From the NCBI GenBank assembly GCA_929200255.1, contig CAKMYZ010000016.1, forward strand, positions 1 through 64,000: a stretch of DNA of 64,000 nt, read 5' to 3'. A program made the position numbers and the translations under genes. Below, one piece after another: positions 1 to 64,000 of the stretch. The DNA is from an uncultured Alphaproteobacteria bacterium. Lineage in GTDB: Bacteria; Pseudomonadota; Alphaproteobacteria; Rhodobacterales; Rhodobacteraceae. Numbering within the stretch: position 1 is the first letter of the stretch; each line of letters starts with the position of its first letter. Below the pieces are notes generated by a model. That model made no database searches, was not told where the DNA came from, and was given only the letters and a program-made list of their open reading frames with translations.

Positions 1-8
1 ACTCTCTC

Positions 9-404
9 TTAAGTTAAGCTGCCATTGGTTCCAAAAACCCTGACGACGGACAGGTTGGTGCTGTCCCGTATTGGAACCCGCTTTTGAAGTAGCACGCGGA
101 TCGGTTCAGCGATTTTTGTGCTACCAGTCCGCTTAGGAGATTGCGATTGGGTCTGACTTTCTATCGCCTGCCTTTTTGCATGATAGCTTTTTCTAAAGAT
201 AGTGACCCAGGCAGCAGCAGCAAACAGCGCGACGCACCAGACAAAAACAAGATTCAATGGGGATGAACTGACAAATGCGAAAACAATGCTTGCCAAAACA
301 GCTACTACTCCCCAAGGACGCTTGAGCAAGAGGCAGATCGTGACGAGCACCGTGAGTGAGAGGGTCAGTATCAAGTCTATTGTTTCCGTCAAATTTAGCT
401 TCAT
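9..404 (-). CDS. Small membrane protein of unknown function
   Basis: 131 residues, no family recognised. The N-terminal half holds three hydrophobic stretches (about residues 10-28, 30-48 and 51-70) that would span the inner membrane. The C-terminal half is polar and basic (KRTGSTK, QKRVPIRD) and probably cytoplasmic. The ATG at 402-404 is preceded only by a weak AAAGA, so the start is uncertain. It stands alone at the window edge, divergent from the next gene. The regular hydrophobic pattern argues that it is coding, but no function can be inferred. Confidence 0.5.
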   Translation of the reverse strand: MKLNLTETIDLILTLSLTVLVTICLLLKRPWGVVAVLASIVFAFVSSSPLNLVFVWCVALFAAAAWVTIFRKSYHAKRQAIESQTQSQSPKRTGSTKIAEPIRVLLQKRVPIRDSTNLSVVRVFGTNGSLT

Positions 405-783
405 ATTCTTTGCGTTATCATTATCGTAATGGCAACAAGATTAAACATCAAACGGCTCTTTCGCAGGTAGGGCGCAACTTGAAAACAGCCCTTCATGATG
501 GTTGTGGCATCGGTGACTTTGGGCTCTTTTTCCTCTTTCGCCGCGTTGGGAACGAACGGCAGCAAACCCGAACAGGGCTTAGAGTGTCATTTCGCCCCCT
601 CCTGCAAACGACCCCTCAAAGCCCAAGGTCAAACCGATCAGCGCAAAGAATGGGTATAAAAAACTGGGCGTCGCCCTCCCGGCGCTCCGTCAAAGATGGA
701 AGGATACTACGAAAGACGGCGCGCAGAACGGGCCGCCGAGCAGCAGACTTGACCCCGCCCGTAGATGCTTTCTACTGGCATTC
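405..783. other. Gene-poor interval
   Basis: An open frame runs through 356-787 on the plus strand, but its product is low in hydrophobic residues, rich in Arg/Ser/Gln and has no good ribosome site, so I do not call it. I see no repeat, RNA gene or terminator here. The promoters of the two divergent flanking genes should lie in this stretch. Confidence 0.4.
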
Positions 784-1221
784 ATGAAGCACTCTGAACT
801 ACACGCCATTGCCCACAATTTTGCCGACTCTCTGGCATGCGGGCATGGTTTCGTCATTGGTTATTATGCAACGGATATCTTTGGTGACGCTTCGTCCAGT
901 CCAGGATCTTTCCTTGTGGTGGATTTTTTAAGCGGTCAGCTGGCTGAAGGCACGGCATCAGAACAGCTTCATGGTGCCCTTCCGATTTTTCGAAACGAGT
1001 TTGAGAACTTCTGCCAGAAGCACGGTTCTTCAGCTTCTGACTTTATCGAATTTACGACTCGGTTCGAAACCGGACACCTTGGGAACCGCTACATCGTCAC
1101 AATCGAGGATGCACGGGGACGCAAGTCCTCAATCGAGTACGAAGGCATTCCCGGCAGGCGGGCCAAAATGCGCAATGATCAAAGGCGTGTTGTTCCCAAC
1201 AAAACCGTTCTCAAACGCTAA
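784..1221 (+). CDS. Conserved-looking hypothetical protein
   Basis: 145 residues, soluble, no signal peptide or membrane segment. It has a balanced composition, with alternating polar and hydrophobic residues in the middle (DFIEFTTRFETG) and a basic C-terminus (RRAKMRNDQRR). I recognise no domain. There is no clear Shine-Dalgarno before the ATG at 784. The gene is isolated between a gene-poor stretch and repeat remnants, so it may be part of an accessory insertion. Function unknown. Confidence 0.45.
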   Translation: MKHSELHAIAHNFADSLACGHGFVIGYYATDIFGDASSSPGSFLVVDFLSGQLAEGTASEQLHGALPIFRNEFENFCQKHGSSASDFIEFTTRFETGHLGNRYIVTIEDARGRKSSIEYEGIPGRRAKMRNDQRRVVPNKTVLKR

Positions 1222-1525
1222 CCGCAAAGCCAGCCAGGGCTGCGATATGTGAGGTCTCCGCCCTGTCAGGCTTTGCTACCCTCAGCTCCCTTGGTGACAT
1301 TTCTGCTTTGCACAACCGGTGACATTTCTACTTGGTTGCAACATCAGTATTACTGACCTATATGCCCTGTTCCAGCAATTGAAGCCCATCCCTGTCTGAT
1401 GGCAATCGAGACATCGCGGCCGTTCGCTGCGGGAAGTACGAATTCGCAAGATGCGGACTTTGCGGCCATTCGCTGCGCTCGCGCCAATGACCGCTTCAAA
1501 GTAAATACTATTTCAAGCCCAGCAA
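1222..1525. other. Intergenic stretch with repeat remnants
   Basis: No convincing gene. It contains a tandem GGTGACATTTCT repeat (1293-1333) and a second near-direct repeat: GCGGCCGTTCGCTGCG at 1416-1431 and GCGGCCATTCGCTGCG at 1462-1477 (one mismatch in 16). Such scraps suggest decayed mobile DNA between the hypothetical gene and the TetR module. Confidence 0.5.
1293..1333. repeat. Tandem 16-bp direct repeat, possible worn transposon end
   Basis: GGTGACATTTCTGCTT (1293-1308) and GGTGACATTTCTACTT (1318-1333) differ at one base and are 25 bp apart. Repeats of the GGTGACATTTCT type are, from memory, found at the ends of IS481-like elements in related genomes. No transposase fragment is visible nearby, so the assignment is tentative. 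Confidence 0.4.
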
Positions 1526-2101
1526 TCACCGGGAAACATTTTCCACCATACTCTTCACAGCGCGTCCTGCAGACAGAATGTATTCGGGGTCATGATGCAC
1601 AAGAACAGTTGAGAACGCGCCATCCATAAGCAGAACGATATGCCTGGCCAATTCGTGGGGCTCTTCTATTTTGCGCTCCTCGAACTCACCCAAAAGCCAT
1701 GCTTCAAACTTCTTTTTGTGCGCAGCCCCAACTTTCATGGCGGGGTGGCCTGGCATGTTTGCCAACTCCGCAGCGGTGCGCAGGAAGCCGCAGCCCTTCC
1801 ATTTGGGGTGACGGGCGGACTGGGCCAAGTTCAGGAAAATTGCCTCAATTTTGTCGGGCAGTTCACCATCGGCCTCATCAAACCATTTTTTGAAGAGTGT
1901 TAGATTGGGCTGGTCGCGGGACGCGAGATACGCAGCGATCAAATCATCCTTGCTCTTGAAATGGTAGTAAAGCGTCTTCTTTGTAAGATCGGCCTTTGCA
2001 GCGATAGCATCCACGCTGACAGCGCGAATGCCTTCGCTATAAAACAGGCGGTTTGCAGCATCCAAAATGCGATCTTTGGCGGGGAGGTTTCCTGACGACA
2101 T
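1526..2101 (-). CDS. TetR/AcrR family transcriptional regulator
   Basis: 191 residues from the ATG at 2099-2101. An upstream in-frame start at 2134 would add 11 residues but would place the predicted operator inside the gene. The N-terminal DNA-binding domain is clear at residues 10-58, with the helix-turn-helix around DAIAAKADLTKKTLYYHF. The C-terminal ligand domain is typical in length and belongs to no group I can name. It is divergent from the enoyl-CoA hydratase and DUF1330 genes, with an inverted repeat between them. The natural inference is that it represses that pair and itself and responds to an acyl-CoA or related metabolite; the ligand is unknown. Confidence 0.88.
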   Translation of the reverse strand: MSSGNLPAKDRILDAANRLFYSEGIRAVSVDAIAAKADLTKKTLYYHFKSKDDLIAAYLASRDQPNLTLFKKWFDEADGELPDKIEAIFLNLAQSARHPKWKGCGFLRTAAELANMPGHPAMKVGAAHKKKFEAWLLGEFEERKIEEPHELARHIVLLMDGAFSTVLVHHDPEYILSAGRAVKSMVENVSR

Positions 2102-2107
2102 GACTAA

Positions 2108-2129
2108 GTATACTATACAGTGAGTATAC
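2108..2129. promoter_or_regulatory. Predicted TetR operator (inverted repeat)
   Basis: Perfect inverted repeat: arm GTATACT (2108-2114), 8-bp spacer, arm AGTATAC (2123-2129). It lies 6 bp upstream of the regulator start and about 50 bp upstream of the divergent enoyl-CoA hydratase. Size and position fit an autoregulatory TetR operator controlling both directions. Confidence 0.65.
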
Positions 2130-2177
2130 GTCAAATCTGCGCGTTGCTATGGTCTTTGAAACTGAATGGAGACCGCA

Positions 2178-2969
2178 ATGCCGGACCTGATAACCTACGA
2201 ACAAAAAGGGGCTATCGCCCTTCTTACCTTGAACCGACCCGAGAAGTTGAATGCGCTCAATTACGCAACAAATGACCGTTTGCTTGCGTTGCTCGACGCT
2301 ATCGAAGCCGATCCGTCCATCAGATCTGTCGTTCTGACCGGAGCCGGGGATCGGGCATTTTCGGCAGGTGGCGATATTCACGAATTTACTGAAAGCGTTA
2401 AAGCAGGCATCGACATCGCTGTGAGAGAGTTTTGCAAGCGCGGCCAAACCATGACTGCCAGACTGGAAGCGTTCCCCAAACCGATCATTGCGGCTGTGAA
2501 CGGCATCGCGTTCGGAGGAGGGTGCGAGTTCACTGAAGCCGTTCATCTCGCGGTGGCAAGCGAAGACGCGGTCTTTGCGAAACCGGAGATCAACATCGGG
2601 ATTCCACCAACATTTGGCGGTACGCAGCGGTTGCCGCGACTCGCGGGACGGAAGCGGGCGCTGGAACTGCTCCTGACCGGCGATACTTTTTCTCCGCAGC
2701 GGGCGTACGAGATGGGACTGGTGAACAAGGTTGTCCCGCATGACCAGTTGTTGCCAGCCGCATTTGATCTGGCAGAGCGTATTATCCGGCATTCTCCTCT
2801 CGCGGCGTCACGCATTATCACCGCTGTGACCAGAGGCATCAATACGACGATCGAAGAAGGATTGCTGATAGAGCGCGAACAGTTTGCACGGATGGCAGCT
2901 ACCAGCGACGTTCATGAAGGTTTGAATGCATGGATCGCGCGGCGGACACCAGAATACAAGGGGGTTTGA
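2178..2969 (+). CDS. Enoyl-CoA hydratase/isomerase (crotonase) family protein
   Basis: 263 residues, usual for single-domain crotonases. The start at 2178 is preferred over 2166 because GGAG (2168-2171) sits six bases before it. Oxyanion-hole sequence FSAGGDIHEF is at about 62-71. GIAFGGGCE carries the first catalytic glutamate (E117), and PEINIGIPPTFGGTQRL the second (E137), so hydratase chemistry on enoyl-CoA is plausible. It is coupled to a DUF1330 gene one base downstream and probably controlled by the divergent TetR. The substrate cannot be told from sequence. Cytoplasmic. Confidence 0.9.
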   Translation: MPDLITYEQKGAIALLTLNRPEKLNALNYATNDRLLALLDAIEADPSIRSVVLTGAGDRAFSAGGDIHEFTESVKAGIDIAVREFCKRGQTMTARLEAFPKPIIAAVNGIAFGGGCEFTEAVHLAVASEDAVFAKPEINIGIPPTFGGTQRLPRLAGRKRALELLLTGDTFSPQRAYEMGLVNKVVPHDQLLPAAFDLAERIIRHSPLAASRIITAVTRGINTTIEEGLLIEREQFARMAATSDVHEGLNAWIARRTPEYKGV

Positions 2970-2970
2970 C

Positions 2971-3399
2971 GTGAAAGACAATCAATTTCATACGAGCTTC
3001 TCGAAAGAGACATGGGAGCGATTCAAAGCGGCTCAGCGGTCTGGGCCGATCCACATGCTGAACCTTATCAGGCTGTGTAAGGACGCTGAATATTCAGATG
3101 GACGTGCCTCTAAAGGCGCAGACGCCTACAAGGCCTACAGTGATATTAGTGCGCCGGTGTTTCAGAAACTGGGTGGTAAGATCGTTTGGCGCGGCGGACA
3201 TGAATTGATGATGGTTGGTCCGCAGCTTGACGTCTGGGACATCGCCTTTATTGCGGAATATCCAAGCGTGCAGTCCTTTCTGGACATGTTGAAGAACGCG
3301 ACCTACCGCGAAGCAATGAGCCATCGGCAAGCAGCAGTGCTGGACAGTCGATTGGTGAGGTTTTCAGCAGATGCCAATGGCACCAGCTTCGCTGGATAA
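2971..3399 (+). CDS. DUF1330-like protein
   Basis: 142 residues from a GTG at 2971, one base after the stop of the enoyl-CoA hydratase and preceded by a G-rich ribosome site (2961-2964). An ATG start at 2926 would overlap the upstream gene by 44 bases and add an unlikely N-terminus. IHMLNLIRLCKDAEY, AYKAYSDISAPVFQKLGGKIVWRG and the AFIAEYPSVQSFLDML segment followed by a Y..A..HR motif match the ferredoxin-like DUF1330 fold. It is longer than the roughly 95-residue minimal domain. Function unknown; tight coupling suggests it works with the hydratase. Confidence 0.75.
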   Translation: MKDNQFHTSFSKETWERFKAAQRSGPIHMLNLIRLCKDAEYSDGRASKGADAYKAYSDISAPVFQKLGGKIVWRGGHELMMVGPQLDVWDIAFIAEYPSVQSFLDMLKNATYREAMSHRQAAVLDSRLVRFSADANGTSFAG

Positions 3400-3437
3400 T
3401 TTTGCCGCTCAATGAACCAACGCGATGAAACTCGCTC

Positions 3438-3980
3438 ATGAAGAACAAAGGAATGCAATATGATACCCTTGCGTTGATTGGGTCACTGCTGATTGCTGTG
3501 TCGGCAAAGATCAAGGTGCCCATGTGGCCTGTTGATATGTCGCTTCAAACGTTGGCGATATTCACGATAGGGGCTGTTTTTTGGTTTGAAGCTCGGTCTT
3601 GCAACGATATTGCTATATCTCGCAGAGGGCGCGTTGGGGTTTCCCGTCTTTCAAGGAACACCGGAACGTGGAATAGGTTTCGCGTATATGGTTGGCCCAA
3701 TCGGGGTTATCTTGTCGGTTATGTTCTGATGGTGGCAATCACTGGATGGACGGCAGATCGAGGATGGTGGCGCAACCCATCCAAAATCGGTGCTGCGATG
3801 TTTGTCGGTGAATTGATTTTGCTGATGTTTGGAGCACTGTGGCTGACGTATCTTTTTGGTGTGCCTCAAGGGATCGCTTACGGAGTTGGGCCGTTCGTCT
3901 TTCCTGTTATGCTGAAATTGGCATTGGCCGCAGGGATCGTTTCAGTTCTCGGAAACGTGGTGCGGTCAAGGCTGCAATAA
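3438..3980 (+). pseudogene. bioY: BioY biotin transporter gene with two compensating frameshifts
   Basis: Both ends match BioY, the membrane substrate-binding (S) component of ECF-type biotin uptake: KIKVPMWPVDMSLQTLAIFT near the N-terminus, then RGYLVGYVLMVAITGW and GPFVFPVMLKLALAAG. The middle reads as nonsense in frame, but frame +1 between the T6 run at 3577-3582 and the G4 run at 3703-3706 restores FGLKLGLATILLYLAEGALG and VFQGTPERGIGFAYMVGPIG. One extra T and one missing G explain this and leave the frame open at 180 residues. About 41 residues, including a membrane segment, are replaced, so the product is probably non-functional unless these are sequencing errors. No biotin regulatory site is visible upstream. 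Confidence 0.85.
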
Positions 3981-4109
3981 AGGTCATAAACATCTCCCAA
4001 AGTGGGATCTTTCTGCCGTCCGTCGCACTGGAGCGAGAGACCGCTTACAACAACCTTACGGTTTGCCGTACATCCATGTCGATGGTTTCAGCTGACTCCA
4101 AACCGAAAC

Positions 4110-5003
4110 TCATACGCCAACTGAAAAGTGGTTGATGAACGCCCGCAGTTTGCTCATATTCTTTAGCTGCTTTGGAAAATAAAGATAGAATCTTGGACGG
4201 TTTGGCGTGTACGTAGGCAGGACTTCGACCAACTCACCTGAGATGATCTCCACCTCAATCCCTGCGCGAAGCGACCAACCAATGCCGAAGCCCCGCATGG
4301 CCGCATCTATCACTGATCTGAGGTCGTTAAAGACCATTCGTCCGGAGACATCGACCTCAACCTCTGCGCCATCCACCTCAAAACGCCAAGGTGCTACCCG
4401 CTGTGCAGTGATTTGGCGATATCTGATGCAGTCGTGTTGCAGAAGGTCAGCCGGTTCTTTGGGTGTGCCGTTTTTTCCCAAGTATGCGGGGCTGGCAACA
4501 TAGGTCCCATCAAGCGGCGGCGTGAGGGCGACCGCGATCATGTCGTCTGTCAGAAAGTCGCCCAACCGGATACCGGCATGAAAACCACCAGAGACGATAT
4601 CCGTCAGTTCCTCATCTATGGAAAAGTTCAGCTCGATATCAGGATACTTTGATTGAAACGCAGCCATACGTGGGGCAAGGGCCAGTTGCCATGCGCGATA
4701 GGGCAATGTGATCCGCAGCTGGCCTGATGTGGTGAGTGCGGCACGTCGCGTCGCATCCAACGCAGCATCAACCTCACCCAAAAGGTGATGTGTCCGCGCG
4801 CGCAACGCCTCACCGACATCGGTGAGCGACACCGACCTTGTATCGCGCACGAACAACGCGCTGCCAAGCACGTCTTCAAAGGCCTTCAGCCTTTGCGATA
4901 CTGCGGACGGGTTTACGCCAAGCTCATGCGCTGCCGCTCGCATTGTACCGTGCTCCACGATGGCAAGAAAGGTCTGTAACCCGCTCAGGTCAGCACGATT
5001 CAT
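4110..5003 (-). CDS. LysR family transcriptional regulator
   Basis: 297 residues, standard LysR length. The winged helix-turn-helix fills residues 1-62 (AAHELGVNPSAVSQRLKAFE, ALFVRDTRSVSLTDVGEAL). The effector-binding domain, from about 90, keeps the usual QLRITLPYRAWQLALAPRMA and a GFGIGWSL segment. It resembles the subgroup in which LTTR proteins act on neighbouring transport or redox genes. It is divergent from an EamA transporter with a 94-bp gap containing a perfect inverted repeat, so it probably controls that transporter. Inducer unknown. Confidence 0.9.
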   Translation of the reverse strand: MNRADLSGLQTFLAIVEHGTMRAAAHELGVNPSAVSQRLKAFEDVLGSALFVRDTRSVSLTDVGEALRARTHHLLGEVDAALDATRRAALTTSGQLRITLPYRAWQLALAPRMAAFQSKYPDIELNFSIDEELTDIVSGGFHAGIRLGDFLTDDMIAVALTPPLDGTYVASPAYLGKNGTPKEPADLLQHDCIRYRQITAQRVAPWRFEVDGAEVEVDVSGRMVFNDLRSVIDAAMRGFGIGWSLRAGIEVEIISGELVEVLPTYTPNRPRFYLYFPKQLKNMSKLRAFINHFSVGV

Positions 5004-5014
5004 TATGTAGCCTG

Positions 5015-5033
5015 TCTAATCATATTGATTAGA
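5015..5033. promoter_or_regulatory. Inverted repeat, candidate LysR binding site
   Basis: TCTAATC (5015-5021), 5-bp spacer, GATTAGA (5027-5033): perfect 7-bp arms. It lies 12 bp upstream of the lysR start and 64 bp upstream of the divergent EamA gene, the usual place for a LysR site. Confidence 0.55.
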
Positions 5034-5097
5034 TTATACTGGATATCCAAACAAACCAAGCTTGCTATTTTAGGCCTTCTTAAGAGAAAGCCTGACC

Positions 5098-6045
5098 ATG
5101 ACCAGCATTACACCAGCCCCGCGCTCCGTTACATCGGGGATCATCACGATACTGCTCACCGTGTTTGCGATGGCCTTGACGGATGCGTTTGTGAAGTTCG
5201 CCAGTGCGGATATGACGCTTTGGCAGATATATGTATGTCGTTCGGTGCTGGCGCTTCCTGTCCTCATGTTCCTCGGAAAGGGCCGCCTGAAGCCTCAGGC
5301 GGTGGGTTGGGTCACTGCGCGCAGTCTTGCGTTGGTCGCGATGTATCTTGCAATCTACGCGGCCATCCCCTTGCTCGACCTGTCAGTTATTGCCGCGTCG
5401 CTCTACACTGGCCCTCTATTTATCGTTATTTTGTCAGCAGTGTTCTTGCGTGAGACGGTCGCGGTTGTGCAGTGGATTGCCGTCGCATTAGGCTTCGTCG
5501 GTGTGCTATTTGTTGTGCAACCAAGCGGAGCCGGTTTCAACGCATTATCGCTTATCCCGATCATCGCCGCTTTTCTCTACGCGGTTACAGCAGTTCTGAC
5601 CCGCGCCAAATGCGCCCACGAGGCTCCGGCAACTTTAGCTGTCAGCTTAAACGTCGCGTTGGTTGTCTTTGGTGGTGTCGCAAGCCTTTGGTTGGTCGCA
5701 TCCCCATCAGAGCATGCGGTTTCGTATCCGTTTCTATTCGGCCAGTGGTCTAATCTGAATCTACGAACCATAGGTATCCTGATCGTTATGGCAGTACTGA
5801 TCGTCGGGGTCAGTATCGGCCTCGCGCGTGCCTATCAGTCCCCGCGTCCGCAAGTCATCGCCACATTTGATTACGCCTATCTGATCTTCGCAGCGTTCTG
5901 GGGGTTTGTATTCTTCCGCGAAGTTCCTGAGCTTTGGACGATAGCAGGAATGGCGCTGATCATTGCAGCAGGTGTGCTTGTCCTGATCAGCGGTAGTGCG
6001 CCAAAGCAATCTAAACTGGATAAGTTGCCAGAGTCGGGAATCTAG
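5098..6045 (+). CDS. EamA/DMT family transporter
   Basis: 315 residues with about ten hydrophobic helices arranged as two EamA repeats (about 15-145 and 160-295). The repeats carry typical helix-end motifs: ASLYTGPLFIVILSAVFLRE in the first and FDYAYLIFAAFWGFVFFREV in the second. Members export small metabolites such as amino acids, nucleosides or drugs by an unknown gradient mechanism; the substrate cannot be assigned. It is divergent from a LysR regulator that likely controls it. The polar C-terminal tail (GSAPKQSKLDKL) is cytoplasmic. Confidence 0.88.
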   Translation: MTSITPAPRSVTSGIITILLTVFAMALTDAFVKFASADMTLWQIYVCRSVLALPVLMFLGKGRLKPQAVGWVTARSLALVAMYLAIYAAIPLLDLSVIAASLYTGPLFIVILSAVFLRETVAVVQWIAVALGFVGVLFVVQPSGAGFNALSLIPIIAAFLYAVTAVLTRAKCAHEAPATLAVSLNVALVVFGGVASLWLVASPSEHAVSYPFLFGQWSNLNLRTIGILIVMAVLIVGVSIGLARAYQSPRPQVIATFDYAYLIFAAFWGFVFFREVPELWTIAGMALIIAAGVLVLISGSAPKQSKLDKLPESGI

Positions 6046-6138
6046 GACAAAGAACCGAAACGCAATCATGTGGGAAACGGAATACCGCCCCGCGTCGACT
6101 TCAATACCAGGCAGCGTGATGTGAACAAAGAAGCGACC

Positions 6139-6441
6139 TTAGACAACATTCGCACGTCTCAGTCTCGCAACTTCGTAAGGATCAAGCCCGAGGTCTTTCA
6201 GTATTTCGTGGGTATGCTCTCCTAGCCCGGGACCTGTACGTCATAGTTCTGATGTTCCGCTGATCCGCGGGACGACGGCGGGAGCGGGGATCGACCCGAG
6301 CTCATTGTCTTCCAATCGGATGAACGCCTTTCGGAACACAAACTGAGGGCACTAGATCACGTCTGAAATCGAATTTACTTTAATGTACGGAACTTCGCAT
6401 CCCTCCAGAGCCGAAGCCAGTGCATTGAAAGAGTGTGATGC
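6139..6441 (-). pseudogene. Remnant of a CaiB/BaiF family III CoA-transferase gene (3' end only)
   Basis: Reading the minus strand gives SFNALASALEGCEVPYIKVN, then after an in-frame TAG FVFRKAFIRLEDNELGSIPA and PAVVPRIS, then after an in-frame TGA GPGLGEHTHEILKDLGLDPY and a TAA at 6139-6141. This is the typical C-terminus of family III CoA-transferases (VPxxxVN, PQF, RLEDxELG, PGLGEHT). The catalytic N-terminal two thirds are absent and two stops interrupt the rest. It is a dead gene fragment beside repeats at 6456-6653. Confidence 0.8.
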
Positions 6442-6455
6442 GGCTGATTTTGTTT

Positions 6456-6653
6456 AAAAACTCCGAATTTTCAGATGTCGTAATTTTTCGAAAAGAACCC
6501 GTGATACCGAAAAGTCAGATTAGATTTGCCATTAGGCCCAGTGAGCTGCCACATGAGCGGCAGAAGGCCAATTTGGCCGAACCCCTCGCCTTGAAAATTT
6601 GGTCGCGCTGTACGGACAAAAATCTTACCGATTTCGCCAAAAACGGAGTTTTT
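6456..6653. repeat. 198-bp segment bounded by 10-bp inverted repeats
   Basis: AAAAACTCCG (6456-6465) and CGGAGTTTTT (6644-6653) are exact inverted copies at the ends of an AT-richer, apparently non-coding segment. It abuts the CoA-transferase fragment and could be a miniature inverted-repeat element or the scar of a transposon. No target-site duplication is clear. Confidence 0.4.
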
Positions 6654-6758
6654 CAACAGTATCGGCCCAGTTCGCTCATTGCGAGACAAACCTACCGTTT
6701 GTCTGATAATCTCATATGGAAGTAAGTCTGATAACTAAGAGTTTGGAGATGGATCGTA

Positions 6759-7157
6759 ATGCCACAGCCAATCACTGGCGGATGCATGTGCGGCGCTTTG
6801 ACCTATCGCGCTGATGCGGAGCCTATCAATGTTCGGGTTTGCCACTGCATGCTCTGCCAGAAGTCGACCGGCGCGCCTTTCTTTGCGCGCGTTCAGGTAC
6901 CACTAAATACTATCCAGATTTCTGGTCCGGTACGTTGGTTTGCCTCCTCGACGCAAGTCGACCGAGGGTTTTGCGAGAGGTGCGGCAGCACACTCTTCTC
7001 AAAAAGAGAAAGAAAGAATGTGATCGGTTTGGGCTTTGGCAGTCTTGATAACCCAAACAACTTTAGTCCCCAAGAACACATTTGGGTTTCTGAGCAGCAG
7101 ACCTGGCTTCGCTTTGCAGATGATCTGCCGATCCATACGGGTTCAGCACCAGACTGA
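6759..7157 (+). CDS. GFA (glutathione-dependent formaldehyde-activating/CENP-V) family protein
   Basis: 132 residues. The zinc-binding cysteines of the family are all present: C9/C11 in GGCMCG, C28/C30/C33 in CHCMLCQ, and C72/C75 in CERCG. The fold is a small beta sheet around two zincs. Family members are usually called glutathione-dependent formaldehyde-activating enzymes, but most are uncharacterised and this one may not act on formaldehyde. A GGAG precedes the ATG by about a turn. It is the last gene of the accessory left end and has no obvious operon partner. Confidence 0.88.
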   Translation: MPQPITGGCMCGALTYRADAEPINVRVCHCMLCQKSTGAPFFARVQVPLNTIQISGPVRWFASSTQVDRGFCERCGSTLFSKRERKNVIGLGFGSLDNPNNFSPQEHIWVSEQQTWLRFADDLPIHTGSAPD

Positions 7158-7393
7158 AGCACGATCATGTATCTTGAACAATTACTAAAGTTCTGGCGGA
7201 CCATAACAACAAACCCAGATTTACAGTGCTTTTCTATGGTCCCGTTAGCACGATTCCGACGGCGGGTAGACTTCGAACCGTCAGGCTAGAAGGGAAGCCG
7301 TCATTCGACCAAGCTGTAGCATCAGTTAGTATGGGCTCTTTGCAGACCTTAGCCAAATATTGACACCAATCCGTCGAGGTGAGGAACGGCACG

Positions 7394-7855
7394 TTACCCC
7401 AACCGCCCCTTTACCATCGGGCCGACCTTACCAAAATCCATCCGCCCGGTGTATTTGGCCTTCAGCGCGCCCATCACCTTGCCCATATCACGGATACTGG
7501 CGGCACCCACTTCGGCAATGGCCGCGTCGACGGCGGCTTCGGCTTCGTCCTCGCTCAACTGCTTGGGCAGGAACTCTTCGATGATCTTGATCTCGGAAAG
7601 TTCTTTTTCAGCCAATTCCAGCCGCCCACCTTCTTCATAGGCGCGCGCACTTTCCTGGCGCTGTTTAACCATGCGGCCCATGATGCCAAGCACATCATCA
7701 TTGCTCACTCCGCCGTCTTCATCGGTGGTGCCGCGCAGGGCGATATCCTTATCCTTGATAGCGGCATTGATCAGCCGCAGCGTGGAAAGGCGGTCCGCCT
7801 CTTTTGATCGCATCGCGTCTTTGAGGGCCGCGTTGATCTTGTCGCGCATGTCCAT
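7394..7855 (-). CDS. GatB/YqeY domain protein
   Basis: 153 residues, the usual size of YqeY. It shows the helical N-terminal region (LSTLRLINAAIKDKDIALRG, MGRMVKQRQESARAYEEGGR) and a C-terminal part resembling the GatB tail (FLPKQLSEDEAEAAVDAAI, DMGKVMGALKAKYTGRMDFG). The tail domain of GatB contacts tRNA; the role of free-standing YqeY is not settled, though it is often linked to tRNA or translation. It is divergent from carA with a shared 174-bp upstream region, a common arrangement in this group. Confidence 0.9.
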   Translation of the reverse strand: MDMRDKINAALKDAMRSKEADRLSTLRLINAAIKDKDIALRGTTDEDGGVSNDDVLGIMGRMVKQRQESARAYEEGGRLELAEKELSEIKIIEEFLPKQLSEDEAEAAVDAAIAEVGAASIRDMGKVMGALKAKYTGRMDFGKVGPMVKGRLG

Positions 7856-8029
7856 TGGTTTGTCCCGTGCATATTCGTCAAACGAAACGCCACCTTACTG
7901 AAAAGGGCTGCGACTGACAACCGCACCCGTCCCGACGTCAGCCCTTGTTTCCAAGGGTGTGATCCGGCCTTGACCATGGGCACGGGCCTGCGTAAACCCG
8001 GCACAATTTGGCACAAGGAAGGATCGGGT

Positions 8030-9166
8030 ATGACGCAGAAACCAACGGCTTGTCTGGCCCTTGCGGATGGCACGGTCTTTTACGGGATCGGCTTTGGTGC
8101 AACGGGCGAAACCGTGGCAGAGCTTTGCTTTAACACGGCCATGACCGGCTATCAGGAGATCATGACCGATCCCTCTTATGCTGGCCAGATCGTCACCTTC
8201 ACCTTCCCCCATATCGGCAACACCGGCGTGAACCCCGAAGATGATGAAACCACAGACCCCGTCGCGGCGGGCATGGTTGTGAAATGGGATCCGACACAGT
8301 CCTCCAACTGGCGCGCAACCCAGGAACTGACGGCCTGGCTGTCCAAGCGCAACCGCGTTGGCATGGGTGGTGTTGACACCCGCCGTCTGACCCGTGCCAT
8401 TCGCCAGCAAGGGGCGCCCCATGTCGCAATGTCGCATGACCCGGACGGCAATTTCGATATTGCCGCGTTGGTCGAAAAAGCACGCGCGTTCAACGGGTTG
8501 GAGGGGCTTGATCTGGCCAAGGATGTCACCTGCACCCAGTCCTATCAATGGAACGAGATGCGGTGGGCCTGGCCCGAAGGTTATGCGCCCCAGACCAACC
8601 CAAAGCACAAAGTGGTTGCTGTCGATTTTGGCGCGAAACGCAACATCCTGCGCTGCCTTGCCAGTGCCGGCTGCGATGTCACAGTCCTGCCCGCGACGGC
8701 CACAGCGGAAGACGTGCTGGCACTGAACCCTGACGGTGTGTTCCTGTCCAACGGTCCCGGCGATCCCGCTGCCACAGGCGAATATGCCGCCCCCATGATC
8801 AAAGGTATCCTTGAGACTGACCTGCCGGTCTTTGGCATCTGCCTCGGTCATCAGATGCTTGCGCTCGCGGTCGGTGCAAAAACGATCAAGATGAACCATG
8901 GCCACCACGGTGCCAACCACCCCGTCAAGGACAAGGAAACCGGCAAGGTTGAGATTACCTCGATGAACCACGGCTTTACCGTGGACAGCCAGACCCTGCC
9001 TGAAGGTGTGGAAGAAACCCATGTGTCGCTTTTTGATGGCAGCAACTGCGGGATTCGCATTGCCGGTCGCCCGGTCTTTTCCGTACAATACCACCCAGAG
9101 GCCAGCCCCGGCCCGCAAGACAGCTACTACCTGTTTGAACGCTTTGCCGCAGCGATGAGTGCCTGA
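8030..9166 (+). CDS. carA: Carbamoyl-phosphate synthase small subunit
   Basis: 378 residues from the ATG at 8030, which follows a strong AAGGAAGGA; a start at 7970 would add 20 poor residues. The glutaminase subunit supplies ammonia from glutamine to CarB for carbamoyl phosphate, feeding pyrimidine and arginine synthesis. The N-terminal CarA domain is followed by a class I amidotransferase with nucleophile C271 (FGICLGHQM) and H355/E357 (YHPEASPGPQD). carB is not in the window. Its stop lies two bases from the stop of the convergent gntR gene, leaving no room for a separate terminator. Confidence 0.97.
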   Translation: MTQKPTACLALADGTVFYGIGFGATGETVAELCFNTAMTGYQEIMTDPSYAGQIVTFTFPHIGNTGVNPEDDETTDPVAAGMVVKWDPTQSSNWRATQELTAWLSKRNRVGMGGVDTRRLTRAIRQQGAPHVAMSHDPDGNFDIAALVEKARAFNGLEGLDLAKDVTCTQSYQWNEMRWAWPEGYAPQTNPKHKVVAVDFGAKRNILRCLASAGCDVTVLPATATAEDVLALNPDGVFLSNGPGDPAATGEYAAPMIKGILETDLPVFGICLGHQMLALAVGAKTIKMNHGHHGANHPVKDKETGKVEITSMNHGFTVDSQTLPEGVEETHVSLFDGSNCGIRIAGRPVFSVQYHPEASPGPQDSYYLFERFAAAMSA

Positions 9167-9168
9167 CG

Positions 9169-9822
9169 CTACTCTGCGGCCTCAACCGCGGCTGCATCTA
9201 GCTTTAGACGGGTCACAAAAGCTTCTGAGATATGGTCGCGCAGCGCCTGGTAGGCGGCATCGCCATTGCCCGCCTCAATCGCCGAGACAATGGCCGCGTG
9301 CTCGGCCAGGGTTTCCTCGCCACGCCCTTCAGCAGCAATGGAGGTTGTCGCCAAAAGCGCCATGGACCGATGCACAAGATCCAGTTGCTTGACCAGAAAG
9401 CGGTTGTGGGACGCAAGGTGGATTTGCTTGTGAAAACGGCGGTTTGCGCGGCTAAGCGCAGATGGATCACCAACCAATTTCTGGTCGGCATCAAGCATAT
9501 CACGCAGCACCTTAACCTCTTCCGGTGTGGCGTGTCGGGCGGCAAGCTTGGCAGCCAAACCTTCCAGTTCCCCCCGCACCACATACAGCTCTGACAATTG
9601 CGAATGGTCCAGTGAGGCCACGATCAGCGACCGGCCGTCACGTGTCAGCAAGGATTGCGTTTCAAGCCGTTGTAGCGCCTCGCGGATCGGTGTCCGCGAA
9701 ACACCAAAGCGATCTGCGAGCTCACTTTCCACCAGCCTGTCACCGGGCTTGTAGATATGGCTGTCAATCGCCTCCAGGATCAGATCATAGGCGTCTTTTT
9801 GCGATGCGCGCGTGTCCTGCAT
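9169..9822 (-). CDS. GntR family regulator (FadR/FCD type)
   Basis: 217 residues from the ATG at 9820-9822, seven bases after an AAAGG; an earlier start at 9891 would add an unlikely 23-residue leader. The winged helix (residues 8-72, SELADRFGVSRTPIREALQR) is followed by an all-helical FCD domain (about 80-205) with the metal/ligand-site pattern of acidic and His residues (RFHKQIHLASHN, LAEHAAIVSAIEAGN). Such regulators usually respond to organic acids. No divergent operon points to a target, except possibly the broken HAD gene on the other side. Confidence 0.9.
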   Translation of the reverse strand: MQDTRASQKDAYDLILEAIDSHIYKPGDRLVESELADRFGVSRTPIREALQRLETQSLLTRDGRSLIVASLDHSQLSELYVVRGELEGLAAKLAARHATPEEVKVLRDMLDADQKLVGDPSALSRANRRFHKQIHLASHNRFLVKQLDLVHRSMALLATTSIAAEGRGEETLAEHAAIVSAIEAGNGDAAYQALRDHISEAFVTRLKLDAAAVEAAE

Positions 9823-9920
9823 AGGGCAACCTTTCAAACTCTGCCGATCATAGGCCCCTGCAAGCCCAACAACAAGCCAAAGCGATTGCATGGGCCAATC
9901 CGCCTACATACTATCGGGCC

Positions 9921-10568
9921 ATGGTTGCGCAGCATTTCACTCATGTCGACACTTGGGTCTTTGACCTCGACAACACGCTCTATCCGCCCTCAGCTGACCT
10001 TTTTGGGTAGATGGATGTCCGGTTCAAGGCTTATGTGATGCGACTGACCGGTTTGGATGCCGACAAGGCGCTGGACCTGTGCCACGCCTATTGGGTTTCG
10101 CACGGATCGACACTGGCCGGACTGATGGAGCATCACGACATTGATCCGCATCATTTTCTGGCAGATGTGCATGATATTGATGTGTCGCACCTGTGTATTG
10201 ATCCGGCTTTGCAGCGCGCCATTGCAACCCTGCCCGGGCGCAAGATTGTTTACACCAACGGGTCGCAGACCCATGCCAAACGGGTGCTGGCCGCACGCGG
10301 CCTGACCCGCGCCTTTGATGCCGTCTACGGCGTGGAGCATGCTGATTTCAAACCGAAACCAACGCATGACGCTTTTACACGCGTCTTTACCAAGGATGGG
10401 CTCAGGCCCGAAACCGGCGCCATGTTCGAGGATGAACCGCGCAACCTTGCCGTCCCGCATGCATTGGGAATGCGCACGGTACATGTGCACGCCACGCCTG
10501 ATACCAGCGATCACATTCACCATCACACAGATGACCTTGCGGATTTCTTGTCGCAGGTGGTCCGCTAG
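9921..10568 (+). pseudogene. HAD-family pyrimidine 5'-nucleotidase gene interrupted by an in-frame TAG
   Basis: From ATG 9921 the frame reads VDTWVFDLDNTLYPPSADLF, then TAG (10008-10010), then ATG at 10011 and 185 residues that continue the same protein without a break (MDVRFKAYVMRLTG, LPGRKIVYTNGSQTHAKRVL, FDAVYGVEHADFKPKP, MFEDEPRNL, DHIHHHTDDL). Motif I with the nucleophile Asp (FDLDNT) lies before the stop; motifs II-IV lie after it. One C-to-T change (CAG to TAG) would explain it. Restarting at 10011 would yield a protein without the nucleophile, so activity is probably lost unless the stop is read through or is a sequencing error. Confidence 0.85.
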
Positions 10569-10606
10569 CCCTTTCCGACATCGGACCTGCGGCTTATGTC
10601 AAAGGG

Positions 10607-11797
10607 ATGGAGCGGAAACAGACAGATATCGTCATCGCAGGCGGCGGGGTTGCGGGATTGACCGCAGCCGCGGCCTTTGGGACTGCCGGTTTTTCTGTCG
10701 TAATTGTGGACCCTGCCCCGCCTGTAACCGCAGCGGACGCGGAGGGTGCCGATCTGCGGACGACCGCATTTCTTCAACCTGCGCGGCAATTCCTGCAAGC
10801 GGCCGGTCTTTGGGACAGGTTGGCCCCATTCGCCGCCCCACTGCAAATCATGCGCATCGTTGATCTGGGGACACAGACCCATGTTACCCGTGATTTTGAC
10901 GCCGCCGACATTTCTGAACACCCCTTTGGTTGGAACCTGCCCAACTGGCTGCTGCGCCGCGAAATGGTGGCGCGCCTGAAGGAATTGCCCAACGTCGATT
11001 TCCGGCCTGGCACCGGTTTTCGCAGCATGTTGTCCCGCAGTGCCACGGCGATCGTCACGCTAAGCGATGACAGCCAATGCACGGCCAAGCTAGTGATCGG
11101 TGCGGACGGGCGCAGCTCTGCTGTGCGCCATGCCGCCGGGATTGACGTGAAAACCACCCGTTATGGTCAGAAAGCCCTGACATTCGCCGTTACCCATGAC
11201 GCGCCACATGACGACATATCAACCGAGATACACCGCACTGGTGGCCCGTTCACATTGGTGCCTTTGCCTGATCACACAGGTAAACCCTGTTCTGCAGTGG
11301 TCTGGATGGAAAGCGGGGCCGAAGCGACGCGCCTAGCGGCGCTGGACGTGCCAGCGTTTGAGGCCGCAGCGAATGATCGGTCGGCCTGTCTTTATGGCCC
11401 GCTTAAGCTTGCGTCAAAACGCAGTGTCTGGCCCATCATCAGCCAGATCGCGCATCAGATCACCGGCCCGCGCACGGCCCTCGTGGCCGAGGCGGCCCAC
11501 GTCATGCCACCAATTGGCGCGCAGGGGCTGAACATGTCGCTGAAGGATCTGGCCTGTCTGCTGGAACTGGCGCAGGCGCAGCCCCACGCGCTCGGGTCGC
11601 CTGCGATGCTGGACAACTACGCGCGCAAGCGGCACCCGGATATCAAGCTGCGGATCGCAGGGATTGACGCGCTCAACCGCGCGTCAATCGCAGGCAACCC
11701 CGCGTTTCAAAGCCTGCGTACCAAAGGGATCGAGGCGCTTTATGGCGTGGCCCCGGTACGCAAGGCACTGATGCAAATGGGGCTTGGCGCGCGCTAA
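10607..11797 (+). CDS. UbiH/UbiF-type FAD-dependent monooxygenase
   Basis: 396 residues. The FAD Rossmann motif is at 11-17 (GGGVAGL), the DG motif at about 163-168 (VIGADGRSS), and a GD-like motif near 290 (LVAEAAHVMPPIGAQGLNMS), which here reads AEAAH rather than GDAAH. This is the aromatic-ring hydroxylase fold of ubiquinone synthesis enzymes; which ring position it modifies cannot be told. The ATG directly abuts an AAAGGG, so the true start may be a little downstream. Its last bases overlap the convergent aminotransferase by four. Confidence 0.87.
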   Translation: MERKQTDIVIAGGGVAGLTAAAAFGTAGFSVVIVDPAPPVTAADAEGADLRTTAFLQPARQFLQAAGLWDRLAPFAAPLQIMRIVDLGTQTHVTRDFDAADISEHPFGWNLPNWLLRREMVARLKELPNVDFRPGTGFRSMLSRSATAIVTLSDDSQCTAKLVIGADGRSSAVRHAAGIDVKTTRYGQKALTFAVTHDAPHDDISTEIHRTGGPFTLVPLPDHTGKPCSAVVWMESGAEATRLAALDVPAFEAAANDRSACLYGPLKLASKRSVWPIISQIAHQITGPRTALVAEAAHVMPPIGAQGLNMSLKDLACLLELAQAQPHALGSPAMLDNYARKRHPDIKLRIAGIDALNRASIAGNPAFQSLRTKGIEALYGVAPVRKALMQMGLGAR

Positions 11798-12921
11798 AGC
11801 GCCTTGTCCAGTACAGGCACGAGACGGTTCAACGTGGCATCCACGTCATAAAGTTTGTCCAACCCAAAGAGCCCCAGCCTGAATGTGCGGAAATCGTCGG
11901 GCTCATCGCATTGCAAGGGTACACCTGCCGCGATTTGCATGCCCAACGCGGCAAATTTGGAGCCGTTCTGCACGTCCGGGTCATCGGTGTAGCTGACAAC
12001 AACACCCGGCGCACCAAACCCTTCGGCAGCGACAGAGCGGATACCTTTGTCCGCCAGTACCTTGCGCACCGCGTTGCCCAAGGCCCATTGCGCGTCGCGC
12101 AATTTGTCAAAGCCAAACTCTTGGGTTTCCTGCATCGTGTCGCGGAAGGTGCGCAATCCGTCTGTGGGCATTGTTGCATGATACGCATGCCCGCCGCCTT
12201 CATAGGCCTGCATGATACTGTGCCATTTCTTGAGGTCGATGGCGAAGGAGTTTGAGGCCGTGTTTGCCATCCGTGCGACGGCCCGCTCTGACATCATCAC
12301 CAAACCAGCGCAGGGTGTCGCCGACCAACCCTTTTGCGGGGCCGAAATCAGGACATCAACACCTGTCGCTTTCATATCCACCCAGGCACAGCCTGATGCG
12401 ATACAATCAAGCACCATCAAAGCGCCCACCTCATGGGCAGCAGCGGCCATGGCCGTCAGATAGTCATCTGGCAGGATGATCCCGGCAGAGGTTTCAACAT
12501 GCGGCGCAAAAACCACGTCAGGTTTTGCGTCGCGAATGGCCGCTATCACATCTTCGATGGGTGCAGATGCAAATGGCGCGCGCGTGTCGTTGCCTGACTG
12601 GCGGGCCTTCATGACGGTGGTATTGGCGGTGAATTTGCCCGCCTCAAAAATCTGTGTCCAGCGATAGGAAAACCAGCCGTTACGCACAATCAGCGCATGG
12701 GCATCAGCCCCGAACTGGCGCGCTACCGCCTCCATCCCGTAGGTGCCGCCACCGGGGACAAGTGCCACATGATCGGCGTTGTAGACCTCTTTCAACATGG
12801 ATGAGATGTCCGTCATAACGGCCTGAAAAGCCTTGGACATATGATTGAGTGAGCGGTCCGTGAAGACCACCGAAAATTCCATCAGACCATCTGGATCAAT
12901 TTCTGAATATGCGCTGCCCAT
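11794..12921 (-). CDS. Class V PLP-dependent aminotransferase (alanine-glyoxylate/serine-pyruvate type)
   Basis: 375 residues from the ATG at 12919-12921, six bases after AAGGAG. Fold type I PLP enzyme of the alanine:glyoxylate aminotransferase group, with VPGGGTYGMEA near the cofactor phosphate, the aspartate of MVLDCIASG and the Schiff-base lysine K197 in SAPQKGWSATPC. Likely moves amino groups between a small amino acid and glyoxylate or pyruvate; exact substrates unknown. It is the third gene of a minus-strand unit headed by two Lrp regulators and is probably controlled by them. Confidence 0.88.
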   Translation of the reverse strand: MGSAYSEIDPDGLMEFSVVFTDRSLNHMSKAFQAVMTDISSMLKEVYNADHVALVPGGGTYGMEAVARQFGADAHALIVRNGWFSYRWTQIFEAGKFTANTTVMKARQSGNDTRAPFASAPIEDVIAAIRDAKPDVVFAPHVETSAGIILPDDYLTAMAAAAHEVGALMVLDCIASGCAWVDMKATGVDVLISAPQKGWSATPCAGLVMMSERAVARMANTASNSFAIDLKKWHSIMQAYEGGGHAYHATMPTDGLRTFRDTMQETQEFGFDKLRDAQWALGNAVRKVLADKGIRSVAAEGFGAPGVVVSYTDDPDVQNGSKFAALGMQIAAGVPLQCDEPDDFRTFRLGLFGLDKLYDVDATLNRLVPVLDKAL

Positions 12922-13018
12922 TGCCATCTCCTTAAGGTATGGCCTATGGCTATTGCCTCGCGCGGCGCAACGCAAATGCCATTTGGTGATTTGCATGACA
13001 CATTTTGGGCAAGACCCC

Positions 13019-13471
13019 TTAAATCGGGCCAGGTCTGCGCTCTTCGCTAAGCAATACATTGGCTTCGACATCACCGACACCCGGCATCGTCATGATACGA
13101 CGGCGCAAAACCCGTTCAAAATCTGCAAGGTCACGCGCCACAACACGCAACCGGTAATCATAGAGCCCCAGAACATGGTCCACCGTCTGCACCTCGGGAA
13201 TTGCCCCGATTGCACGTTCAAAGTCTTCCAGACTCACCCGCCCCTTGGTGGCGAGTTTCACCCCCAGAAACACGGTGACCCCAAAGCCCAATTTTTCCGC
13301 GTCCAGCACCAACCTGCGCCCTGCAATGATACCGGCATCCTGCAGTCGCCGCATCCGGCGCCACGTGGCCGGCTGACTGAGACCAAGCTTTTGCCCCAGT
13401 TGCGTCGTTGATTGATCTGCATTGGCGACCAGAGCATGCAACAAGGCCCGATCCTGCCCATCAAGCTTCAT
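13019..13471 (-). CDS. Lrp/AsnC family regulator, second of a tandem pair
   Basis: 150 residues. N-terminal winged helix (LLHALVANADQSTTQLGQKL, SQPATWRRMRRLQDAGII) followed by the RAM/AsnC ligand domain (LEDFERAIGAIPEVQTVDHV, DYRLRVVARDLADFERVL, GVGDVEANVLLSEE). Its ATG overlaps the TGA of the upstream Lrp gene by four bases, so the two are translated as a coupled pair and may form mixed octamers. The pair precedes an aminotransferase gene by 97 bp and faces ilvC on the other strand, suggesting control by a branched-chain or related amino acid. Confidence 0.92.
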   Translation of the reverse strand: MKLDGQDRALLHALVANADQSTTQLGQKLGLSQPATWRRMRRLQDAGIIAGRRLVLDAEKLGFGVTVFLGVKLATKGRVSLEDFERAIGAIPEVQTVDHVLGLYDYRLRVVARDLADFERVLRRRIMTMPGVGDVEANVLLSEERRPGPI

Positions 13472-13923
13472 AGCGGCAGGCTTTCATCAGATTTAACAGT
13501 CGCAACCGTCATCAGCGCTTCGATATCGGCGATATGCGGCAAGGTCAGGACCTGTTCGCGATAGATGCGCTGATAATCCGCCAAATCCTTGGCAATCAGG
13601 GACAGACGCACGTCAACACGCCCCAGAAAGGTTTGTATTTCGATCACCTCGGCCACAGCACGCGCGGCGTCGATAAATTCGTCAAAGGCGCGCGCAACTG
13701 CCTTATCAAGCGTAATACGCAGGCTAACGGAGACGGCATAGCCCAATGCGGGCCAGTTGATGATGGCACGGCTGCCTTGGATGACACGATCCTGACGCAG
13801 GCGATCCAAGCGGCGGGTGATCCGGGCAGCGGTCACGCCCACCTCCCCGGCCAGATCGGGGACAGAGGTAGCGGGATCAGCCTGCAACAGGCGCAAAAGG
13901 CGGCGATCAATATCGTCAAGCAT
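13468..13923 (-). CDS. Lrp/AsnC family regulator, first of a tandem pair
   Basis: 151 residues from the second ATG (MLDDIDRRLL), which fits the standard Lrp start; an ATG four codons earlier is also open. It has the winged helix (VPDLAGEVGVTAARITRRLD, DRLRQDRVIQG) and the RAM ligand domain (IEIQTFLGRVDVRLSLIAKD, LPHIADIEALMTVATVKS). It is clearly a diverged paralogue of the gene downstream, with the same helix order but little identity. First gene of a three-gene unit ending in the aminotransferase; shares a 131-bp region with divergent ilvC. Confidence 0.92.
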   Translation of the reverse strand: MLDDIDRRLLRLLQADPATSVPDLAGEVGVTAARITRRLDRLRQDRVIQGSRAIINWPALGYAVSVSLRITLDKAVARAFDEFIDAARAVAEVIEIQTFLGRVDVRLSLIAKDLADYQRIYREQVLTLPHIADIEALMTVATVKSDESLPL

Positions 13924-13949
13924 AGAAATCAGCATACTTTACAAAACTA

Positions 13950-14028
13950 CGAATAACAATCTCAGTTCAACTCGAATAACACATGATACATCACTCGCAA
14001 CACGCGTATCAGCGGCTATAACGCTGAT
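13950..14028. promoter_or_regulatory. Repeat-rich region between lrp pair and ilvC
   Basis: A direct repeat CGAATAAC occurs at 13950-13957 and 13973-13980 (23 bp apart, about two helical turns). An inverted repeat ATCAGCG (14008-14014) with a 7-bp gap and CGCTGAT (14022-14028) sits 26 bp before the ilvC start. Either could bind the Lrp proteins. I see no leader-peptide attenuator. Confidence 0.4.
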
Positions 14029-14039
14029 CAGAAACCTAA

Positions 14040-15077
<1,038 letters not shown>

Positions 15078-15084
15078 TCGACAC

Positions 15085-15110
15085 GTAAGGTGGATCATGA
15101 TCCACCTTAC
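15085..15110. repeat. Perfect 26-bp palindrome after ilvC
   Basis: Half GTAAGGTGGATCA (15085-15097) is followed directly by its exact reverse complement TGATCCACCTTAC (15098-15110), eight bases after the ilvC stop. There is no loop and no T run, so it is not a standard terminator by itself. It may be a protein site or one of the extragenic palindromes common in these genomes. Confidence 0.7.
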
Positions 15111-15117
15111 ACAACGG

Positions 15118-15146
15118 AAAGGCCCGGGATCTGCCCGGGCCTTTTC
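15118..15146 (+). terminator. Rho-independent terminator of ilvC
   Basis: Stem AAAGGCCCGGG (15118-15128) and CCCGGGCCTTT (15134-15144), 5-base loop, followed by T residues to 15145. Eleven base pairs, GC-rich. It separates ilvC from the EamA gene that starts at 15164. Confidence 0.88.
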
Positions 15147-15163
15147 TGCCTAAAAGGACACGT

Positions 15164-16069
15164 ATGACCACTCAACCCACCGTTGTGAACTGGCTTTCTA
15201 TCGCAATCCTTGGCCTGATCTGGGGTGCGACCTTCATGGTCGTGGCCATCGCATTGGAAGGCTACGGCCCGCTCACCGTGGCCTGCGCACGCACCACATT
15301 GGGTGCGCTTGCCCTGCTGATCTTGATGCGCGCACTTAAGCGTCCCTTGCCAACCTTCGACACCCGGATGTGGCAGTACCTTATCGCGATTGGGTTGTTG
15401 AACACAGCTCTGCCCTTTGCCTTGCTCAGCTGGGGACAACAGTTTGTGCCCTCCGCCTTCGCCGGCATCTCAATGGCCGCACTACCGCTCTTTGTCCTGC
15501 CCCTCGCGCATATCTTCACTGATGAGAAGATGAGCCTGCGCAACTGTTTGGGCGTCATTCTTGGGTTTTCCGGTGCCATCGTTCTGATCGGCCCCGGCGT
15601 GATGCGGATCGGCACCGGGATGGAGCCTCTGGGTCAGATTGCCTGCATCGCGGCGTCCATCTCTTATGCTGTGTCCAGCATCATGACACGGCGTTGCCCG
15701 CCGATTGATCCGATCACATTGGCCGCCCTTTTGCTGACCATCGGTGCCGTAGCCCTGATCCCCGCCATGCTGATATTTGAAGGCCTGCCAACACCTGGGA
15801 CCGCCCGACCGACCATTGCGATCATCGTGCTCGGGGTCATCCCCACTGCCTTGGCCGCCCTGATCAGGGTGGCAACGATCCGTTCTGCGGGGGCGATCTT
15901 TATGACGTTGGTGAACTATCAGGTGCCGGTCTGGTCCATGATCTTTGGTGCGTGGGTCTTGAGTGAAATCCTGCCCCTGCGCTTCTTCGCAGCCCTCGGC
16001 CTTATCATGCTGGGCCTCGTGGTCAGCCAATGGGCGAGTCTGCGGAAAATCTTCACACGTCAAAGTTAA
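15164..16069 (+). CDS. EamA/DMT family transporter
   Basis: 301 residues with about ten membrane helices in two EamA repeats (about 10-140 and 155-290). Typical motifs are IWGATFMVVAIALEGYGPLT in helix 1, WGQQFVPSAFAGISMAALPL, and LVNYQVPVWSMIFGAWVLSE in the second repeat. Closest in feel to the RhaT/YedA-like exporters of amino acids or other metabolites; substrate unknown. An AAAAGGA precedes the ATG. It starts just after the ilvC terminator and so has its own promoter. The C-terminus ends with a basic tail. Confidence 0.88.
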   Translation: MTTQPTVVNWLSIAILGLIWGATFMVVAIALEGYGPLTVACARTTLGALALLILMRALKRPLPTFDTRMWQYLIAIGLLNTALPFALLSWGQQFVPSAFAGISMAALPLFVLPLAHIFTDEKMSLRNCLGVILGFSGAIVLIGPGVMRIGTGMEPLGQIACIAASISYAVSSIMTRRCPPIDPITLAALLLTIGAVALIPAMLIFEGLPTPGTARPTIAIIVLGVIPTALAALIRVATIRSAGAIFMTLVNYQVPVWSMIFGAWVLSEILPLRFFAALGLIMLGLVVSQWASLRKIFTRQS

Positions 16070-16139
16070 ACAGAATTCTCCACATATTGCAGACACATTT
16101 ACTGTTCACAAATTCGTTATTGCAACTCTGGAGTTATTC

Positions 16140-17000
16140 ATGCGTCACCTTATTGCCGGCTTTCTTATGGCCACCATTGTCACCTCCATGGCCACCCAAG
16201 CCGATGCCCGGCGTGGCGGCGGATATGGCACGGCCGAACAGTTGATTTTCGTCAGCCCCACCGAATTTGAAGACGAGACCGGGCCGCTGGCCCTGTGCCA
16301 TTACGTCAAGACACACTCGATTATTTTCGTGAATGTCTGGCGCTCTCTCAATGGCTATGCGCTCGCGTCGAACAATTGCGACAGTGAGCAGTATTACGAG
16401 TTCAACGCGGCAGAGCTTAAAGGCGCACAGGACGATGGCATGGTCCCGTCTGATGTTCCATTGCAGCCGAAACTGTCGATCAAGTCTTTGGCTGAAGGGT
16501 TCTGGGGCCTTGGCCTGCTGGCCGCCATTCTCGCCTTTGCCGGGCTTAAGCTGCTGGCAGTCCAAAAACGCCGTAGTCAGCGCATGGCGATGATGTCGCA
16601 AGCCACCCCTGCGGCCCAAAGTATCCTTGATGCCATGTGCCATGCCGCCAAGGCCGATGGGTATATCGCCCCATCCGAGGTGGCGATGATCAAGCAAGCC
16701 GCCGAAAAGATGACAGGCACGACCTTCGCAATGGACGACGTCAAGCGCATGGCTGATCTGGCCGAAGAAGCCCTTGATCTGAAAGGCTACAAGCGCCTGG
16801 TCAATGGGCGTACAAAGCCAGAGCAGCTTGATATGATGCGCGGTGTGCTGATGGTAGTTGCCGCTGACGGCAAGCTGGACGGAAAAGAACAAGTGTTTGT
16901 TGGCGGCCTGGCACAGGCCATGGGCATGGACGGCGCAACCGTGCAAGCCCTTCTGGCCGAGGTTGTTGGCGGCGACGCGGGTGGCGCGGCCCCGGCCTAA
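16140..17000 (+). CDS. Membrane-anchored TerB-domain protein
   Basis: 286 residues from the ATG at 16140, six bases after GGAG; earlier in-frame starts have no ribosome site. A signal peptide (1-23, ending QADA) is followed by about 95 residues, presumably periplasmic, with two cysteines (C53, C80) that could form a disulfide, then one membrane helix (121-141) with a KRRSQR stop-transfer. From about 158 to 280 it has a TerB-like helical domain with acidic motifs ([23 protein letters not shown]). TerB domains bind metal and are tied to tellurite or stress responses. This architecture has no partner genes here. The last four bases overlap the convergent glmM end. Confidence 0.75.
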
Positions 17001-18340
17001 ATCGCGGCTTCCACCTCTGCCACGATCCCATCGACGACCTGCGCAAGCAGGTCGTCATCTTCGCATTCGGCCATGACCCGGATCAGCGGCTCTGTCCCGG
17101 ATTTGCGGATCAGCAGCCGGCCTTTGCCGGACAGCTTGATCTCTGCATCCGAGATTGATTTCTGGACCTTCGCAGCGCCCAACGGATCCTGCCCTGCCGC
17201 ATAGCGCACGTTCTTGAGCATCTGCGGCACGGTTTCAAAACTTCTGGTCAACGTGCTTGCGGCTTGCCCGGTTTCGATCATCGCGGCCAAAAACTGCAAC
17301 CCGGCCAAAAGCCCGTCACCGGTCGTGGCATAATCTGTCATCACGATGTGGCCAGATTGCTCCCCGCCGAGGTTCCAGCCATTGGCCCGCATCGCCTCGA
17401 CCACATAACGATCGCCAACACTGGTCCGCTCAAGCCGCAAACCGCGCCCGTCAAGATACCGCTCCAACCCCAGATTGGACATCACTGTTGCCACTAGCGT
17501 GCTGCCGTTCAGCCGTTCCTGATCCGCCCAACGCCCTGCCATCAGCGCCATGATCTGATCGCCATCCGCGACCTGACCCTTTTCATCAAGGATCATCACC
17601 CGGTCCGCATCACCATCCAGACAGATACCCACATGTGCGCCTTCGCGCAGGATTGTCTCGGCTGCGGCGGCAGTGCTGGTTGATCCACATCCTTCGTTGA
17701 TGTTGAACCCGTCCGGGCTCACGCCGACGGGAATAACTGTCGCGCCCAATTCCCACAGCACCTCTGGCGCAACCCGGTAGGCCGCCCCGTTGGCGCAGTC
17801 GATCACAACCTTCAGCCCGTCAAGACGCATACCAGCAGGGAAAGTCGATTTGACCCGCTCCGCATAGCGGAACCGGCCATCATCGATCCGCTTAGCCCGC
17901 CCAATATTCTGCGCCTTTACTGGATCAATCTCGCTGCTGATCAACGTCTCAATCTCTGCCTCAGCCGCATCCGAGAGCTTAAACCCGTCGGGGCCAAAGA
18001 ACTTGATGCCATTGTCATGGTGCGGGTTGTGGCTGGCCGAAATCATGATGCCGACGTCAGCCCGCATCGATGTCGTCAACAGGCCCACAGCCGGTGTCGG
18101 CACCGGCCCCAGTAGCAGCACATTCATGCCGGTGCTGGTCAGCCCTGCGGTCAGCGCATTTTCAAACATATAGCCCGACAGCCGCGTGTCCTTGCCGATG
18201 ACAACGCGGTGCCCGTTTGATCCGTCATTGCGAAAGTAACGACCAGCAGCCGATCCAATTTTCAACGCCATCTCGGCGGTCATGGGATAGGTGTTTGCCG
18301 TACCGCGCATACCATCAGTGCCAAAAAGTTTGCGTGTCAT
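16997..18340 (-). CDS. glmM: Phosphoglucosamine mutase
   Basis: 447 residues from [13 protein letters not shown]. It converts glucosamine-6-phosphate to glucosamine-1-phosphate for UDP-GlcNAc, hence peptidoglycan and lipid A. The active-site phosphoserine is S103 in [17 protein letters not shown], the magnesium loop is [10 protein letters not shown], the sugar-binding region is near GEQSGHIV, and the phosphate-binding [12 protein letters not shown] is at the C-terminus. The start ATG overlaps the folP stop (ATGA). The folB-folP-glmM order, all minus strand, suggests one transcript. Confidence 0.98.
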
Positions 18341-19350
18341 GTCATTGCCGCCCCGCCGATTGCCCATTCCAGGTCCAACGCCTGTTTGGTGGCAAAGATA
18401 TCGTGAACCCGCAGGATTTGCACGCCCCTACGCGCGGCAAAAAGTGCCACTGCCACAGAACCGCTCACCCGCTCACTGGCATCACTACCCCCGCCGATGG
18501 TGCCGATGAAACGTTTGCGCGACGCGCCCAGCAGGATCGGGCAGCCCAGCCCGTGGAAAATCGCGATACCACGCAGCAGGGCGAGATTATGCGCTACGGC
18601 CTTGCCAAAGCCAATGCCGGGATCGACGACAATCTGGCTGCGCGGAATGCCCGCTGCCACGGCGACCTCTACCCGTTCCGCCAGGAAATCATAGACATCC
18701 AACAGCACATCGTCATAGCTGGGATCCTTCTGCATCGTCTCGGGCGAGCCTTGTGCATGCATCACACAAACCGGTGCGCCCGCTTTGGCGGCAACCTCTG
18801 CCAATTGCGGATCATAGGTAAAGGCCGCCACATCATTGACCAGATTTGCCCCGGCATCGAGCGCCGCAAACCCAACTTGCGCCTTGCGCGTATCAACCGA
18901 GATTGACACATCGCTTTGCGCGCGTATCGCCGCGATCACCGGTGCTGTGCGCGCGATTTCATCACCCACTGGCACCTCCACAGCACCCGGGCGGGTGCTT
19001 TCGCCGCCAATGTCGATGATCGCAGCGCCTTCGGCTTGCATGGCCAGTGCATGTGTCAACGCCTTTTCAGGCGCGTTGAATTGCCCACCATCGGAAAAAC
19101 TATCGGGGGTCACATTCAGGATGCCCATGATCTGCGGTGCATCCATGTCCAAACCTGCAATCGGCGCGCGATGCGCCGTCAATCGCCCAAGCACGTCCGT
19201 GGGCACCTCACTGGCTGCAATCTGCTGCAAACCACCGTTCCGCTCATGGACCGCGACCGTATCAAACCAGCACAACCCTCCGGCCAAGGGAAAGCTGTGT
19301 TGTGTTGGCAGTTCGCCGAACCGCGCGACGGGGCGATAGTAGCAGGTCAT
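18337..19350 (-). CDS. folP: Dihydropteroate synthase
   Basis: 337 residues. It joins p-aminobenzoate to hydroxymethyl-dihydropterin pyrophosphate, the sulfonamide target step of folate synthesis. The TIM barrel begins near residue 74 with [14 protein letters not shown], followed by [33 protein letters not shown] and the late GASRKRFIG. About 70 residues precede the barrel, longer than in E. coli FolP (about 280), which I take as a lineage feature. The start was chosen because its ATG overlaps the folB TGA (ATGA), as at the folP/glmM junction. Confidence 0.95.
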
Positions 19351-20267
19351 GTCAAATTCGCTTGGTCCGCAGCCATCACACGCATACTGATTGTGCTTTC
19401 GGGTGCATCCGCACCGATGATCCAGAGCTCTTTTGCCTCCATCTCGGTCGCAAACCACGCAACCAGGGCAACAGCATCACGCGGACTGGCCGAGGGGCCA
19501 TCCACCGCATCCAGCACGATTTTGGACGGGGCCCAGATACAAATCTGGTCGTTCTTCATGGCCCAATCCAACTCGGTCCGGGTGCCCACCACCATGCAAC
19601 GCCGATCACGCGCGGCCAGCGTCCACGCGTTCTGCTCAATAGCGAGCAAATCAATACGGCGTTGGGCCAGCGCATTGGAGGCCTGCGGTGCGGGTGCATT
19701 GGGGGCACCGGCGCAGATGATCAAAGGGGCGCCCATTGCGGCAAGTTGATCAATCCAGGCGGTGACATGCGGCGCGGCAATGGCGTCGTTTGACAGATAA
19801 ACGACCCGTGGGTGCGGTGCCTCAACATGGTCCTGCCCGTCAAGATCAACACCATCACGAGAGCGCACAATTTCGACCCCAAGCGAGAACGGGCCACGGT
19901 CCAGTTTCTCAATCCGGACAAAGACGCGTTCGGCCTGTGGTTCCAGCAGAACGCGCTCTGCCACGCGTGCGGCAAGAGTTTCAAGCAGATTGATACGCTC
20001 CGCCTCAAGTTCAACCCCGATGGCCTCGGTCACCTTGTCGTAAGAGAGAATCCGATCGACATCATCGTCAATTGGGCCGGTCAGTGGCAGCACCTCAACC
20101 ACAACGTTGAAGCGCACCCGCTGCAACGTGCCACGTTCCTGTTGGAACGCCCCAATCTCGACCTCGACCACGTAGTCGCGCAGGGAAATTCTGTCGCAGG
20201 GGGCTGTGCTGCTGGCAGCCGCCCGTTCACTGGGATGGGCAAAAGCAAGGCGAATATCATCGGTCAT
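19347..20267 (-). CDS. folB: Dihydroneopterin aldolase with an extra C-terminal domain
   Basis: 306 residues, against about 120 for a normal FolB. The aldolase part spans about 20-135: SLRDYVVEVEIGAFQQERGT, ILSYDKVTEAI, INLLETLAARVAERVL and VRIEKLDRGPFSLGVEI, containing the usual Glu, Tyr and Lys positions. It makes hydroxymethyl-dihydropterin and glycolaldehyde. Residues from about 140 to the end (VVYLSNDAIAAPHVTAWIDQ, MVVGTRTELDWAM, WIIGADAPESTIS) form a second globular part I do not recognise. folK is not in the window, and this part does not look like HPPK. Overlaps folP by four bases. Confidence 0.88.
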   Translation of the reverse strand: MTDDIRLAFAHPSERAAASSTAPCDRISLRDYVVEVEIGAFQQERGTLQRVRFNVVVEVLPLTGPIDDDVDRILSYDKVTEAIGVELEAERINLLETLAARVAERVLLEPQAERVFVRIEKLDRGPFSLGVEIVRSRDGVDLDGQDHVEAPHPRVVYLSNDAIAAPHVTAWIDQLAAMGAPLIICAGAPNAPAPQASNALAQRRIDLLAIEQNAWTLAARDRRCMVVGTRTELDWAMKNDQICIWAPSKIVLDAVDGPSASPRDAVALVAWFATEMEAKELWIIGADAPESTISMRVMAADQANLT

Positions 20268-20363
20268 AAGACGGTCCGTCACTGTATCAGGCCTGTCCGA
20301 GATACAAGGGCGATGCCGAAGCGGCAAGCGTCAGGCGTGACGCCCACCCTGCGTCATGCGACC

Positions 20364-21041
20364 TTACTTGGAGGCCATACGGATTGGCTGGCGGTAGAAG
20401 TAATGCGACCCAATCGAAGCGGTTCGCGGAAACCTGCGCGCCCAGGACGGGTTTACCGCCTTGGTATGGTAGTGCGTCGCCCCACCGGTTAGCGCACGTG
20501 GCGCACCATCAATCAGGATGCGTGCCACTTTGCCAACCCGTTCCCAAGAGCGCGGCTCGCCAATCGTCTCGGCACGGCCATCGCAGGTGTAGGTGAATTG
20601 GCAGGCATACCGCCGCCCCGTGCCCTGATGGATCACAGCGCACAGCGTGTCAGGATAGGCATCACTATCGACGCGGTTCAAAATAACCTCGCCCACCGCA
20701 AACATACCGCGCACGGATTCGCCGCGCGCTTCAAAGTAAAGCGCCTCAGCCAGGCATTCCCATTGGTCGCCACCAGTCGCAGCTGGCTGGTCTGCCAGAA
20801 AGTCGCGATCATAGATCAGGCGGTTGGTCGTAGCGACACCACGTTCATTCGCCGGCGGCAGGCTTGTCAGCAGGGTTAGTCGCACGTCGGGGACCACAGA
20901 GAGTGCTTGGCGCTCCTGACCCAAAATTGCACCCAAACGGCTTGCGAGCAGTTCGTCGGCAGTTGCAGACGTGGCTGCAAAACTAATCAGCACCGCAGAA
21001 ATCGCGGCGAAAATCGTCCTTACAATCAACATTTTTCCCAC
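20364..21041 (-). CDS. SleB-like cell wall hydrolase
   Basis: 225 residues. A signal peptide (about 1-28, ending ATADE) points to the periplasm. The Hydrolase_2 domain fills about 95-218: ECLAEALYFEARGESVRGMF contains the likely catalytic glutamate, followed by AVGEVILNRVDSDAYPDTLC, CQFTYTCDG and GATHYHTKAVNPSWARRF. These enzymes are lytic transglycosylase-like hydrolases of peptidoglycan, related to the spore germination protein SleB; in alphaproteobacteria they act in wall remodelling. It lies alone, 185 bp downstream of the PEP-utilising gene. Confidence 0.9.
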   Translation of the reverse strand: MGKMLIVRTIFAAISAVLISFAATSATADELLASRLGAILGQERQALSVVPDVRLTLLTSLPPANERGVATTNRLIYDRDFLADQPAATGGDQWECLAEALYFEARGESVRGMFAVGEVILNRVDSDAYPDTLCAVIHQGTGRRYACQFTYTCDGRAETIGEPRSWERVGKVARILIDGAPRALTGGATHYHTKAVNPSWARRFPRTASIGSHYFYRQPIRMASK

Positions 21042-21226
21042 CCAGGAAACACGCGGAAATGCCCCGCGCTAGCGCCGTGGTCTCTAGCGGAAGGCGACGT
21101 TTGCGTCTACCCCCTGCCCCGGACTGTTGGCAAAGCAGCAACACAACCTGTGATGACAAAGGACTATTTCGTAGAAATAGGCCAACCTGCGACTAAAAAG
21201 ACACAATATATAGTGTTGCGTCGCCG

Positions 21227-23776
21227 TCATACCCGCTCTGCGAGGGCCAGCTGGGCGGCGGTGAGTCGCGCAACGGGCACGCGAAACGGTGAACAAGAGA
21301 CATAGTCGAACTTATGCTGCCGACAGAAATCAATGGCTGAACGCGTGCCGCCATGCTCGCCACAAATCGCCAGAACTACATCGGGGCGCCCCAGGCGCCC
21401 GCGCTCTGCGCCCAGCGAAATCAACTCGCCCACCCCTTCGATATCAAGGGTGTGAAACGGGTCTTCGGCATAAACACCTTGCTGGACGTAGGACGACATG
21501 AAACGGCCTGCATCATCGCGCGACAGTCCATAGGTCATCTGGGTCAGGTCATTGGTGCCAAAAGACAGAAACTGGGCGTGTTCTGCAATGTCCTGCGCGC
21601 GCAACGCCCCGCGCGGTGTTTCCACCATGACGCCCAGGCGGTATTCCGCATGTGTCCTGGTGCGCGCCCAGACCGCATTGGCCACCCCGTCGATGCGGGC
21701 CTTCATCAGTTCGACCTCGCGCATGGCGCTGACAAGCGGGATCATGATCTCGACCTTGATCGTGATGCCTTTCTTGCCCACTGCCACCATCGCTTCAAAA
21801 ATGGCGCGGGCCTGCATGTCGTAGATTTCAGGGATTGCGATCCCCAGGCGCACGCCGCGCATACCCAACATCGGGTTATATTCAGTCAGCGCGTCTACCC
21901 GTTCGGCCACCTCCGACAAAGGCAAGGCCACCTGTTCGGCCAGATCACGCAGGCCTGCCTTGTCCGAAGGTAAAAATTCATGCAGCGGCGGGTCAAACAG
22001 GCGAACGCAGACGGTTTTGCCTGCCATATTCTCAAACAAGGCCTGAAAATCGGCGCGTTGCATCGGCAGCAGGCGATCCAGAACCGCGCGCCTGTCATCG
22101 CTTTCTTCGGCAAAGATCATTTCGCGCATGACGCCAAGACGGTCACCGTCAAAGAACATATGCTCTGTCCGGCAAAGCCCGATACCTTCGGCGGCAAAAT
22201 TGCGCGCGGTCTGCGCGTCGGCAGGGGTGTCGGCATTGGCACGCACGCCAATGTCGCGAAATTCATCTGCCCACTCCAGAAGCGTGCCGAAGGCACCATC
22301 AAGTGCGGCCTCTAACATGGGCGGCTCGCCCGCAAGGACCTGGCCAGTGGTCCCATCCACGGTAATCCGGTCGCCAGTGCGGAATGTGCGCCCGTCCGGG
22401 CAGATAATCCGCCCCTTCTTAAGATCAATCGCCAGATCAGAGGCACCCACAACACAAGGCAGCCCCAACCCGCGGCCAATGACGGCGGCATGGCTTGTCA
22501 CACCACCGCGCATCGTCAGAACGGCCTGGGCTGCATGCATCCCGCGGATGTCTTCGGGCGTGGTTTCGCGGCGCACCAACACGCAGGCCTCGCCACGCGC
22601 GGCACTGGCCTGGGCATCCTGTGCCGTCAGAACGATGCGGCCAGTCGCAGCACCGGGGCTGGCAGCAATCCCATTGACGATCACATCACGGTCCGCGTCA
22701 GGGTCGACCTGACGGTGCAGCAATTCTGACAGGGCCGCAGGTGCAACGCGCATCACGGCCTCTTCACGCGGGATCACCTGATCCTTGGCCAAGGCTACAG
22801 CGATAGCGACCGAAGCACGCGAAGACCGCTGCACCCGGATCGCATCCAATATCTGGACAACACCGTCGTGCAGGATGAACTTCACTTCCATCTCTTCGCG
22901 CAACTTGCGGCGACAGATATCACCGTAAGACACCAGTTGTGCATATTGCGCAGGACAAAGATCTTCGAGCGACGGACCGCGCGGATCGCGCGTCAGGTAA
23001 ATTGCGCCCTCGGCATCGGGGGCCACATCGCGGCCCCTGATCTGACCTTCGCTGACATAACGGCCAATGATCTTGGCCTCACCCGATGTGCTATCCACAA
23101 ACTGAATAACACCCTGCCCGCTTTCGCCTGCGCCCATGCCAATGGCCATGGTCTGCACCACCAGACCAAGCCCCGCATCAACCGGTGCGCCCTTGGCTTC
23201 GCGCAGCAGGCGCGCGGTTGTCCCGTCCCAGGCCCGCGCCATAGAGCGTAGCACTTCGGCCAGTTGCACCGAGACATCCTGCGGAAACGGTGTATCGGTT
23301 TCAAACTCAAAGGTATTCAGCATCGCCTGCAGGCTGGCCGCATCGGCAACGTCAGGCATGTAGAATTCATCAGGGTCCAGACGGGCAACGTGGATCGCAT
23401 AAGACTGGATGAAACGCAGATACATCTTGGTGGCGGGCTCTGCCCCCATCCGATCAGACAGCATGGCGTGACATGCATCATTCATGCCGACGTTCAGAAT
23501 GGCACCCGGCCCGCCCCAGTCAGGGTTCAGACTGGACGGGCGCACCGACAGCAGCGGGTCGGGACCGAAAGGTGCCAGCAGTTGCGCCATATCAGGCAGG
23601 TTGCCCAATGCCGCCTCACGCACCGCATCAAATGACAGCGCGACCGTCATAGGCACCGGCATATCCAGGCGGATCAGCCGTTGCAGGCATTTCGCCCGTC
23701 CGCCATGCACCGCCGCCGACATGGGCGCAGTTGGTGTGATCAGGGTCAGCGGACCATATGTTGACTGTTGCTGCAC
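21227..23776 (-). CDS. PEP-utilising enzyme, pyruvate phosphate dikinase-like, altered ATP site
   Basis: 849 residues with the three PPDK parts in order. The swivelling domain has the phosphohistidine H429 in GGVTSHAAV. The PEP/pyruvate barrel has GLCRTEHMFF, GMRGVRLGI, FGTNDLTQMTYGLSRDD (739-754) and C805 in AICGEHGG, followed by VSCSPFRVPVARLTAAQ. The N-terminal nucleotide domain is divergent: GGRAKCLQRL replaces GGKGANLAEM, the FTRNPSTGE loop reads FVDSTSGE (227-233), and the IEFTI/LQxR strand reads VKFIL/LDAIR (about 298-314). It may not use ATP as a standard dikinase does. It lies 71 bp downstream of glyS, a placement I recall in related genomes. Confidence 0.82.
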   Translation of the reverse strand: MQQQSTYGPLTLITPTAPMSAAVHGGRAKCLQRLIRLDMPVPMTVALSFDAVREAALGNLPDMAQLLAPFGPDPLLSVRPSSLNPDWGGPGAILNVGMNDACHAMLSDRMGAEPATKMYLRFIQSYAIHVARLDPDEFYMPDVADAASLQAMLNTFEFETDTPFPQDVSVQLAEVLRSMARAWDGTTARLLREAKGAPVDAGLGLVVQTMAIGMGAGESGQGVIQFVDSTSGEAKIIGRYVSEGQIRGRDVAPDAEGAIYLTRDPRGPSLEDLCPAQYAQLVSYGDICRRKLREEMEVKFILHDGVVQILDAIRVQRSSRASVAIAVALAKDQVIPREEAVMRVAPAALSELLHRQVDPDADRDVIVNGIAASPGAATGRIVLTAQDAQASAARGEACVLVRRETTPEDIRGMHAAQAVLTMRGGVTSHAAVIGRGLGLPCVVGASDLAIDLKKGRIICPDGRTFRTGDRITVDGTTGQVLAGEPPMLEAALDGAFGTLLEWADEFRDIGVRANADTPADAQTARNFAAEGIGLCRTEHMFFDGDRLGVMREMIFAEESDDRRAVLDRLLPMQRADFQALFENMAGKTVCVRLFDPPLHEFLPSDKAGLRDLAEQVALPLSEVAERVDALTEYNPMLGMRGVRLGIAIPEIYDMQARAIFEAMVAVGKKGITIKVEIMIPLVSAMREVELMKARIDGVANAVWARTRTHAEYRLGVMVETPRGALRAQDIAEHAQFLSFGTNDLTQMTYGLSRDDAGRFMSSYVQQGVYAEDPFHTLDIEGVGELISLGAERGRLGRPDVVLAICGEHGGTRSAIDFCRQHKFDYVSCSPFRVPVARLTAAQLALAERV

Positions 23777-23847
23777 TGCGGCGTCACCTATTGTTCAGGC
23801 GCAGCATAGGGGAAAATCCCTGCCAGTGTATAGCAATGTTTACAGTT

Positions 23848-26259
23848 TTATGACGTGCCTTCGATCTTAGTCAGATCAGCGACGGACAGGCAGATATTCC
23901 TGATACGTGACAGCAGGTTAAGGCGGTTGCGGCGCAAAACCTGACTGTCGGCGTTCACCTGCACATCGGTGAAAAAGGCGTCAATTGGCCCGCGCAGTGC
24001 GGCCATCGCTGTCATCGCCGTACTGAAATCTTCCGCATCCATCGCTGGGGCGATCTTTGTCTCCGCCGCATCAAGAGCAGCGAAAAGCGCCTTTTCGGCG
24101 TCATGCTCGGCGAATTTGATGTCGGCGCCATAGGAGTATTCAACGCCATCCTTTTCCTCGGCCTGGCTGAGGATGTTGTTGGCGCGCTTGAAGCCTTGCA
24201 GAAGATTTTCGCCGTCGTCAGTCGCGAGGGTTGCGGCGAGTGCCTCGGCGCGTTTGACGAGGAGGGTCAGGTCGTCGTTGCCCGGCATGGCAATACAAGC
24301 GTCGATGATGTCATGGCGGATGCCTTTGTCTTTGAGGAAGACTTTGAGGCGGTCGTGGAAGAAGGAGAGGAGGTCAGATGCGCACAATTCAACACGAAAG
24401 TTTCGCCAGCTCTCAGCTTCAGATACAAACCCCTCATAGTCACTGTAGTCCCAGACTTCGTAGGTGTCTTTCTCTTCGCTGGACATTAGTTCTTCAGCCG
24501 CAACCAGATGCGAACGGAGGAGGCTACTAATAATCTCATGCGCATCTCTTGGCGCGATGAACTCTTGGTCTTCGTCTTGCGCGAGATAAGTTAGAATTGG
24601 TGAACTCCGCCACATCTTTTCGAAGTCTTCATCTATCTTCTCTAAATCAATATCTTCGAACACAGGATACAACTTATAGGCCACAGGACCCTTGCGGACA
24701 TCATTCTGAAACAATGAACCTACTAAGTACTGGTCTAGCTCATCCTCAATATGCTGCCTTAGGTTAATTCGGATATCATTGGTTAGCAGTACTCTAAGCA
24801 CACCTAGAGCTGCTCGGCGCAGAGCAAATGGGTCCTTGGATCCCGTCGGTTTCTCATCGATTGCCCAAAAGCCAGTCAGCATGTCCAATTTGTCGGCCAG
24901 AGATAGTGCCACAGAAACTGGTAAGGTCGGCACGCCGTCAGAAGGCCCAAGCGGTGAGTAATGCTCGATACAAGCCCTCGCGATTTCCTCTTCAATACCA
25001 TCGGCTTGGGCATAGTAGCGTCCCATTGTGCCCTGTAGCTCAGGAAATTCGTAGACCATCTCCGATGCTAGATCGAGCTTCACAAAATTTGCCATCATAT
25101 CGACTTGTTCTAAGTCAGCGCCAACATATGTGGCCAACTTACTTGCCCAAAGCTCAATTCGTCGGATGCGGTCACTTTGCGTTCCCAGACGATTGTGAAA
25201 CGTAACATGGTCGAGTTTGTCTGCCCACTCATCGAAGCCATGATCTGCCTTCGCCACGCGCAGATCATTCTCCCAAAAGAACTTTGCATCCGCCAGACGG
25301 GCCGCCAGCACCTTTTGGTTGCCTGCAAGGATCGTCGCGCCATTGTCCGCCGTTTCCATATTGGCCACGGTCACAAAACGCTCAATCCGGCCCGTCTTGG
25401 GGTTGCGCACGGAAAAGAATTTCTGGTGTTCTTTCATCGAGGTTTGCAGCACCTCGGGCGGCAGGCCAAGAAAATCGTCATCGATGCGGCCCAGCAACAC
25501 GACGGGCCATTCAACCAGCCCTGCGACCTCGGTCAGCAGACCGCGATCTTCGACCATCTCAAGGCCCAGCGCAAAGGCCTGCGTTGTTGCTTCATTCCAG
25601 ATCGCCTCGGCCCGTTCATCGGCACGCAGCATGACATGGGCGCGCTTCAACTTCGCCTCGTAATCATCGAAAGAAACAACAGAAAAGGCATCAGGCGCAA
25701 GAAAGCGATGCCCTCGCGTGGTATTGCCAGAGGTGATCCCATCGATATCAAGTGGCACAACCGCCACCCCGGCTTCATCGCTGAGAATGCACAGGATGGC
25801 ATGCAGCGGGCGCACCCATTTCAGGGTCCCGGTGCCCCAGCGCATGGACTTGGGCCAAGGGAAGTTGCGGATCGCTTTTTCCAGCACCTCAGCGATAATA
25901 TCGGCAGCCAAGCGCCCTGGCTTTTCGATGACGGCAAAATAAACCTGCCCCTTTTTGTCATCGCGCACCTCAAGGTCTTCGCGCGCCACACCGGCCCCGC
26001 GCAGGAACCCTTCGATGGCTTTGTCAGGCGCGCCGACCTTGGGGCCTTTACGCTCTTCGCGCACGGGTTTGCTTTCTGCGGTCAGCCCATCAATCGACAG
26101 TGTCAGGCGGCGCGGGGTCGAGAATGCGGCGGCACCGGCATAGGTCAACCCCGCCTCAACCAGACCATCGGTTACCAGCTTACGCAGATCATCCGCTGCA
26201 CGGGTTTGCATCCGCGCGGGGATTTCTTCGGAGAAAAGTTCAATCAGAAGATCAGGCAT
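23848..26259 (-). CDS. glyS: Glycyl-tRNA synthetase beta subunit
   Basis: 803 residues, longer than the usual 690-750. The beta subunit binds tRNA-Gly in the alpha2beta2 enzyme. Recognisable are the start PDLLIELFSEEIPARMQ, FPWPKSMRWGTG, EHQKFFSVRNP, AKFFWENDL, RACIEHYSPLGPSDGVP, LADKLDMLTGFWAI, SKDPFALRRAALGVLR and a C-terminal anticodon-binding part ending LLSRIRNICL. The central part (about 350-620, bases near 24400-25200) has much lower GC than the flanks and includes an acidic insertion after LTNDIRINLRQ. The ATG at 26259 shares one base with the TGA of the preceding gene. Confidence 0.95.
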   Translation of the reverse strand: MPDLLIELFSEEIPARMQTRAADDLRKLVTDGLVEAGLTYAGAAAFSTPRRLTLSIDGLTAESKPVREERKGPKVGAPDKAIEGFLRGAGVAREDLEVRDDKKGQVYFAVIEKPGRLAADIIAEVLEKAIRNFPWPKSMRWGTGTLKWVRPLHAILCILSDEAGVAVVPLDIDGITSGNTTRGHRFLAPDAFSVVSFDDYEAKLKRAHVMLRADERAEAIWNEATTQAFALGLEMVEDRGLLTEVAGLVEWPVVLLGRIDDDFLGLPPEVLQTSMKEHQKFFSVRNPKTGRIERFVTVANMETADNGATILAGNQKVLAARLADAKFFWENDLRVAKADHGFDEWADKLDHVTFHNRLGTQSDRIRRIELWASKLATYVGADLEQVDMMANFVKLDLASEMVYEFPELQGTMGRYYAQADGIEEEIARACIEHYSPLGPSDGVPTLPVSVALSLADKLDMLTGFWAIDEKPTGSKDPFALRRAALGVLRVLLTNDIRINLRQHIEDELDQYLVGSLFQNDVRKGPVAYKLYPVFEDIDLEKIDEDFEKMWRSSPILTYLAQDEDQEFIAPRDAHEIISSLLRSHLVAAEELMSSEEKDTYEVWDYSDYEGFVSEAESWRNFRVELCASDLLSFFHDRLKVFLKDKGIRHDIIDACIAMPGNDDLTLLVKRAEALAATLATDDGENLLQGFKRANNILSQAEEKDGVEYSYGADIKFAEHDAEKALFAALDAAETKIAPAMDAEDFSTAMTAMAALRGPIDAFFTDVQVNADSQVLRRNRLNLLSRIRNICLSVADLTKIEGTS

Positions 26260-26774
26260 CAATTCTGGCTTTCAGGAGGGGGTGGGCAGTTTTCAGGAGG
26301 ACGGTTGCCGTCGAATACAACTTCGCCGCAGGCGTTGATCTGGTGCCAGGCATAGCCGCGCCCATCAGGGTAGACGGCGATGACCCGGTCGATACCATAG
26401 ACGATGTTCTCTATCCCCAGAAAGGCGATGGCATCCGCTTGCAGATCCGCCCCGATTTGTTCGGCATCAAAGCAGTCAAACCAAGGCGGGGCCACACGTG
26501 GTTCGGCCGCGTCCACAATCACAAAGGTTTCGGTCAGTGTTGCCTGGCTAAGCGGGATCTGGAAACAGGCACGGTAGCGCAGTGGGCTGCTATCGGCATC
26601 AACGCCGGCAAATGCTGTCACCACAACGGGTTCAGGCGTGCCGGTCGCAACAGAGGTCAGCATCACGGTCTCTGCCTGCACCTCTTCGTAATAGGCATAG
26701 ACCTGTTGGTAATAGAGCAGGCCACCCGCAGCGGCCCCCGTCAGAAGCATGAGCACAATGATTATCCTCGCCAT
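26259..26774 (-). CDS. Small membrane-anchored protein between glyQ and glyS (DUF6446-like)
   Basis: 171 residues. One N-terminal hydrophobic segment (2-22, ARIIIVLMLLTGAAAGGLLY) serves as signal anchor; the rest is predicted periplasmic, with cysteines at SPLRYRACFQIP, PPWFDCFDAE, QINACGEVVF and near the end, suggesting disulfides, and a proline-rich C-terminus (ENCPPPPESQN). It matches the kind of protein annotated as DUF6446 in Rhodobacteraceae, from memory. Both junctions are TGATG, with a single shared base to glyQ and glyS, so translation is coupled to the synthetase subunits. Function unknown. Confidence 0.75.
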   Translation of the reverse strand: MARIIIVLMLLTGAAAGGLLYYQQVYAYYEEVQAETVMLTSVATGTPEPVVVTAFAGVDADSSPLRYRACFQIPLSQATLTETFVIVDAAEPRVAPPWFDCFDAEQIGADLQADAIAFLGIENIVYGIDRVIAVYPDGRGYAWHQINACGEVVFDGNRPPENCPPPPESQN

Positions 26775-27694
26775 CAGGCCGCGGCCCCGCCTGCCTCTGT
26801 CTGCACAAAGGCATCCGCACAGGCCTTGGCCAAGGCCCGCACCCGCCCGATATAGGCCTGCCGTTCGGTGACAGAAATCACGCCGCGCGCGTCCAGCAGG
26901 TTAAAGACATGGGATGCCTTGATGCATTGGTCATAGGCGGGATGCACCATGATGATGTTCTTGCCCGTCTTGGGATCGTCAGCTGGCGCATCCAGAATAC
27001 GCTGGCACTCGGTCTCTGCATCCAGAAAGTGCTGAAACAGCTTATCCGTGTCAGCAACATCGAAGTTCCAGCGTGAATATTCCCGTTCAGCCTGTTGGTA
27101 CACATCCCCATAGCGCAGCGGGGTGGGTGACTGCGGATCGTTAAAGGGCATGTCCATCACGTGATCAATGCCCAGAACATACATCGCCAGACGCTCCAAC
27201 CCATAGGTCAGTTCACCCGAAATGGGTTTGCAGTCATGCCCGCCAACCTGCTGGAAATAGGTGAATTGGCTGACTTCCATCCCGTCGCACCAGACCTCCC
27301 AGCCCAGCCCCCAGGCGCCAAGCGTCGGGCTTTCCCAATCATCCTCGACAAAGCGAATATCGTGTTTGTCGGCGTCAATGCCAATCTCGGACAGCGATCC
27401 CAGATACAGCTCTTGAAAATCGGGGGGCGAGGGTTTGATCAGTACCTGATATTGATAGAAGTGTTGCAGCCGGTTGGGGTTCTCACCGTAGCGCCCATCC
27501 GTTGGCCGGCGCGACGGCTGCACATAGGCGGCTGCCCAATGGTTGCTGCCCAGCGCGCGCAGGGTTGTCGCAGGGTGGAATGTCCCTGCCCCCACTTCCA
27601 TGTCATAGGGTTGCAGGATCGCGCAGCCCTTGGACGCCCAATAGGTCTGAAGCCGCAGGATGACTTCCTGAAAACTGCGTGGTTTATCTGCCAT
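26774..27694 (-). CDS. glyQ: Glycyl-tRNA synthetase alpha subunit
   Basis: 306 residues from [12 protein letters not shown], preceded by GAGGG five bases upstream; an ATG four codons earlier is less well placed. The class II catalytic subunit charges tRNA-Gly together with GlyS. Motifs: [37 protein letters not shown] (motif 2 region with ATP contacts), [53 protein letters not shown], and [16 protein letters not shown] as motif 3. First gene of the minus-strand unit glyQ-small protein-glyS-PEP enzyme. Confidence 0.98.
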
Positions 27695-27868
27695 CGTGGC
27701 CCTCATGTGCTTGGCCCCTGCAATAGGGTGCTGCGCGGCAAGGGTCAATTAGGCAACGGATGTGGATTTAATCTGTGCAAATGCGCGTCAAACGTGCGGT
27801 TGGGCTTGCGTCTGCGTCCCGACAGCGCCAGTCACCCTAGCAAAGTTAAATTTGATACTGAGGTTTCC

Positions 27869-29584
27869 ATGTTCAGAACGCTTGCCACCGTTCTTGTCTT
27901 TCTTATCCTACCGCTTGCCGCCAAGGCCCAAGACACATTCTGGGTTCAGATTGAAGCGCGCCAGACGCTCGCGCAGGCGCAGGAACGCGCCCGCCTCTAT
28001 GCCCGTCAGTTTGATGACGTTGAGGGGTACTATCTGGGCCGCGGGTACTATGGCGTCGTGCTTGGCCCCTATTCCGAAGCTCTCGCACGACAGGAACTGT
28101 CGCGGCTGCTGGCGACGCGCCAGATCCCCTCTGACAGTTATCTGCAAAATGGTCGCCGGTTTGAACAACAGTTCTGGCCCATTGGCGGCAGTGCCCCACG
28201 GGCGACCGCGCCCGCGGTAGAGCCCGTCCTCCCTGCCGTGAACCCAATCACCACTGCACAAGAAACACTGCGCGAGGCACGCTCCTCTGAGGCCGCACTC
28301 ACGCGCGAAGAACGTCAGGAGCTGCAAAAGGCACTCGCCTGGGGTGGGTATTACGCGGCCGCCATCGACGGATCATTCGGCCGCGGCACGCGTGGGTCAA
28401 TGGAGGCCTGGCAGCGTGACAACCTGCAACAGGCCACTGGTGTTCTGACCACCAGCCAGCGTGCGTTGCTTCTTGAACAGTATAACGCGGTTCTGTCCGA
28501 AGTGGACATGCAGATGATCCGCGATGATTCCGCTGGAATCGCGCTGCAGGTGCCAACCGCCGCGGTGTCTTTTTCCAAGTATCAGTCGCCCTTTGCGCAA
28601 TATGACGCAACTGGTGCAATCCCAAAGGCCCGCTTGCTGCTGATCTCGCAACGCGGCGATGCCGGCAAGATGCGCGGTCTTTACGAAGTTATGCAAACGC
28701 TCGAGGTTATCCCACTTGAGGGCGAGCGATCCTTCCGCACCGACGGCTTTTTCATCGAAGGGATCGATAACGACATTCATTCTTTCACCTCTGTGTCCTT
28801 GCAGGACGGCGATATCAAAGGCTTTACCCTTGTCTGGCCCGCTGGTGACGAAAACCGCCGCCGCCGCGTTATCGAGGTAATGCGCGAAAGCTTCATCCGG
28901 CTGGATGGCGTGATGAACCCGAACATCGGTCAACAGGCCGACGCGCAATCAATCGACATGGTATCCGGGCTGAACATCCGACAGCCACGCCTGTCACGCA
29001 CCGGTTTCTATGCCTCCAACACGGGACATGTTGTGACAACGCCGGATGCCATTCAGGACTGCGACCGCATCACATTGGATCGCGAGCAAGAGGCAGCCGT
29101 TGTCATCAGCGACGCCGCACTTGGTCTTTCACTGTTGCGCCCGCTTGAGGATCTCGCCCCGCTCGGCATCGCCGCATTGCAAATTGAAACCCCGCGTTTG
29201 CGAGATCGCGTCGCGATTGCCGGATACCCCTTTGGCGGTATCTTAGGTGCCCCGACCCTGACCTTTGGCAATATTGTCGATATTCGCGGACTGTCAGGGG
29301 AAGAGACGATCAAACGCCTGTCTGTGGCATCTTCGGATGGCGATGCGGGTGGGCCGGTGCTGGATGCATCGGGCTCTGTCCTGGGCATGCTGCTGCCCCG
29401 CAGCAACCGCAATGGGCAAAGCTTGCCTGCGGATGTGCAATTCTCGGTGAAGGCCGATCAGATTGCGGCGCTGCTGTCGGCCCACGGGATTGAGCCGACG
29501 ACAAGCGGCCCACAGCCCGCGATCAGCCCTGTTGCCCTAACGGCGCGTGCCGCAGATATCGCCGTCCTGGTCAGCTGCTGGTAA
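27869..29584 (+). CDS. Periplasmic pseudoprotease with SPOR-like and peptidoglycan-binding domains
   Basis: 571 residues from the ATG at 27869; a frame open since 27161 lies antisense to glyQ and is not used. Signal peptide 1-20 (ends AAKA). Residues 24-90 look SPOR-like (WVQIEARQTLAQAQERARLY, GVVLGPYSEALARQEL). Residues 145-205 are a PG_binding_1 repeat (LQKALAWGGYYAAAIDGSFG). From about 378 there is a trypsin-like fold, but the triad is gone: GHVVTTPDAI where TAAHV is expected (His lost), LGLSLL for DLALL (Asp lost), and GDAGGP at 491-496 (Ser to Ala493). It probably binds peptidoglycan and a partner rather than cutting. Last 14 bases overlap the convergent gene. Confidence 0.82.
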   Translation: MFRTLATVLVFLILPLAAKAQDTFWVQIEARQTLAQAQERARLYARQFDDVEGYYLGRGYYGVVLGPYSEALARQELSRLLATRQIPSDSYLQNGRRFEQQFWPIGGSAPRATAPAVEPVLPAVNPITTAQETLREARSSEAALTREERQELQKALAWGGYYAAAIDGSFGRGTRGSMEAWQRDNLQQATGVLTTSQRALLLEQYNAVLSEVDMQMIRDDSAGIALQVPTAAVSFSKYQSPFAQYDATGAIPKARLLLISQRGDAGKMRGLYEVMQTLEVIPLEGERSFRTDGFFIEGIDNDIHSFTSVSLQDGDIKGFTLVWPAGDENRRRRVIEVMRESFIRLDGVMNPNIGQQADAQSIDMVSGLNIRQPRLSRTGFYASNTGHVVTTPDAIQDCDRITLDREQEAAVVISDAALGLSLLRPLEDLAPLGIAALQIETPRLRDRVAIAGYPFGGILGAPTLTFGNIVDIRGLSGEETIKRLSVASSDGDAGGPVLDASGSVLGMLLPRSNRNGQSLPADVQFSVKADQIAALLSAHGIEPTTSGPQPAISPVALTARAADIAVLVSCW

Positions 29585-31178
29585 GGGCGATGTCAGAGGT
29601 GACGCGGATCACCGTGGAGCCTTTGGTTTGCAATGCCGTCCGGATCGCCTGCCCGAATTCCGCAAGGGTGTTGGGTTGGGTGGCCGCAGCACCGTAGGCC
29701 TCGGCCAGTTTGAGGAAATCTGGGTTGCGCTGGATCACAGCATTGGGGGCGATCTGGGCGCGAACCATGCTGTCTTCGATTTCGCCCAGCTTGCCATTGT
29801 CCCAGATGATGATGGGCAGGGTGAGTTCCAACTCCACCGCAACAGCGAGTTCCTGCACAGTGTATTGGAAGCCGTAGTCGCCGGCGATGGCGATTGTGGG
29901 CGCATGGGTTTCACCAACCCTACGCCCGATTGCGCCGCCGATTGCGGCTGGCAAGGCGTAGCCCAGGGTGCCAAAACCGTAAGGATGGTGCCAATGGCCG
30001 GGGCGGTCCATGGGGTAGACCTCTTTGGCGGCATAGGCGAATTGGGTCATGTCGGAATAGATCATGGTGTCGGATGGCAAGGCCGCTTTGAGAGCGTCGG
30101 CGACAGGCAGGATACCGGGGCGCTCGGCGTCGATTTCGGCGCGCCACTTGGCGCGTTGCTTGGCAACATCATCAGCAGACCAGTCTGTCTCAAGTGTCTC
30201 AGTCACGTGTTGATCCAAATCGTCCAGCAGATCGAACGCGCCCGCGAGAATCGGAAACGTGCAATCCTGCCCGTCGCCAAAGGTCTCAGGATCGATATCT
30301 ACTCTGACCAACTGTGCCGTCTTCCCCATCTTATCCCGCCAAAGGTCAACTTCTGACAACTCGGTTCCGAGCGCGACAACCAAATCCGCGCTTTCAACAA
30401 CCTGTGCGCTTGAGGGGCGCGCCAGCGTCGATCCAAAATGCAGGGGGCTATCAGCAGGCACGATACCGCGGCCAGCATATGTCGTAAAACTCGCTGCATT
30501 CCAACGGCGCATGACCTTGTCAGCAAAATCCATAAAGCGCGCCCCGCCGCCGCCAAATACAAAGAGCGGGCGTTTCGCGCGCCGCAACATTGAGGCGAGT
30601 TCGCATAGTTGAACGTCTTGCGGACGCCCTAAAGGAATAGTTTGTGCAGCAGCATGCGCAGCGGCTTTGGCCGGTGCCTCCAGCAACTTGATCGGAACGG
30701 TTAAGTGTTTGGGCCTTGGGCGCGCAGAATGGAATTCCGTGAACGCGCGATCAATCAACGCATAAGCCGCCTCGGCCGTCCGTGCCGTCACCGACCAATC
30801 ACAAACCGCTGCCCCCGCGCCCTCCTGATCTTTCATCTGATGCAACTGCCCACGTGTCGCCGCCGTCTCATCCAGAACTGACGAAATCACCAGCATCGGC
30901 ACGCTGTCCGAATAAGCCTGCCCCATCGGCGTCATGATATTGCACAGCCCCGGCCCGGAAATCACATAGGCCACACCCGGTTGGCCTGTCGCGCGGGCAT
31001 AGCCGTCTGCCATGAACCCTGCCCCCTGTTCGTGCCGCGCCAGCACGTGGGTGATCCCGGCCTCTTCGATCCCGCGATACAATTCCTGATTATGCACACC
31101 AGGAATGCCAAAGATCACGTCCACGCCGCGATCTTTCAGCATATGCGAAATTTGAGCGCCAAGCGGACGGATCGTCAT
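29571..31178 (-). CDS. Thiamine-diphosphate enzyme, acetolactate synthase/2-oxoacid decarboxylase type
   Basis: 535 residues. The N-terminal ThDP domain has the catalytic E50 (LARHEQGAGFMADGYARA). The central domain has the usual Rossmann-like fold (LFVFGGGGARF, ADLVVALGTELSEVD). The C-terminal domain holds the cofactor motif beginning AGDYGFQYTVQEL and ending IIIWDN. Sequence at the N-terminus (DVIFGIPGVHNQELYRGIEE) resembles proteins annotated as 5-guanidino-2-oxopentanoate decarboxylase of arginine breakdown, but acetolactate synthase-like activity cannot be excluded. It is transcribed with trkH, two bases upstream, though functions seem unrelated. Cytoplasmic. Confidence 0.85.
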   Translation of the reverse strand: MTIRPLGAQISHMLKDRGVDVIFGIPGVHNQELYRGIEEAGITHVLARHEQGAGFMADGYARATGQPGVAYVISGPGLCNIMTPMGQAYSDSVPMLVISSVLDETAATRGQLHQMKDQEGAGAAVCDWSVTARTAEAAYALIDRAFTEFHSARPRPKHLTVPIKLLEAPAKAAAHAAAQTIPLGRPQDVQLCELASMLRRAKRPLFVFGGGGARFMDFADKVMRRWNAASFTTYAGRGIVPADSPLHFGSTLARPSSAQVVESADLVVALGTELSEVDLWRDKMGKTAQLVRVDIDPETFGDGQDCTFPILAGAFDLLDDLDQHVTETLETDWSADDVAKQRAKWRAEIDAERPGILPVADALKAALPSDTMIYSDMTQFAYAAKEVYPMDRPGHWHHPYGFGTLGYALPAAIGGAIGRRVGETHAPTIAIAGDYGFQYTVQELAVAVELELTLPIIIWDNGKLGEIEDSMVRAQIAPNAVIQRNPDFLKLAEAYGAAATQPNTLAEFGQAIRTALQTKGSTVIRVTSDIALTSS

Positions 31179-31179
31179 G

Positions 31180-32628
31180 TCAGTTTCTCCAGAATTTGAT
31201 GGACATGATGGTCAGCACCACCATGATTTCCAGCCGGCCAACGAACATTGCGATGGAAAGGATCCATTTCGCGGTATCGTTGATGCCCGCGTAATTGCCT
31301 GCCGGACCAATCTCCAACCCCAGACCGGGGCCGATATTGGCCAAAGCAGCACTCGCACCGGACACGGATGTGATGAAATCGAGGCCCGTCAGCCCCAACA
31401 GCACCGCCGTCCCGCCCAGCGACAGAAAGAATGCCACCAGAAAAGCCATCACCGAGTTCAGAACATCATCCCCAATCGGACGCCCGTCATAGCGTGGGGT
31501 AAACACACCATGCGGCGAATGGATTTGCCGGATCTGGCTTTTGATCGCGGCAAAAACCAGCTGATACCGGAATACTTTGACCGAACAGGCGGTTGAGCCA
31601 GCGCAGCCACCAATCAGCCCGATAAAAAAGAACATCGCAACCGGAAAGGTGCCCCAGCCCATATAGTCAGCACTGGCATAGCCTGTTCCAGAGATGATCG
31701 AGACGACGTTAAAAAGCGCCTCGCGCAGGGCCACCTCTGTCATGACACCATCGCGCCCCCAGACCCATGAGGTGATCAGCATCACGCAAAACGCCACAAT
31801 GATGAAAAATACCCGGATCTGTGGGTCACGCCACATCGGTAAGGCAGTACCGGCCAAAAGCTGCACGTAGCGCACAAATGGTAAGGCCGCGAGCAGCATG
31901 AAAGCTACGGCCACATAGTGCACCCCTGCCCCGAAGGTGGCGAAGGATTGATCATAGTTTGCCATACCGCCCGTGGCGACAGTTGTCATCGCATGGACCA
32001 TCGCATCAAACGGCAACATGCCCGCAGCGAGGTAGCACAGCGCGCAGGCAATGCTGAGACCGAAGTAAACCACAAAAATCTGACGCGCGATCTCACCAGC
32101 GCGGGGCAGGATTTTTCCCATAGTATCAAAAGCTTCCGATCGGAAAATCTGCATGCCGCCGACCCGCAGTTCAGGCAGGAACACCATCGCCACAACGATG
32201 ATACCCACCCCACCCAGCCATTGCAGCATACCCCGCCAGAGCTTGATCCCTTCGGGCAGCGCATCAATTCCGGTCAAAACCGTGGCCCCGGTCGTGGTCA
32301 GGCCAGACATGGCCTCAAAGAAGGCATCCGTGAAATTGGTCTGGGTTGCACCCATGACAAACGGGATCGCCCCGAAGACCGGCAACATCAGCCAGACAAG
32401 CGAGGTCAGCAGGAAGGTCTGGCGCAGGGTCAACCCTTCGGTCACACCGTTGGAGCAGGCCAAGGCGATCAGACCACCGGTTAACACGGTCACAATGGCG
32501 CTTTCAAAAAAGACAAACCAATGCCCGTTACCTGCAATCAGGTCAGCGACAAGCGGCGCCAGCATCGTCAACCCAAGCGACGCCACCAGCAGACCGATCA
32601 CATATCCCACAGGGCGCAAGTCAAACAT
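31180..32628 (-). CDS. trkH: Trk-type potassium transporter, TrkH subunit
   Basis: 482 residues of inner-membrane protein with four pore-loop repeats. The selectivity-filter segments are visible in order: LTTTGATVL, TVATGGMANYD, GTGYASADYMGWG and ANIGPGLG. Its length and helix pattern match TrkH/KtrB family potassium channels, which need a cytosolic TrkA gating subunit; trkA is not in the window. Also typical are MLQWLGGVGIIVVAMVFLP, LPRAGEIARQIFVVYFGL and IGGCAGSTACSVKVFR. The gene ends one base before the downstream ThDP-enzyme start, so they may be co-transcribed. Confidence 0.96.
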   Translation of the reverse strand: MFDLRPVGYVIGLLVASLGLTMLAPLVADLIAGNGHWFVFFESAIVTVLTGGLIALACSNGVTEGLTLRQTFLLTSLVWLMLPVFGAIPFVMGATQTNFTDAFFEAMSGLTTTGATVLTGIDALPEGIKLWRGMLQWLGGVGIIVVAMVFLPELRVGGMQIFRSEAFDTMGKILPRAGEIARQIFVVYFGLSIACALCYLAAGMLPFDAMVHAMTTVATGGMANYDQSFATFGAGVHYVAVAFMLLAALPFVRYVQLLAGTALPMWRDPQIRVFFIIVAFCVMLITSWVWGRDGVMTEVALREALFNVVSIISGTGYASADYMGWGTFPVAMFFFIGLIGGCAGSTACSVKVFRYQLVFAAIKSQIRQIHSPHGVFTPRYDGRPIGDDVLNSVMAFLVAFFLSLGGTAVLLGLTGLDFITSVSGASAALANIGPGLGLEIGPAGNYAGINDTAKWILSIAMFVGRLEIMVVLTIMSIKFWRN

Positions 32629-32791
32629 GCCCCAGCGTTGGCGCGGCGGCGCGCCGGTGTCAAGAACAGGGCATCCAAAAGGTCGCGTTTGAAACAGCGA
32701 AAGCGCGCTTTAGCGGCAAACCCCTAACTGGCCATGCATGATGGACGTCACACCGGGATGGTTTGGAACATTCCGGGGCAGCTTGCTCAGC

Positions 32792-33487
32792 TCAGCCCTG
32801 CCCCGCCAGCCAGGTCTTGTAGTCACTGACCAACAGATGTGTTGGCGCTGTGTCTTCTTCTATATTGGCAAAGCGACCGACGGGTTCACGGAAGATGTTG
32901 TCGGTCTCGTCGTCATTGACAGTTGAAACCTCCCCGATCAACACGTCACCGCCCTCACCCCAGAATGCGTGCCAGTCGCCGGGCATCAGCGTTACACTTT
33001 CGCCGGGGGCGAATTTGAACTTTTCACCAGGCTGGAATGGCCGCCTGATGCCATCACACATCACAACCCCCCCGGCGGTTTCATCAAAATTGCCATCCGG
33101 GTCAGAGCCGTAAAGTTCAACCACCATGGTCGCACCGCCCCGGTTGATGATGTCCTCGGCCTTGATCACGTGGGTGTGCATCGGTGAAAGCTGGTCCTGT
33201 TTGGATATCAACAGCTTCTCGGCGTAGCACATACCGCCGCCACGTTGCAGATCCGCCCGACGGCCATTGCGCAACGTGAACAGGAACAGCCCCATGTCAT
33301 CATAGCGACCCGCGCCGTAGTCTGTGATGTCCCAGCCGCAGCGGGCATCGATCACCGCTTGCGCCTGCACAGCGCGCGATTGGAACTCTTCAGGCGTCCA
33401 ATAGGCCCATGGGGGCAAGACAAACCCGTAGGATCGGATCATTTCATCCGCTTGCGCCATGATGTCGTTGATGCGGGATCGTTGCAT
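32792..33487 (-). CDS. D-lyxose ketol-isomerase family protein
   Basis: 231 residues from MQRSRINDIM. A single cupin-type fold. Metal ligands of D-lyxose isomerases appear as LSPMHTHVIKAEDIINRGG (two His and a Glu) and the later His in MPGDWHAFWGEGGDVLIGEV. The aromatic-rich N-terminus (SYGFVLPPWAYWTPEEF) also fits the family. Such enzymes interconvert D-lyxose and D-xylulose, sometimes D-mannose and D-fructose. No sugar transporter or kinase is adjacent, so the physiological substrate is uncertain. It lies on the minus strand, 42 bp downstream of the amidotransferase-like gene. Confidence 0.82.
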   Translation of the reverse strand: MQRSRINDIMAQADEMIRSYGFVLPPWAYWTPEEFQSRAVQAQAVIDARCGWDITDYGAGRYDDMGLFLFTLRNGRRADLQRGGGMCYAEKLLISKQDQLSPMHTHVIKAEDIINRGGATMVVELYGSDPDGNFDETAGGVVMCDGIRRPFQPGEKFKFAPGESVTLMPGDWHAFWGEGGDVLIGEVSTVNDDETDNIFREPVGRFANIEEDTAPTHLLVSDYKTWLAGQG

Positions 33488-33529
33488 ACCCATATCCGTA
33501 AACAATTACGTATATGCTGGCGGAAAGAC

Positions 33530-34297
33530 TTAGCCAGCTTTGCGCAGCGCGCCCGTCGCCCAGGTACGGCATGCCTCGCCGAATGCAGTAAAGAGCGGAC
33601 GCGACACTGGATCATCTTGCGCATTCCATTCAGGATGCCATTGCACTGACATCGTAAAACCAGGCGCATCCTTAATGTAAATCGCCTCTGGTGTACCGTC
33701 TGGCGCATGGCCATCGATCACGACGCGTGACCCCGGCACCTTAATCCCCTGCCCGTGCAATGTATTGGTCATGACCTTGTGCGCGCCAAAAAGCTGATGG
33801 AACGGACCACCTTCGGTCAGTGTCACCTCGTGGCGCACGGCGAATTTCTCTTCCAGGGTGCCGTCAGGCGGCATACGATGATTGTCACGGCCCGGCAAAT
33901 CGCGGATTTCAGGATAGAGCGACCCGCCCATTGCTACGTTGACCTCTTGAAACCCAAGGCACACGCCCAAGACCGGCTGTCCGCGCGCGACACAAGCCCG
34001 GATCAGGGGCAGCGTGATACGGTCGCGATTACGTTCATATGTGCCATGCGCCTCAGTGAATTCCTCGCCATATTCTTCTGGATGAACGTTGGGCCGTCCG
34101 CCAGGAAAGAAAAAGCCGTCACAGGTGTTCATCAACTCGTCGATGCTGGCCTTTTGGGGATCTGCTGGAACGATCAAGGGCAATGTGCCGGATACGTCTG
34201 AAAGCGCCTGCACATTCAAGGCACCGGCACCATAGACGTGATAGTCATCATTGATCATATGGCTGTTTGAAATGATGCCAACGACAGGGCGGGACAT
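33530..34297 (-). CDS. Class I glutamine amidotransferase-like hydrolase (gamma-glutamyl-GABA hydrolase family)
   Basis: 255 residues. Catalytic triad of the class I amidotransferases: C113 (VLGVCLGFQEVNVAMGG), H221 and E223 (SVQWHPEWNAQDD). The fold begins RPVVGIISNSHMIN and has FFFPGGRPNVHPEEYG. Relatives such as PuuD cleave gamma-glutamyl-gamma-aminobutyrate in putrescine breakdown; others act on gamma-glutamyl amides. No other putrescine genes are near, so the substrate is not settled. AAAGGAG lies just upstream of the ATG, a strong ribosome site. Probably co-transcribed with the sugar isomerase. Confidence 0.88.
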   Translation of the reverse strand: MSRPVVGIISNSHMINDDYHVYGAGALNVQALSDVSGTLPLIVPADPQKASIDELMNTCDGFFFPGGRPNVHPEEYGEEFTEAHGTYERNRDRITLPLIRACVARGQPVLGVCLGFQEVNVAMGGSLYPEIRDLPGRDNHRMPPDGTLEEKFAVRHEVTLTEGGPFHQLFGAHKVMTNTLHGQGIKVPGSRVVIDGHAPDGTPEAIYIKDAPGFTMSVQWHPEWNAQDDPVSRPLFTAFGEACRTWATGALRKAG

Positions 34298-34850
34298 GGA
34301 TTCTCCTTTAGCGATTGCCCTTGTCTAGCGCCAAATGCTTTGCAGGCAAAGGGATCACCCACGCACAGCCGATCAGCCCTGATGCACAGGGTATCTCGGC
34401 GACGGATCGGGTTTGGCCTAAACTCGCATCTGGATCTGTCAAAAAGCCTTCACGTGGCCGCCCGCACCAAGCACGACCACCGACAACGGTTTCAGCCCCA
34501 TCTCGTTTCCTGTTGGGGCCGCTTCACGGGTCATTGCCCATGCCTTCTTTTTGGATGAAGTCTCAGCCATCATCTCTTTGTTCTCTCGTCGTTGCGCTGC
34601 GCCTTAAGATCATGTGGAACGGCAGGCGACTTTGACTGACACCCTAAAATTCTGATTAAAAACAACGGGCCACGTCGCCCAATGCTGAGCCAAACATCTC
34701 TGACCCAGACCAACCGTCCCTCATCACAGTTTGCATGCCACACACGCAGACAGAGCCGCCATCCGTCGCTTGCGCGCGAATGACGGCGTTCAGTCGTCAG
34801 AAAACCAGGCCCTGCGTTTCAAGAAGCGGTTTCCACATAAAGCCGAACCA
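34298..34850. other. Gene-poor interval with one possible micro-ORF
   Basis: No gene longer than 60 codons looks real here. A 44-codon frame on the minus strand (34439-34573) is listed separately. The rest has no clear repeat or terminator. The promoter of the amidotransferase-like gene must lie in the left part. Confidence 0.4.
34439..34573 (-). CDS. Possible 44-residue micro-protein or gene fragment
   Basis: Starts MMAETSSKKKAWAMTREAAP and ends LSVVVLGAGGHVKAF. The end resembles the N-terminal nucleotide-binding strand and glycine loop seen in NeuD-type acyltransferases (VVVLGAGGHAK), so it may be the beginning of a lost gene. AAAGAG abuts the first ATG. Weak evidence. Confidence 0.25.
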   Translation of the reverse strand: MMAETSSKKKAWAMTREAAPTGNEMGLKPLSVVVLGAGGHVKAF

Positions 34851-36041
34851 CTATCGCAGGTTTGCCGTGATCCATGCCGACGCGATGGCCTCACGATGAC
34901 GGCGGGGCGGGCAATGCCCGGGCATGTCAAATACGACACGTTCTGCGTTCAGAGCCCTGTCCAACAGATGATCCATCTCATCAAGCGGAGCCGCCGGATC
35001 GTCGTTGGTGTTGATTGCAAGAATGGGTGTTTCAATCGGATCGCCGTCGAATGCACCAATTGTGTCAACCGATAACGCGCGGACCATTTCGGCGAACTCT
35101 TCCAAGCTTGCGTCAATATCCAAGCCCAATCGTGTCTTTACCCCATCGATGGTAAGTTTTGGGAAATGTGCATAGGCTTGTGGTGGGGCCATGAATGGCG
35201 CATTCAATGGGCCGCAGGTATAGATGACGCCTGCAAGGTTCAGATCCTGATGCTGCGCAAAAAGGCGAGCCGCAGCATTCCCCCCAAAGCTGATGCCTTG
35301 GGCAAACACATTGTCACGATCAAATCGGGGGTCGCTTTGTGCCCACTCAATGGCTGCTACGTGCAGCTTTTCTGTTCTGCCATCTGCCACGTCATAGGCT
35401 GCGCTGCGCCCAAGCCCCGGCACATCAAGTGTCAAAAAGGCAATTCCTTTTGGCATCAGCTGGTCGACATAATAGCGGTAGGTTGTCACGCTAGAGATGT
35501 CAGATCCATTTGACATTACCAAAATCGGGAACGGCCCATCGCCGTCGGGGATATGAAGATGGCCAGTGAAGCTATGATCTTCATAGCTGATTTGAATCTC
35601 TTCATAGGTTCCAATAGTTTCCATCGCCAGGGAATAGGCGTCCCATGCCATTTCCAATGCCTCGGTTTGACCTTCTGCTCCGATATGTGGGGCGGCTGCC
35701 TCATGGTAGTAGGCGGTAGCCGCCTCATAGTCCTTGCGTTCCATTGCAGCATCACCTGCGGCCATGAATTCGTAAGTCCAGTTTCCGGGGCCGTAGGCGA
35801 TGATTGTATCTGGTTGATCCGGATTTGATCGCGCTCCGGACGCAGCTTCGATCCGCGACAAAACACGATAGACTTCCTGTTCTTCAGCGCCGGCGCCTAC
35901 CAGCTTGTCGATTTCGATTGAATGATACCAACTGCCTTCCTCTAGGCTTCGGAACTTGGTTCCGTCCACCTCTTGGGCTGTACCAAGGGAAGCACATGTT
36001 AGGGTAAGTGCGGTTGTCGCGACTAAGAGTTTATTTAGCAT
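34851..36041 (-). CDS. Exported alpha/beta hydrolase (FrsA/DUF1100-like esterase)
   Basis: 396 residues with a signal peptide (about 1-22, CASLGTAQE), so probably periplasmic. N-terminal helical part (to about 145) followed by an alpha/beta hydrolase: FPILVMSNGSD (oxyanion region), LTLDVPGLGRS, nucleophile S251 in FAQGISFGGNAAARL, the acid probably in ILAINTNDDPAAP, and a His in FDMPGHCPPRRHRE. Resembles FrsA-type esterases that act on ester bonds of unknown natural substrates. Divergent from a MarR regulator with a 67-bp gap holding two inverted repeats, so likely regulated by it. Confidence 0.82.
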   Translation of the reverse strand: MLNKLLVATTALTLTCASLGTAQEVDGTKFRSLEEGSWYHSIEIDKLVGAGAEEQEVYRVLSRIEAASGARSNPDQPDTIIAYGPGNWTYEFMAAGDAAMERKDYEAATAYYHEAAAPHIGAEGQTEALEMAWDAYSLAMETIGTYEEIQISYEDHSFTGHLHIPDGDGPFPILVMSNGSDISSVTTYRYYVDQLMPKGIAFLTLDVPGLGRSAAYDVADGRTEKLHVAAIEWAQSDPRFDRDNVFAQGISFGGNAAARLFAQHQDLNLAGVIYTCGPLNAPFMAPPQAYAHFPKLTIDGVKTRLGLDIDASLEEFAEMVRALSVDTIGAFDGDPIETPILAINTNDDPAAPLDEMDHLLDRALNAERVVFDMPGHCPPRRHREAIASAWITANLR

Positions 36042-36054
36042 TTTGATTTCCTTA

Positions 36055-36106
36055 TATCAACTTTGGTTGATAATTGACAAATCGTAACACTTGCGTTATT
36101 TGTCAA
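36055..36106. promoter_or_regulatory. Two inverted repeats, candidate MarR operators
   Basis: Site 1: TATCAAC (36055-36061), 4-bp gap, GTTGATA (36066-36072). Site 2: TTGACAAAT (36074-36082), 15-bp gap, ATTTGTCAA (36098-36106). Both have perfect arms and fill the gap between the divergent hydrolase and MarR genes; site 2 ends two bases before the marR ATG, fitting autorepression. TTGACA at 36074-36079 could also serve as a -35 element. Confidence 0.6.
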
Positions 36107-36108
36107 CC

Positions 36109-36546
36109 ATGGGTGATGAAAAAAATTCACGGGCACCGCAGAACAATATTCGCGGGCTTGTGCAGGACTTGTCTGAACGCCTTGATGCGCGCTCAAACGA
36201 CCTAAGAGCGGGCACACCATTTGCATCTGCACGTCCGGCAGATGCAAAGACGTTCATGCTGATCTCGCGGCACCCTCGGGGGCTGACGGAACTGGCAACA
36301 GCATTAAAGATATCAAGACAGGCAGCCCATAAATCGGTCCTGCGTCTGGTCGAAATTGGCGTTGTGGATTTTGACTATGCCAAAGGGTCGAAGCGGGACA
36401 TGGTTGCGAAGGTGACAGACGCCGGAATCGCTGCGCAAAAGGTTGGTCGCCTTATTACAGCGACGATTGAAGAGGACATCCGCGCGAAAATTGGAACGGA
36501 AGACCTGGAAAACTTGCGTCGAATTCTTGGAACTCTAGTGAGCTAA
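36109..36546 (+). CDS. MarR family transcriptional regulator
   Basis: 145 residues from the ATG at 36109, just past an operator-like repeat; an in-frame ATG at 36091 would lie inside that repeat. The winged helix-turn-helix is at about 50-110 (RHPRGLTELATALKISRQAA, HKSVLRLVEIGVVDFDYAKG), with the wing at KGSKRDMVAKVTDAG. The N-terminal helix is short and the C-terminal dimer helix (EEDIRAKIGTEDLENLRRIL) is typical. Divergent from the exported hydrolase, which it most likely represses. Ligand unknown. Confidence 0.82.
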   Translation: MGDEKNSRAPQNNIRGLVQDLSERLDARSNDLRAGTPFASARPADAKTFMLISRHPRGLTELATALKISRQAAHKSVLRLVEIGVVDFDYAKGSKRDMVAKVTDAGIAAQKVGRLITATIEEDIRAKIGTEDLENLRRILGTLVS

Positions 36547-36638
36547 TCCGCAACCGATAGCAGCCCCCCGCAAAGCAGAAGCAGTCATTCACCGCGCGAT
36601 GCCCAAATGTCAGCTAGGCCGGCTTTCCGAATTTTGGT

Positions 36639-38804
36639 TCAGTCTCCTGACGTATTAGTCAAATTTGTCTGACGTTTCATATCAAGCCGGCGCTGGTGCA
36701 ACACAGGTTCGGTGTAGCCGGACGGTTGGATCCGACCCTTGAACACCAGATCACAGGCCGCCTGAAAAGCGATGCCATCAAAATCCGGTGCCATCGGGCG
36801 ATAGGCCGGGTCACCTGCGTTCTGGCCATCGACAACAGCAGCCATCTTGCGCATGGCCTCCATGACCTGTGCCTCGGTCACGATGTCATGGTGCAGCCAA
36901 TTGGCCAGGGCCTGGCTTGAGATCCGGCAGGTTGCGCGATCTTCCATCAGACCGACATCGTTGATGTCGGGCACTTTCGAACACCCAACCCCCTGATCAA
37001 TCCAGCGGACGACATAACCCAGAATACCTTGGGCGTTGTTCTCGACTTCCCTGACCTTCTGCGCATCCGACCAGCGCTGGTATTGCGCCAGCGGGATATC
37101 CAGAATGGAGGACACATAGGCCCGACGCCCGCCTTTGCGCAGTTTCGCCTGCACGGCCATCACATCCACCTTATGATAATGCAACGCATGCAAGGTCGCC
37201 GCTGTCGGGCTTGGCACCCATGCGCAGTTCGCCCCCGATTGCGGATGCCCGATCTTTTGTTCCAGCATCGCAGCCATCATGTCAGGCATCGCCCACATAC
37301 CTTTGCCGATCTGGGCCTTACCCGAAAACCCGCACTCCAGACCAATATCCACATTCTGATCCTCATAAGCGCCAATCCACTGTTTGCGCTTGATAAAGTC
37401 CTTGCGGCTAAACGGCCCTGCCTCCATCGAAGTATGAATTTCATCGCCGGTCCGATCCAGAAATCCGGTGTTGATAAAGGCCACACGGGACTTGGCGGCG
37501 CGGATACATTCCTTAAGGTTCACGGTTGTGCGCCGCTCTTCGTCCATGATTCCGATCTTGACCGTATCGCGGGGCAAACCCAGCGCGTCTTCAACCTTGC
37601 TGAAAATGTCATTGGTCAGTGCGACCTCTTCCGGCCCATGCATCTTGGGCTTGACCACATAAACCGAACCAAGCGCAGAGTTGCCGCCCTCGCGCTGCAG
37701 GTCATGTATAGCGATCATCACGGTGACCATCGCATCCATTAGCCCCTCAAACACCTCATCGCCATTGCCGTCCACAATGGCCGGGTTCGTCATCAGATGG
37801 CCCACGTTGCGCACCCACAGCAGCGCGCGGCCTTTCAACGTTACCTCTGATCCGTCAGGGGCGGTGTAAGTCGGGTCATCATTCAGACGGCGGGTCATTG
37901 TCTTACCCCCCTTCTGGAAAGATGCAGTCAGATCACCCCGCATCAGGCCAAGCCAGTTGTCATAGGCCTGCACCTTGTCCTCGGCGTCCACGCAAGCCAC
38001 GCTGTCTTCGCAATCCATGATCGCCGACACGGCGCTTTCGAGGCGGACATCGGCCAAAAGCGCCTGATCACGGCTGCCGATGGGATGCGCGCGGTCAAAG
38101 ATCAGTTCAACATGCAAGCCATTGTTGCGCAGCAGGACCGCATCTGGGGCTTTGGGATTGCCGCGGTAGCCTACGAATTTTTCAGGCTGGCGCAGGGGCT
38201 GATCATCCACCAACAGCGTGCCATCGTGCACATAGTAGCGCGACACATCCGCGTGACTGGCGCCCGCAATCGGGAATGCCTCATCCAGAAACACCCGCGC
38301 CCGTGCCACAACACGGGACCCGTGCCCGCGATCATAGGCACCTTTGGGGGGCTGAACACCCATTGCATCAGTTCCATAGAACGCATCATAAAGACTGCCC
38401 CAGCGGGCATTGGCCGCGTTCAGCGCAAACCGCGCGTTGGTGATGGGCACAACCAGTTGCGGGCCGGGAACCGTCGCAATCTCGGGATCTACATTCGCGG
38501 TCTCGATGGTGAAATCGGGGCCTTCGTCAACGAGATAGCCTATTCTATGCAGAAACGCCTCATAGGCTGAGCGGTCAAGTGCTTGCCCCGCCCGTTCGAC
38601 ATGCCAGGCGTCGATCTTAGCCTGGATGTCATCGCGGGTCTTAAGAATGGCACGATTGCGCGGGGTCATCTCTGCGACCAGGGCGGTAAAACCCTTCCAG
38701 AAGGTATCACGGTCAATCCCGATCCCATCAATCGCTTTGGTCTCGATGAAATCAGCCAACTCTGTGGCGACCTGAAGCCCGTATCTCTCGATCCGCTTTG
38801 ACAT
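36639..38804 (-). CDS. glcB: Malate synthase G
   Basis: 721 residues, the monomeric G isoform. It condenses glyoxylate with acetyl-CoA to malate in the glyoxylate shunt or glycolate use. Recognisable regions: [59 protein letters not shown] with a catalytic Arg/Glu/Asp set nearby, [40 protein letters not shown], and the C-terminal catalytic Asp region [12 protein letters not shown]. No isocitrate lyase or glycolate oxidase gene is adjacent. Monocistronic on the minus strand. Confidence 0.98.
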
Positions 38805-38866
38805 AGTGTCTTCCTTCTTGCCATCGCTGTATACCGCTGCACGCAGCTGCTTGCGACAGACCTAAT

Positions 38867-38879
38867 GCGAAAGTTTCGC
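38867..38879. promoter_or_regulatory. Palindrome upstream of glcB, possible operator
   Basis: GCGAAA, one base, TTTCGC: perfect arms, 63 bp upstream of the glcB start on the minus strand. A regulator of glyoxylate metabolism could bind, but none is identified. Confidence 0.35.
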
Positions 38880-39084
38880 CTAGGCAACAAATGCAGGTTG
38901 CATTTTTTACAGGCCTAAACGATCAGCGGCCTTGCGCCCGCACTTGCAGTGGTCAGAAGAAGGCCGCACATTGCCTCGTGCTGTCGCCCAAGCCACCCGC
39001 CACGCAAAGGGTCGGCCACAGGTGGCACAGTTATCTGCGGCTGGTCAGTCTTGCGGCGCATCTTAGGCCCGATGAGGGGGCTGT

Positions 39085-39138
39085 GGCGCTGACAAAGTTT
39101 TGCAAAAAACTTTGCGCCAAAATCTGGGGCAGATTTTG
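39085..39138. repeat. Two tandem hairpin-forming repeats upstream of pepN
   Basis: Hairpin 1: CAAAGTTTT (39093-39101), loop GCAA, AAAACTTTG (39106-39114), extended by GGCG (39085-39088) against CGCC (39115-39118). Hairpin 2: CAAAATCTG (39118-39126), loop GGG, CAGATTTTG (39130-39138). They follow one another without a gap. I recall this composite as a common extragenic palindrome in Rhodobacterales genomes. Confidence 0.65.
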
Positions 39139-39206
39139 CCACCCGGTGCTGGCCTATCGCCCTGACCCGCCCTACCCTGCCGGCGAACCATGCCAAGGAT
39201 GACCCC

Positions 39207-41759
39207 ATGAAAGACGCTGCCCCACAGACCATCTATCTGCGTGACTACACTGCGCCAGCTTATCTGGTCGACAGCCTGCATCTGACCTTCAAGCTTCACG
39301 CAACCGCCACCCGTGTGACCTCACGCATTGTGTTTCGCCCCAACCCGGATGCAGACAGCGGTGACTTCATTTTGCATGGTGAAGACATGGCCCTGATCAG
39401 CGCCAGGATCGACGGCCACCACATCACGCCAGACCTCACGCAAACAGAGCTCCGCTGCGATGTGCCTGACGCGCCATTCGTATTTGAAGTCGAGGTCGAA
39501 ATCAGCCCCAGCACCAACACCGCCCTTGAGGGGCTATACATGTCGGGCGGCATGTATTGCACCCAATGCGAGGCCGAAGGGTTTCGAAAGATCACCTATT
39601 ATCCGGACCGCCCCGATGTGATGGCCGTATTCACCGTGCGGATCGAAGGTGACCTACCGGTGTTACTGTCCAACGGCAATCAGACAGGTGCTGGCGATGG
39701 CTGGGCCGAATGGCATGATCCATGGCCCAAACCTGCCTATCTGTTTGCCCTCGTCGCGGGTGATCTTGCGGCCCATGCCGATCAGTTCGTCACGAAATCT
39801 GGCCGCCATGTCGCGCTGAATCTTTACGTCCGCCCCGGCGGGGATGAGGCGAAATGTGCCTTTGGCATGGAGGCGCTCAAGAAATCCATGGCCTGGGATG
39901 AACAGGTCTATGGTCGCGAATACGATCTGGATATCTTCAATATCGTGGCTGTGGATGATTTCAATGCGGGCGCAATGGAGAATAAGGGGCTCAACATCTT
40001 CAATGCCGCCGCCGTCCTTGCGTCCCCCGAGACAGCAACAGATGCCGATTTTGAACGGATCGAGGCGATCATCGCCCATGAATATTTCCACAACTGGACT
40101 GGCAACCGCATCACCTGCCGCGACTGGTTTCAGCTTTGCCTCAAGGAAGGGCTGACCGTTTTTCGCGACCAGCAGTTTACGGGCGATATGCGCAGCCATG
40201 CGGTGAAACGGATTGACGATGCGTTGGTCATGCGCGCCTATCAGTTTCGCGAAGACAACGGACCCTTGGCCCACCCCGTGCGGCCTGACAGCTTTGTTGA
40301 GATCAACAATTTCTACACCGCAACCGTCTACGAAAAAGGGGCCGAGATTATCGGCATGCTCAAGCGGTTGGTCGGCGATGCGGGTTACGCCAAGGCGCTT
40401 GATCTGTACTTTGAACGCCACGACGGCGATGCGGCCACGATCGAGGACTGGCTGCAGGTGTTTGAGGATACCACGGGCCGCGATCTGCGTCAGTTCGCCC
40501 TGTGGTATGCCCAAGCCGGCACGCCGCGCCTCACGGTGACGGACGACTATGCCGACGGGACCTTCCGCTTGCATCTGAGCCAGGAAACACCGTCCACACC
40601 CGGTCAGGACGACAAAGCACCTTTGGTGATCCCAGTTGCTGTTGGATTGCTCAACGACAATGGTGACGAGGTGCTGCCCACCCAGGTTCTGGAAATGACG
40701 CAGAGCCAGCAAAGCTTCACCTTTGAAGGGCTGGCCAGTAAGCCGGTCCCCTCTGTACTGCGAGGGTTCTCGGCCCCGGTTGTACTGCACCAAGACACAA
40801 CCAATGCCGATCGCGCCTTTCTGCTCGCCCATGACACCGATCCCTTTAACAAATGGGATGCCGGGCGGGAGCTGGCGCAGAATGTACTGATCGATATGAT
40901 CCGGGATGATGTTGCCCCAGAGGGCGCCTATCTTGACGGTTTGGCCACAGTCCTGCGCGACGATCGCCTTGATCCGGCCTTTCGCGCGCTTGTCCTTGCG
41001 CTTCCCAGCGAAGAGGACACCGCACAGGTGCTGTTTGGTGCCGGGCACACACCCGATCCGTTGGCGATCAACCGCGGACATGAGGCGCTGAAACTGCATA
41101 TCGCACAGCACCTGCAAGACATGTTGCCCCGTATCTACGCCGATATGACAGTGACCGGTCCCTATAGGCCGGATGCAGGGCCCGCCGGGCAGCGCGCACT
41201 TGGCAATGCGGTTCTGTCACTGATGAGCCGCCTTGATGGTGGGCGTCAGGCCACCCAACAATTCACCGCCGCCGACAATATGACCCAGCAATTGGGCGGC
41301 CTGCGCGCCTTGCTGCAAATCGCAAGAGGCGAGGCCGAACTTGAGGCCTTTGCCAGCCAGTGGCAGCACGACCGCCTTGTCATGGACAAATGGTTTGCCT
41401 TGCAAGTCAGTCTTGCGGCACCCCAGATGGCGGCAAGCACCGCAGAAAGACTGACCCGGCACCCTGATTTCGAGATCAGGAACCCCAATCGTTTTCGGTC
41501 TGTCTTTGGCGGGCTCAAGGCGAATACCGCCGGGTTTCATGCGCCAGATGGCACCAGCTATGATCTGATGGCTGACTGGTTGATCAAACTCGATCCGGTC
41601 AATCCGCAAACAACCGCGCGGATGACGACGGCCTTTGATACCTGGCGCCGCTATGACGCGGACCGACAGGACAAGATGCGCGCGGCACTACACCGCATCC
41701 TGCAAACACCCAATTTGTCGCGCGACACAACCGAGATGGTCACACGCATTCTGGCTTAG
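39207..41759 (+). CDS. pepN: Aminopeptidase N (M1 family)
   Basis: 850 residues, cytosolic, no signal peptide. The substrate-anchoring GAMEN motif is near 255-259 (FNAGAMENKGLNIF). The zinc site is HEYFHNWTGNR (H291, H295), with the third ligand Glu near E314 (CLKEGLTVFRDQQF) and a catalytic tyrosine in FYTATVYEKGAEI. It removes N-terminal residues from peptides during protein turnover. Helical C-terminal domain is full length, matching the E. coli PepN subgroup (870). AAGGA precedes the ATG. A single gene, divergent from glcB. Confidence 0.97.
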   Translation: MKDAAPQTIYLRDYTAPAYLVDSLHLTFKLHATATRVTSRIVFRPNPDADSGDFILHGEDMALISARIDGHHITPDLTQTELRCDVPDAPFVFEVEVEISPSTNTALEGLYMSGGMYCTQCEAEGFRKITYYPDRPDVMAVFTVRIEGDLPVLLSNGNQTGAGDGWAEWHDPWPKPAYLFALVAGDLAAHADQFVTKSGRHVALNLYVRPGGDEAKCAFGMEALKKSMAWDEQVYGREYDLDIFNIVAVDDFNAGAMENKGLNIFNAAAVLASPETATDADFERIEAIIAHEYFHNWTGNRITCRDWFQLCLKEGLTVFRDQQFTGDMRSHAVKRIDDALVMRAYQFREDNGPLAHPVRPDSFVEINNFYTATVYEKGAEIIGMLKRLVGDAGYAKALDLYFERHDGDAATIEDWLQVFEDTTGRDLRQFALWYAQAGTPRLTVTDDYADGTFRLHLSQETPSTPGQDDKAPLVIPVAVGLLNDNGDEVLPTQVLEMTQSQQSFTFEGLASKPVPSVLRGFSAPVVLHQDTTNADRAFLLAHDTDPFNKWDAGRELAQNVLIDMIRDDVAPEGAYLDGLATVLRDDRLDPAFRALVLALPSEEDTAQVLFGAGHTPDPLAINRGHEALKLHIAQHLQDMLPRIYADMTVTGPYRPDAGPAGQRALGNAVLSLMSRLDGGRQATQQFTAADNMTQQLGGLRALLQIARGEAELEAFASQWQHDRLVMDKWFALQVSLAAPQMAASTAERLTRHPDFEIRNPNRFRSVFGGLKANTAGFHAPDGTSYDLMADWLIKLDPVNPQTTARMTTAFDTWRRYDADRQDKMRAALHRILQTPNLSRDTTEMVTRILA

Positions 41760-41968
41760 GGTCAGAACCCAATCACCCCAAACCGATGCTGGGATCCCCA
41801 CACTACGCCTGCTACACCGGCCGGTGGGGAAATGCGGGAACAACCGTCAACCTGATCGCGACGATGCGGCCCCGCAGACTGGGCTAATCTGATCACGCTT
41901 GCTCTCTTGAAGCTGGCTGCGCGTTCTTTTACACCCCAGAGCGACAGCTGCCCAAAGGACGTGAGCAC

Positions 41969-43480
41969 ATGCTTGATCTGACCTATACCGCCCCTGCCCC
42001 CAAAACCATCGCCGGTGCCACCAGCGACTGGGAATTGGTGATCGGTCTTGAGGTGCACGCACAGGTCGCAACCAGTGCCAAGCTCTTTTCCGGCGCTTCA
42101 ACCCAATTCGGCGCAGAGCCCAACAGCAACGTGGCGTTTGTGGATGCGGGTATGCCGGGCATGTTGCCTGTCATCAACGAAGGATGCGTCGCGCAGGCGG
42201 TGAAAACCGGGCTGGGGCTGAATGCGCAGATCAACCTGTTCTCGGCCTTTGACCGCAAGAACTATTTCTATCCAGACCTGCCGCAGGGCTACCAGATTTC
42301 GCAATTGTATCACCCGATTGTGGGCGAGGGCGAAGTGCTGGTTGAGATGGGCAATGGCGAGGCACGCAACGTGCGCATTGAGCGTATCCATCTTGAACAG
42401 GATGCGGGAAAATCTATCCATGACATGGATCCAACCATGTCTTTCGTCGACCTGAACCGCACCGGCGTTGCACTGATGGAAATCGTCAGCCGCCCCGACA
42501 TTCGTGGACCGGAAGAAGCGGCCGCCTATGTACTCAAGCTGCGCCAGATCCTGCGTTATCTGGGCACCTGCGATGGCAACATGCAGAACGGCAACTTGCG
42601 GGCAGATGTGAATGTGTCGGTCTGTAAGCCCGGCGCATATGAAAAATACTGGGAAACACAGGATTTCAGCCACCTTGGCACCCGCTGCGAGATTAAGAAC
42701 ATGAACTCCATGCGCTTTATCCAGATGGCGATCGACTATGAGGCGCGCCGCCAGATCGCGCTGATCGAAGATGGGCAAGAGGTTGTGCAGGAAACCCGGC
42801 TTTATGATCCCGACAAGAACGAAACACGTTCAATGCGCTCGAAGGAAGAGGCGCATGATTACCGCTATTTCCCTGACCCCGATCTGCTGCCTTTGGAGAT
42901 CGAACAGGATTGGGTGGATGACATCAAAGCGTCCTTGCCTGAACTGCCGGACCAGAAGAAGGCGCGCTTTATCGGCGACTTTGGCCTGTCCGATTATGAT
43001 GCTTCTGTGCTGACAGCGGAAGTTGTGAACGCTGAGTATTTTGAGAAAGTCGCCGAAGGCCGTGACGGCAAACTGGCCGCAAACTGGGTGATCAACGAGC
43101 TTTTTGGCCGCCTCAAGAAAGAAGACCACAGCATCGAAGACAGCCCGGTGTCTGCCGCCCAATTGGGCGGGCTGATCGGGTTGATCAAGGCAGGCGACAT
43201 CAACGGCAAGATCGCCAAGGACGTCTTTGAAATCTGTTACACCACAGGCCGCGACCCCGCCGAGATTGTCGAAACCGAAGGTATGAAACAGGTTACTGAT
43301 ACTGGCGCGATTGAGGCGGCGGTTGATGACATTATCGCGGCCAACCCGGCACAGGTGGAAAAGGCACAGGCCAACCCCAAACTGGTGGGCTGGTTTGTCG
43401 GGCAGGTGATGAAAGCCACAAGCGGCAAGGCCAACCCGGCGGCGGTCAATCAAATCGTTACAGGTAAACTTGGCCTGTAA
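41969..43480 (+). CDS. gatB: Asp/Glu-tRNA amidotransferase subunit B
   Basis: 503 residues. With GatA and GatC it converts Glu-tRNA(Gln) or Asp-tRNA(Asn) to the amide form; neither partner gene is in the window. Cradle domain motifs: [117 protein letters not shown]. The C-terminal tRNA-contacting tail (about 350-500) is the part related to YqeY. Preceded by AAAGGA. About 210 bp from pepN, so separately transcribed. Confidence 0.98.
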
Positions 43481-43568
43481 CGCAGATCAAAACAGCACCA
43501 AAGCAATACCATTGGCCTAATCGCACGCGATTTGATAAAAGCCTGCGGGTCACAACGGGGATGACACG

Positions 43569-43985
43569 ATGTTATATGAATACAAGGTCATACCGGCACC
43601 AACGCGCGGCTTGAAGGCGAAGGGCGTCAAGACGTTCGAAGACCGTTTTGCCAATGCGCTTGAAACCGAGATGAATACGCTGGCCGCCAAAGGCTGGGAG
43701 TATGTGCGGGCTGACACCCTGCCTTGTGAACAGCGCGAAGGCTTAATGGGCAAGACAACCGTCTACCAGAACATGCTCGTGTTCCGGCGGGCGAAAGCTG
43801 CAAAAGAGGCTGCACCGGCTTTTTCCGCGCCAAAGGTAAGTGCCGCACCACCCAAGACCGGCGAGGAACGTCTGGCAGAAAAACAGGCGCTGGCCCATCC
43901 CAAGCCCGTGTCACCACCCAAACCGCAGAAGGTTGAGCCTGCGGTGACAGACAAGCCGTCTGACAAAGACGTCGCCGCTGAATAG
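43569..43985 (+). CDS. DUF4177-like small protein
   Basis: 138 residues. The N-terminal 75 residues (LYEYKVIPAPTRGLKAKGVK, LETEMNTLAAKGWEYVRADT, LMGKTTVYQNMLVFRR) have the pattern of DUF4177, including the NxLAxxGWEYV core. The second half is a low-complexity tail rich in Ala, Pro and Lys (APKVSAAPPKTGEERLAEK), likely unstructured. Function unknown. It follows gatB by 88 bp on the same strand and could share its transcript. GGGGA before the ATG. Confidence 0.75.
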   Translation: MLYEYKVIPAPTRGLKAKGVKTFEDRFANALETEMNTLAAKGWEYVRADTLPCEQREGLMGKTTVYQNMLVFRRAKAAKEAAPAFSAPKVSAAPPKTGEERLAEKQALAHPKPVSPPKPQKVEPAVTDKPSDKDVAAE

Positions 43986-44091
43986 CTTTGGCGTTTTGCA
44001 TCTGACTTCGCAGACCATGCATCACCAGCTGCATTCGGGCCGTACCAGGTAGAGGGCAGCGATTGGTGGAACACGTCGTCGTCAGGCAGCC

Positions 44092-44343
44092 CTAAGCAAT
44101 ATCAATTGCGAGGGCGTGGATGCGTGCAATGATGTCCTTGCCAAGTGCCGCGTGGATCGCCCGATGGCGCGCGATGCGCGACAGTGTATCAAGGGATGGC
44201 GCCCTAATCACGATCCGCCAATGGCTTTCGCCAGACCCATCGTCACCCGCATGACCATGATGCTGCGCACTTTCATTGATCACATCCAGACGTTCGGGTG
44301 CAAGCGCACCCAGAGCATCACGAATTTCCGCTTCAATCGACAT
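44092..44343 (-). CDS. BolA family protein
   Basis: 83 residues from MSIEAEIRDAL; an in-frame ATG 12 codons earlier is less likely. Class II KH-like fold: LAPERLDVINESAQHHGHAG (loop that can ligate a 2Fe-2S cluster with monothiol glutaredoxin), ESHWRIVIRAPSLDTLSRIA, RHRAIHAALGKDI with the conserved RH. These proteins act in iron-sulfur cluster handling and iron sensing. Divergent from the J-domain gene, an arrangement recurring in alphaproteobacteria. Confidence 0.92.
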   Translation of the reverse strand: MSIEAEIRDALGALAPERLDVINESAQHHGHAGDDGSGESHWRIVIRAPSLDTLSRIARHRAIHAALGKDIIARIHALAIDIA

Positions 44344-44423
44344 TATTTTGCTCCTGCCCTCTTCAATCTCTCGCTGCATTGTTTAGTATCTCCTCTCCGA
44401 GTCTAAAAGGTGAGACGCGCACC

Positions 44424-45059
44424 ATGAAGAAAGATGATCCATTTGGCTTTGACATGTCTGTGTCGAGTTCCAAGAAAAAGAACCCGCGCGGGCGGCGGGG
44501 CATGTCGGGTGCATCTGAAACATCCACCCGGATTTGCGACCATGAAGGCTGCGAAGAGGCAGGCAAGTACCGTGCGCCAAAGTCACCTGATGTGCTGGAT
44601 GATTTCTTCTGGTTCTGCCAGCAGCACGTGCGTGAGTATAATCTGAAGTGGAACTTCTTTGACAGCACTTCAGAGGCAGAGCTGGCCGCCCAGATGGACA
44701 GTGATCGCGTCTGGGAACGCCCCACCAAGCCCTTCAAGCGCAGCACCGAGGAACGGGCATGGGCGCGGCTGGGCGTTGATGATCCACATCAGGTTTTAGG
44801 TGAAAACGCAACCCAGAACCCCGGGCGTGGTGCAGCGCGTGGGCGCAAGTTGCCCCCAACCGAACGGCGCGCGATCGAGATCCTGGATGCCAAGGATAAC
44901 ATGTCCAAGCAGGAAATCCGCAAGGCCTACAAAGCCCTGATCAAGGTGTTGCACCCGGACATGAACGGCGGTGACCGAAGTCAGGAAGAACAACTGTCAG
45001 AGGTTGTTTGGGCCTGGGACCAGATCAAGATCAGCCGAAATTTCCGCGAAAAAGATTAA
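44424..45059 (+). CDS. J-domain (DnaJ-like) protein
   Basis: 211 residues from MKKDDPFGFDM, after AAGGTGAG. The J-domain is at the C-terminus (about 150-208): RAIEILDAKDNMSKQEIRKA, YKALIKVLHPDMNGGDRSQE with the HPD motif near 181. The N-terminal region has a cysteine pair (ICDHEGCEEAG) and an aromatic-rich segment (DDFFWFCQQHVREYN) that may bind metal or a client. It would stimulate DnaK. In this group it commonly precedes cobS; here msrB and a membrane-protein gene intervene. Confidence 0.88.
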   Translation: MKKDDPFGFDMSVSSSKKKNPRGRRGMSGASETSTRICDHEGCEEAGKYRAPKSPDVLDDFFWFCQQHVREYNLKWNFFDSTSEAELAAQMDSDRVWERPTKPFKRSTEERAWARLGVDDPHQVLGENATQNPGRGAARGRKLPPTERRAIEILDAKDNMSKQEIRKAYKALIKVLHPDMNGGDRSQEEQLSEVVWAWDQIKISRNFREKD

Positions 45060-45082
45060 GCCGGGCAACGACGTCCGGCTTA
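45057..45082 (+). terminator. Weak hairpin at the end of the J-domain gene
   Basis: TAAGCCGG (45057-45064) and CCGGCTTA (45075-45082), 10-base loop. It includes the stop codon and lacks a T run, so termination is doubtful. Confidence 0.3.
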
Positions 45083-45110
45083 GCCCGTCAAATCGCTAGA
45101 AACCCACTTG

Positions 45111-45653
45111 CTACTTACGGTGATAAAGTTGCGCGCGTGACAATGTGCTCAGCCGTGATGTCGCGTGGCGATGGCTGGCCGCGCGGCCATACCCAAAGGC
45201 ACGCTCTTCAGTGATTGCGATCATCATGTAATGCGCGCCCATCAGAATGATGAACCACGCGACGGCTAACCAAGGCTTGGCGATCATTTCCGTCAAGAGG
45301 ATGACTGGCGCGTAGAAGGTCCCATAAAGCGGATAGATCATCGTGCCTGCAATCAGCGACGCGAGGAATGCAACCGCAATTGCACCGACAAACGCGCGTG
45401 CAAAGCCAAGCACCCCGAGGTTGCCCATCCACCCACGTGCGGCAAAAAGTGCGATACCACCACCAGTCGCGCCAGCGAAGATAACCCAGAAGACGTAAAG
45501 CGATGTATCAGGCCCAATGGCAGCAGGCCCTTCGACACCTGACATGATCAAGACGCTCATTCCGGCGGTTGTTGCGATGACTGCCGCATAGGCAAGAACA
45601 AACAACTTTTCACCATGCGTCAGATATAAGGCCTTGAGAAAACGATCCAGCAT
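45111..45653 (-). CDS. Multi-spanning membrane protein of unknown function
   Basis: 180 residues with about four or five hydrophobic segments (near 17-36, 47-70, 80-105, 115-148). The N-terminus (MLDRFLKALYLTHGEKLFVL) is amphipathic and the C-terminus basic (RAASHRHATSRLSTLSRA). No family recognised. A run of Gs lies 8-9 bases before the ATG. Convergent with the J-domain gene; a candidate CRP-like site lies 62 bp upstream. Confidence 0.7.
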   Translation of the reverse strand: MLDRFLKALYLTHGEKLFVLAYAAVIATTAGMSVLIMSGVEGPAAIGPDTSLYVFWVIFAGATGGGIALFAARGWMGNLGVLGFARAFVGAIAVAFLASLIAGTMIYPLYGTFYAPVILLTEMIAKPWLAVAWFIILMGAHYMMIAITEERAFGYGRAASHRHATSRLSTLSRAQLYHRK

Positions 45654-45975
45654 CTTTGATGCCCCCCTATACTCACTAATTTAACAACACTTACACGCAA
45701 AAGTTGCAAAGCTCTGTGTCAAACGTCACAGCACAATCCAACTCACTGGCATAAATTTGCCACATTGTTCGACCCCCGACAAGGAAAAACAGGCGAAAAG
45801 TCGCCCATCCGAAGCGCGACACAATAAATGCTTGTTAACCATGGCCAATTCTCGGGTCTCACGTGCGGTGTATTCGCTTTTGGGTAGTCGTTTCGTGATG
45901 CACACTGCCACCCATTCCTTAAATCGCCCCTAAAAAGAATCGCTTTGAGGCGGAAATATGGCCCTCACAGGATAT
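45654..45975. other. Intergenic region, one candidate CRP-like site
   Basis: No gene is convincing; a 61-codon minus-strand frame at 45726-45911 lacks a ribosome site. The only structured element seen is the CRP-like sequence at 45715-45730. Confidence 0.4.
45715..45730. promoter_or_regulatory. CRP/FNR-like half-symmetric site
   Basis: TGTGT, six bases, TCACA (45715-45730), 62 bp upstream of the minus-strand membrane gene. One mismatch from the E. coli CRP consensus TGTGA-N6-TCACA. Low confidence. Confidence 0.3.
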
Positions 45976-46437
45976 CTAGGCCGCCCTGAATACAAGGCTG
46001 ACACCGTTCAAACAGTGCCGTTTTCCGGTGGGCTGTGGGCCGTCATCAAAGATATGGCCAAGGTGGCTGCCGCAACGGCGGCAATGGGCTTCGGTACGCA
46101 CGCGCAGCAGTTTGCGGTCCGGTTTGGTCCCGATTGCCCCCGGCAGGCTGTCGTAAAAGCTGGGCCAGCCTGTACCGCTGTCGTATTTTGTCTCGGATGG
46201 ATAAAGTGCCAGATCACAGCCGCGGCAGAAATATGTGCCCTCGGCGTAGTTCTTGTCCAATGGTGAACTTCCTGCACGTTCCGTCCCTTCATCACGCATC
46301 ACGCGGTATTGCGCATCGGTCAGCAGCGCACGCCATTCCGCTTCGGTGCGGGTTATTTCAAACTGCTGGGCCCGCAGGGCGGCAGGGGCTGCAACACTGG
46401 CAAGTGCGGCGATGGTAAACGTGCGACGGTTCATCAT
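45976..46437 (-). CDS. msrB: Peptide-methionine (R)-S-oxide reductase, exported
   Basis: 153 residues. The N-terminus [20 protein letters not shown] has a twin-arginine-like motif and a hydrophobic stretch ending near ALRA, indicating periplasmic export, probably by Tat. The MsrB domain has zinc cysteines C71/C74 (CRGCD) and C119/C122 (CRRCG), [11 protein letters not shown], and the catalytic C142 in [13 protein letters not shown]. It repairs methionine-R-sulfoxide in envelope proteins. It is divergent from cobS with about 200 bp between and has no visible partner for electron supply. Confidence 0.9.
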
Positions 46438-46634
46438 GGGTCAATCCTTTGCATTTGCCCCGATATATCAGCCCATCCGCATTGCCGCCTAGCGCTACGG
46501 CTACAGACCACGCGCATGTGATCACCTGTTATATCGCGTTAACACAGACCCAATTCGCCCTTTCCCTTGCAGCCACGAGGTATATGTTGCATCCCGACGC
46601 AGGACGAAATGAGCAAGTGCAAGGGCATTCTAAG

Positions 46635-47621
46635 ATGGCGGACGGTGTGACTGACATGCAAGCGAAACCAACCGAGGACATCTCGGTCCGTGAAGTCTTT
46701 GGCATTGATAGTGATATGAAGATCAAGGGTTTTGCCGAACGCGGTGACCGGGTGCCCGAGATCGACAGCACATATAAATTCGATCCGGACACGACTTTGG
46801 CCATCCTTGCCGGCTTCGGCTACAACCGCCGTGTGATGATCCAAGGCTATCATGGCACAGGTAAATCAACCCATATCGAGCAGGTTGCGGCGCGTTTGAA
46901 CTGGCCTTGCGTACGGGTGAACCTGGATAGCCACATCAGCCGGATTGACCTGATTGGTAAGGATGCGATCAAACTGCGCGACGGCGTACAGGTCACCGAG
47001 TTCCACGAAGGCATCCTGCCCTGGGCCCTGCGCAACCCGGTTGCGATTGTCTTTGACGAATACGACGCTGGTCGTGCTGACGTCATGTTCGTGATCCAAC
47101 GCGTGCTGGAAACCGACGGTAAGCTGACGCTGATGGATCAAAATGAAATCATCACGCCGAACCCCCACTTCCGCTTGTTTGCCACTGCGAACACGGTTGG
47201 ATTGGGTGATACAACGGGCCTCTACCACGGCACGCAGCAGATCAACCAGGCACAGATGGACCGTTGGTCGCTTGTCGCAACGCTGAATTACCTCAGCCAT
47301 GACGCTGAAACGGCGATCATCCTGTCGAAGTCACCGCATTTCAACACAGAGAAGGGCCGCAAGTCGATCAGCCAGATGGTGACTGTCGCCGATCTGACCC
47401 GAACCGCCTTTATGAATGGTGATCTGTCTACCGTGATGTCGCCGCGGACCGTGCTGGCCTGGGCAGAGAATGCACGGATTTTCCAGGATGTGGGCTATGC
47501 CTTCCGGCTGTCGTTCCTGAATAAATGCGATGAGCTTGAGCGTCAGACGGTTGCTGAATTCTACCAACGCTGTTTCGACGAAGAGCTGCCGGAAAGTGCT
47601 GCGAGCCTGAGCCTCGGTTAG
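46635..47621 (+). CDS. cobS: Aerobic cobaltochelatase subunit CobS
   Basis: 328 residues from the ATG at 46635; an alternative ATG is seven codons further in. AAA+ ATPase of the CobN-CobS-CobT complex that inserts cobalt into hydrogenobyrinate a,c-diamide. N-terminal [12 protein letters not shown] is typical. Walker A is GYHGTGKST (71-79), Walker [12 protein letters not shown], sensor region [20 protein letters not shown], and ends near [20 protein letters not shown]. cobT follows after one small gene; cobN is outside the window. Confidence 0.96.
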
Positions 47622-47757
47622 TCGCCCGCGCGGAAGTTACCTTACACAATCGCGCAAAAAGAATCGCATTGTTCACGAATTTCCCGGGGTTTGCCACATT
47701 CCGGTCCGTTTTCTAGTGATGATACCCGCAACCGCACAGCGAATACCGGAGTCCGCC

Positions 47758-48123
47758 ATGAAAATGAATGTCGCCACGCAACTGCCCGAAGACTATGTCG
47801 TCAGCCATCAGGACCTGGCCGAAACAGCCGCCTCGCTGATTGCACATGCCCTGCTGCCGCTTTTTGCCGAGAACATGAGCGAAGACATCGCAAAGGCAAA
47901 TGTTGAAGGCATTGTGACAGAGCTGGCTTATCTGTTTGACGAAGGTGAGATCACCCTGGGCGGCAAAACATATCAGCCGCGCATCGCTTTTGTCGACGAG
48001 GCCGGCCAGATTTTACCCGGCGCCGCCGAACTGGTCACCATGCACGAGCTTGTTGGTGAACCGTTCAATATCTCACCTGATCTGGGGGTCACGTTTGAAG
48101 CCCCCGAATTGGCCGAAGAATAG
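47758..48123 (+). CDS. Small acidic protein between cobS and cobT
   Basis: 121 residues, no signal or membrane segment, strongly acidic (ends EAPELAEE). Central part AASLIAHALLPLFAENMSED and VEGIVTELAYLFDEGEITLG is helical and then beta. Good GGAG six bases before the ATG. I do not recognise the family. Its position inside the cobaltochelatase gene pair suggests a helper or a protein co-regulated with it, but nothing in the sequence proves this. Confidence 0.65.
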   Translation: MKMNVATQLPEDYVVSHQDLAETAASLIAHALLPLFAENMSEDIAKANVEGIVTELAYLFDEGEITLGGKTYQPRIAFVDEAGQILPGAAELVTMHELVGEPFNISPDLGVTFEAPELAEE

Positions 48124-48185
48124 CCACCAGCACTGGTCAATACCGTCTGGCGGTTCTAGTTTGATGGCATGCAGAGGACGCACAG

Positions 48186-50066
48186 ATGAGCAAGCCATCA
48201 GATAACCCCGCCGACCCATTCAAGAAGGCGTTGGCGGAAGCAACCAAAGTTATGGCGGATGACCCCGAATTGGCGGTCACCTATTCCGTCGACCCCGCGG
48301 GGCAGACGGCGGATACGATCCGCCTGCCGCAAGTATCACGCCGCATGACCCGTGATGAGGTGCTGCTGGCGCGCGGTACTGCGGATGCCTTTGCGCTGCG
48401 TCACAAGTTCCACGACCCCAAAGTCTCGGCGCGCTACATGCCGCAGGGTCAGATGGCACAGGATCTTTATGAGGCGATGGAAACCGCCCGGATCGAGGCC
48501 GTGGGCGCCGCATACATGCCCGGCACCGCAGGCAACATTGATGCCAAGATTGGGACCGAGGCGCGACGCAAGGGGTATGACCAGATCAGCCAGGCCTCTG
48601 ACGCGCCTTTGGCTGTGGCAGCAGGGTATTTGATCCGCCATCTGGCCACGGGCCGCAACCTGCCGGAAGGGGCGGAAAACGTGATGGAGCTGTGGCGCGG
48701 GTTCATTGAGGATCACTGCGGTGGCACACTTGAAAGCCTGGAAGATACGCTGAATGACCAACAGGCGTTTGCGAAACTGGCCCGCCAGTTGATCAGCGAC
48801 ATGGGCTATGGTGATCAACTGGGCGATGATCCTGACAGCCTTGATGAAGATCAGGAAGACGAAGCCGAAGAGGGCAGCAACGACGATCAGGAAGAACCCG
48901 ACAGCACCGGCGAGGACGACAGCGACGGCGAAGACGCCGAAGGCGCACCAGAGCAAAGCCAGGAGGACAGCCAAGACGCCAGCCAGGCCCAGGTCAGCAT
49001 GGATGATCAGGCCGACACCGAGATGGGCGAAGAGGCCGAGATGCCCGAAGGCGAAGCCCCACTCGAGCCGCCTGCCCCGCAACCTGTTTCGGATGCGGAC
49101 CCCGATTACCGTGTGTTCATTACCGATTTTGACGAAGAGATTTCTGCCGAGGATTTGGCTGAACCGGCTGAACTGGAACGCTTGCGGGCCTATCTTGACC
49201 AGCAATTGGAACCACTCAAAGGGGCCGTTTCACGACTGGCCAATAAGTTGCAGCGCCGCCTGCAGGCCCAGCAGAACCGGTCATGGGAATTTGACCGCGA
49301 AGAGGGTATTCTGGATGCAGGCCGTCTGGCCCGGATCGTTGCGTCGCCAACGACACCGCTATCATTCAAGGTCGAGAAGGACACCGATTTCCGCGACACC
49401 GTGGTGACGCTGCTGTTGGATAACTCCGGTTCCATGCGCGGACGCCCGATTTCCATCGCTGCGATTTGTGCGGATGTCATGGCGCGCACACTGGAACGCT
49501 GTGATGTGAAGGTGGAAATCCTGGGTTTTACCACCAAAGCCTGGAAAGGCGGCCAATCGCGTGAGAAATGGCTTGCGGCAGGCCGCGAGGCCACGCCCGG
49601 CCGCCTGAATGATCTGCGCCATATCATCTACAAATCCGCCGATGCCCCATGGCGGCGCACCCGCCCGAATTTGGGGCTGATGATGAAAGAGGGTCTGTTG
49701 AAGGAAAACATCGACGGCGAGGCGCTGGAATGGGCGCACCGTCGCATGGTGGCGCGTCAGGAACAACGCAAGGTCCTTATGGTAATCTCGGATGGTGCGC
49801 CGGTCGACGATTCCACCTTGTCGGTGAACCCCGCCAACTATCTGGAGAAGCACCTGCGCGATGTGATCGCCATGGTCGAGAAGCGCAAAGCAGTGGAACT
49901 GGTCGCAATTGGTATTGGCCACGATGTGACACGTTACTATGAACGTGCTGTGACCATCACGGATGTCGAACAGTTGGCAGGTGCGATGACGGAACAGCTC
50001 GCCAGCCTTTTTGACAGCGATCCGCGCAAGCGGGCGCGTGTGATGGGGATGCGCAAGGCAGGCTAG
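48186..50066 (+). CDS. cobT: Aerobic cobaltochelatase subunit CobT
   Basis: 626 residues. N-terminal helical domain, then a very acidic, low-complexity linker (about 210-305, with [18 protein letters not shown]), then a von Willebrand A domain whose MIDAS is DNSGSMRG (D412, S414, S416) with a later SDGAPVDD. CobT works with the AAA+ CobS to drive cobalt insertion by CobN, as ChlD/ChlI do for magnesium. The acidic linker may be a metal or protein contact. GAGG precedes the ATG. Confidence 0.96.
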
Positions 50067-50141
50067 ACCTCTGCCTTACCGCATCTGTTGGATGCCTTCG
50101 GCGGAAGTTTGATTGAACATAGAAAGTCAGGGAGTTTTCAT

Positions 50142-51923
50142 TTGTTTCAAACGTTTGAGGCGCAATCTTCGCCAGATCAGGGCCCACCACGTCTGAAGGC
50201 TTTGCGCGCTGAAATGGCCGCACGCGGTTTTGACGCCTTTCTGGTGCCCCGCGCCGACGCGCATCAGGGCGAATATGTCGCCCCGCGTGATGCCCGCCTT
50301 GAATGGCTGACGGGGTTTTCCGGTTCGGCCGGGTTCTGCGCCGTTCTGCCAGAGGTGGCGGGGGTCTTTATCGATGGACGCTACCGCGTACAGGTCCGTG
50401 CAGAGGTGGCGAGTGATTTTACGCCAGTGCATTGGCCAGAGATCCAACTGCCAGATTGGTTGCAAGAACAGTTACCGGGTGGTGTGGTTGCCTATGATCC
50501 GTGGTTGCATACAGTATCAGAGATTGCGGCCCTGCGTGAAAAACTCAGTGGTTTCACGCTGACCCCCACCGACAATCTGGTTGATGCGATCTGGCCTGAC
50601 CAACCGGCGCCACCGGATGCACCCTTCACGGCACATCCGCTGGAACAGGCAGGCGAATCCCATGCCGATAAGCGCGCGCGACTGGCGGATGCGATGGGCG
50701 AGGATGCCGTTGTCCTGACACTGCCCGATAGTATCGCCTGGCTTTTAAACATCCGCGGCACCGATATTGCCCGCAATCCCGTGCCGCAGGCTTTGGCCGT
50801 TTTGCATAAGACCGGCAAGGTGTCGCTGTTCTGCGGTGAGGGCAAGGCCACTGATGTCGCCGATCATCTGGGTGGGGACGTAGGCATCCACAACATGGCG
50901 GATTTCCTTGACGATCTTCAGGGCCTGACCGGGACAGTCCTGGTTGATGCAAAATCCAGCCCAGATATTGTCGTCACGACTTTGCGCGATGCGGGTTGTG
51001 ATGTCGTCCAAGGCAAGGATCCATGCATCCTGCCCAAGGCCTGCAAGAATCCCATCGAAATCGCAGGCGCCAAAGCTGCCCACGAACGTGACGCTGTGGC
51101 CATGGTGCGCTTTCTGGCCTGGCTTGATGCCAAGGCGCCAATAGGTGGGTTGACCGAGATTGACGTGGTCAAGGCGCTGGAGGACTTCCGCCGTCAGACC
51201 AACGCCTTGCGCGATATCAGTTTTGAGACGATCTGCGGGGCCGGGCCCAACGGGGCCATTGTCCACTATAGGGTAAGCGAAAAGACAAACCGCCCTGTCG
51301 TCCAAGGCGACCTTCTCTTGGTTGATAGTGGTGGCCAATATGTGGATGGCACCACAGATATCACCCGCACCATGGCAATCGGTGCCCCCACCGCAGAGCA
51401 TCGCGCCTGCTACACCCGCGTTTTGCAGGGCATGGTCGCGGTCAGCCGCATCCGCTTTCCAAAAGGTGTTGGCGGGCAGCATCTGGATGCGCTGGCCCGC
51501 GCGCCACTTTGGTTGGCGGGGCAAGATTACGACCATGGCACAGGCCACGGTGTTGGGAGTTATCTGAGCGTGCATGAGGGACCGCAGGGCATTTCCCGAC
51601 GCGCTGAGGTCGCACTTCAAACCGGCATGATCCTGTCCAATGAACCGGGCTATTATCGCGAAGGCGCCTTTGGCATTCGCATCGAAAATCTGATCGTGGT
51701 GGTTGACGCCCCTGCCCTACCCGGCGGTGATGACCGCGAGATGTTGTCGTTTGACACGCTGACCTATGTGCCTTTCGACCGGCGGCTTATTGATACCAAC
51801 CTGCTGACACAGGCGGAACGGGACTGGATTGATACCTATCACGCCGATACATTGGCACTTCTTGCGCCGCGATTGGATGAAGAGACCAGCAAGTGGCTGG
51901 CCGCAGCCTGCGCGCCACTTTGA
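50142..51923 (+). CDS. Xaa-Pro aminopeptidase (aminopeptidase P, M24B)
   Basis: 593 residues from a TTG at 50142 (GGGAG seven bases upstream), giving MFQTFEAQSS; an ATG start at 50088 has no good ribosome site. Long three-domain aminopeptidase P. N-terminal repeats (FDAFLVPRADAHQGEYVAPR, WLTGFSGSAGFCAVLP) and a pita-bread catalytic domain with two metal ions: LLVDSGGQYVDGTTDITRT (two Asp), HGTGHGVGSYLSVHEGP (His), ILSNEPGYY (Glu), GIRIENLIVV (Glu). It cleaves N-terminal residues before proline. Follows cobT by 75 bp and may be co-transcribed. Confidence 0.93.
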   Translation: MFQTFEAQSSPDQGPPRLKALRAEMAARGFDAFLVPRADAHQGEYVAPRDARLEWLTGFSGSAGFCAVLPEVAGVFIDGRYRVQVRAEVASDFTPVHWPEIQLPDWLQEQLPGGVVAYDPWLHTVSEIAALREKLSGFTLTPTDNLVDAIWPDQPAPPDAPFTAHPLEQAGESHADKRARLADAMGEDAVVLTLPDSIAWLLNIRGTDIARNPVPQALAVLHKTGKVSLFCGEGKATDVADHLGGDVGIHNMADFLDDLQGLTGTVLVDAKSSPDIVVTTLRDAGCDVVQGKDPCILPKACKNPIEIAGAKAAHERDAVAMVRFLAWLDAKAPIGGLTEIDVVKALEDFRRQTNALRDISFETICGAGPNGAIVHYRVSEKTNRPVVQGDLLLVDSGGQYVDGTTDITRTMAIGAPTAEHRACYTRVLQGMVAVSRIRFPKGVGGQHLDALARAPLWLAGQDYDHGTGHGVGSYLSVHEGPQGISRRAEVALQTGMILSNEPGYYREGAFGIRIENLIVVVDAPALPGGDDREMLSFDTLTYVPFDRRLIDTNLLTQAERDWIDTYHADTLALLAPRLDEETSKWLAAACAPL

Positions 51924-51979
51924 CATAGGGCTGTCATTGAGAACACCCGCAGCATAACAACGGCGCCGAGGAATTGACC

Positions 51980-52321
51980 ATGGCCGACCACATCAAAATC
52001 CGCCCGGCGACGGGGACATGGGTTGTCCGGGCCGCCGGTGCCGTGCTGGGCGAAAGCACCAATGCGCTGGAACTGACCGAAGGGGACTATCCACCGGTGA
52101 TTTATTTTCCCCGCTCTGATCTGGCTATGACCTTTCTCGAACCAACCGATACAACCTCGACCTGCCCCTACAAAGGCGAGGCGAATTTCTTTGCGATTGT
52201 CGCCAAAAGCGGGCCCTTGGACAACGCCGCCTGGTCCTACGAACACCCTTTAGAGAGTGTTGCCGCGATCAAAGGTCATCTTGCGTTCTATGCTGACAAA
52301 GTCACCGTCGAGCAGGTCTAA
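51980..52321 (+). CDS. DUF427 domain protein
   Basis: 113 residues from the second ATG (ADHIKIRPATG), after GAGGA. Matches the DUF427 pattern: WVVRAAGAVLGESTNALELT, YPPVIYFPRSDLAMTFLEPT, TSTCPYKGEANFFAIV, AAWSYEHPLESVAAIKGHLA, FYADKV. Function unknown. It ends three bases before the convergent ClC gene, and follows the aminopeptidase P gene by 56 bp. Confidence 0.9.
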   Translation: MADHIKIRPATGTWVVRAAGAVLGESTNALELTEGDYPPVIYFPRSDLAMTFLEPTDTTSTCPYKGEANFFAIVAKSGPLDNAAWSYEHPLESVAAIKGHLAFYADKVTVEQV

Positions 52322-52324
52322 TCG

Positions 52325-54013
52325 TCAGGAATGTTCTTCTGCCGCTGTCTCGGACAATGCCCGGTTCATCGCACGCAATGCATCGACTTCATACAATGCA
52401 CCCAGCAGCTCCGCCCCGCTATCGTCATGTGTGGCGTGAACGACGGGGATCAATCTTGGTCTGTCACGCTCAAACAGCGGCATCGCTTGTTCCAGCGACG
52501 CGTTGCGGTCCAGACAAATACCTTCGCGGATCAATGCGCGGCATTCTTCCTCCAGCGTCGATTGGCGCCCGTCAATCGGATGCATGATCCCGGCCACTTT
52601 GATCGTGGCCAGCAAATAGGCCTGCGGACCAGCGGCAAGATGTACGTTTCGCCGTTCCAACTGTGTCAGAAAGAATGATCTATCCACCAAGCGCGAAGAG
52701 ATTGCACTGGACAGAGATACCGCCACCATAACGGCCAGACCAGTTTGCCAGTCGCCCGTCAATTCAAACACGATCAGCGTGGTCGATATCGGCGCACCCA
52801 GGACCGCTGCGGCAACCGCACCCATACCTGCCAAAGCATAAAGCGTGCCCTCACCAGAGACATTGGGAAAAATCGCCGTGGCGATGATACCAAAAGCAAG
52901 CCCCGTCAGCGCACCAACCATCAGCGACGGCGAAAACACCCCGCCCCCCATACGCCCACCCATGGTGATGGCCACGGCCACCACTTTGAGAATGACAAAG
53001 ACGATAGCCTCGTGCAGCAACAGCTCACCAGTGAGGGCGGCAGATGTCGTCTCATATCCGACGCCGATGATATGCGGCCACCAGATTGCCAGCCCGCCCA
53101 GCATTGCGCCTGCAACGGCGGGGCGCAGGAAACGCGGCATACCGGTTTCATCCTGGACATAAGACCCAAAGTCGTCAGCCAGAAAGATGGCTTTCATCAA
53201 GGCAACGGCAACGATGCCGCAAACGATGCCAAGGATAATAAATGCCGGGAGCTCAACATAGAATTGCAGCGCGTTCTGCACCGGCAAAACAAACTCTGTC
53301 ACATCGCCGAAAACAAGGCGGTTGATGACTGTGCCCACGGCTGAGGCAATCACGATGGGTGCAAATGCGTGTACAGCAAAATGGCGCAGCACGACCTCAA
53401 GCGCGAACAGCGCACCGGCAATAGGGGCGTTGAAACTGGCAGAAACCGCTGCCGCAACAGCGCAGCCCAGCAAATCGCGCCCGGTGATCCCATTTGCGTT
53501 AATCCAACGACACACCGCCGTGGAAATGACCGCAGCAAGATGGACTACAGGCCCCTCTCGCCCACTGGACCCGCCCGTGGACAGGGTGATCATTGACGCA
53601 GAAGCCGAGGCTAGACCGCGCCGCACCTCGACCCGGCCCTCGGCAAGGGCGGCCCCTTCGATGACATCCGCCACCGACCGCACACGCCCATCATCGGTAA
53701 ACCGGTCCAGAATGACACCAACAATCAAACCGCCACAGATGGGAATGATCAGGATCTGGTACCAGGCAAGCCCCGCCGCAAACGAATGCAGGGTCAGAAC
53801 ATCATCCGTACCGTAGGCGGTCGTCTGCAACAGATAAATGCCAAGGCGAAACAGAACGGCAGCAAGGCCTGCACCAATGCCAATGGCAAGCGCTATGAAC
53901 CAGAACTGGATTTGGTTGGGGCCATGGGTTTTCATGACCCGTGCGGCGTCTTTGCAAGCCGTCGTTGCATCAGCAAATCTTTGCTGTAGCAGCGCTTTGA
54001 CTGGCTTACCCAT
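52325..54013 (-). CDS. ClC-type chloride channel/transporter with C-terminal CBS region
   Basis: 562 residues from MGKPVKALLQQRF; an open frame further upstream to 54316 lacks a start site. Eighteen or so membrane helices. Ion-pathway motifs: STGGSSGREGPVVHLAA (gating glutamate of GREGP), GGRMGGGVFSPSLMVGA and the later ALAGMGAVAAAVLGAP. C-terminal about 440-550 looks like a CBS pair (VAGIMHPIDGRQSTLEEECR, AMPLFERDRPRLIPVVHATH). The external gating Glu is the usual mark of the H+/Cl- exchangers. No neighbours hint at its task. Confidence 0.92.
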   Translation of the reverse strand: MGKPVKALLQQRFADATTACKDAARVMKTHGPNQIQFWFIALAIGIGAGLAAVLFRLGIYLLQTTAYGTDDVLTLHSFAAGLAWYQILIIPICGGLIVGVILDRFTDDGRVRSVADVIEGAALAEGRVEVRRGLASASASMITLSTGGSSGREGPVVHLAAVISTAVCRWINANGITGRDLLGCAVAAAVSASFNAPIAGALFALEVVLRHFAVHAFAPIVIASAVGTVINRLVFGDVTEFVLPVQNALQFYVELPAFIILGIVCGIVAVALMKAIFLADDFGSYVQDETGMPRFLRPAVAGAMLGGLAIWWPHIIGVGYETTSAALTGELLLHEAIVFVILKVVAVAITMGGRMGGGVFSPSLMVGALTGLAFGIIATAIFPNVSGEGTLYALAGMGAVAAAVLGAPISTTLIVFELTGDWQTGLAVMVAVSLSSAISSRLVDRSFFLTQLERRNVHLAAGPQAYLLATIKVAGIMHPIDGRQSTLEEECRALIREGICLDRNASLEQAMPLFERDRPRLIPVVHATHDDSGAELLGALYEVDALRAMNRALSETAAEEHS

Positions 54014-54451
54014 TCGGTTTGCTTTCCGCCTCGGACACGATAAGGCCGCACGCCCCGTCTGAGCCGCGCAACTCGTATCCTTCTCTATGTCAAGACATGG
54101 GCACATCCAAGCCAATACTGCGGCGATCCAATGCCGCCAGACAACGTCTTGCGTCCCGTCCGAAGCGTCAAACCGACAAAAATGAGCGTATATTCGACGG
54201 CCAGACTCGAAAAAGAAACAACCTTTGCGCGAATCGCTAAATTGCACCGCCAAGGAAAGGAGAATTTTTCCCTTATTTTTCTCTTCGGCAGGGCCTGTGA
54301 AGTATTTCGAAAGCACCGTGGAATAAGGGCGTTAAGGCAAATACCTAGAGTTTTTTAAGTATTTTTACACCCTTAGCCCATGAGTTTCACGAACAACTCC
54401 TGATAGTTAGGTCAGTAAATATGACATACTTTGGGATAGGTTGCGGGATTC

Positions 54452-54556
54452 ATGGCCAAACTGTTACGTAAGGGCAAGAGACGTGTAGTGTCTCCCATTT
54501 CACGAGTACCGAGAGTGATGCGCAAGCGGACCTCGCAGTTACCAAGGTCACTTTAG
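54452..54556 (+). CDS. Possible 34-residue basic micro-protein
   Basis: MAKLLRKGKRRVVSPISRVP, then RVMRKRTSQLPRSL and TAG. Twelve of 34 residues are Arg or Lys, with no acidic residue. The ribosome site is weak (GGTTGCGGG). It lies upstream of a hairpin and a strong terminator. It could be a nucleic acid-binding peptide or just part of an RNA. Confidence 0.35.
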   Translation: MAKLLRKGKRRVVSPISRVPRVMRKRTSQLPRSL

Positions 54557-54580
54557 CAATAAGGTGGTCTTAAATGAACG

Positions 54581-54612
54581 ATGTATCGAGGAGGTGAGTG
54601 GCCGAGATACAT
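54581..54612 (+). ncRNA. Hairpin with a purine-rich GGAGG loop, possible sRNA element
   Basis: Stem ATGTATC (54581-54587) and GATACAT (54606-54612); the 18-base loop contains GAGGAGGTGAG, a Shine-Dalgarno-like sequence. About 35 bp further on is the terminator. The 5' end of the transcript cannot be located. Confidence 0.35.
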
Positions 54613-54647
54613 GGTAAAGAGTGGGCTGAGTAACCGGTGTAAGTTCA

Positions 54648-54678
54648 GGGCGTCGCGATTGTTGCGACGCCCATTTTT
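54648..54678 (+). terminator. Rho-independent terminator, plus strand
   Basis: GGGCGTCGC (54648-54656), loop GATTGTT, GCGACGCCC (54664-54672), then A and five T. The T run makes it act on rightward transcripts. No annotated plus-strand gene ends here, which implies an unannotated transcript in 54360-54650. Confidence 0.8.
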
Positions 54679-54682
54679 GTTC

Positions 54683-56332
54683 TTAGATTTTGATCAGTGC
54701 GCGGGCCGCTTCGCGCGCCGCATCGGTCACTTTGTCGCCGGACAGCATTCGGGCGATTTCATCAATACGGGCATTCGCATCAAGCGCGACAACAGTTGAT
54801 GTCGTCGATTGGGCATCCTGATGCTTTTCCACCCGCCAGTGATGCCGCCCAAGGGCCGCAACCTGCGGTGAATGTGTCACCACCAGCACCTGCCCCTCTG
54901 TTGCCAGTTCCGCCAAGCGCCGCCCAACGGCATCGGCCGTTGCCCCCCCAACCCCACGATCAATTTCGTCAAAGATCATGGTCAGGCCCTGGCTCGCCTG
55001 GGTCAGGCAAACCTTCAGCGCCAAAAGAAAACGGCTCAACTCCCCGCCCGAAGCAATCTTGTTCAGCGGACCGGCGGGCGCGCCGGGGTTTGTCGCCACG
55101 GTAAAGGCGACATCGTCACGACCTTCTGGCCCCGCATCAGCGGCAGTCATCGTCGTGGCAAAGACGGCACGCTCCATCTTCAACGGCGCCAACTCACCAG
55201 CCATTGCTGCATCTAGCGCTTTGGCAGCCTTGGCCCGCCTTTTGTGAATATCCAACGCAGCAGCGTCATAGGATGTCTGTGCCGCCGATACCGCCTCACG
55301 TAAATGATCCAAATCCCGCGCCCCATCGTCGAGCACCGCAAGCCGCCCGCGCAACTCATCTGCGAACTGGCGCAGATCATCAGGCAGCACATTGTGTTTG
55401 CGGGCCAAACCACGGATCGCGAACAGCCGCTCCTCGGCCTCTTCCAACTCGGATGTGTTGAACGACAACGCGTCCAGACAATCAGCGACACCGCGCTGCG
55501 CCTCATCAAGGGTCAGCATCGCCTGTTCAATTGACGCCAGCGGCGCATCCAGCCGCCCTTCTGCCTGCCCGGCAACTCCCTGCAACCAACGCAATGCATC
55601 GCTTGCCATGCCTTCGGCACCGCCCATGCCAAGAGCCTCTGCCGCTTTGCCGATATCTGCACGGATCTTCTCGGCGGCCTGCATCAGGCGGCGTTGGGTG
55701 TCCAAGGTGGCCTCTTCGCCTGCCTCAGGGGCCAGCGCGTCAAGCTCCGCTACTGCGTGCCGTAAGAAATCTTCTTCGGATTTTGCCTCTGCAATTCTGG
55801 CCTCTGTCGCCGCCAGGTTACGGCGGGCCGTTGCCATCGCGTGCCAAGCGCCGCGCACCCGATCCAGTTCGACCTCCAATCCAGCATAAGTATCCAGCAT
55901 CTGCCGATGCCCACGCGGGTTCAGCAACTCACGATCATCATGTTGGCCATGCAATTCAACAAGCGTCTCTGACAGGTTGCGCAGAACCTCTCCACTGACC
56001 CGCCTGTCATTGACCCACGCCGTCTTGCGCCCGTCACGTACATTCACACGACGCAAGATCAGTTCATCCTCGATGGCAATGCCGGCCTCTTGCAGAATGG
56101 CGATGGCCGGATGTGATGCGGGCAGATCGAACCAAGCCGTCACTTCGCCCTGATCGGCCCCCTGGCGCACGAGGTCTGCGCGACCCCGCCATCCCAACAC
56201 AAACCCTAACGCATCCAGCAAAATGGATTTGCCGGCCCCGGTTTCCCCGGTCAGCACGTTCAATCCCGGCTGAAACGCCAGTTCCAGCCGGTCGACAATC
56301 AACATTTCGCGGATATCTAAACCACGTAGCAT
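54683..56332 (-). CDS. recN: DNA repair protein RecN
   Basis: 549 residues from MLRGLDIREM. SMC-like ATPase of double-strand break repair. Walker A LTGETGAGKSILLDALGF near residue 32, long coiled-coil arms in the middle (about 150-370), then signature SGGELSRFLLALKVC and Walker B MIFDEIDRGVGG, followed by VLVVTHSPQVAALGRHHWRV. It ends five bases past the plus-strand terminator, inside a minus-strand cluster with bamD. Confidence 0.97.
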   Translation of the reverse strand: MLRGLDIREMLIVDRLELAFQPGLNVLTGETGAGKSILLDALGFVLGWRGRADLVRQGADQGEVTAWFDLPASHPAIAILQEAGIAIEDELILRRVNVRDGRKTAWVNDRRVSGEVLRNLSETLVELHGQHDDRELLNPRGHRQMLDTYAGLEVELDRVRGAWHAMATARRNLAATEARIAEAKSEEDFLRHAVAELDALAPEAGEEATLDTQRRLMQAAEKIRADIGKAAEALGMGGAEGMASDALRWLQGVAGQAEGRLDAPLASIEQAMLTLDEAQRGVADCLDALSFNTSELEEAEERLFAIRGLARKHNVLPDDLRQFADELRGRLAVLDDGARDLDHLREAVSAAQTSYDAAALDIHKRRAKAAKALDAAMAGELAPLKMERAVFATTMTAADAGPEGRDDVAFTVATNPGAPAGPLNKIASGGELSRFLLALKVCLTQASQGLTMIFDEIDRGVGGATADAVGRRLAELATEGQVLVVTHSPQVAALGRHHWRVEKHQDAQSTTSTVVALDANARIDEIARMLSGDKVTDAAREAARALIKI

Positions 56333-56368
56333 CGGTTTGCCCAACGGGCGGGGTTGCCCCCGCGTGGA

Positions 56369-57217
56369 TTACAGCCACTCACCACGCAGCACCTGCCTAT
56401 AGATCGACGCCAGCCAGCTATTGCCCGCAGCTTCCGCCGTGAGGCCCCGGCCTGTCAGCAAAGCAAAGCTGGATTCATACCACTCGGTCGACTGATAGTT
56501 ATATCCAAGGATCGCCCCGGCTGTCTGCGCCTCTTCGACCAACCCCAGCGAAAGATAGCTTTCAACCAAGCGGTGCAGCGCCTCTGGCGTGTGCGTTGTC
56601 GTCTGGAAACCCTCGACCACCGTACGGAACCGGTTGGCCGCCGCAATGTAGTTTCCACGCTTGAGGTAGTAGCGCCCGATTTCCATCTCTTTGGCCGCCA
56701 AGTGATTGAAAGCCAGATCAAATTTCAACACAGAAGCGCTGGCGTATTCAGTATCAGGATATTGCTCAATCACACGGCGCAGGGCCTGCAGTGCCTGAAA
56801 TGTCAGCCCCTGATCGCGGCCGACCTCATCAATCTGATCGTAGTATGACAGGGCCAGAAGATAGGCCGCATAGGCCGCATCTTCCTGCGTTGGATAGAAA
56901 TCCAGATAGCGCTGCGCAGAGGCGCGGCTGTTCGGATAATCCTCATCCTTGTGGTAGGCAAAAGCCTGCATAATCAACGCACGTTGGGCAAACTCGGAGT
57001 ATGGATAGAGGCGCTCAACCTCGCCAAATGTGAAGGCCGCATCGTCGGGGTTACCCTGCGCAACCTGCCTTTCACCCTGCTCGAAGATCTGACGCGCCGT
57101 CAGATCATCAAGAGGCACTCCGCTCCGCTCACCACTACAGGCCGCAAGCACAGCAAATGAGATCGCGGCAACACTGCGCAGCACCCAGCGGGATTTGGTG
57201 ACCTTGCTGCCTGACAT
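56369..57217 (-). CDS. bamD: Outer membrane assembly lipoprotein BamD
   Basis: 282 residues from MSGSKVTKSR. Lipoprotein signal with lipobox LAAC, mature Cys27. TPR repeats follow: IFEQGERQVAQGNPDDAAFT, SEFAQRALIMQAFAYHKDED, DFYPTQEDAAYAAYLLALSY, YIAAANRFRTVVEGFQTTTH. BamD joins BamA in inserting beta-barrel proteins in the outer membrane; it sits on the periplasmic face. In the lpxC-bamD-recN order typical of the group. recN starts 36 bp downstream. Confidence 0.95.
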   Translation of the reverse strand: MSGSKVTKSRWVLRSVAAISFAVLAACSGERSGVPLDDLTARQIFEQGERQVAQGNPDDAAFTFGEVERLYPYSEFAQRALIMQAFAYHKDEDYPNSRASAQRYLDFYPTQEDAAYAAYLLALSYYDQIDEVGRDQGLTFQALQALRRVIEQYPDTEYASASVLKFDLAFNHLAAKEMEIGRYYLKRGNYIAAANRFRTVVEGFQTTTHTPEALHRLVESYLSLGLVEEAQTAGAILGYNYQSTEWYESSFALLTGRGLTAEAAGNSWLASIYRQVLRGEWL

Positions 57218-57350
57218 TCTTTGTGACCTCACTCACACTTCTTATGTGGACAGGACGCCAAGCGTCCGTTCTTCTGGGGTCGGTCTAACATAGAAAAATC
57301 GAGGGCAAAATGCCTTTTGACCGCTTCGTGTTCAACTGTCGTGATGTCAA

Positions 57351-58268
57351 TCAGGCAACAGCGTCCAGATCAGCCATGCTGATCCCTACGCCGGGCAGGC
57401 GTGCGGCGATCTTTGCATCACAATTCACCCAGCGCCATGCATCTGATAGATCAAAAAGTGCACGCAGCAGCTTGTTTGTCAGCGCATGCCCGGCCCGTGT
57501 CCCGGTGTAGCGGCCAAGGATCGGCGCACCGGCGGTGTACAAATCACCCAAAGCGTCCAGCATCTTGTGGCGCACAGCCTCATCCGCGTGGCGCAGCCCA
57601 CCTGGTGTCAGGACCTCCGCGCCATCAACCACAACCGCATTGTTGATTGTCCCACCCAGGGCCAAGCCATTCGCACGCATCGCATCCACATCTGACGAGC
57701 GGCAGAAGGTGCGGCTGTCGCATAGCTCACGGACAAAGGCACCGTTCGCCATGTTCAATGTTTTATGCTGCTGGCCGATAGCCGTATCCGCAAAATCAAT
57801 CGCAAAATCTATTTGCAGCGTGGTTGAAGGGCTCAGCTGAGCATGGGCTGGACCGTCAGAGACCGACACCTCTTTCAGCACCTCAATTGCGCGCAGTGGC
57901 GCAACCAACGGTCGCAACCCGGTTTCCACAATGCCGCGCACAAAGGCTGCCGCACTACCGTCCAGGATTGGAACCTCGGGTCCATCGATATCGATCAATG
58001 CGTTATGCACGCCACAGCCCGCCAGTGCGGCCATCAGATGTTCAATGGTTGAAACAGTCACACCATCGGCATTTATCAGGCGTGTGTTCAGCGGCGATAC
58101 AGTCACGTCGTGCCACAAGGCCGCCAGCGCAGGGCGACCTGTCAAATCTGTCCTACGAAACACGATGCCTGCATTCGCAGCCGCTGGATGCACGACAATA
58201 CGTACAGGCGACCCGGTATGCAGACCGGTTCCTTCAAAGACGACATCAGATTTCAGCGTTGTTTGCAC
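57351..58268 (-). CDS. lpxC: UDP-3-O-acyl-N-acetylglucosamine deacetylase
   Basis: 305 residues. The first committed step of lipid A synthesis, removing the acetyl group with a zinc ion. Motifs: VFEGTGLHTGSPVRIVVHPA, STIEHLMAALAGCGVHNALI (E76, H77 near zinc), DIDGPEVPILDGSAAAF, RTFCRSSDVDAMRANGLALG, PGGLRHADEAVRHKMLDALG (zinc His and Asp), ILGRYTGTRAGHALTNKL with the C-terminal His. A terminator for ftsZ separates it from ftsZ, so it probably has its own promoter. Confidence 0.97.
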   Translation of the reverse strand: MQTTLKSDVVFEGTGLHTGSPVRIVVHPAAANAGIVFRRTDLTGRPALAALWHDVTVSPLNTRLINADGVTVSTIEHLMAALAGCGVHNALIDIDGPEVPILDGSAAAFVRGIVETGLRPLVAPLRAIEVLKEVSVSDGPAHAQLSPSTTLQIDFAIDFADTAIGQQHKTLNMANGAFVRELCDSRTFCRSSDVDAMRANGLALGGTINNAVVVDGAEVLTPGGLRHADEAVRHKMLDALGDLYTAGAPILGRYTGTRAGHALTNKLLRALFDLSDAWRWVNCDAKIAARLPGVGISMADLDAVA

Positions 58269-58426
58269 GCAGGGTTTTCCGTGGTGTGGCGTTGTGTGAG
58301 CGTGCCATTCAACTAGGACGTCATCGTCTTGGGCTCAACTCACTCTTTGCAACCGTCTGAAACATGGGGTGGCAAAAATGAGGCAGGCATCTCGTACATG
58401 CCGCAGGCCCTTGTTTTAGAAATGAA

Positions 58427-58450
58427 AAAGGCCGCAGTGATGCGGCCTTT
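58427..58450 (-). terminator. Terminator of ftsZ (may act both ways)
   Basis: AAAGGCCGCA (58427-58436), loop GTGA, TGCGGCCTTT (58441-58450). On the minus strand the stem is followed by TTTTTC, on the plus strand by only TTT, so it mainly ends ftsZ transcription. Confidence 0.85.
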
Positions 58451-58492
58451 CGATGTGATCTGATGTTGCGTCTCGTCTCTGATTGTTTCAGA

Positions 58493-60091
58493 TCAATTCG
58501 CCTGACGGCGCAGAAATGCCGGAATTTCGATCTTTTCCTGGTCTTCGTTCTGCTGTGGTTCCTGATGCAACGCTGTCACTTGCGGCTGTGTCCGGGCCGG
58601 TTGCTGTGGTGTTCCATCAGCCTGTGCACCGGTCATTCGGTTGATCAAAGAGTTGATCCCAAAGCGTGGCTTCTCCGCCTCAGCGGGGGCCACTGGTGCT
58701 GCCACCTGTGGTTGCTGCTGGGGCGCCTGATCACCCCCGGGAACCCGGTTCACTGCGGCTTGTAGCCGTGCCATCGCCTCGGGTGATGGTGTCCCCGGCG
58801 CAGACGCGGCCCGCGGTGCAACAAAATTATCAGCCTGTGTCAGATCAGGCTCTGGGCGGGGGGTATAGGCGGGCGGAGGCAGATCATCCGCAGCCGCTTG
58901 AGGTGCGGGCGCGGGTTGCTGATAAGCCGCAACAGCAGGTTGCGCAGGTGTTTCCATCTCCTCAAAGAGCGTGGGTTCTTGCGCGACTGGTGCTGGCGCA
59001 GCCGCCGGCGCTTCGGCCTGAGCAACACCAGCAGGTGCTTCGGCCACCTCTTCTGCAATTTCGGCGACAGGTGCCAATGGTGCCGCCATAGAGCGGCGAG
59101 GAACCGGTGCTTCCATCTCGCGGGTTACAGCATCAATACCGGTTGCCACGACGGACACGCGCATCTTGCCGTCCATCGCTGTGTCCAGTGTCGAGCCCAC
59201 GATGATATTCGCGTCTCCATCGACCTTTTCACGGATCTTATTGGCAGCTTCATCAAGTTCGAACAGGGTCAGGTCATACCCACCGGTGATGTTAATCAGC
59301 ACGCCCTTGGCACCCTCGAGGGAAATCTCATCCAGAAGCGGGTTGGCGATCGCCTTCTCGGCGGCCTGGATGGCGCGGTCTTCACCTTCCGCCTCACCCG
59401 TCCCCATCATCGCTTTGCCCATCTCGTCCATCACAGCGCGAACATCGGCGAAGTCGAGGTTGATCAGGCCGGGACGGACCATCAGGTCGGTGACGCCTTT
59501 GACACCCTGATAAAGGACGTCATCAGCCAATGCGAAGGCCTCGGTAAAGGTTGTGTTTTCGTTGGCCAGACGGAAGAGGTTCTGGTTTGGAATGATGATC
59601 AGCGTGTCGACAACTTTCTGAAGCGCTTCAACACCATCTTCGGCTTGCTTCATGCGTTTGGCGCCCTCGAACTGGAAGGGCTTGGTCACAACGCCAACAG
59701 TCAAAACGCCCAATTCGCGCGCAGCCTGCGCGATGATCGGCGCGGCCCCTGTCCCGGTGCCGCCACCCATACCAGCGGTGATGAAACACATGTGTGCGCC
59801 AGCAAGGTGGTCAACGATCTGTTCGATACTCTCTTCTGCGGCGGCGGCGCCAACCGTCGCCCGCGCGCCAGCACCCAGACCTTCGGTGACTTTCAATCCC
59901 ATCTGGATTTTGGCACCAGCACGCGACTGCTGCAGCGCCTGCGCGTCGGTGTTGGCGACCACAAATTCGGTGCCGTCAAGCGCCTGTTCGATCATGTTGT
60001 TAACGGCGTTGCCGCCCGCACCACCAACACCAAATACCGTGATACGTGGTTTCAGCTCTTCATGCCCCGGAAGGGAGAGATTCAAAGTCAT
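58493..60091 (-). CDS. ftsZ: Cell division protein FtsZ
   Basis: 532 residues against 383 in E. coli. Tubulin-like GTPase that forms the division ring. GTP-binding [10 protein letters not shown] (109-118), T7 loop [20 protein letters not shown], conserved core to about 320. Residues about 330-515 are a long linker rich in Ala, Pro and Gln, as usual in alphaproteobacteria, ending with a conserved C-terminal peptide [14 protein letters not shown] that binds FtsA. Separated from ftsA by 180 bp, so it has its own promoter. Confidence 0.98.
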
Positions 60092-60271
60092 AACTCGATC
60101 CGCCTGTTTTTTTTGAATTTGCCCGTGCCCCCGGGCGTTTACTGCTTATTACTCAGCACAATAACCAAGTGATGCCGAAAGGTCACGACAAAAACACAAA
60201 ATTTCTACCAAATCTGGACAAAATCTGCGCGTCGCCCGCCGGATTTCGACCGGTAGGCAAGATATTGCGCA

Positions 60272-61606
60272 TTACCAGTTGTCTTTAAACCATTTCACGG
60301 CCCGCTTCAGCGATCTGGCGGGGTAGCGATCGGCAGGGATTTCGAAATCCCACCACTCGTCCTGCGGGTTTGCAGCGAACAGGGTCAGCCCAACGGCGCT
60401 GGAAAATGCCGGACCAATTGCTGCCTGCGGCAAACCCTGAACCCGCAGTGGCCGGCCCAGACGAACCTGCTGGCCGAGGATCTTGCTGGCCAGCCCATCA
60501 AGGCCGGGAATCTGGCTGCTGCCACCCGTCAGAACGATCTGCTGGCTGGGCAAATGTTCAAAGCCCGCCGCATCCAGCCGCGCACGCACCTCTTCGAGAA
60601 TTTCTTCCACGCGCGGCCGCATGATGCCGATCAACTCGGCCCGGCTGACCGTGCGTCGATCATGTTCCCAATCGCCGGTATCACCGCCAATTTCAATCAT
60701 CTCGCGATCGTCCATACCTGTGGCCACGACGCCGCCGTAGAATGTCTTGATCCGCTCCGCTGTCGCGGCAGGGATTTGCAGACCCATCGAGATATCTGAG
60801 GTAATATGCTCACCGCCCATGCGCACGGAATCCGCATAGATCATGTGCTTTTTCATAAAGACGGACAGCCCGGTCGAGCCACCCCCCAGATCGATACAGG
60901 CCGCGCCCAATTCCTGCTCGTCCTCGACAAGCGTGGACATGCCAGACACATAGGCCGAGGACGCTATCCCGGCGAGTTCCAGATCGCAGCGTTTAATGCA
61001 GTAAAATATGTTCTGCACCGCCGTCGCGTCGACGGTCAGCATATGCATATCGGTGGTCAGCGTATTGCCTATCTGGCCGCGTGGATCGGCAAGACCAGAG
61101 CGATGATCGAGTGCGAAATTCACCGGCTGTGCGTGCAACACTTCACGATCCATACCGTAATCGGGCACATCACAGGATGCCATCACCTGACTGATGTCCT
61201 GCTCGGAAACCAAACCACCGCTGACGTCCAATGATCCATCCAGGCCGTACGACCGGGGTCGCGCACCTGACAGGCAGGCAATGACGTGATCAACACGCAC
61301 ATTGGCCATTTTCTGCGCGGCCTGAACGGCGGTCCGAATGGCCCGCTCTGTTTCCTGCATCGCGTCGACCTCACCAAAACGCACGCCGCGTGACCGGGTT
61401 GTGGCCGCGCCAATCACACGGAACTGCGATTGTCCCGCCATGGAGCCGACACCATCGGTGCTGCGGAACTGCTCGGGGCCATCAAAGCGCAGGATGAGGC
61501 AAGCGATCTTGGATGTGCCCACGTCCAGAATGGCGACAACACCCCGCTGCATCGCGGCCTTGCGCATTTGCCGCATCGTTCTTTGGCTATCGTATACGTC
61601 GCCCAT
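60272..61606 (-). CDS. ftsA: Cell division protein FtsA
   Basis: 444 residues, actin-like, tethers FtsZ to the membrane. ATP site motifs: VVAILDVGTSKIACLILRFD, IDLGGGSTGLSVFMKKHMIY, GGEHITSDISMGLQI, QIVLTGGSSQIPGLDGLASK, and the C-terminal amphipathic helix (SLKRAVKWFKDNW) for membrane binding. The start ATG shares one base with the ftsQ stop (TGATG). Confidence 0.97.
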   Translation of the reverse strand: MGDVYDSQRTMRQMRKAAMQRGVVAILDVGTSKIACLILRFDGPEQFRSTDGVGSMAGQSQFRVIGAATTRSRGVRFGEVDAMQETERAIRTAVQAAQKMANVRVDHVIACLSGARPRSYGLDGSLDVSGGLVSEQDISQVMASCDVPDYGMDREVLHAQPVNFALDHRSGLADPRGQIGNTLTTDMHMLTVDATAVQNIFYCIKRCDLELAGIASSAYVSGMSTLVEDEQELGAACIDLGGGSTGLSVFMKKHMIYADSVRMGGEHITSDISMGLQIPAATAERIKTFYGGVVATGMDDREMIEIGGDTGDWEHDRRTVSRAELIGIMRPRVEEILEEVRARLDAAGFEHLPSQQIVLTGGSSQIPGLDGLASKILGQQVRLGRPLRVQGLPQAAIGPAFSSAVGLTLFAANPQDEWWDFEIPADRYPARSLKRAVKWFKDNW

Positions 61607-62511
61607 CAGTTTCTTGCCCCATCATCAGTATCAATTTGAACATTCACACGGCGCAGCGCCGCTGCGGCCTCTTCATTCATGCGCAAAGTCGGACGGCCCA
61701 CGTTGCGCATATCCACAACGGCCACGTCCCGGTTCAGCATGTCCTGCGCATCATTCAGCGCGATCACCCGGTCCAATGCGGAGACTGCTGCGTCGGCGGG
61801 CAGCAAGATGCGCTGATCGCGGTCCAACACCATATCCCAACGCCGTTCGCCCATGCGGACCAGCCCGCGCACCCGATCCAGCAACGGCCCCGCGGCGGCA
61901 AAAAGTGCCAGCGCTTCGCCAATATGTTCCTCAGCGCCATCGCCAGCGATCAACGGCAGATCCAGCCGATCCGCGCGGAACCCGACAACACCCGACTGCA
62001 CGCCACCCGCATCAATCAGGCGCAACACAGCGTCATCACGCCACAGCGCCACCGCGACGCGTGGGGTCAGCGCAACCTCAAGCGTCCCCGCCTGCCCCAC
62101 ACGCACGCTAGCCGATTGGATTGGGTCAAGCGCCTCAATCTGCGCGCGGATGGCTTCAAGGTCGAGATCGAATGAGGACACCGGAAACTCTGACGGCAAC
62201 AAAGGCGCAACCTGCGCGACAATGGCGAACTCTGCCCCGGAAATATTCATCGTCTGCACCATGAATTGCGGGCGCTGCTGAAAGCTTTGCTTGGTCTCTT
62301 CGATGGTCATGGCAAGCTGTGACCGATTGGCAGGTTTGGAGTACCAGGACCCGGCAATCGTCAGGATCAGGAGGATCGGCACGCCAATCCGCACGCTGGC
62401 GCGAAAACCGGGCGTCAGCATCAGCCGTTGATAGCGGTAGCCCAGCCGCGACGGTGCCGGATCACGTGGGGTGTTGTCGGGCTTGGGGCTGCGGCGGATC
62501 AACGATCGCAT
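61606..62511 (-). CDS. ftsQ: Cell division protein FtsQ
   Basis: 301 residues from MRSLIRRSPK. Cytoplasmic N-terminus, one membrane helix (about 40-58, RIGVPILLILTIAGSWYS), then the periplasmic POTRA domain (QFMVQTMNISGAEFAIVAQV, SSFDLDLEAIRAQIEALDPI, RVGQAGTLEVALTPRVAVAL) and the FtsQ beta domain. It links the early ring to FtsB/FtsL. Overlaps ddl by 13 bases upstream and ftsA by one base. Confidence 0.95.
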   Translation of the reverse strand: MRSLIRRSPKPDNTPRDPAPSRLGYRYQRLMLTPGFRASVRIGVPILLILTIAGSWYSKPANRSQLAMTIEETKQSFQQRPQFMVQTMNISGAEFAIVAQVAPLLPSEFPVSSFDLDLEAIRAQIEALDPIQSASVRVGQAGTLEVALTPRVAVALWRDDAVLRLIDAGGVQSGVVGFRADRLDLPLIAGDGAEEHIGEALALFAAAGPLLDRVRGLVRMGERRWDMVLDRDQRILLPADAAVSALDRVIALNDAQDMLNRDVAVVDMRNVGRPTLRMNEEAAAALRRVNVQIDTDDGARN

Positions 62512-63413
62512 GATGCGTCCTCCACCATCCAGCGGCACAGCTGCGGGAATGTGACGCCCACATGTGCTGCCTGTTCAGGGGTCAGCGACGTGGGCGTCAT
62601 GCCGGGCTGGGTATTGGTTTCAAGCAGGATCAAACCATCAAGGCCGCGTGTTTCATCCCAACGGAAGTCCGTGCGTGACACGCCGCGGCACCCCAAGGCC
62701 TGATGCGCACGCAAGGCGTATTCCATACAGGCATCAAAAATCTCTTGCGGCACATCGGCTGGCAGTTCGTGGCGCGACCCGCCCGGCGCATATTTTGCGT
62801 GGTAATCGTACCAGCCATCTGTGATGATATCGGTCACCGTCAGGGCACGATCACCCATCACCGTGGTGGTCAACTCACGCCCCGGCGCGAAGGCTTCGAC
62901 CATGACCTGCTCCGGCATATCATCGGCCAGCTGCGGCGGACCATTCGCATCCTCGTGAACAATGTAGATCCCGACACTGGAACCTTCGTTGAAGGGCTTC
63001 ACGACATAGGGCGGCGGCATCACATGTGCGGCGCGCACAGCATCGGCAGAGGCCAAAATGCTGTCCACAACGGGCAGACCAACTTTGCGATAGGCGTCTT
63101 TGGTGCGCTGTTTGTCGAGGGTCAGAGCAGAGGCAAGAATACCGGAGTGCGTGTAAGGGATCCGCAGCCATTCGAGCAGGCCCTGAATGGCCCCATCCTC
63201 GCCCCAGCGCCCGTGCAATGCGTTAAAGACAACATCAGGCGAAATTTCTTGCAGGCGCGCAGCAACATCGGGGCCTGCATCGACCTCGATCACATCACAT
63301 GCTGCGTCCCGTAAAGCCGCCGCACATTCACGACCCGAGCTGAGCGAGACTTCGCGTTCAGCCGATGGGCCGCCCATGAGGACAACAACTTTCGGGTTTG
63401 TCCTGCTCGACAT
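62499..63413 (-). CDS. ddlB: D-alanine-D-alanine ligase
   Basis: 304 residues. ATP-grasp ligase that makes the D-Ala-D-Ala end of the peptidoglycan stem. Motifs: VVVLMGGPSAEREVSLSSGR, VFNALHGRWGEDGAIQGLLE, GILASALTLDKQRTKDAY, YVVKPFNEGSSVGIYIV, CRGVSRTDFRWDE, ILLETNTQPGMTPTSLTPEQ (catalytic and metal Glu/Asn). The 3' end overlaps ftsQ by 13 bases. Confidence 0.97.
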   Translation of the reverse strand: MSSRTNPKVVVLMGGPSAEREVSLSSGRECAAALRDAACDVIEVDAGPDVAARLQEISPDVVFNALHGRWGEDGAIQGLLEWLRIPYTHSGILASALTLDKQRTKDAYRKVGLPVVDSILASADAVRAAHVMPPPYVVKPFNEGSSVGIYIVHEDANGPPQLADDMPEQVMVEAFAPGRELTTTVMGDRALTVTDIITDGWYDYHAKYAPGGSRHELPADVPQEIFDACMEYALRAHQALGCRGVSRTDFRWDETRGLDGLILLETNTQPGMTPTSLTPEQAAHVGVTFPQLCRWMVEDASCDR

Positions 63414-63493
63414 ACCCTACCGCCTTATTCGCAGGTCTTTCGCGACCTGTCGTTTGTTTTGGCCCTTGCCTTGGGCCGTGGCCTTATGGCCTC

Positions 63494-64000
63494 TTATTTT
63501 GCAGTATCTTCATCCTTTCGGACACCGACCCGCATAATTTCCCATTGTAGCTCAATCCCTTGGGAATCGTAAACCTTTTTCCGCACCTCTTCGCCCAAAT
63601 CCTCAAGGTCGGCTGCGGTTGCACCACCGGCATTTGTCAGGAAGTTCGAATGCTTGGTATTCATCACCGCCCCGCCCTTGGTGGCACCACGCATCCCAGT
63701 GTTGTCGATCACCTTCCAGGCCTTGAGGTCATGCACATCATCTGCCCGCCCGGTCGAGGAAAAACCAGCCGGATTGCGGAACGTCGATCCAGCAGTGCGG
63801 TCTTTGGTCGGTTGGGTTTCATCACGCTTGCACAACTGATCTTCCATGCGCGCTTTCAGGGCTTCCGGGTCTGCTTTGGGTGCAACAAACCGGGCAGCGA
63901 CAATCACCGCCCCATCGGGCAACTGACTGCTGCGATAGGCTAAATTGAGGCTGTCGCGCTCCAGTTCCGCCACGGTGCCATCGCGCAGAACAACCGTCAC
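63494..64000 (-). CDS. murB: UDP-N-acetylenolpyruvoylglucosamine reductase, C-terminal part
   Basis: 168 residues to the window edge; the N-terminal FAD domain lies outside. Present: [20 protein letters not shown] (substrate-domain start), the catalytic serine region [32 protein letters not shown] and [20 protein letters not shown], ending LQWEIMRVG. It makes UDP-MurNAc using NADPH. It precedes ddl by 80 bp in the minus-strand division cluster. Partial at the right edge. Confidence 0.95.

What the first reader, a model, noticed from the sequence alone, without database searches (positions are those of the whole stretch)
23848..26259. glyS looks mosaic: a low-GC central block in a GC-rich gene
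Directly counted 60-base lines give 22/60 GC at 24601-24660 and 23/60 at 24721-24780, against 38/60 at 24241-24300 and 37/60 at 25441-25500. The AT-rich block runs roughly 24400-25200 (about residues 350-620) and includes an acidic insertion that makes the protein about 50-100 residues longer than usual. The frame is intact. A recombination event that swapped the middle of an essential gene is the simplest reading.
Basis: partly seen in the sequence, partly recalled or inferred. Interest (0 to 1): 0.7.

Follow-up and report, generated by a model that had tools for sequence, protein, structure and literature searches.

The report
Hypervariable swapped block in a tRNA-charging enzyme
The middle of this bacterium's essential glycine tRNA-charging enzyme was imported by recombination and sits at a spot where related species mostly carry different, unrelated protein segments, which suggests that something keeps rewarding change in a part of translation expected to be conserved.

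Summary
glyS (minus strand, 23848-26262) has a low-GC centre: GC3 0.49 in codons 337-630 against 0.67 elsewhere (p 2e-7), plus a 128-residue acidic insert. The mosaic reading is right for this genome: against its nearest relative, synonymous difference is 0.31 and 0.34 in the outer parts but 0.78 in codons 336-498, so the block was imported rather than sped up. Its edges, about codons 339 and 631-634, fall at the start of the HD domain and just after the insert. The larger finding is that the site is hypervariable across the genus. Of 1080 genus pairs with inserts of 25 aa or more, 3 have related inserts; of the 6 with flanks at least 90% identical, none. Over 202 genes, 171 inserts form 103 clusters. 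Related inserts are under purifying selection and two look recently passed between species. The neighbouring ppdK-like gene and alaS lack such variation. Best reading: a recombination-exchanged cassette in the GlyRS beta HD domain, kept diverse by selection, perhaps escape from a phage or toxin protein that binds it. The driver is inferred, not shown. No donor was found.

The parts
23848..26262 (-). glyS, glycyl-tRNA synthetase beta subunit; 804 codons from TTG 26262 (ATG at 26259)
   Evidence: Pfam PF02092 E 1.4e-178 and DALR_1 E 2.4e-9; one match in own genome; matches solved GlyRS beta chains
24370..25251 (-). Imported block: codons about 338-631, HD domain from its N-terminal edge through the insert
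   Evidence: Synonymous difference 0.78 in codons 336-498 against 0.31/0.34 in flanks; change-points against L002 at codon 339 (336-341) and 634 (629-634), against L003 at 338 (333-340) and 631 (630-631); GC3 0.49 against 0.67
24373..24759 (-). Hypervariable insert, codons about 502-630, acidic
   Evidence: In no multi-member cluster among 171 inserts; GC 0.46; no other match in own genome at E<=10
24322..25254 (-). HD domain, by alignment to E. coli residues 341-540 (chain numbering taken as native)
   Evidence: Alignment to chain 7yse_C with the domain limits of PMC8464048 (passages)
25255..26262 (-). N-terminal conserved part, native to the genus
   Evidence: 0.886 nucleotide identity to L002 over codons 3-350; flank tree support 99
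23851..24369 (-). [quoted passage not shown]
   Evidence: 0.894 nucleotide identity to L002 over codons 631-800
21227..23776 (-). Downstream neighbour, pyruvate phosphate dikinase-like (name recalled, no family call), used as control
   Evidence: One near-full-length match in 55 of 56 genus genomes; in the 56th (G023) it is split over two contigs
26774..27748 (-). Upstream ORF, GlyRS alpha subunit glyQ by sequence (name recalled, no family call)
   Evidence: ORF list

Best explanation
The HD domain of the GlyRS beta subunit carries, at one fixed site between two conserved stretches, a cassette that is replaced wholesale between species by homologous recombination anchored in the conserved sequence on either side. 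Sometimes only the cassette changes; sometimes, as here, the adjoining HD-domain half travels with it. While a cassette stays in a lineage it evolves as a constrained protein segment. Rapid replacement in nearly every species of the genus, inside an essential gene, is best explained by selection for change: most likely a phage- or competitor-encoded protein recognises this surface of GlyRS, and carriers of a rare cassette escape. Shown: import of the block here, unrelated inserts between close relatives, sharing of near-identical inserts by species with diverged flanks, purifying selection within insert families, no comparable variation in two control genes. Inferred: selection for novelty, and the nature of the antagonist.
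For: Synonymous difference by segment: 0.31/0.78/0.34 for this gene against L002; among 40 other close genus pairs, 15 have the HD half raised by more than 0.15 and 0 the C-terminal part (pairs share species, so not independent); in L152/L153 and L012/L014 only the insert differs (HD half 0.26 and 0.38, near flank values). Edges: left edge of this gene at codon 339 (336-341), HD start at 337. Inserts: 3 of 1080 genus pairs related; nearest flank relative has a related insert in 1 of 51, unrelated in 45, one of the two short in 5; 171 inserts in 103 clusters, 89 singletons. Transfer: L022/L162 insert pS 0.04 against 0.46 and 0.34 in the flanks; L147/L163 0.00 against 0.33 and 0.32; five two-member clusters join a genus member with a gene from outside the genus at 73-77% flank protein identity. 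Constraint: pN below pS in 9 of 10 pairs. Codon-position GC pattern and amino-acid make-up of the genus inserts resemble coding flanks. Controls ppdK-like and alaS. In two other alphaproteobacterial families, flanks 95.5% and 94.0% identical in protein carry inserts of 108/20 and 108/12 aa.
Against: No antagonist was identified. No insert is confidently like a known domain, phage protein or defence protein (87 of 158 inserts scanned). No codon-level positive selection was seen; in 7 of 10 pairs pN of the insert exceeds both flanks, so constraint is weaker there. The window's own insert falls on the disorder side of a charge-hydropathy score (-0.09), unlike 36 of 46. No within-species data were available. 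Tree topology of the HD half does not separate this gene from its sisters. No donor was found in 394 family genomes or 289 of the class. Of eight other pairs tested for a left edge, only four intervals hold codon 337, one of them very wide; one ends at 336, two end at 307 and 323, one starts at 402, so breakpoints are not always at the HD start. In the commonest insert family the GC deficit is small (0.577 against 0.620, 44 of 53 lower). Two control genes do not exclude similar sites elsewhere.
Confidence: 0.55

Rival explanations
1. Permissive loop without selection for novelty. The site tolerates extra sequence, recombination in this family is frequent, and unrelated inserts come and go nearly neutrally, constrained only by the need not to disturb folding.
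For: The site aligns to a short segment of E. coli GlyRS, between residues 508 and 521; 17 of 166 genes have 15 residues or fewer there (length list), so a long insert is dispensable; purifying selection within families could reflect folding alone, and it is weaker than in the flanks in 7 of 10 pairs.
Against: Most genus members keep a long insert (46 of 51 with 30 aa or more); replacement is complete in all 6 pairs with at least 90% identical flanks and two long inserts; two control genes lack it.
Confidence: 0.22
2. Species-specific partner module: the insert docks GlyRS to a different cellular partner or regulator in each species, without antagonism.
For: Constraint within insert families; the HD domain moves strongly on tRNA binding (PMC9908026, passages), so an insert could regulate it.
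Against: Species with nearly identical flanks have unrelated inserts, which needs very fast change of partners; no confident domain signal in 87 inserts.
Confidence: 0.13
3. Single import in this genome only, unrelated to any special feature of the site.
For: The HD half is anomalous here and normal in L002 and L003.
Against: The insert site is hypervariable throughout the genus and the HD half is raised in 15 of 40 other close pairs.
Confidence: 0.05
4. Accelerated evolution in place, without recombination.
For: The AU test does not reject the native position in the HD-half tree, and the tree with it scores better than the free quick tree.
Against: Synonymous sites in the HD half differ at 0.78, four-fold sites at 32 of 43, while flanks are at 0.31-0.34.
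Confidence: 0.03
5. A mobile in-frame element or an assembly error produces the inserts.
For: Of 55 genus genes fetched, two (G006, G022) are broken in frame; in G006, a 3-contig genome, the break is inside the insert.
Against: 51 of those 55 read open through the insert (two more are cut by contig ends); inserts share no ends by eye; no direct repeats around the block and one weak inverted pair; no second match in the own genome.
Confidence: 0.02

Closest known systems
Bacterial heterotetrameric glycyl-tRNA synthetase, beta subunit (E. coli GlyRS; PMC8464048, PMC9908026)
   Same: PF02092 and DALR domains in the same order; the acceptor-stem loop T-G-S-x-D-P-x-A-L-R-R is invariant in the 61-sequence alignment.
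   Different: E. coli has a short segment where this gene has 128 residues. E. coli Asp474 is Ser here (the paper calls it a backbone contact). No call examined diversity at this site in E. coli, and the passages read mention no hypervariable insert.
Mosaic essential target genes, such as mosaic penicillin-binding proteins (recalled)
   Same: Imported block with sharp edges in an essential gene; escape from something that binds the product would be the parallel.
   Different: There (recalled) the imported blocks are homologous throughout; here the core of the block is unrelated sequence from species to species, and no selecting agent is known.
Hypervariable recognition loci such as restriction specificity genes or surface antigens (recalled)
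   Same: Conserved flanks, exchangeable unrelated core, many rare alleles.
   Different: Those are accessory or surface genes; this is a cytosolic core translation enzyme.
Rickettsia palindromic elements inserted in frame (recalled)
   Same: In-frame extra sequence inside housekeeping genes.
   Different: Those are repeated related elements; these inserts are mostly unrelated, and the window's has no second copy.

Membership tests
GlyRS beta subunit | PF02092 domain plus C-terminal DALR domain | tested here: met
   E 1.4e-178 and 2.4e-9
GlyRS beta subunit | Conserved tRNA acceptor-stem contacts in the HD domain | tested here: met
   G473, D476, R481, R482 (ATG numbering, same numbers in E. coli) and R637 (aligned to E. 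coli R531) are invariant columns, compared with contacts named in PMC9908026; E. coli Asp474 is Ser here
Mosaic gene by homologous import | Segment with raised synonymous divergence and sharp edges | tested here: met
Mosaic gene by homologous import | Identified donor, or significantly different topology | tested here: not met
   Best match in 394 family genomes is 67% over residues 7-174 of 295; AU p 0.81
Hypervariable locus under diversifying selection | Unrelated alleles at one site between close relatives | tested here: met
Hypervariable locus under diversifying selection | Many alleles within one species, rare-allele advantage | not testable with these tools
   One genome per species held
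Palindromic in-frame element (Rickettsia type) | Related copies elsewhere in the genome, internal palindrome | tested here: not met
   One match in own genome, itself; only one weak inverted pair, its arms outside the block
Diversity-generating retroelement target | Near-identical template copy in the genome | tested here: not met
   No second match to the insert in the own genome at E<=10
Intein | Intein splicing domain | tested here: not met
   No intein family among the 25 families shown of 26 matched by 87 inserts in Pfam at E<=0.05

The most novel reading that the evidence does not exclude
The GlyRS beta HD domain is an arms-race interface: unknown phage or competitor proteins bind it, and Alphaproteobacteria escape by swapping an unrelated cassette through recombination, making a core translation enzyme behave like a recognition locus.
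Probability: 0.4. Interest if true: 0.9.

Novelty: new variant of a known kind. Interest (0 to 1): 0.72.

Why it matters
Aminoacyl-tRNA synthetases are used as conserved markers and drug targets. A site in one of them that is replaced by unrelated sequence between sister species, while the gene next door is not, points to an unrecognised pressure on translation and gives a directly testable place to look for the agent. It also warns against using whole glyS as a phylogenetic marker in this group.

Tried and rejected
Neutral decay of an unconstrained linker was tested by codon-position GC, amino-acid make-up and pN/pS in related inserts (10 pairs; 3 others were skipped because a partner was not in the set): 9 of 10 had pN below pS; the tenth (L147/L163) had pS 0.00 and pN 0.014. 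In 7 of 10 the insert's pN was above that of both flanks. Full neutrality is rejected, weak constraint is not.

Acceleration in place was rejected by synonymous divergence. The HD-half tree was inconclusive: the tree holding this gene with L002 and L003 scored 36 log units better than the quick free tree, AU p 0.81. A second AU test, of the whole genus, did not finish and was not repeated.

A frame-shifted or inverted origin of one insert from another was looked for by nucleotide comparison of the genus inserts: only L022/L162 and L147/L163 matched at E 0.01. A match over the whole length in the Ruegeria group (L210) proved to be a gapped alignment without clear similarity in the insert. A profile of the commonest insert family found one further clear member, L135 (E 2.4e-5), among the others.

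Sources of the window's insert were sought in its own genome, in phage records and in viral contigs: none. Insert plus HD half were sought in class and family genomes: only the HD half was well matched in the best hits (both listings were capped). The 15 phage-collection records holding glyS were not pursued. Domain scans covered 87 of the 158 inserts of 30 aa or more listed; every family shown matched one insert only, best E 0.0028 (Pfam), 0.013 (PHROGs) and 9.2e-4 (PADLOC), which I take as chance.

Rows dropped: of 56 genus genomes, 51 genes were used; G032 and G018 are cut by contig ends, G006 and G022 are broken in frame, and G023 was not fetched. In one search, 11 of 213 genes were dropped because the right-hand anchor motif was not found. 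In the Ruegeria group 30 of 54 genomes were read. Insert limits differ by a few residues between calls.

Literature: searches listed no title or abstract start describing a hypervariable insert in glyS (searches found no paper; some searches showed 20, 12 and 12 of 5564, 41 and 149); the library holds open-licence papers only. Passages, not whole texts, were seen of PMC8464048, PMC9908026, PMC8711792, PMC8521149, PMC2784778 and PMC7470980.

Full report
What was claimed.

Checking it. The gene lies on the minus strand, 23848-26262, is a GlyRS beta subunit (PF02092 E 1.4e-178, DALR E 2.4e-9), and gives one match in its own genome. The base counts are exact. Codons 337-630 have GC3 143/294 against 344/510 outside (p 2.1e-7), lower than any equally long window in 5000 codon-order shuffles. 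Codons are counted from the TTG at 26262.

The genus comparison. Y. litorea and Y. ponticola (Yoonia) lie on contigs of the same length as contigs of genus genomes G002 and G007, so the genus is Yoonia or close to it. All 56 genus genomes searched have glyS; 51 full-length genes were aligned. The parts before about codon 500 and after 630 match throughout. Between them lies an insert of 7 to 128 residues that mostly cannot be aligned. Its GC is below the mean of its two flanks in 45 of 46 cases with 30 residues or more (mean 0.478). So the low-GC insert is genus-wide, whereas the low GC of codons 351-500 is unusual: GC3 0.48 against a mean of 0.64, and the largest fall relative to the N-terminal part among 51.

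The import in this genome. Flanks place the gene with L002 and L003 (support 99, end branch 0.035, quick tree of 87 rows); nucleotide identity to L002 is 0.886 and 0.894 in the flanks but 0.620 over codons 351-500. Synonymous difference is 0.31, 0.78 and 0.34 for N-terminal part, HD half and C-terminal part, while L002 and L003 differ by 0.34 in the HD half. Faster protein evolution alone would not saturate synonymous sites, so the DNA was imported. The edges lie at codon 339 (336-341) and 634 (629-634) against L002, and at 338 (333-340) and 631 (630-631) against L003, that is about 24370-25251. The E. coli HD domain is residues 341-540 (PMC8464048, passages); by the alignment, taking the chain's numbering as native, that is codons 337 to 647. 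The imported block is therefore the HD domain from its N-terminal edge through the insert. Trees do not prove it: in the HD-half tree the end branch is 0.89, but a tree holding this gene with its sisters scored 36 log units better than that quick tree and was not rejected (AU p 0.81). No donor was found: in 394 family genomes, 272 with a match at E<=1e-60, the best covers residues 7-174 of 295 at 67%; the 289 class genomes gave nothing closer.

A recurrent process. Close pairs with unrelated inserts are the rule: L023/L026 (flanks 0.933, inserts 83 and 97 aa), L152/L153 (0.927, 86 and 11 aa), L006/L017 (0.913), L145/L147 (0.909), L012/L014 (0.907). Of 1080 genus pairs with both inserts of 25 aa or more, 3 are related; of the 6 with flanks at or above 0.90, none; the nearest flank relative has a related insert in 1 of 51, an unrelated one in 45, and in 5 one of the two is short. 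In the genus of G098, which I take for Ruegeria by its similarity to named Ruegeria genes, 30 of 54 genomes were read; with six named loci these gave 32 distinct genes. By eye more than half share one insert family, yet pairs with flanks of 0.93 and 0.905 have unrelated inserts. Over 202 genes with a definable insert, 171 inserts of 25 aa or more form 103 clusters, 89 of them singletons; the largest (53 members) spans many genera and holds one member of the window's genus, L154. In two other families of the class, flanks 95.5% and 94.0% identical in protein carry inserts of 108/20 and 108/12 residues. The HD half is also exchanged elsewhere: among 40 close genus pairs without the window gene, 15 have its synonymous difference raised by more than 0.15, against 0 for the C-terminal part. 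These pairs share species and are not independent. Left edges of eight other pairs vary: four intervals hold codon 337 (one of them 290-365), one ends at 336, two end at 307 and 323, one starts at 402.

Inserts are real protein and move between species. Related inserts show pN below pS in 9 of 10 pairs, although in 7 of 10 pN is above that of both flanks. Genus inserts have the coding pattern GC1 > GC3 > GC2 and an amino-acid make-up closer to the flanks than to translated shuffled DNA (divergence 0.038 against 0.111); 36 of 46 score as folded by charge and hydropathy, but the window's does not (-0.09). L022/L162 and L147/L163 share inserts with synonymous difference 0.04 and 0.00 while their flanks differ by 0.32-0.46, as expected of recent transfer. 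Five two-member insert clusters join a genus member with a gene outside the genus, for example L003 with Sulfitobacter brevis (L041) and L016 with a Phaeobacter MAG (L104).

Controls. The neighbouring ppdK-like gene gives one match from residue 8 or before to 846 or after in 55 of 56 genomes, and is split over two contigs in G023. AlaS matches its whole 847-position profile in one piece in 52 of 56, over 2571 to 2619 bases; in G020, G022, G033 and G036 it is cut or broken. So the variation is not a general property of these genomes or of synthetases, though only two control genes were examined.

What it may do. [quoted passage not shown] Named contact residues are invariant in 61 aligned sequences, apart from a backbone contact, Asp474 in E. 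coli and Ser here, so charging is presumably kept while the surface changes. No insert of the 87 scanned clearly resembles a known domain. The best-supported account is a surface cassette swapped by homologous recombination and kept diverse by selection, most simply escape from a binding antagonist. Weak outside hints: a table of phage-resistant avian E. coli has a glyS SNP row with the number 4 (column heading not seen; PMC8711792), an indel upstream of glyS arose in phage-coevolved Vibrio (PMC8521149), and glyS is a row in a Salmonella positive-selection table (PMC2784778) (passages); none of these passages claims this mechanism. I put the import in this genome at about 0.93, recurrent exchange at 0.9, selection for novelty at 0.6 and an antagonist as its cause at 0.4.

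Noticed in passing
L140 (G006), both open frames: In a 3-contig genome glyS is broken by a frame change inside the insert; the conserved C-terminal part continues in another frame.
   Followed up: partly
L162 and L163, codons about 51-125: A second divergent stretch (nucleotide identity down to 44% and 37%) in the N-terminal part against otherwise close L022 and L147; these two proteins are also 22-23 residues longer.
   Followed up: no
window 24314-24338 and 25271-25295: A weak 25-base inverted repeat (72%) lies just outside the two edges of the imported block; probably chance, as both arms are conserved coding sequence.
   Followed up: no
NZ_CP039965.1: A glyS 64% identical in protein to this one lies on a 1.58-Mb record filed as a plasmid of Pseudorhodobacter turbinis.
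   Followed up: no
phage collection, hits H1-H15: Fifteen records filed as phages match glyS; two of them (H7, H9) are over 500 kilobases, named as Salmonella strains, and look like chromosome pieces.
   Followed up: no
window 1-7200: GC is lower here (0.49-0.56) than in most of the window.
   Followed up: no
L184 and L186: Two 108-residue inserts from different alphaproteobacterial families show weak similarity (25% over 52 residues, E 0.002 in a two-sequence comparison), so some insert families may be old and widespread.
   Followed up: partly
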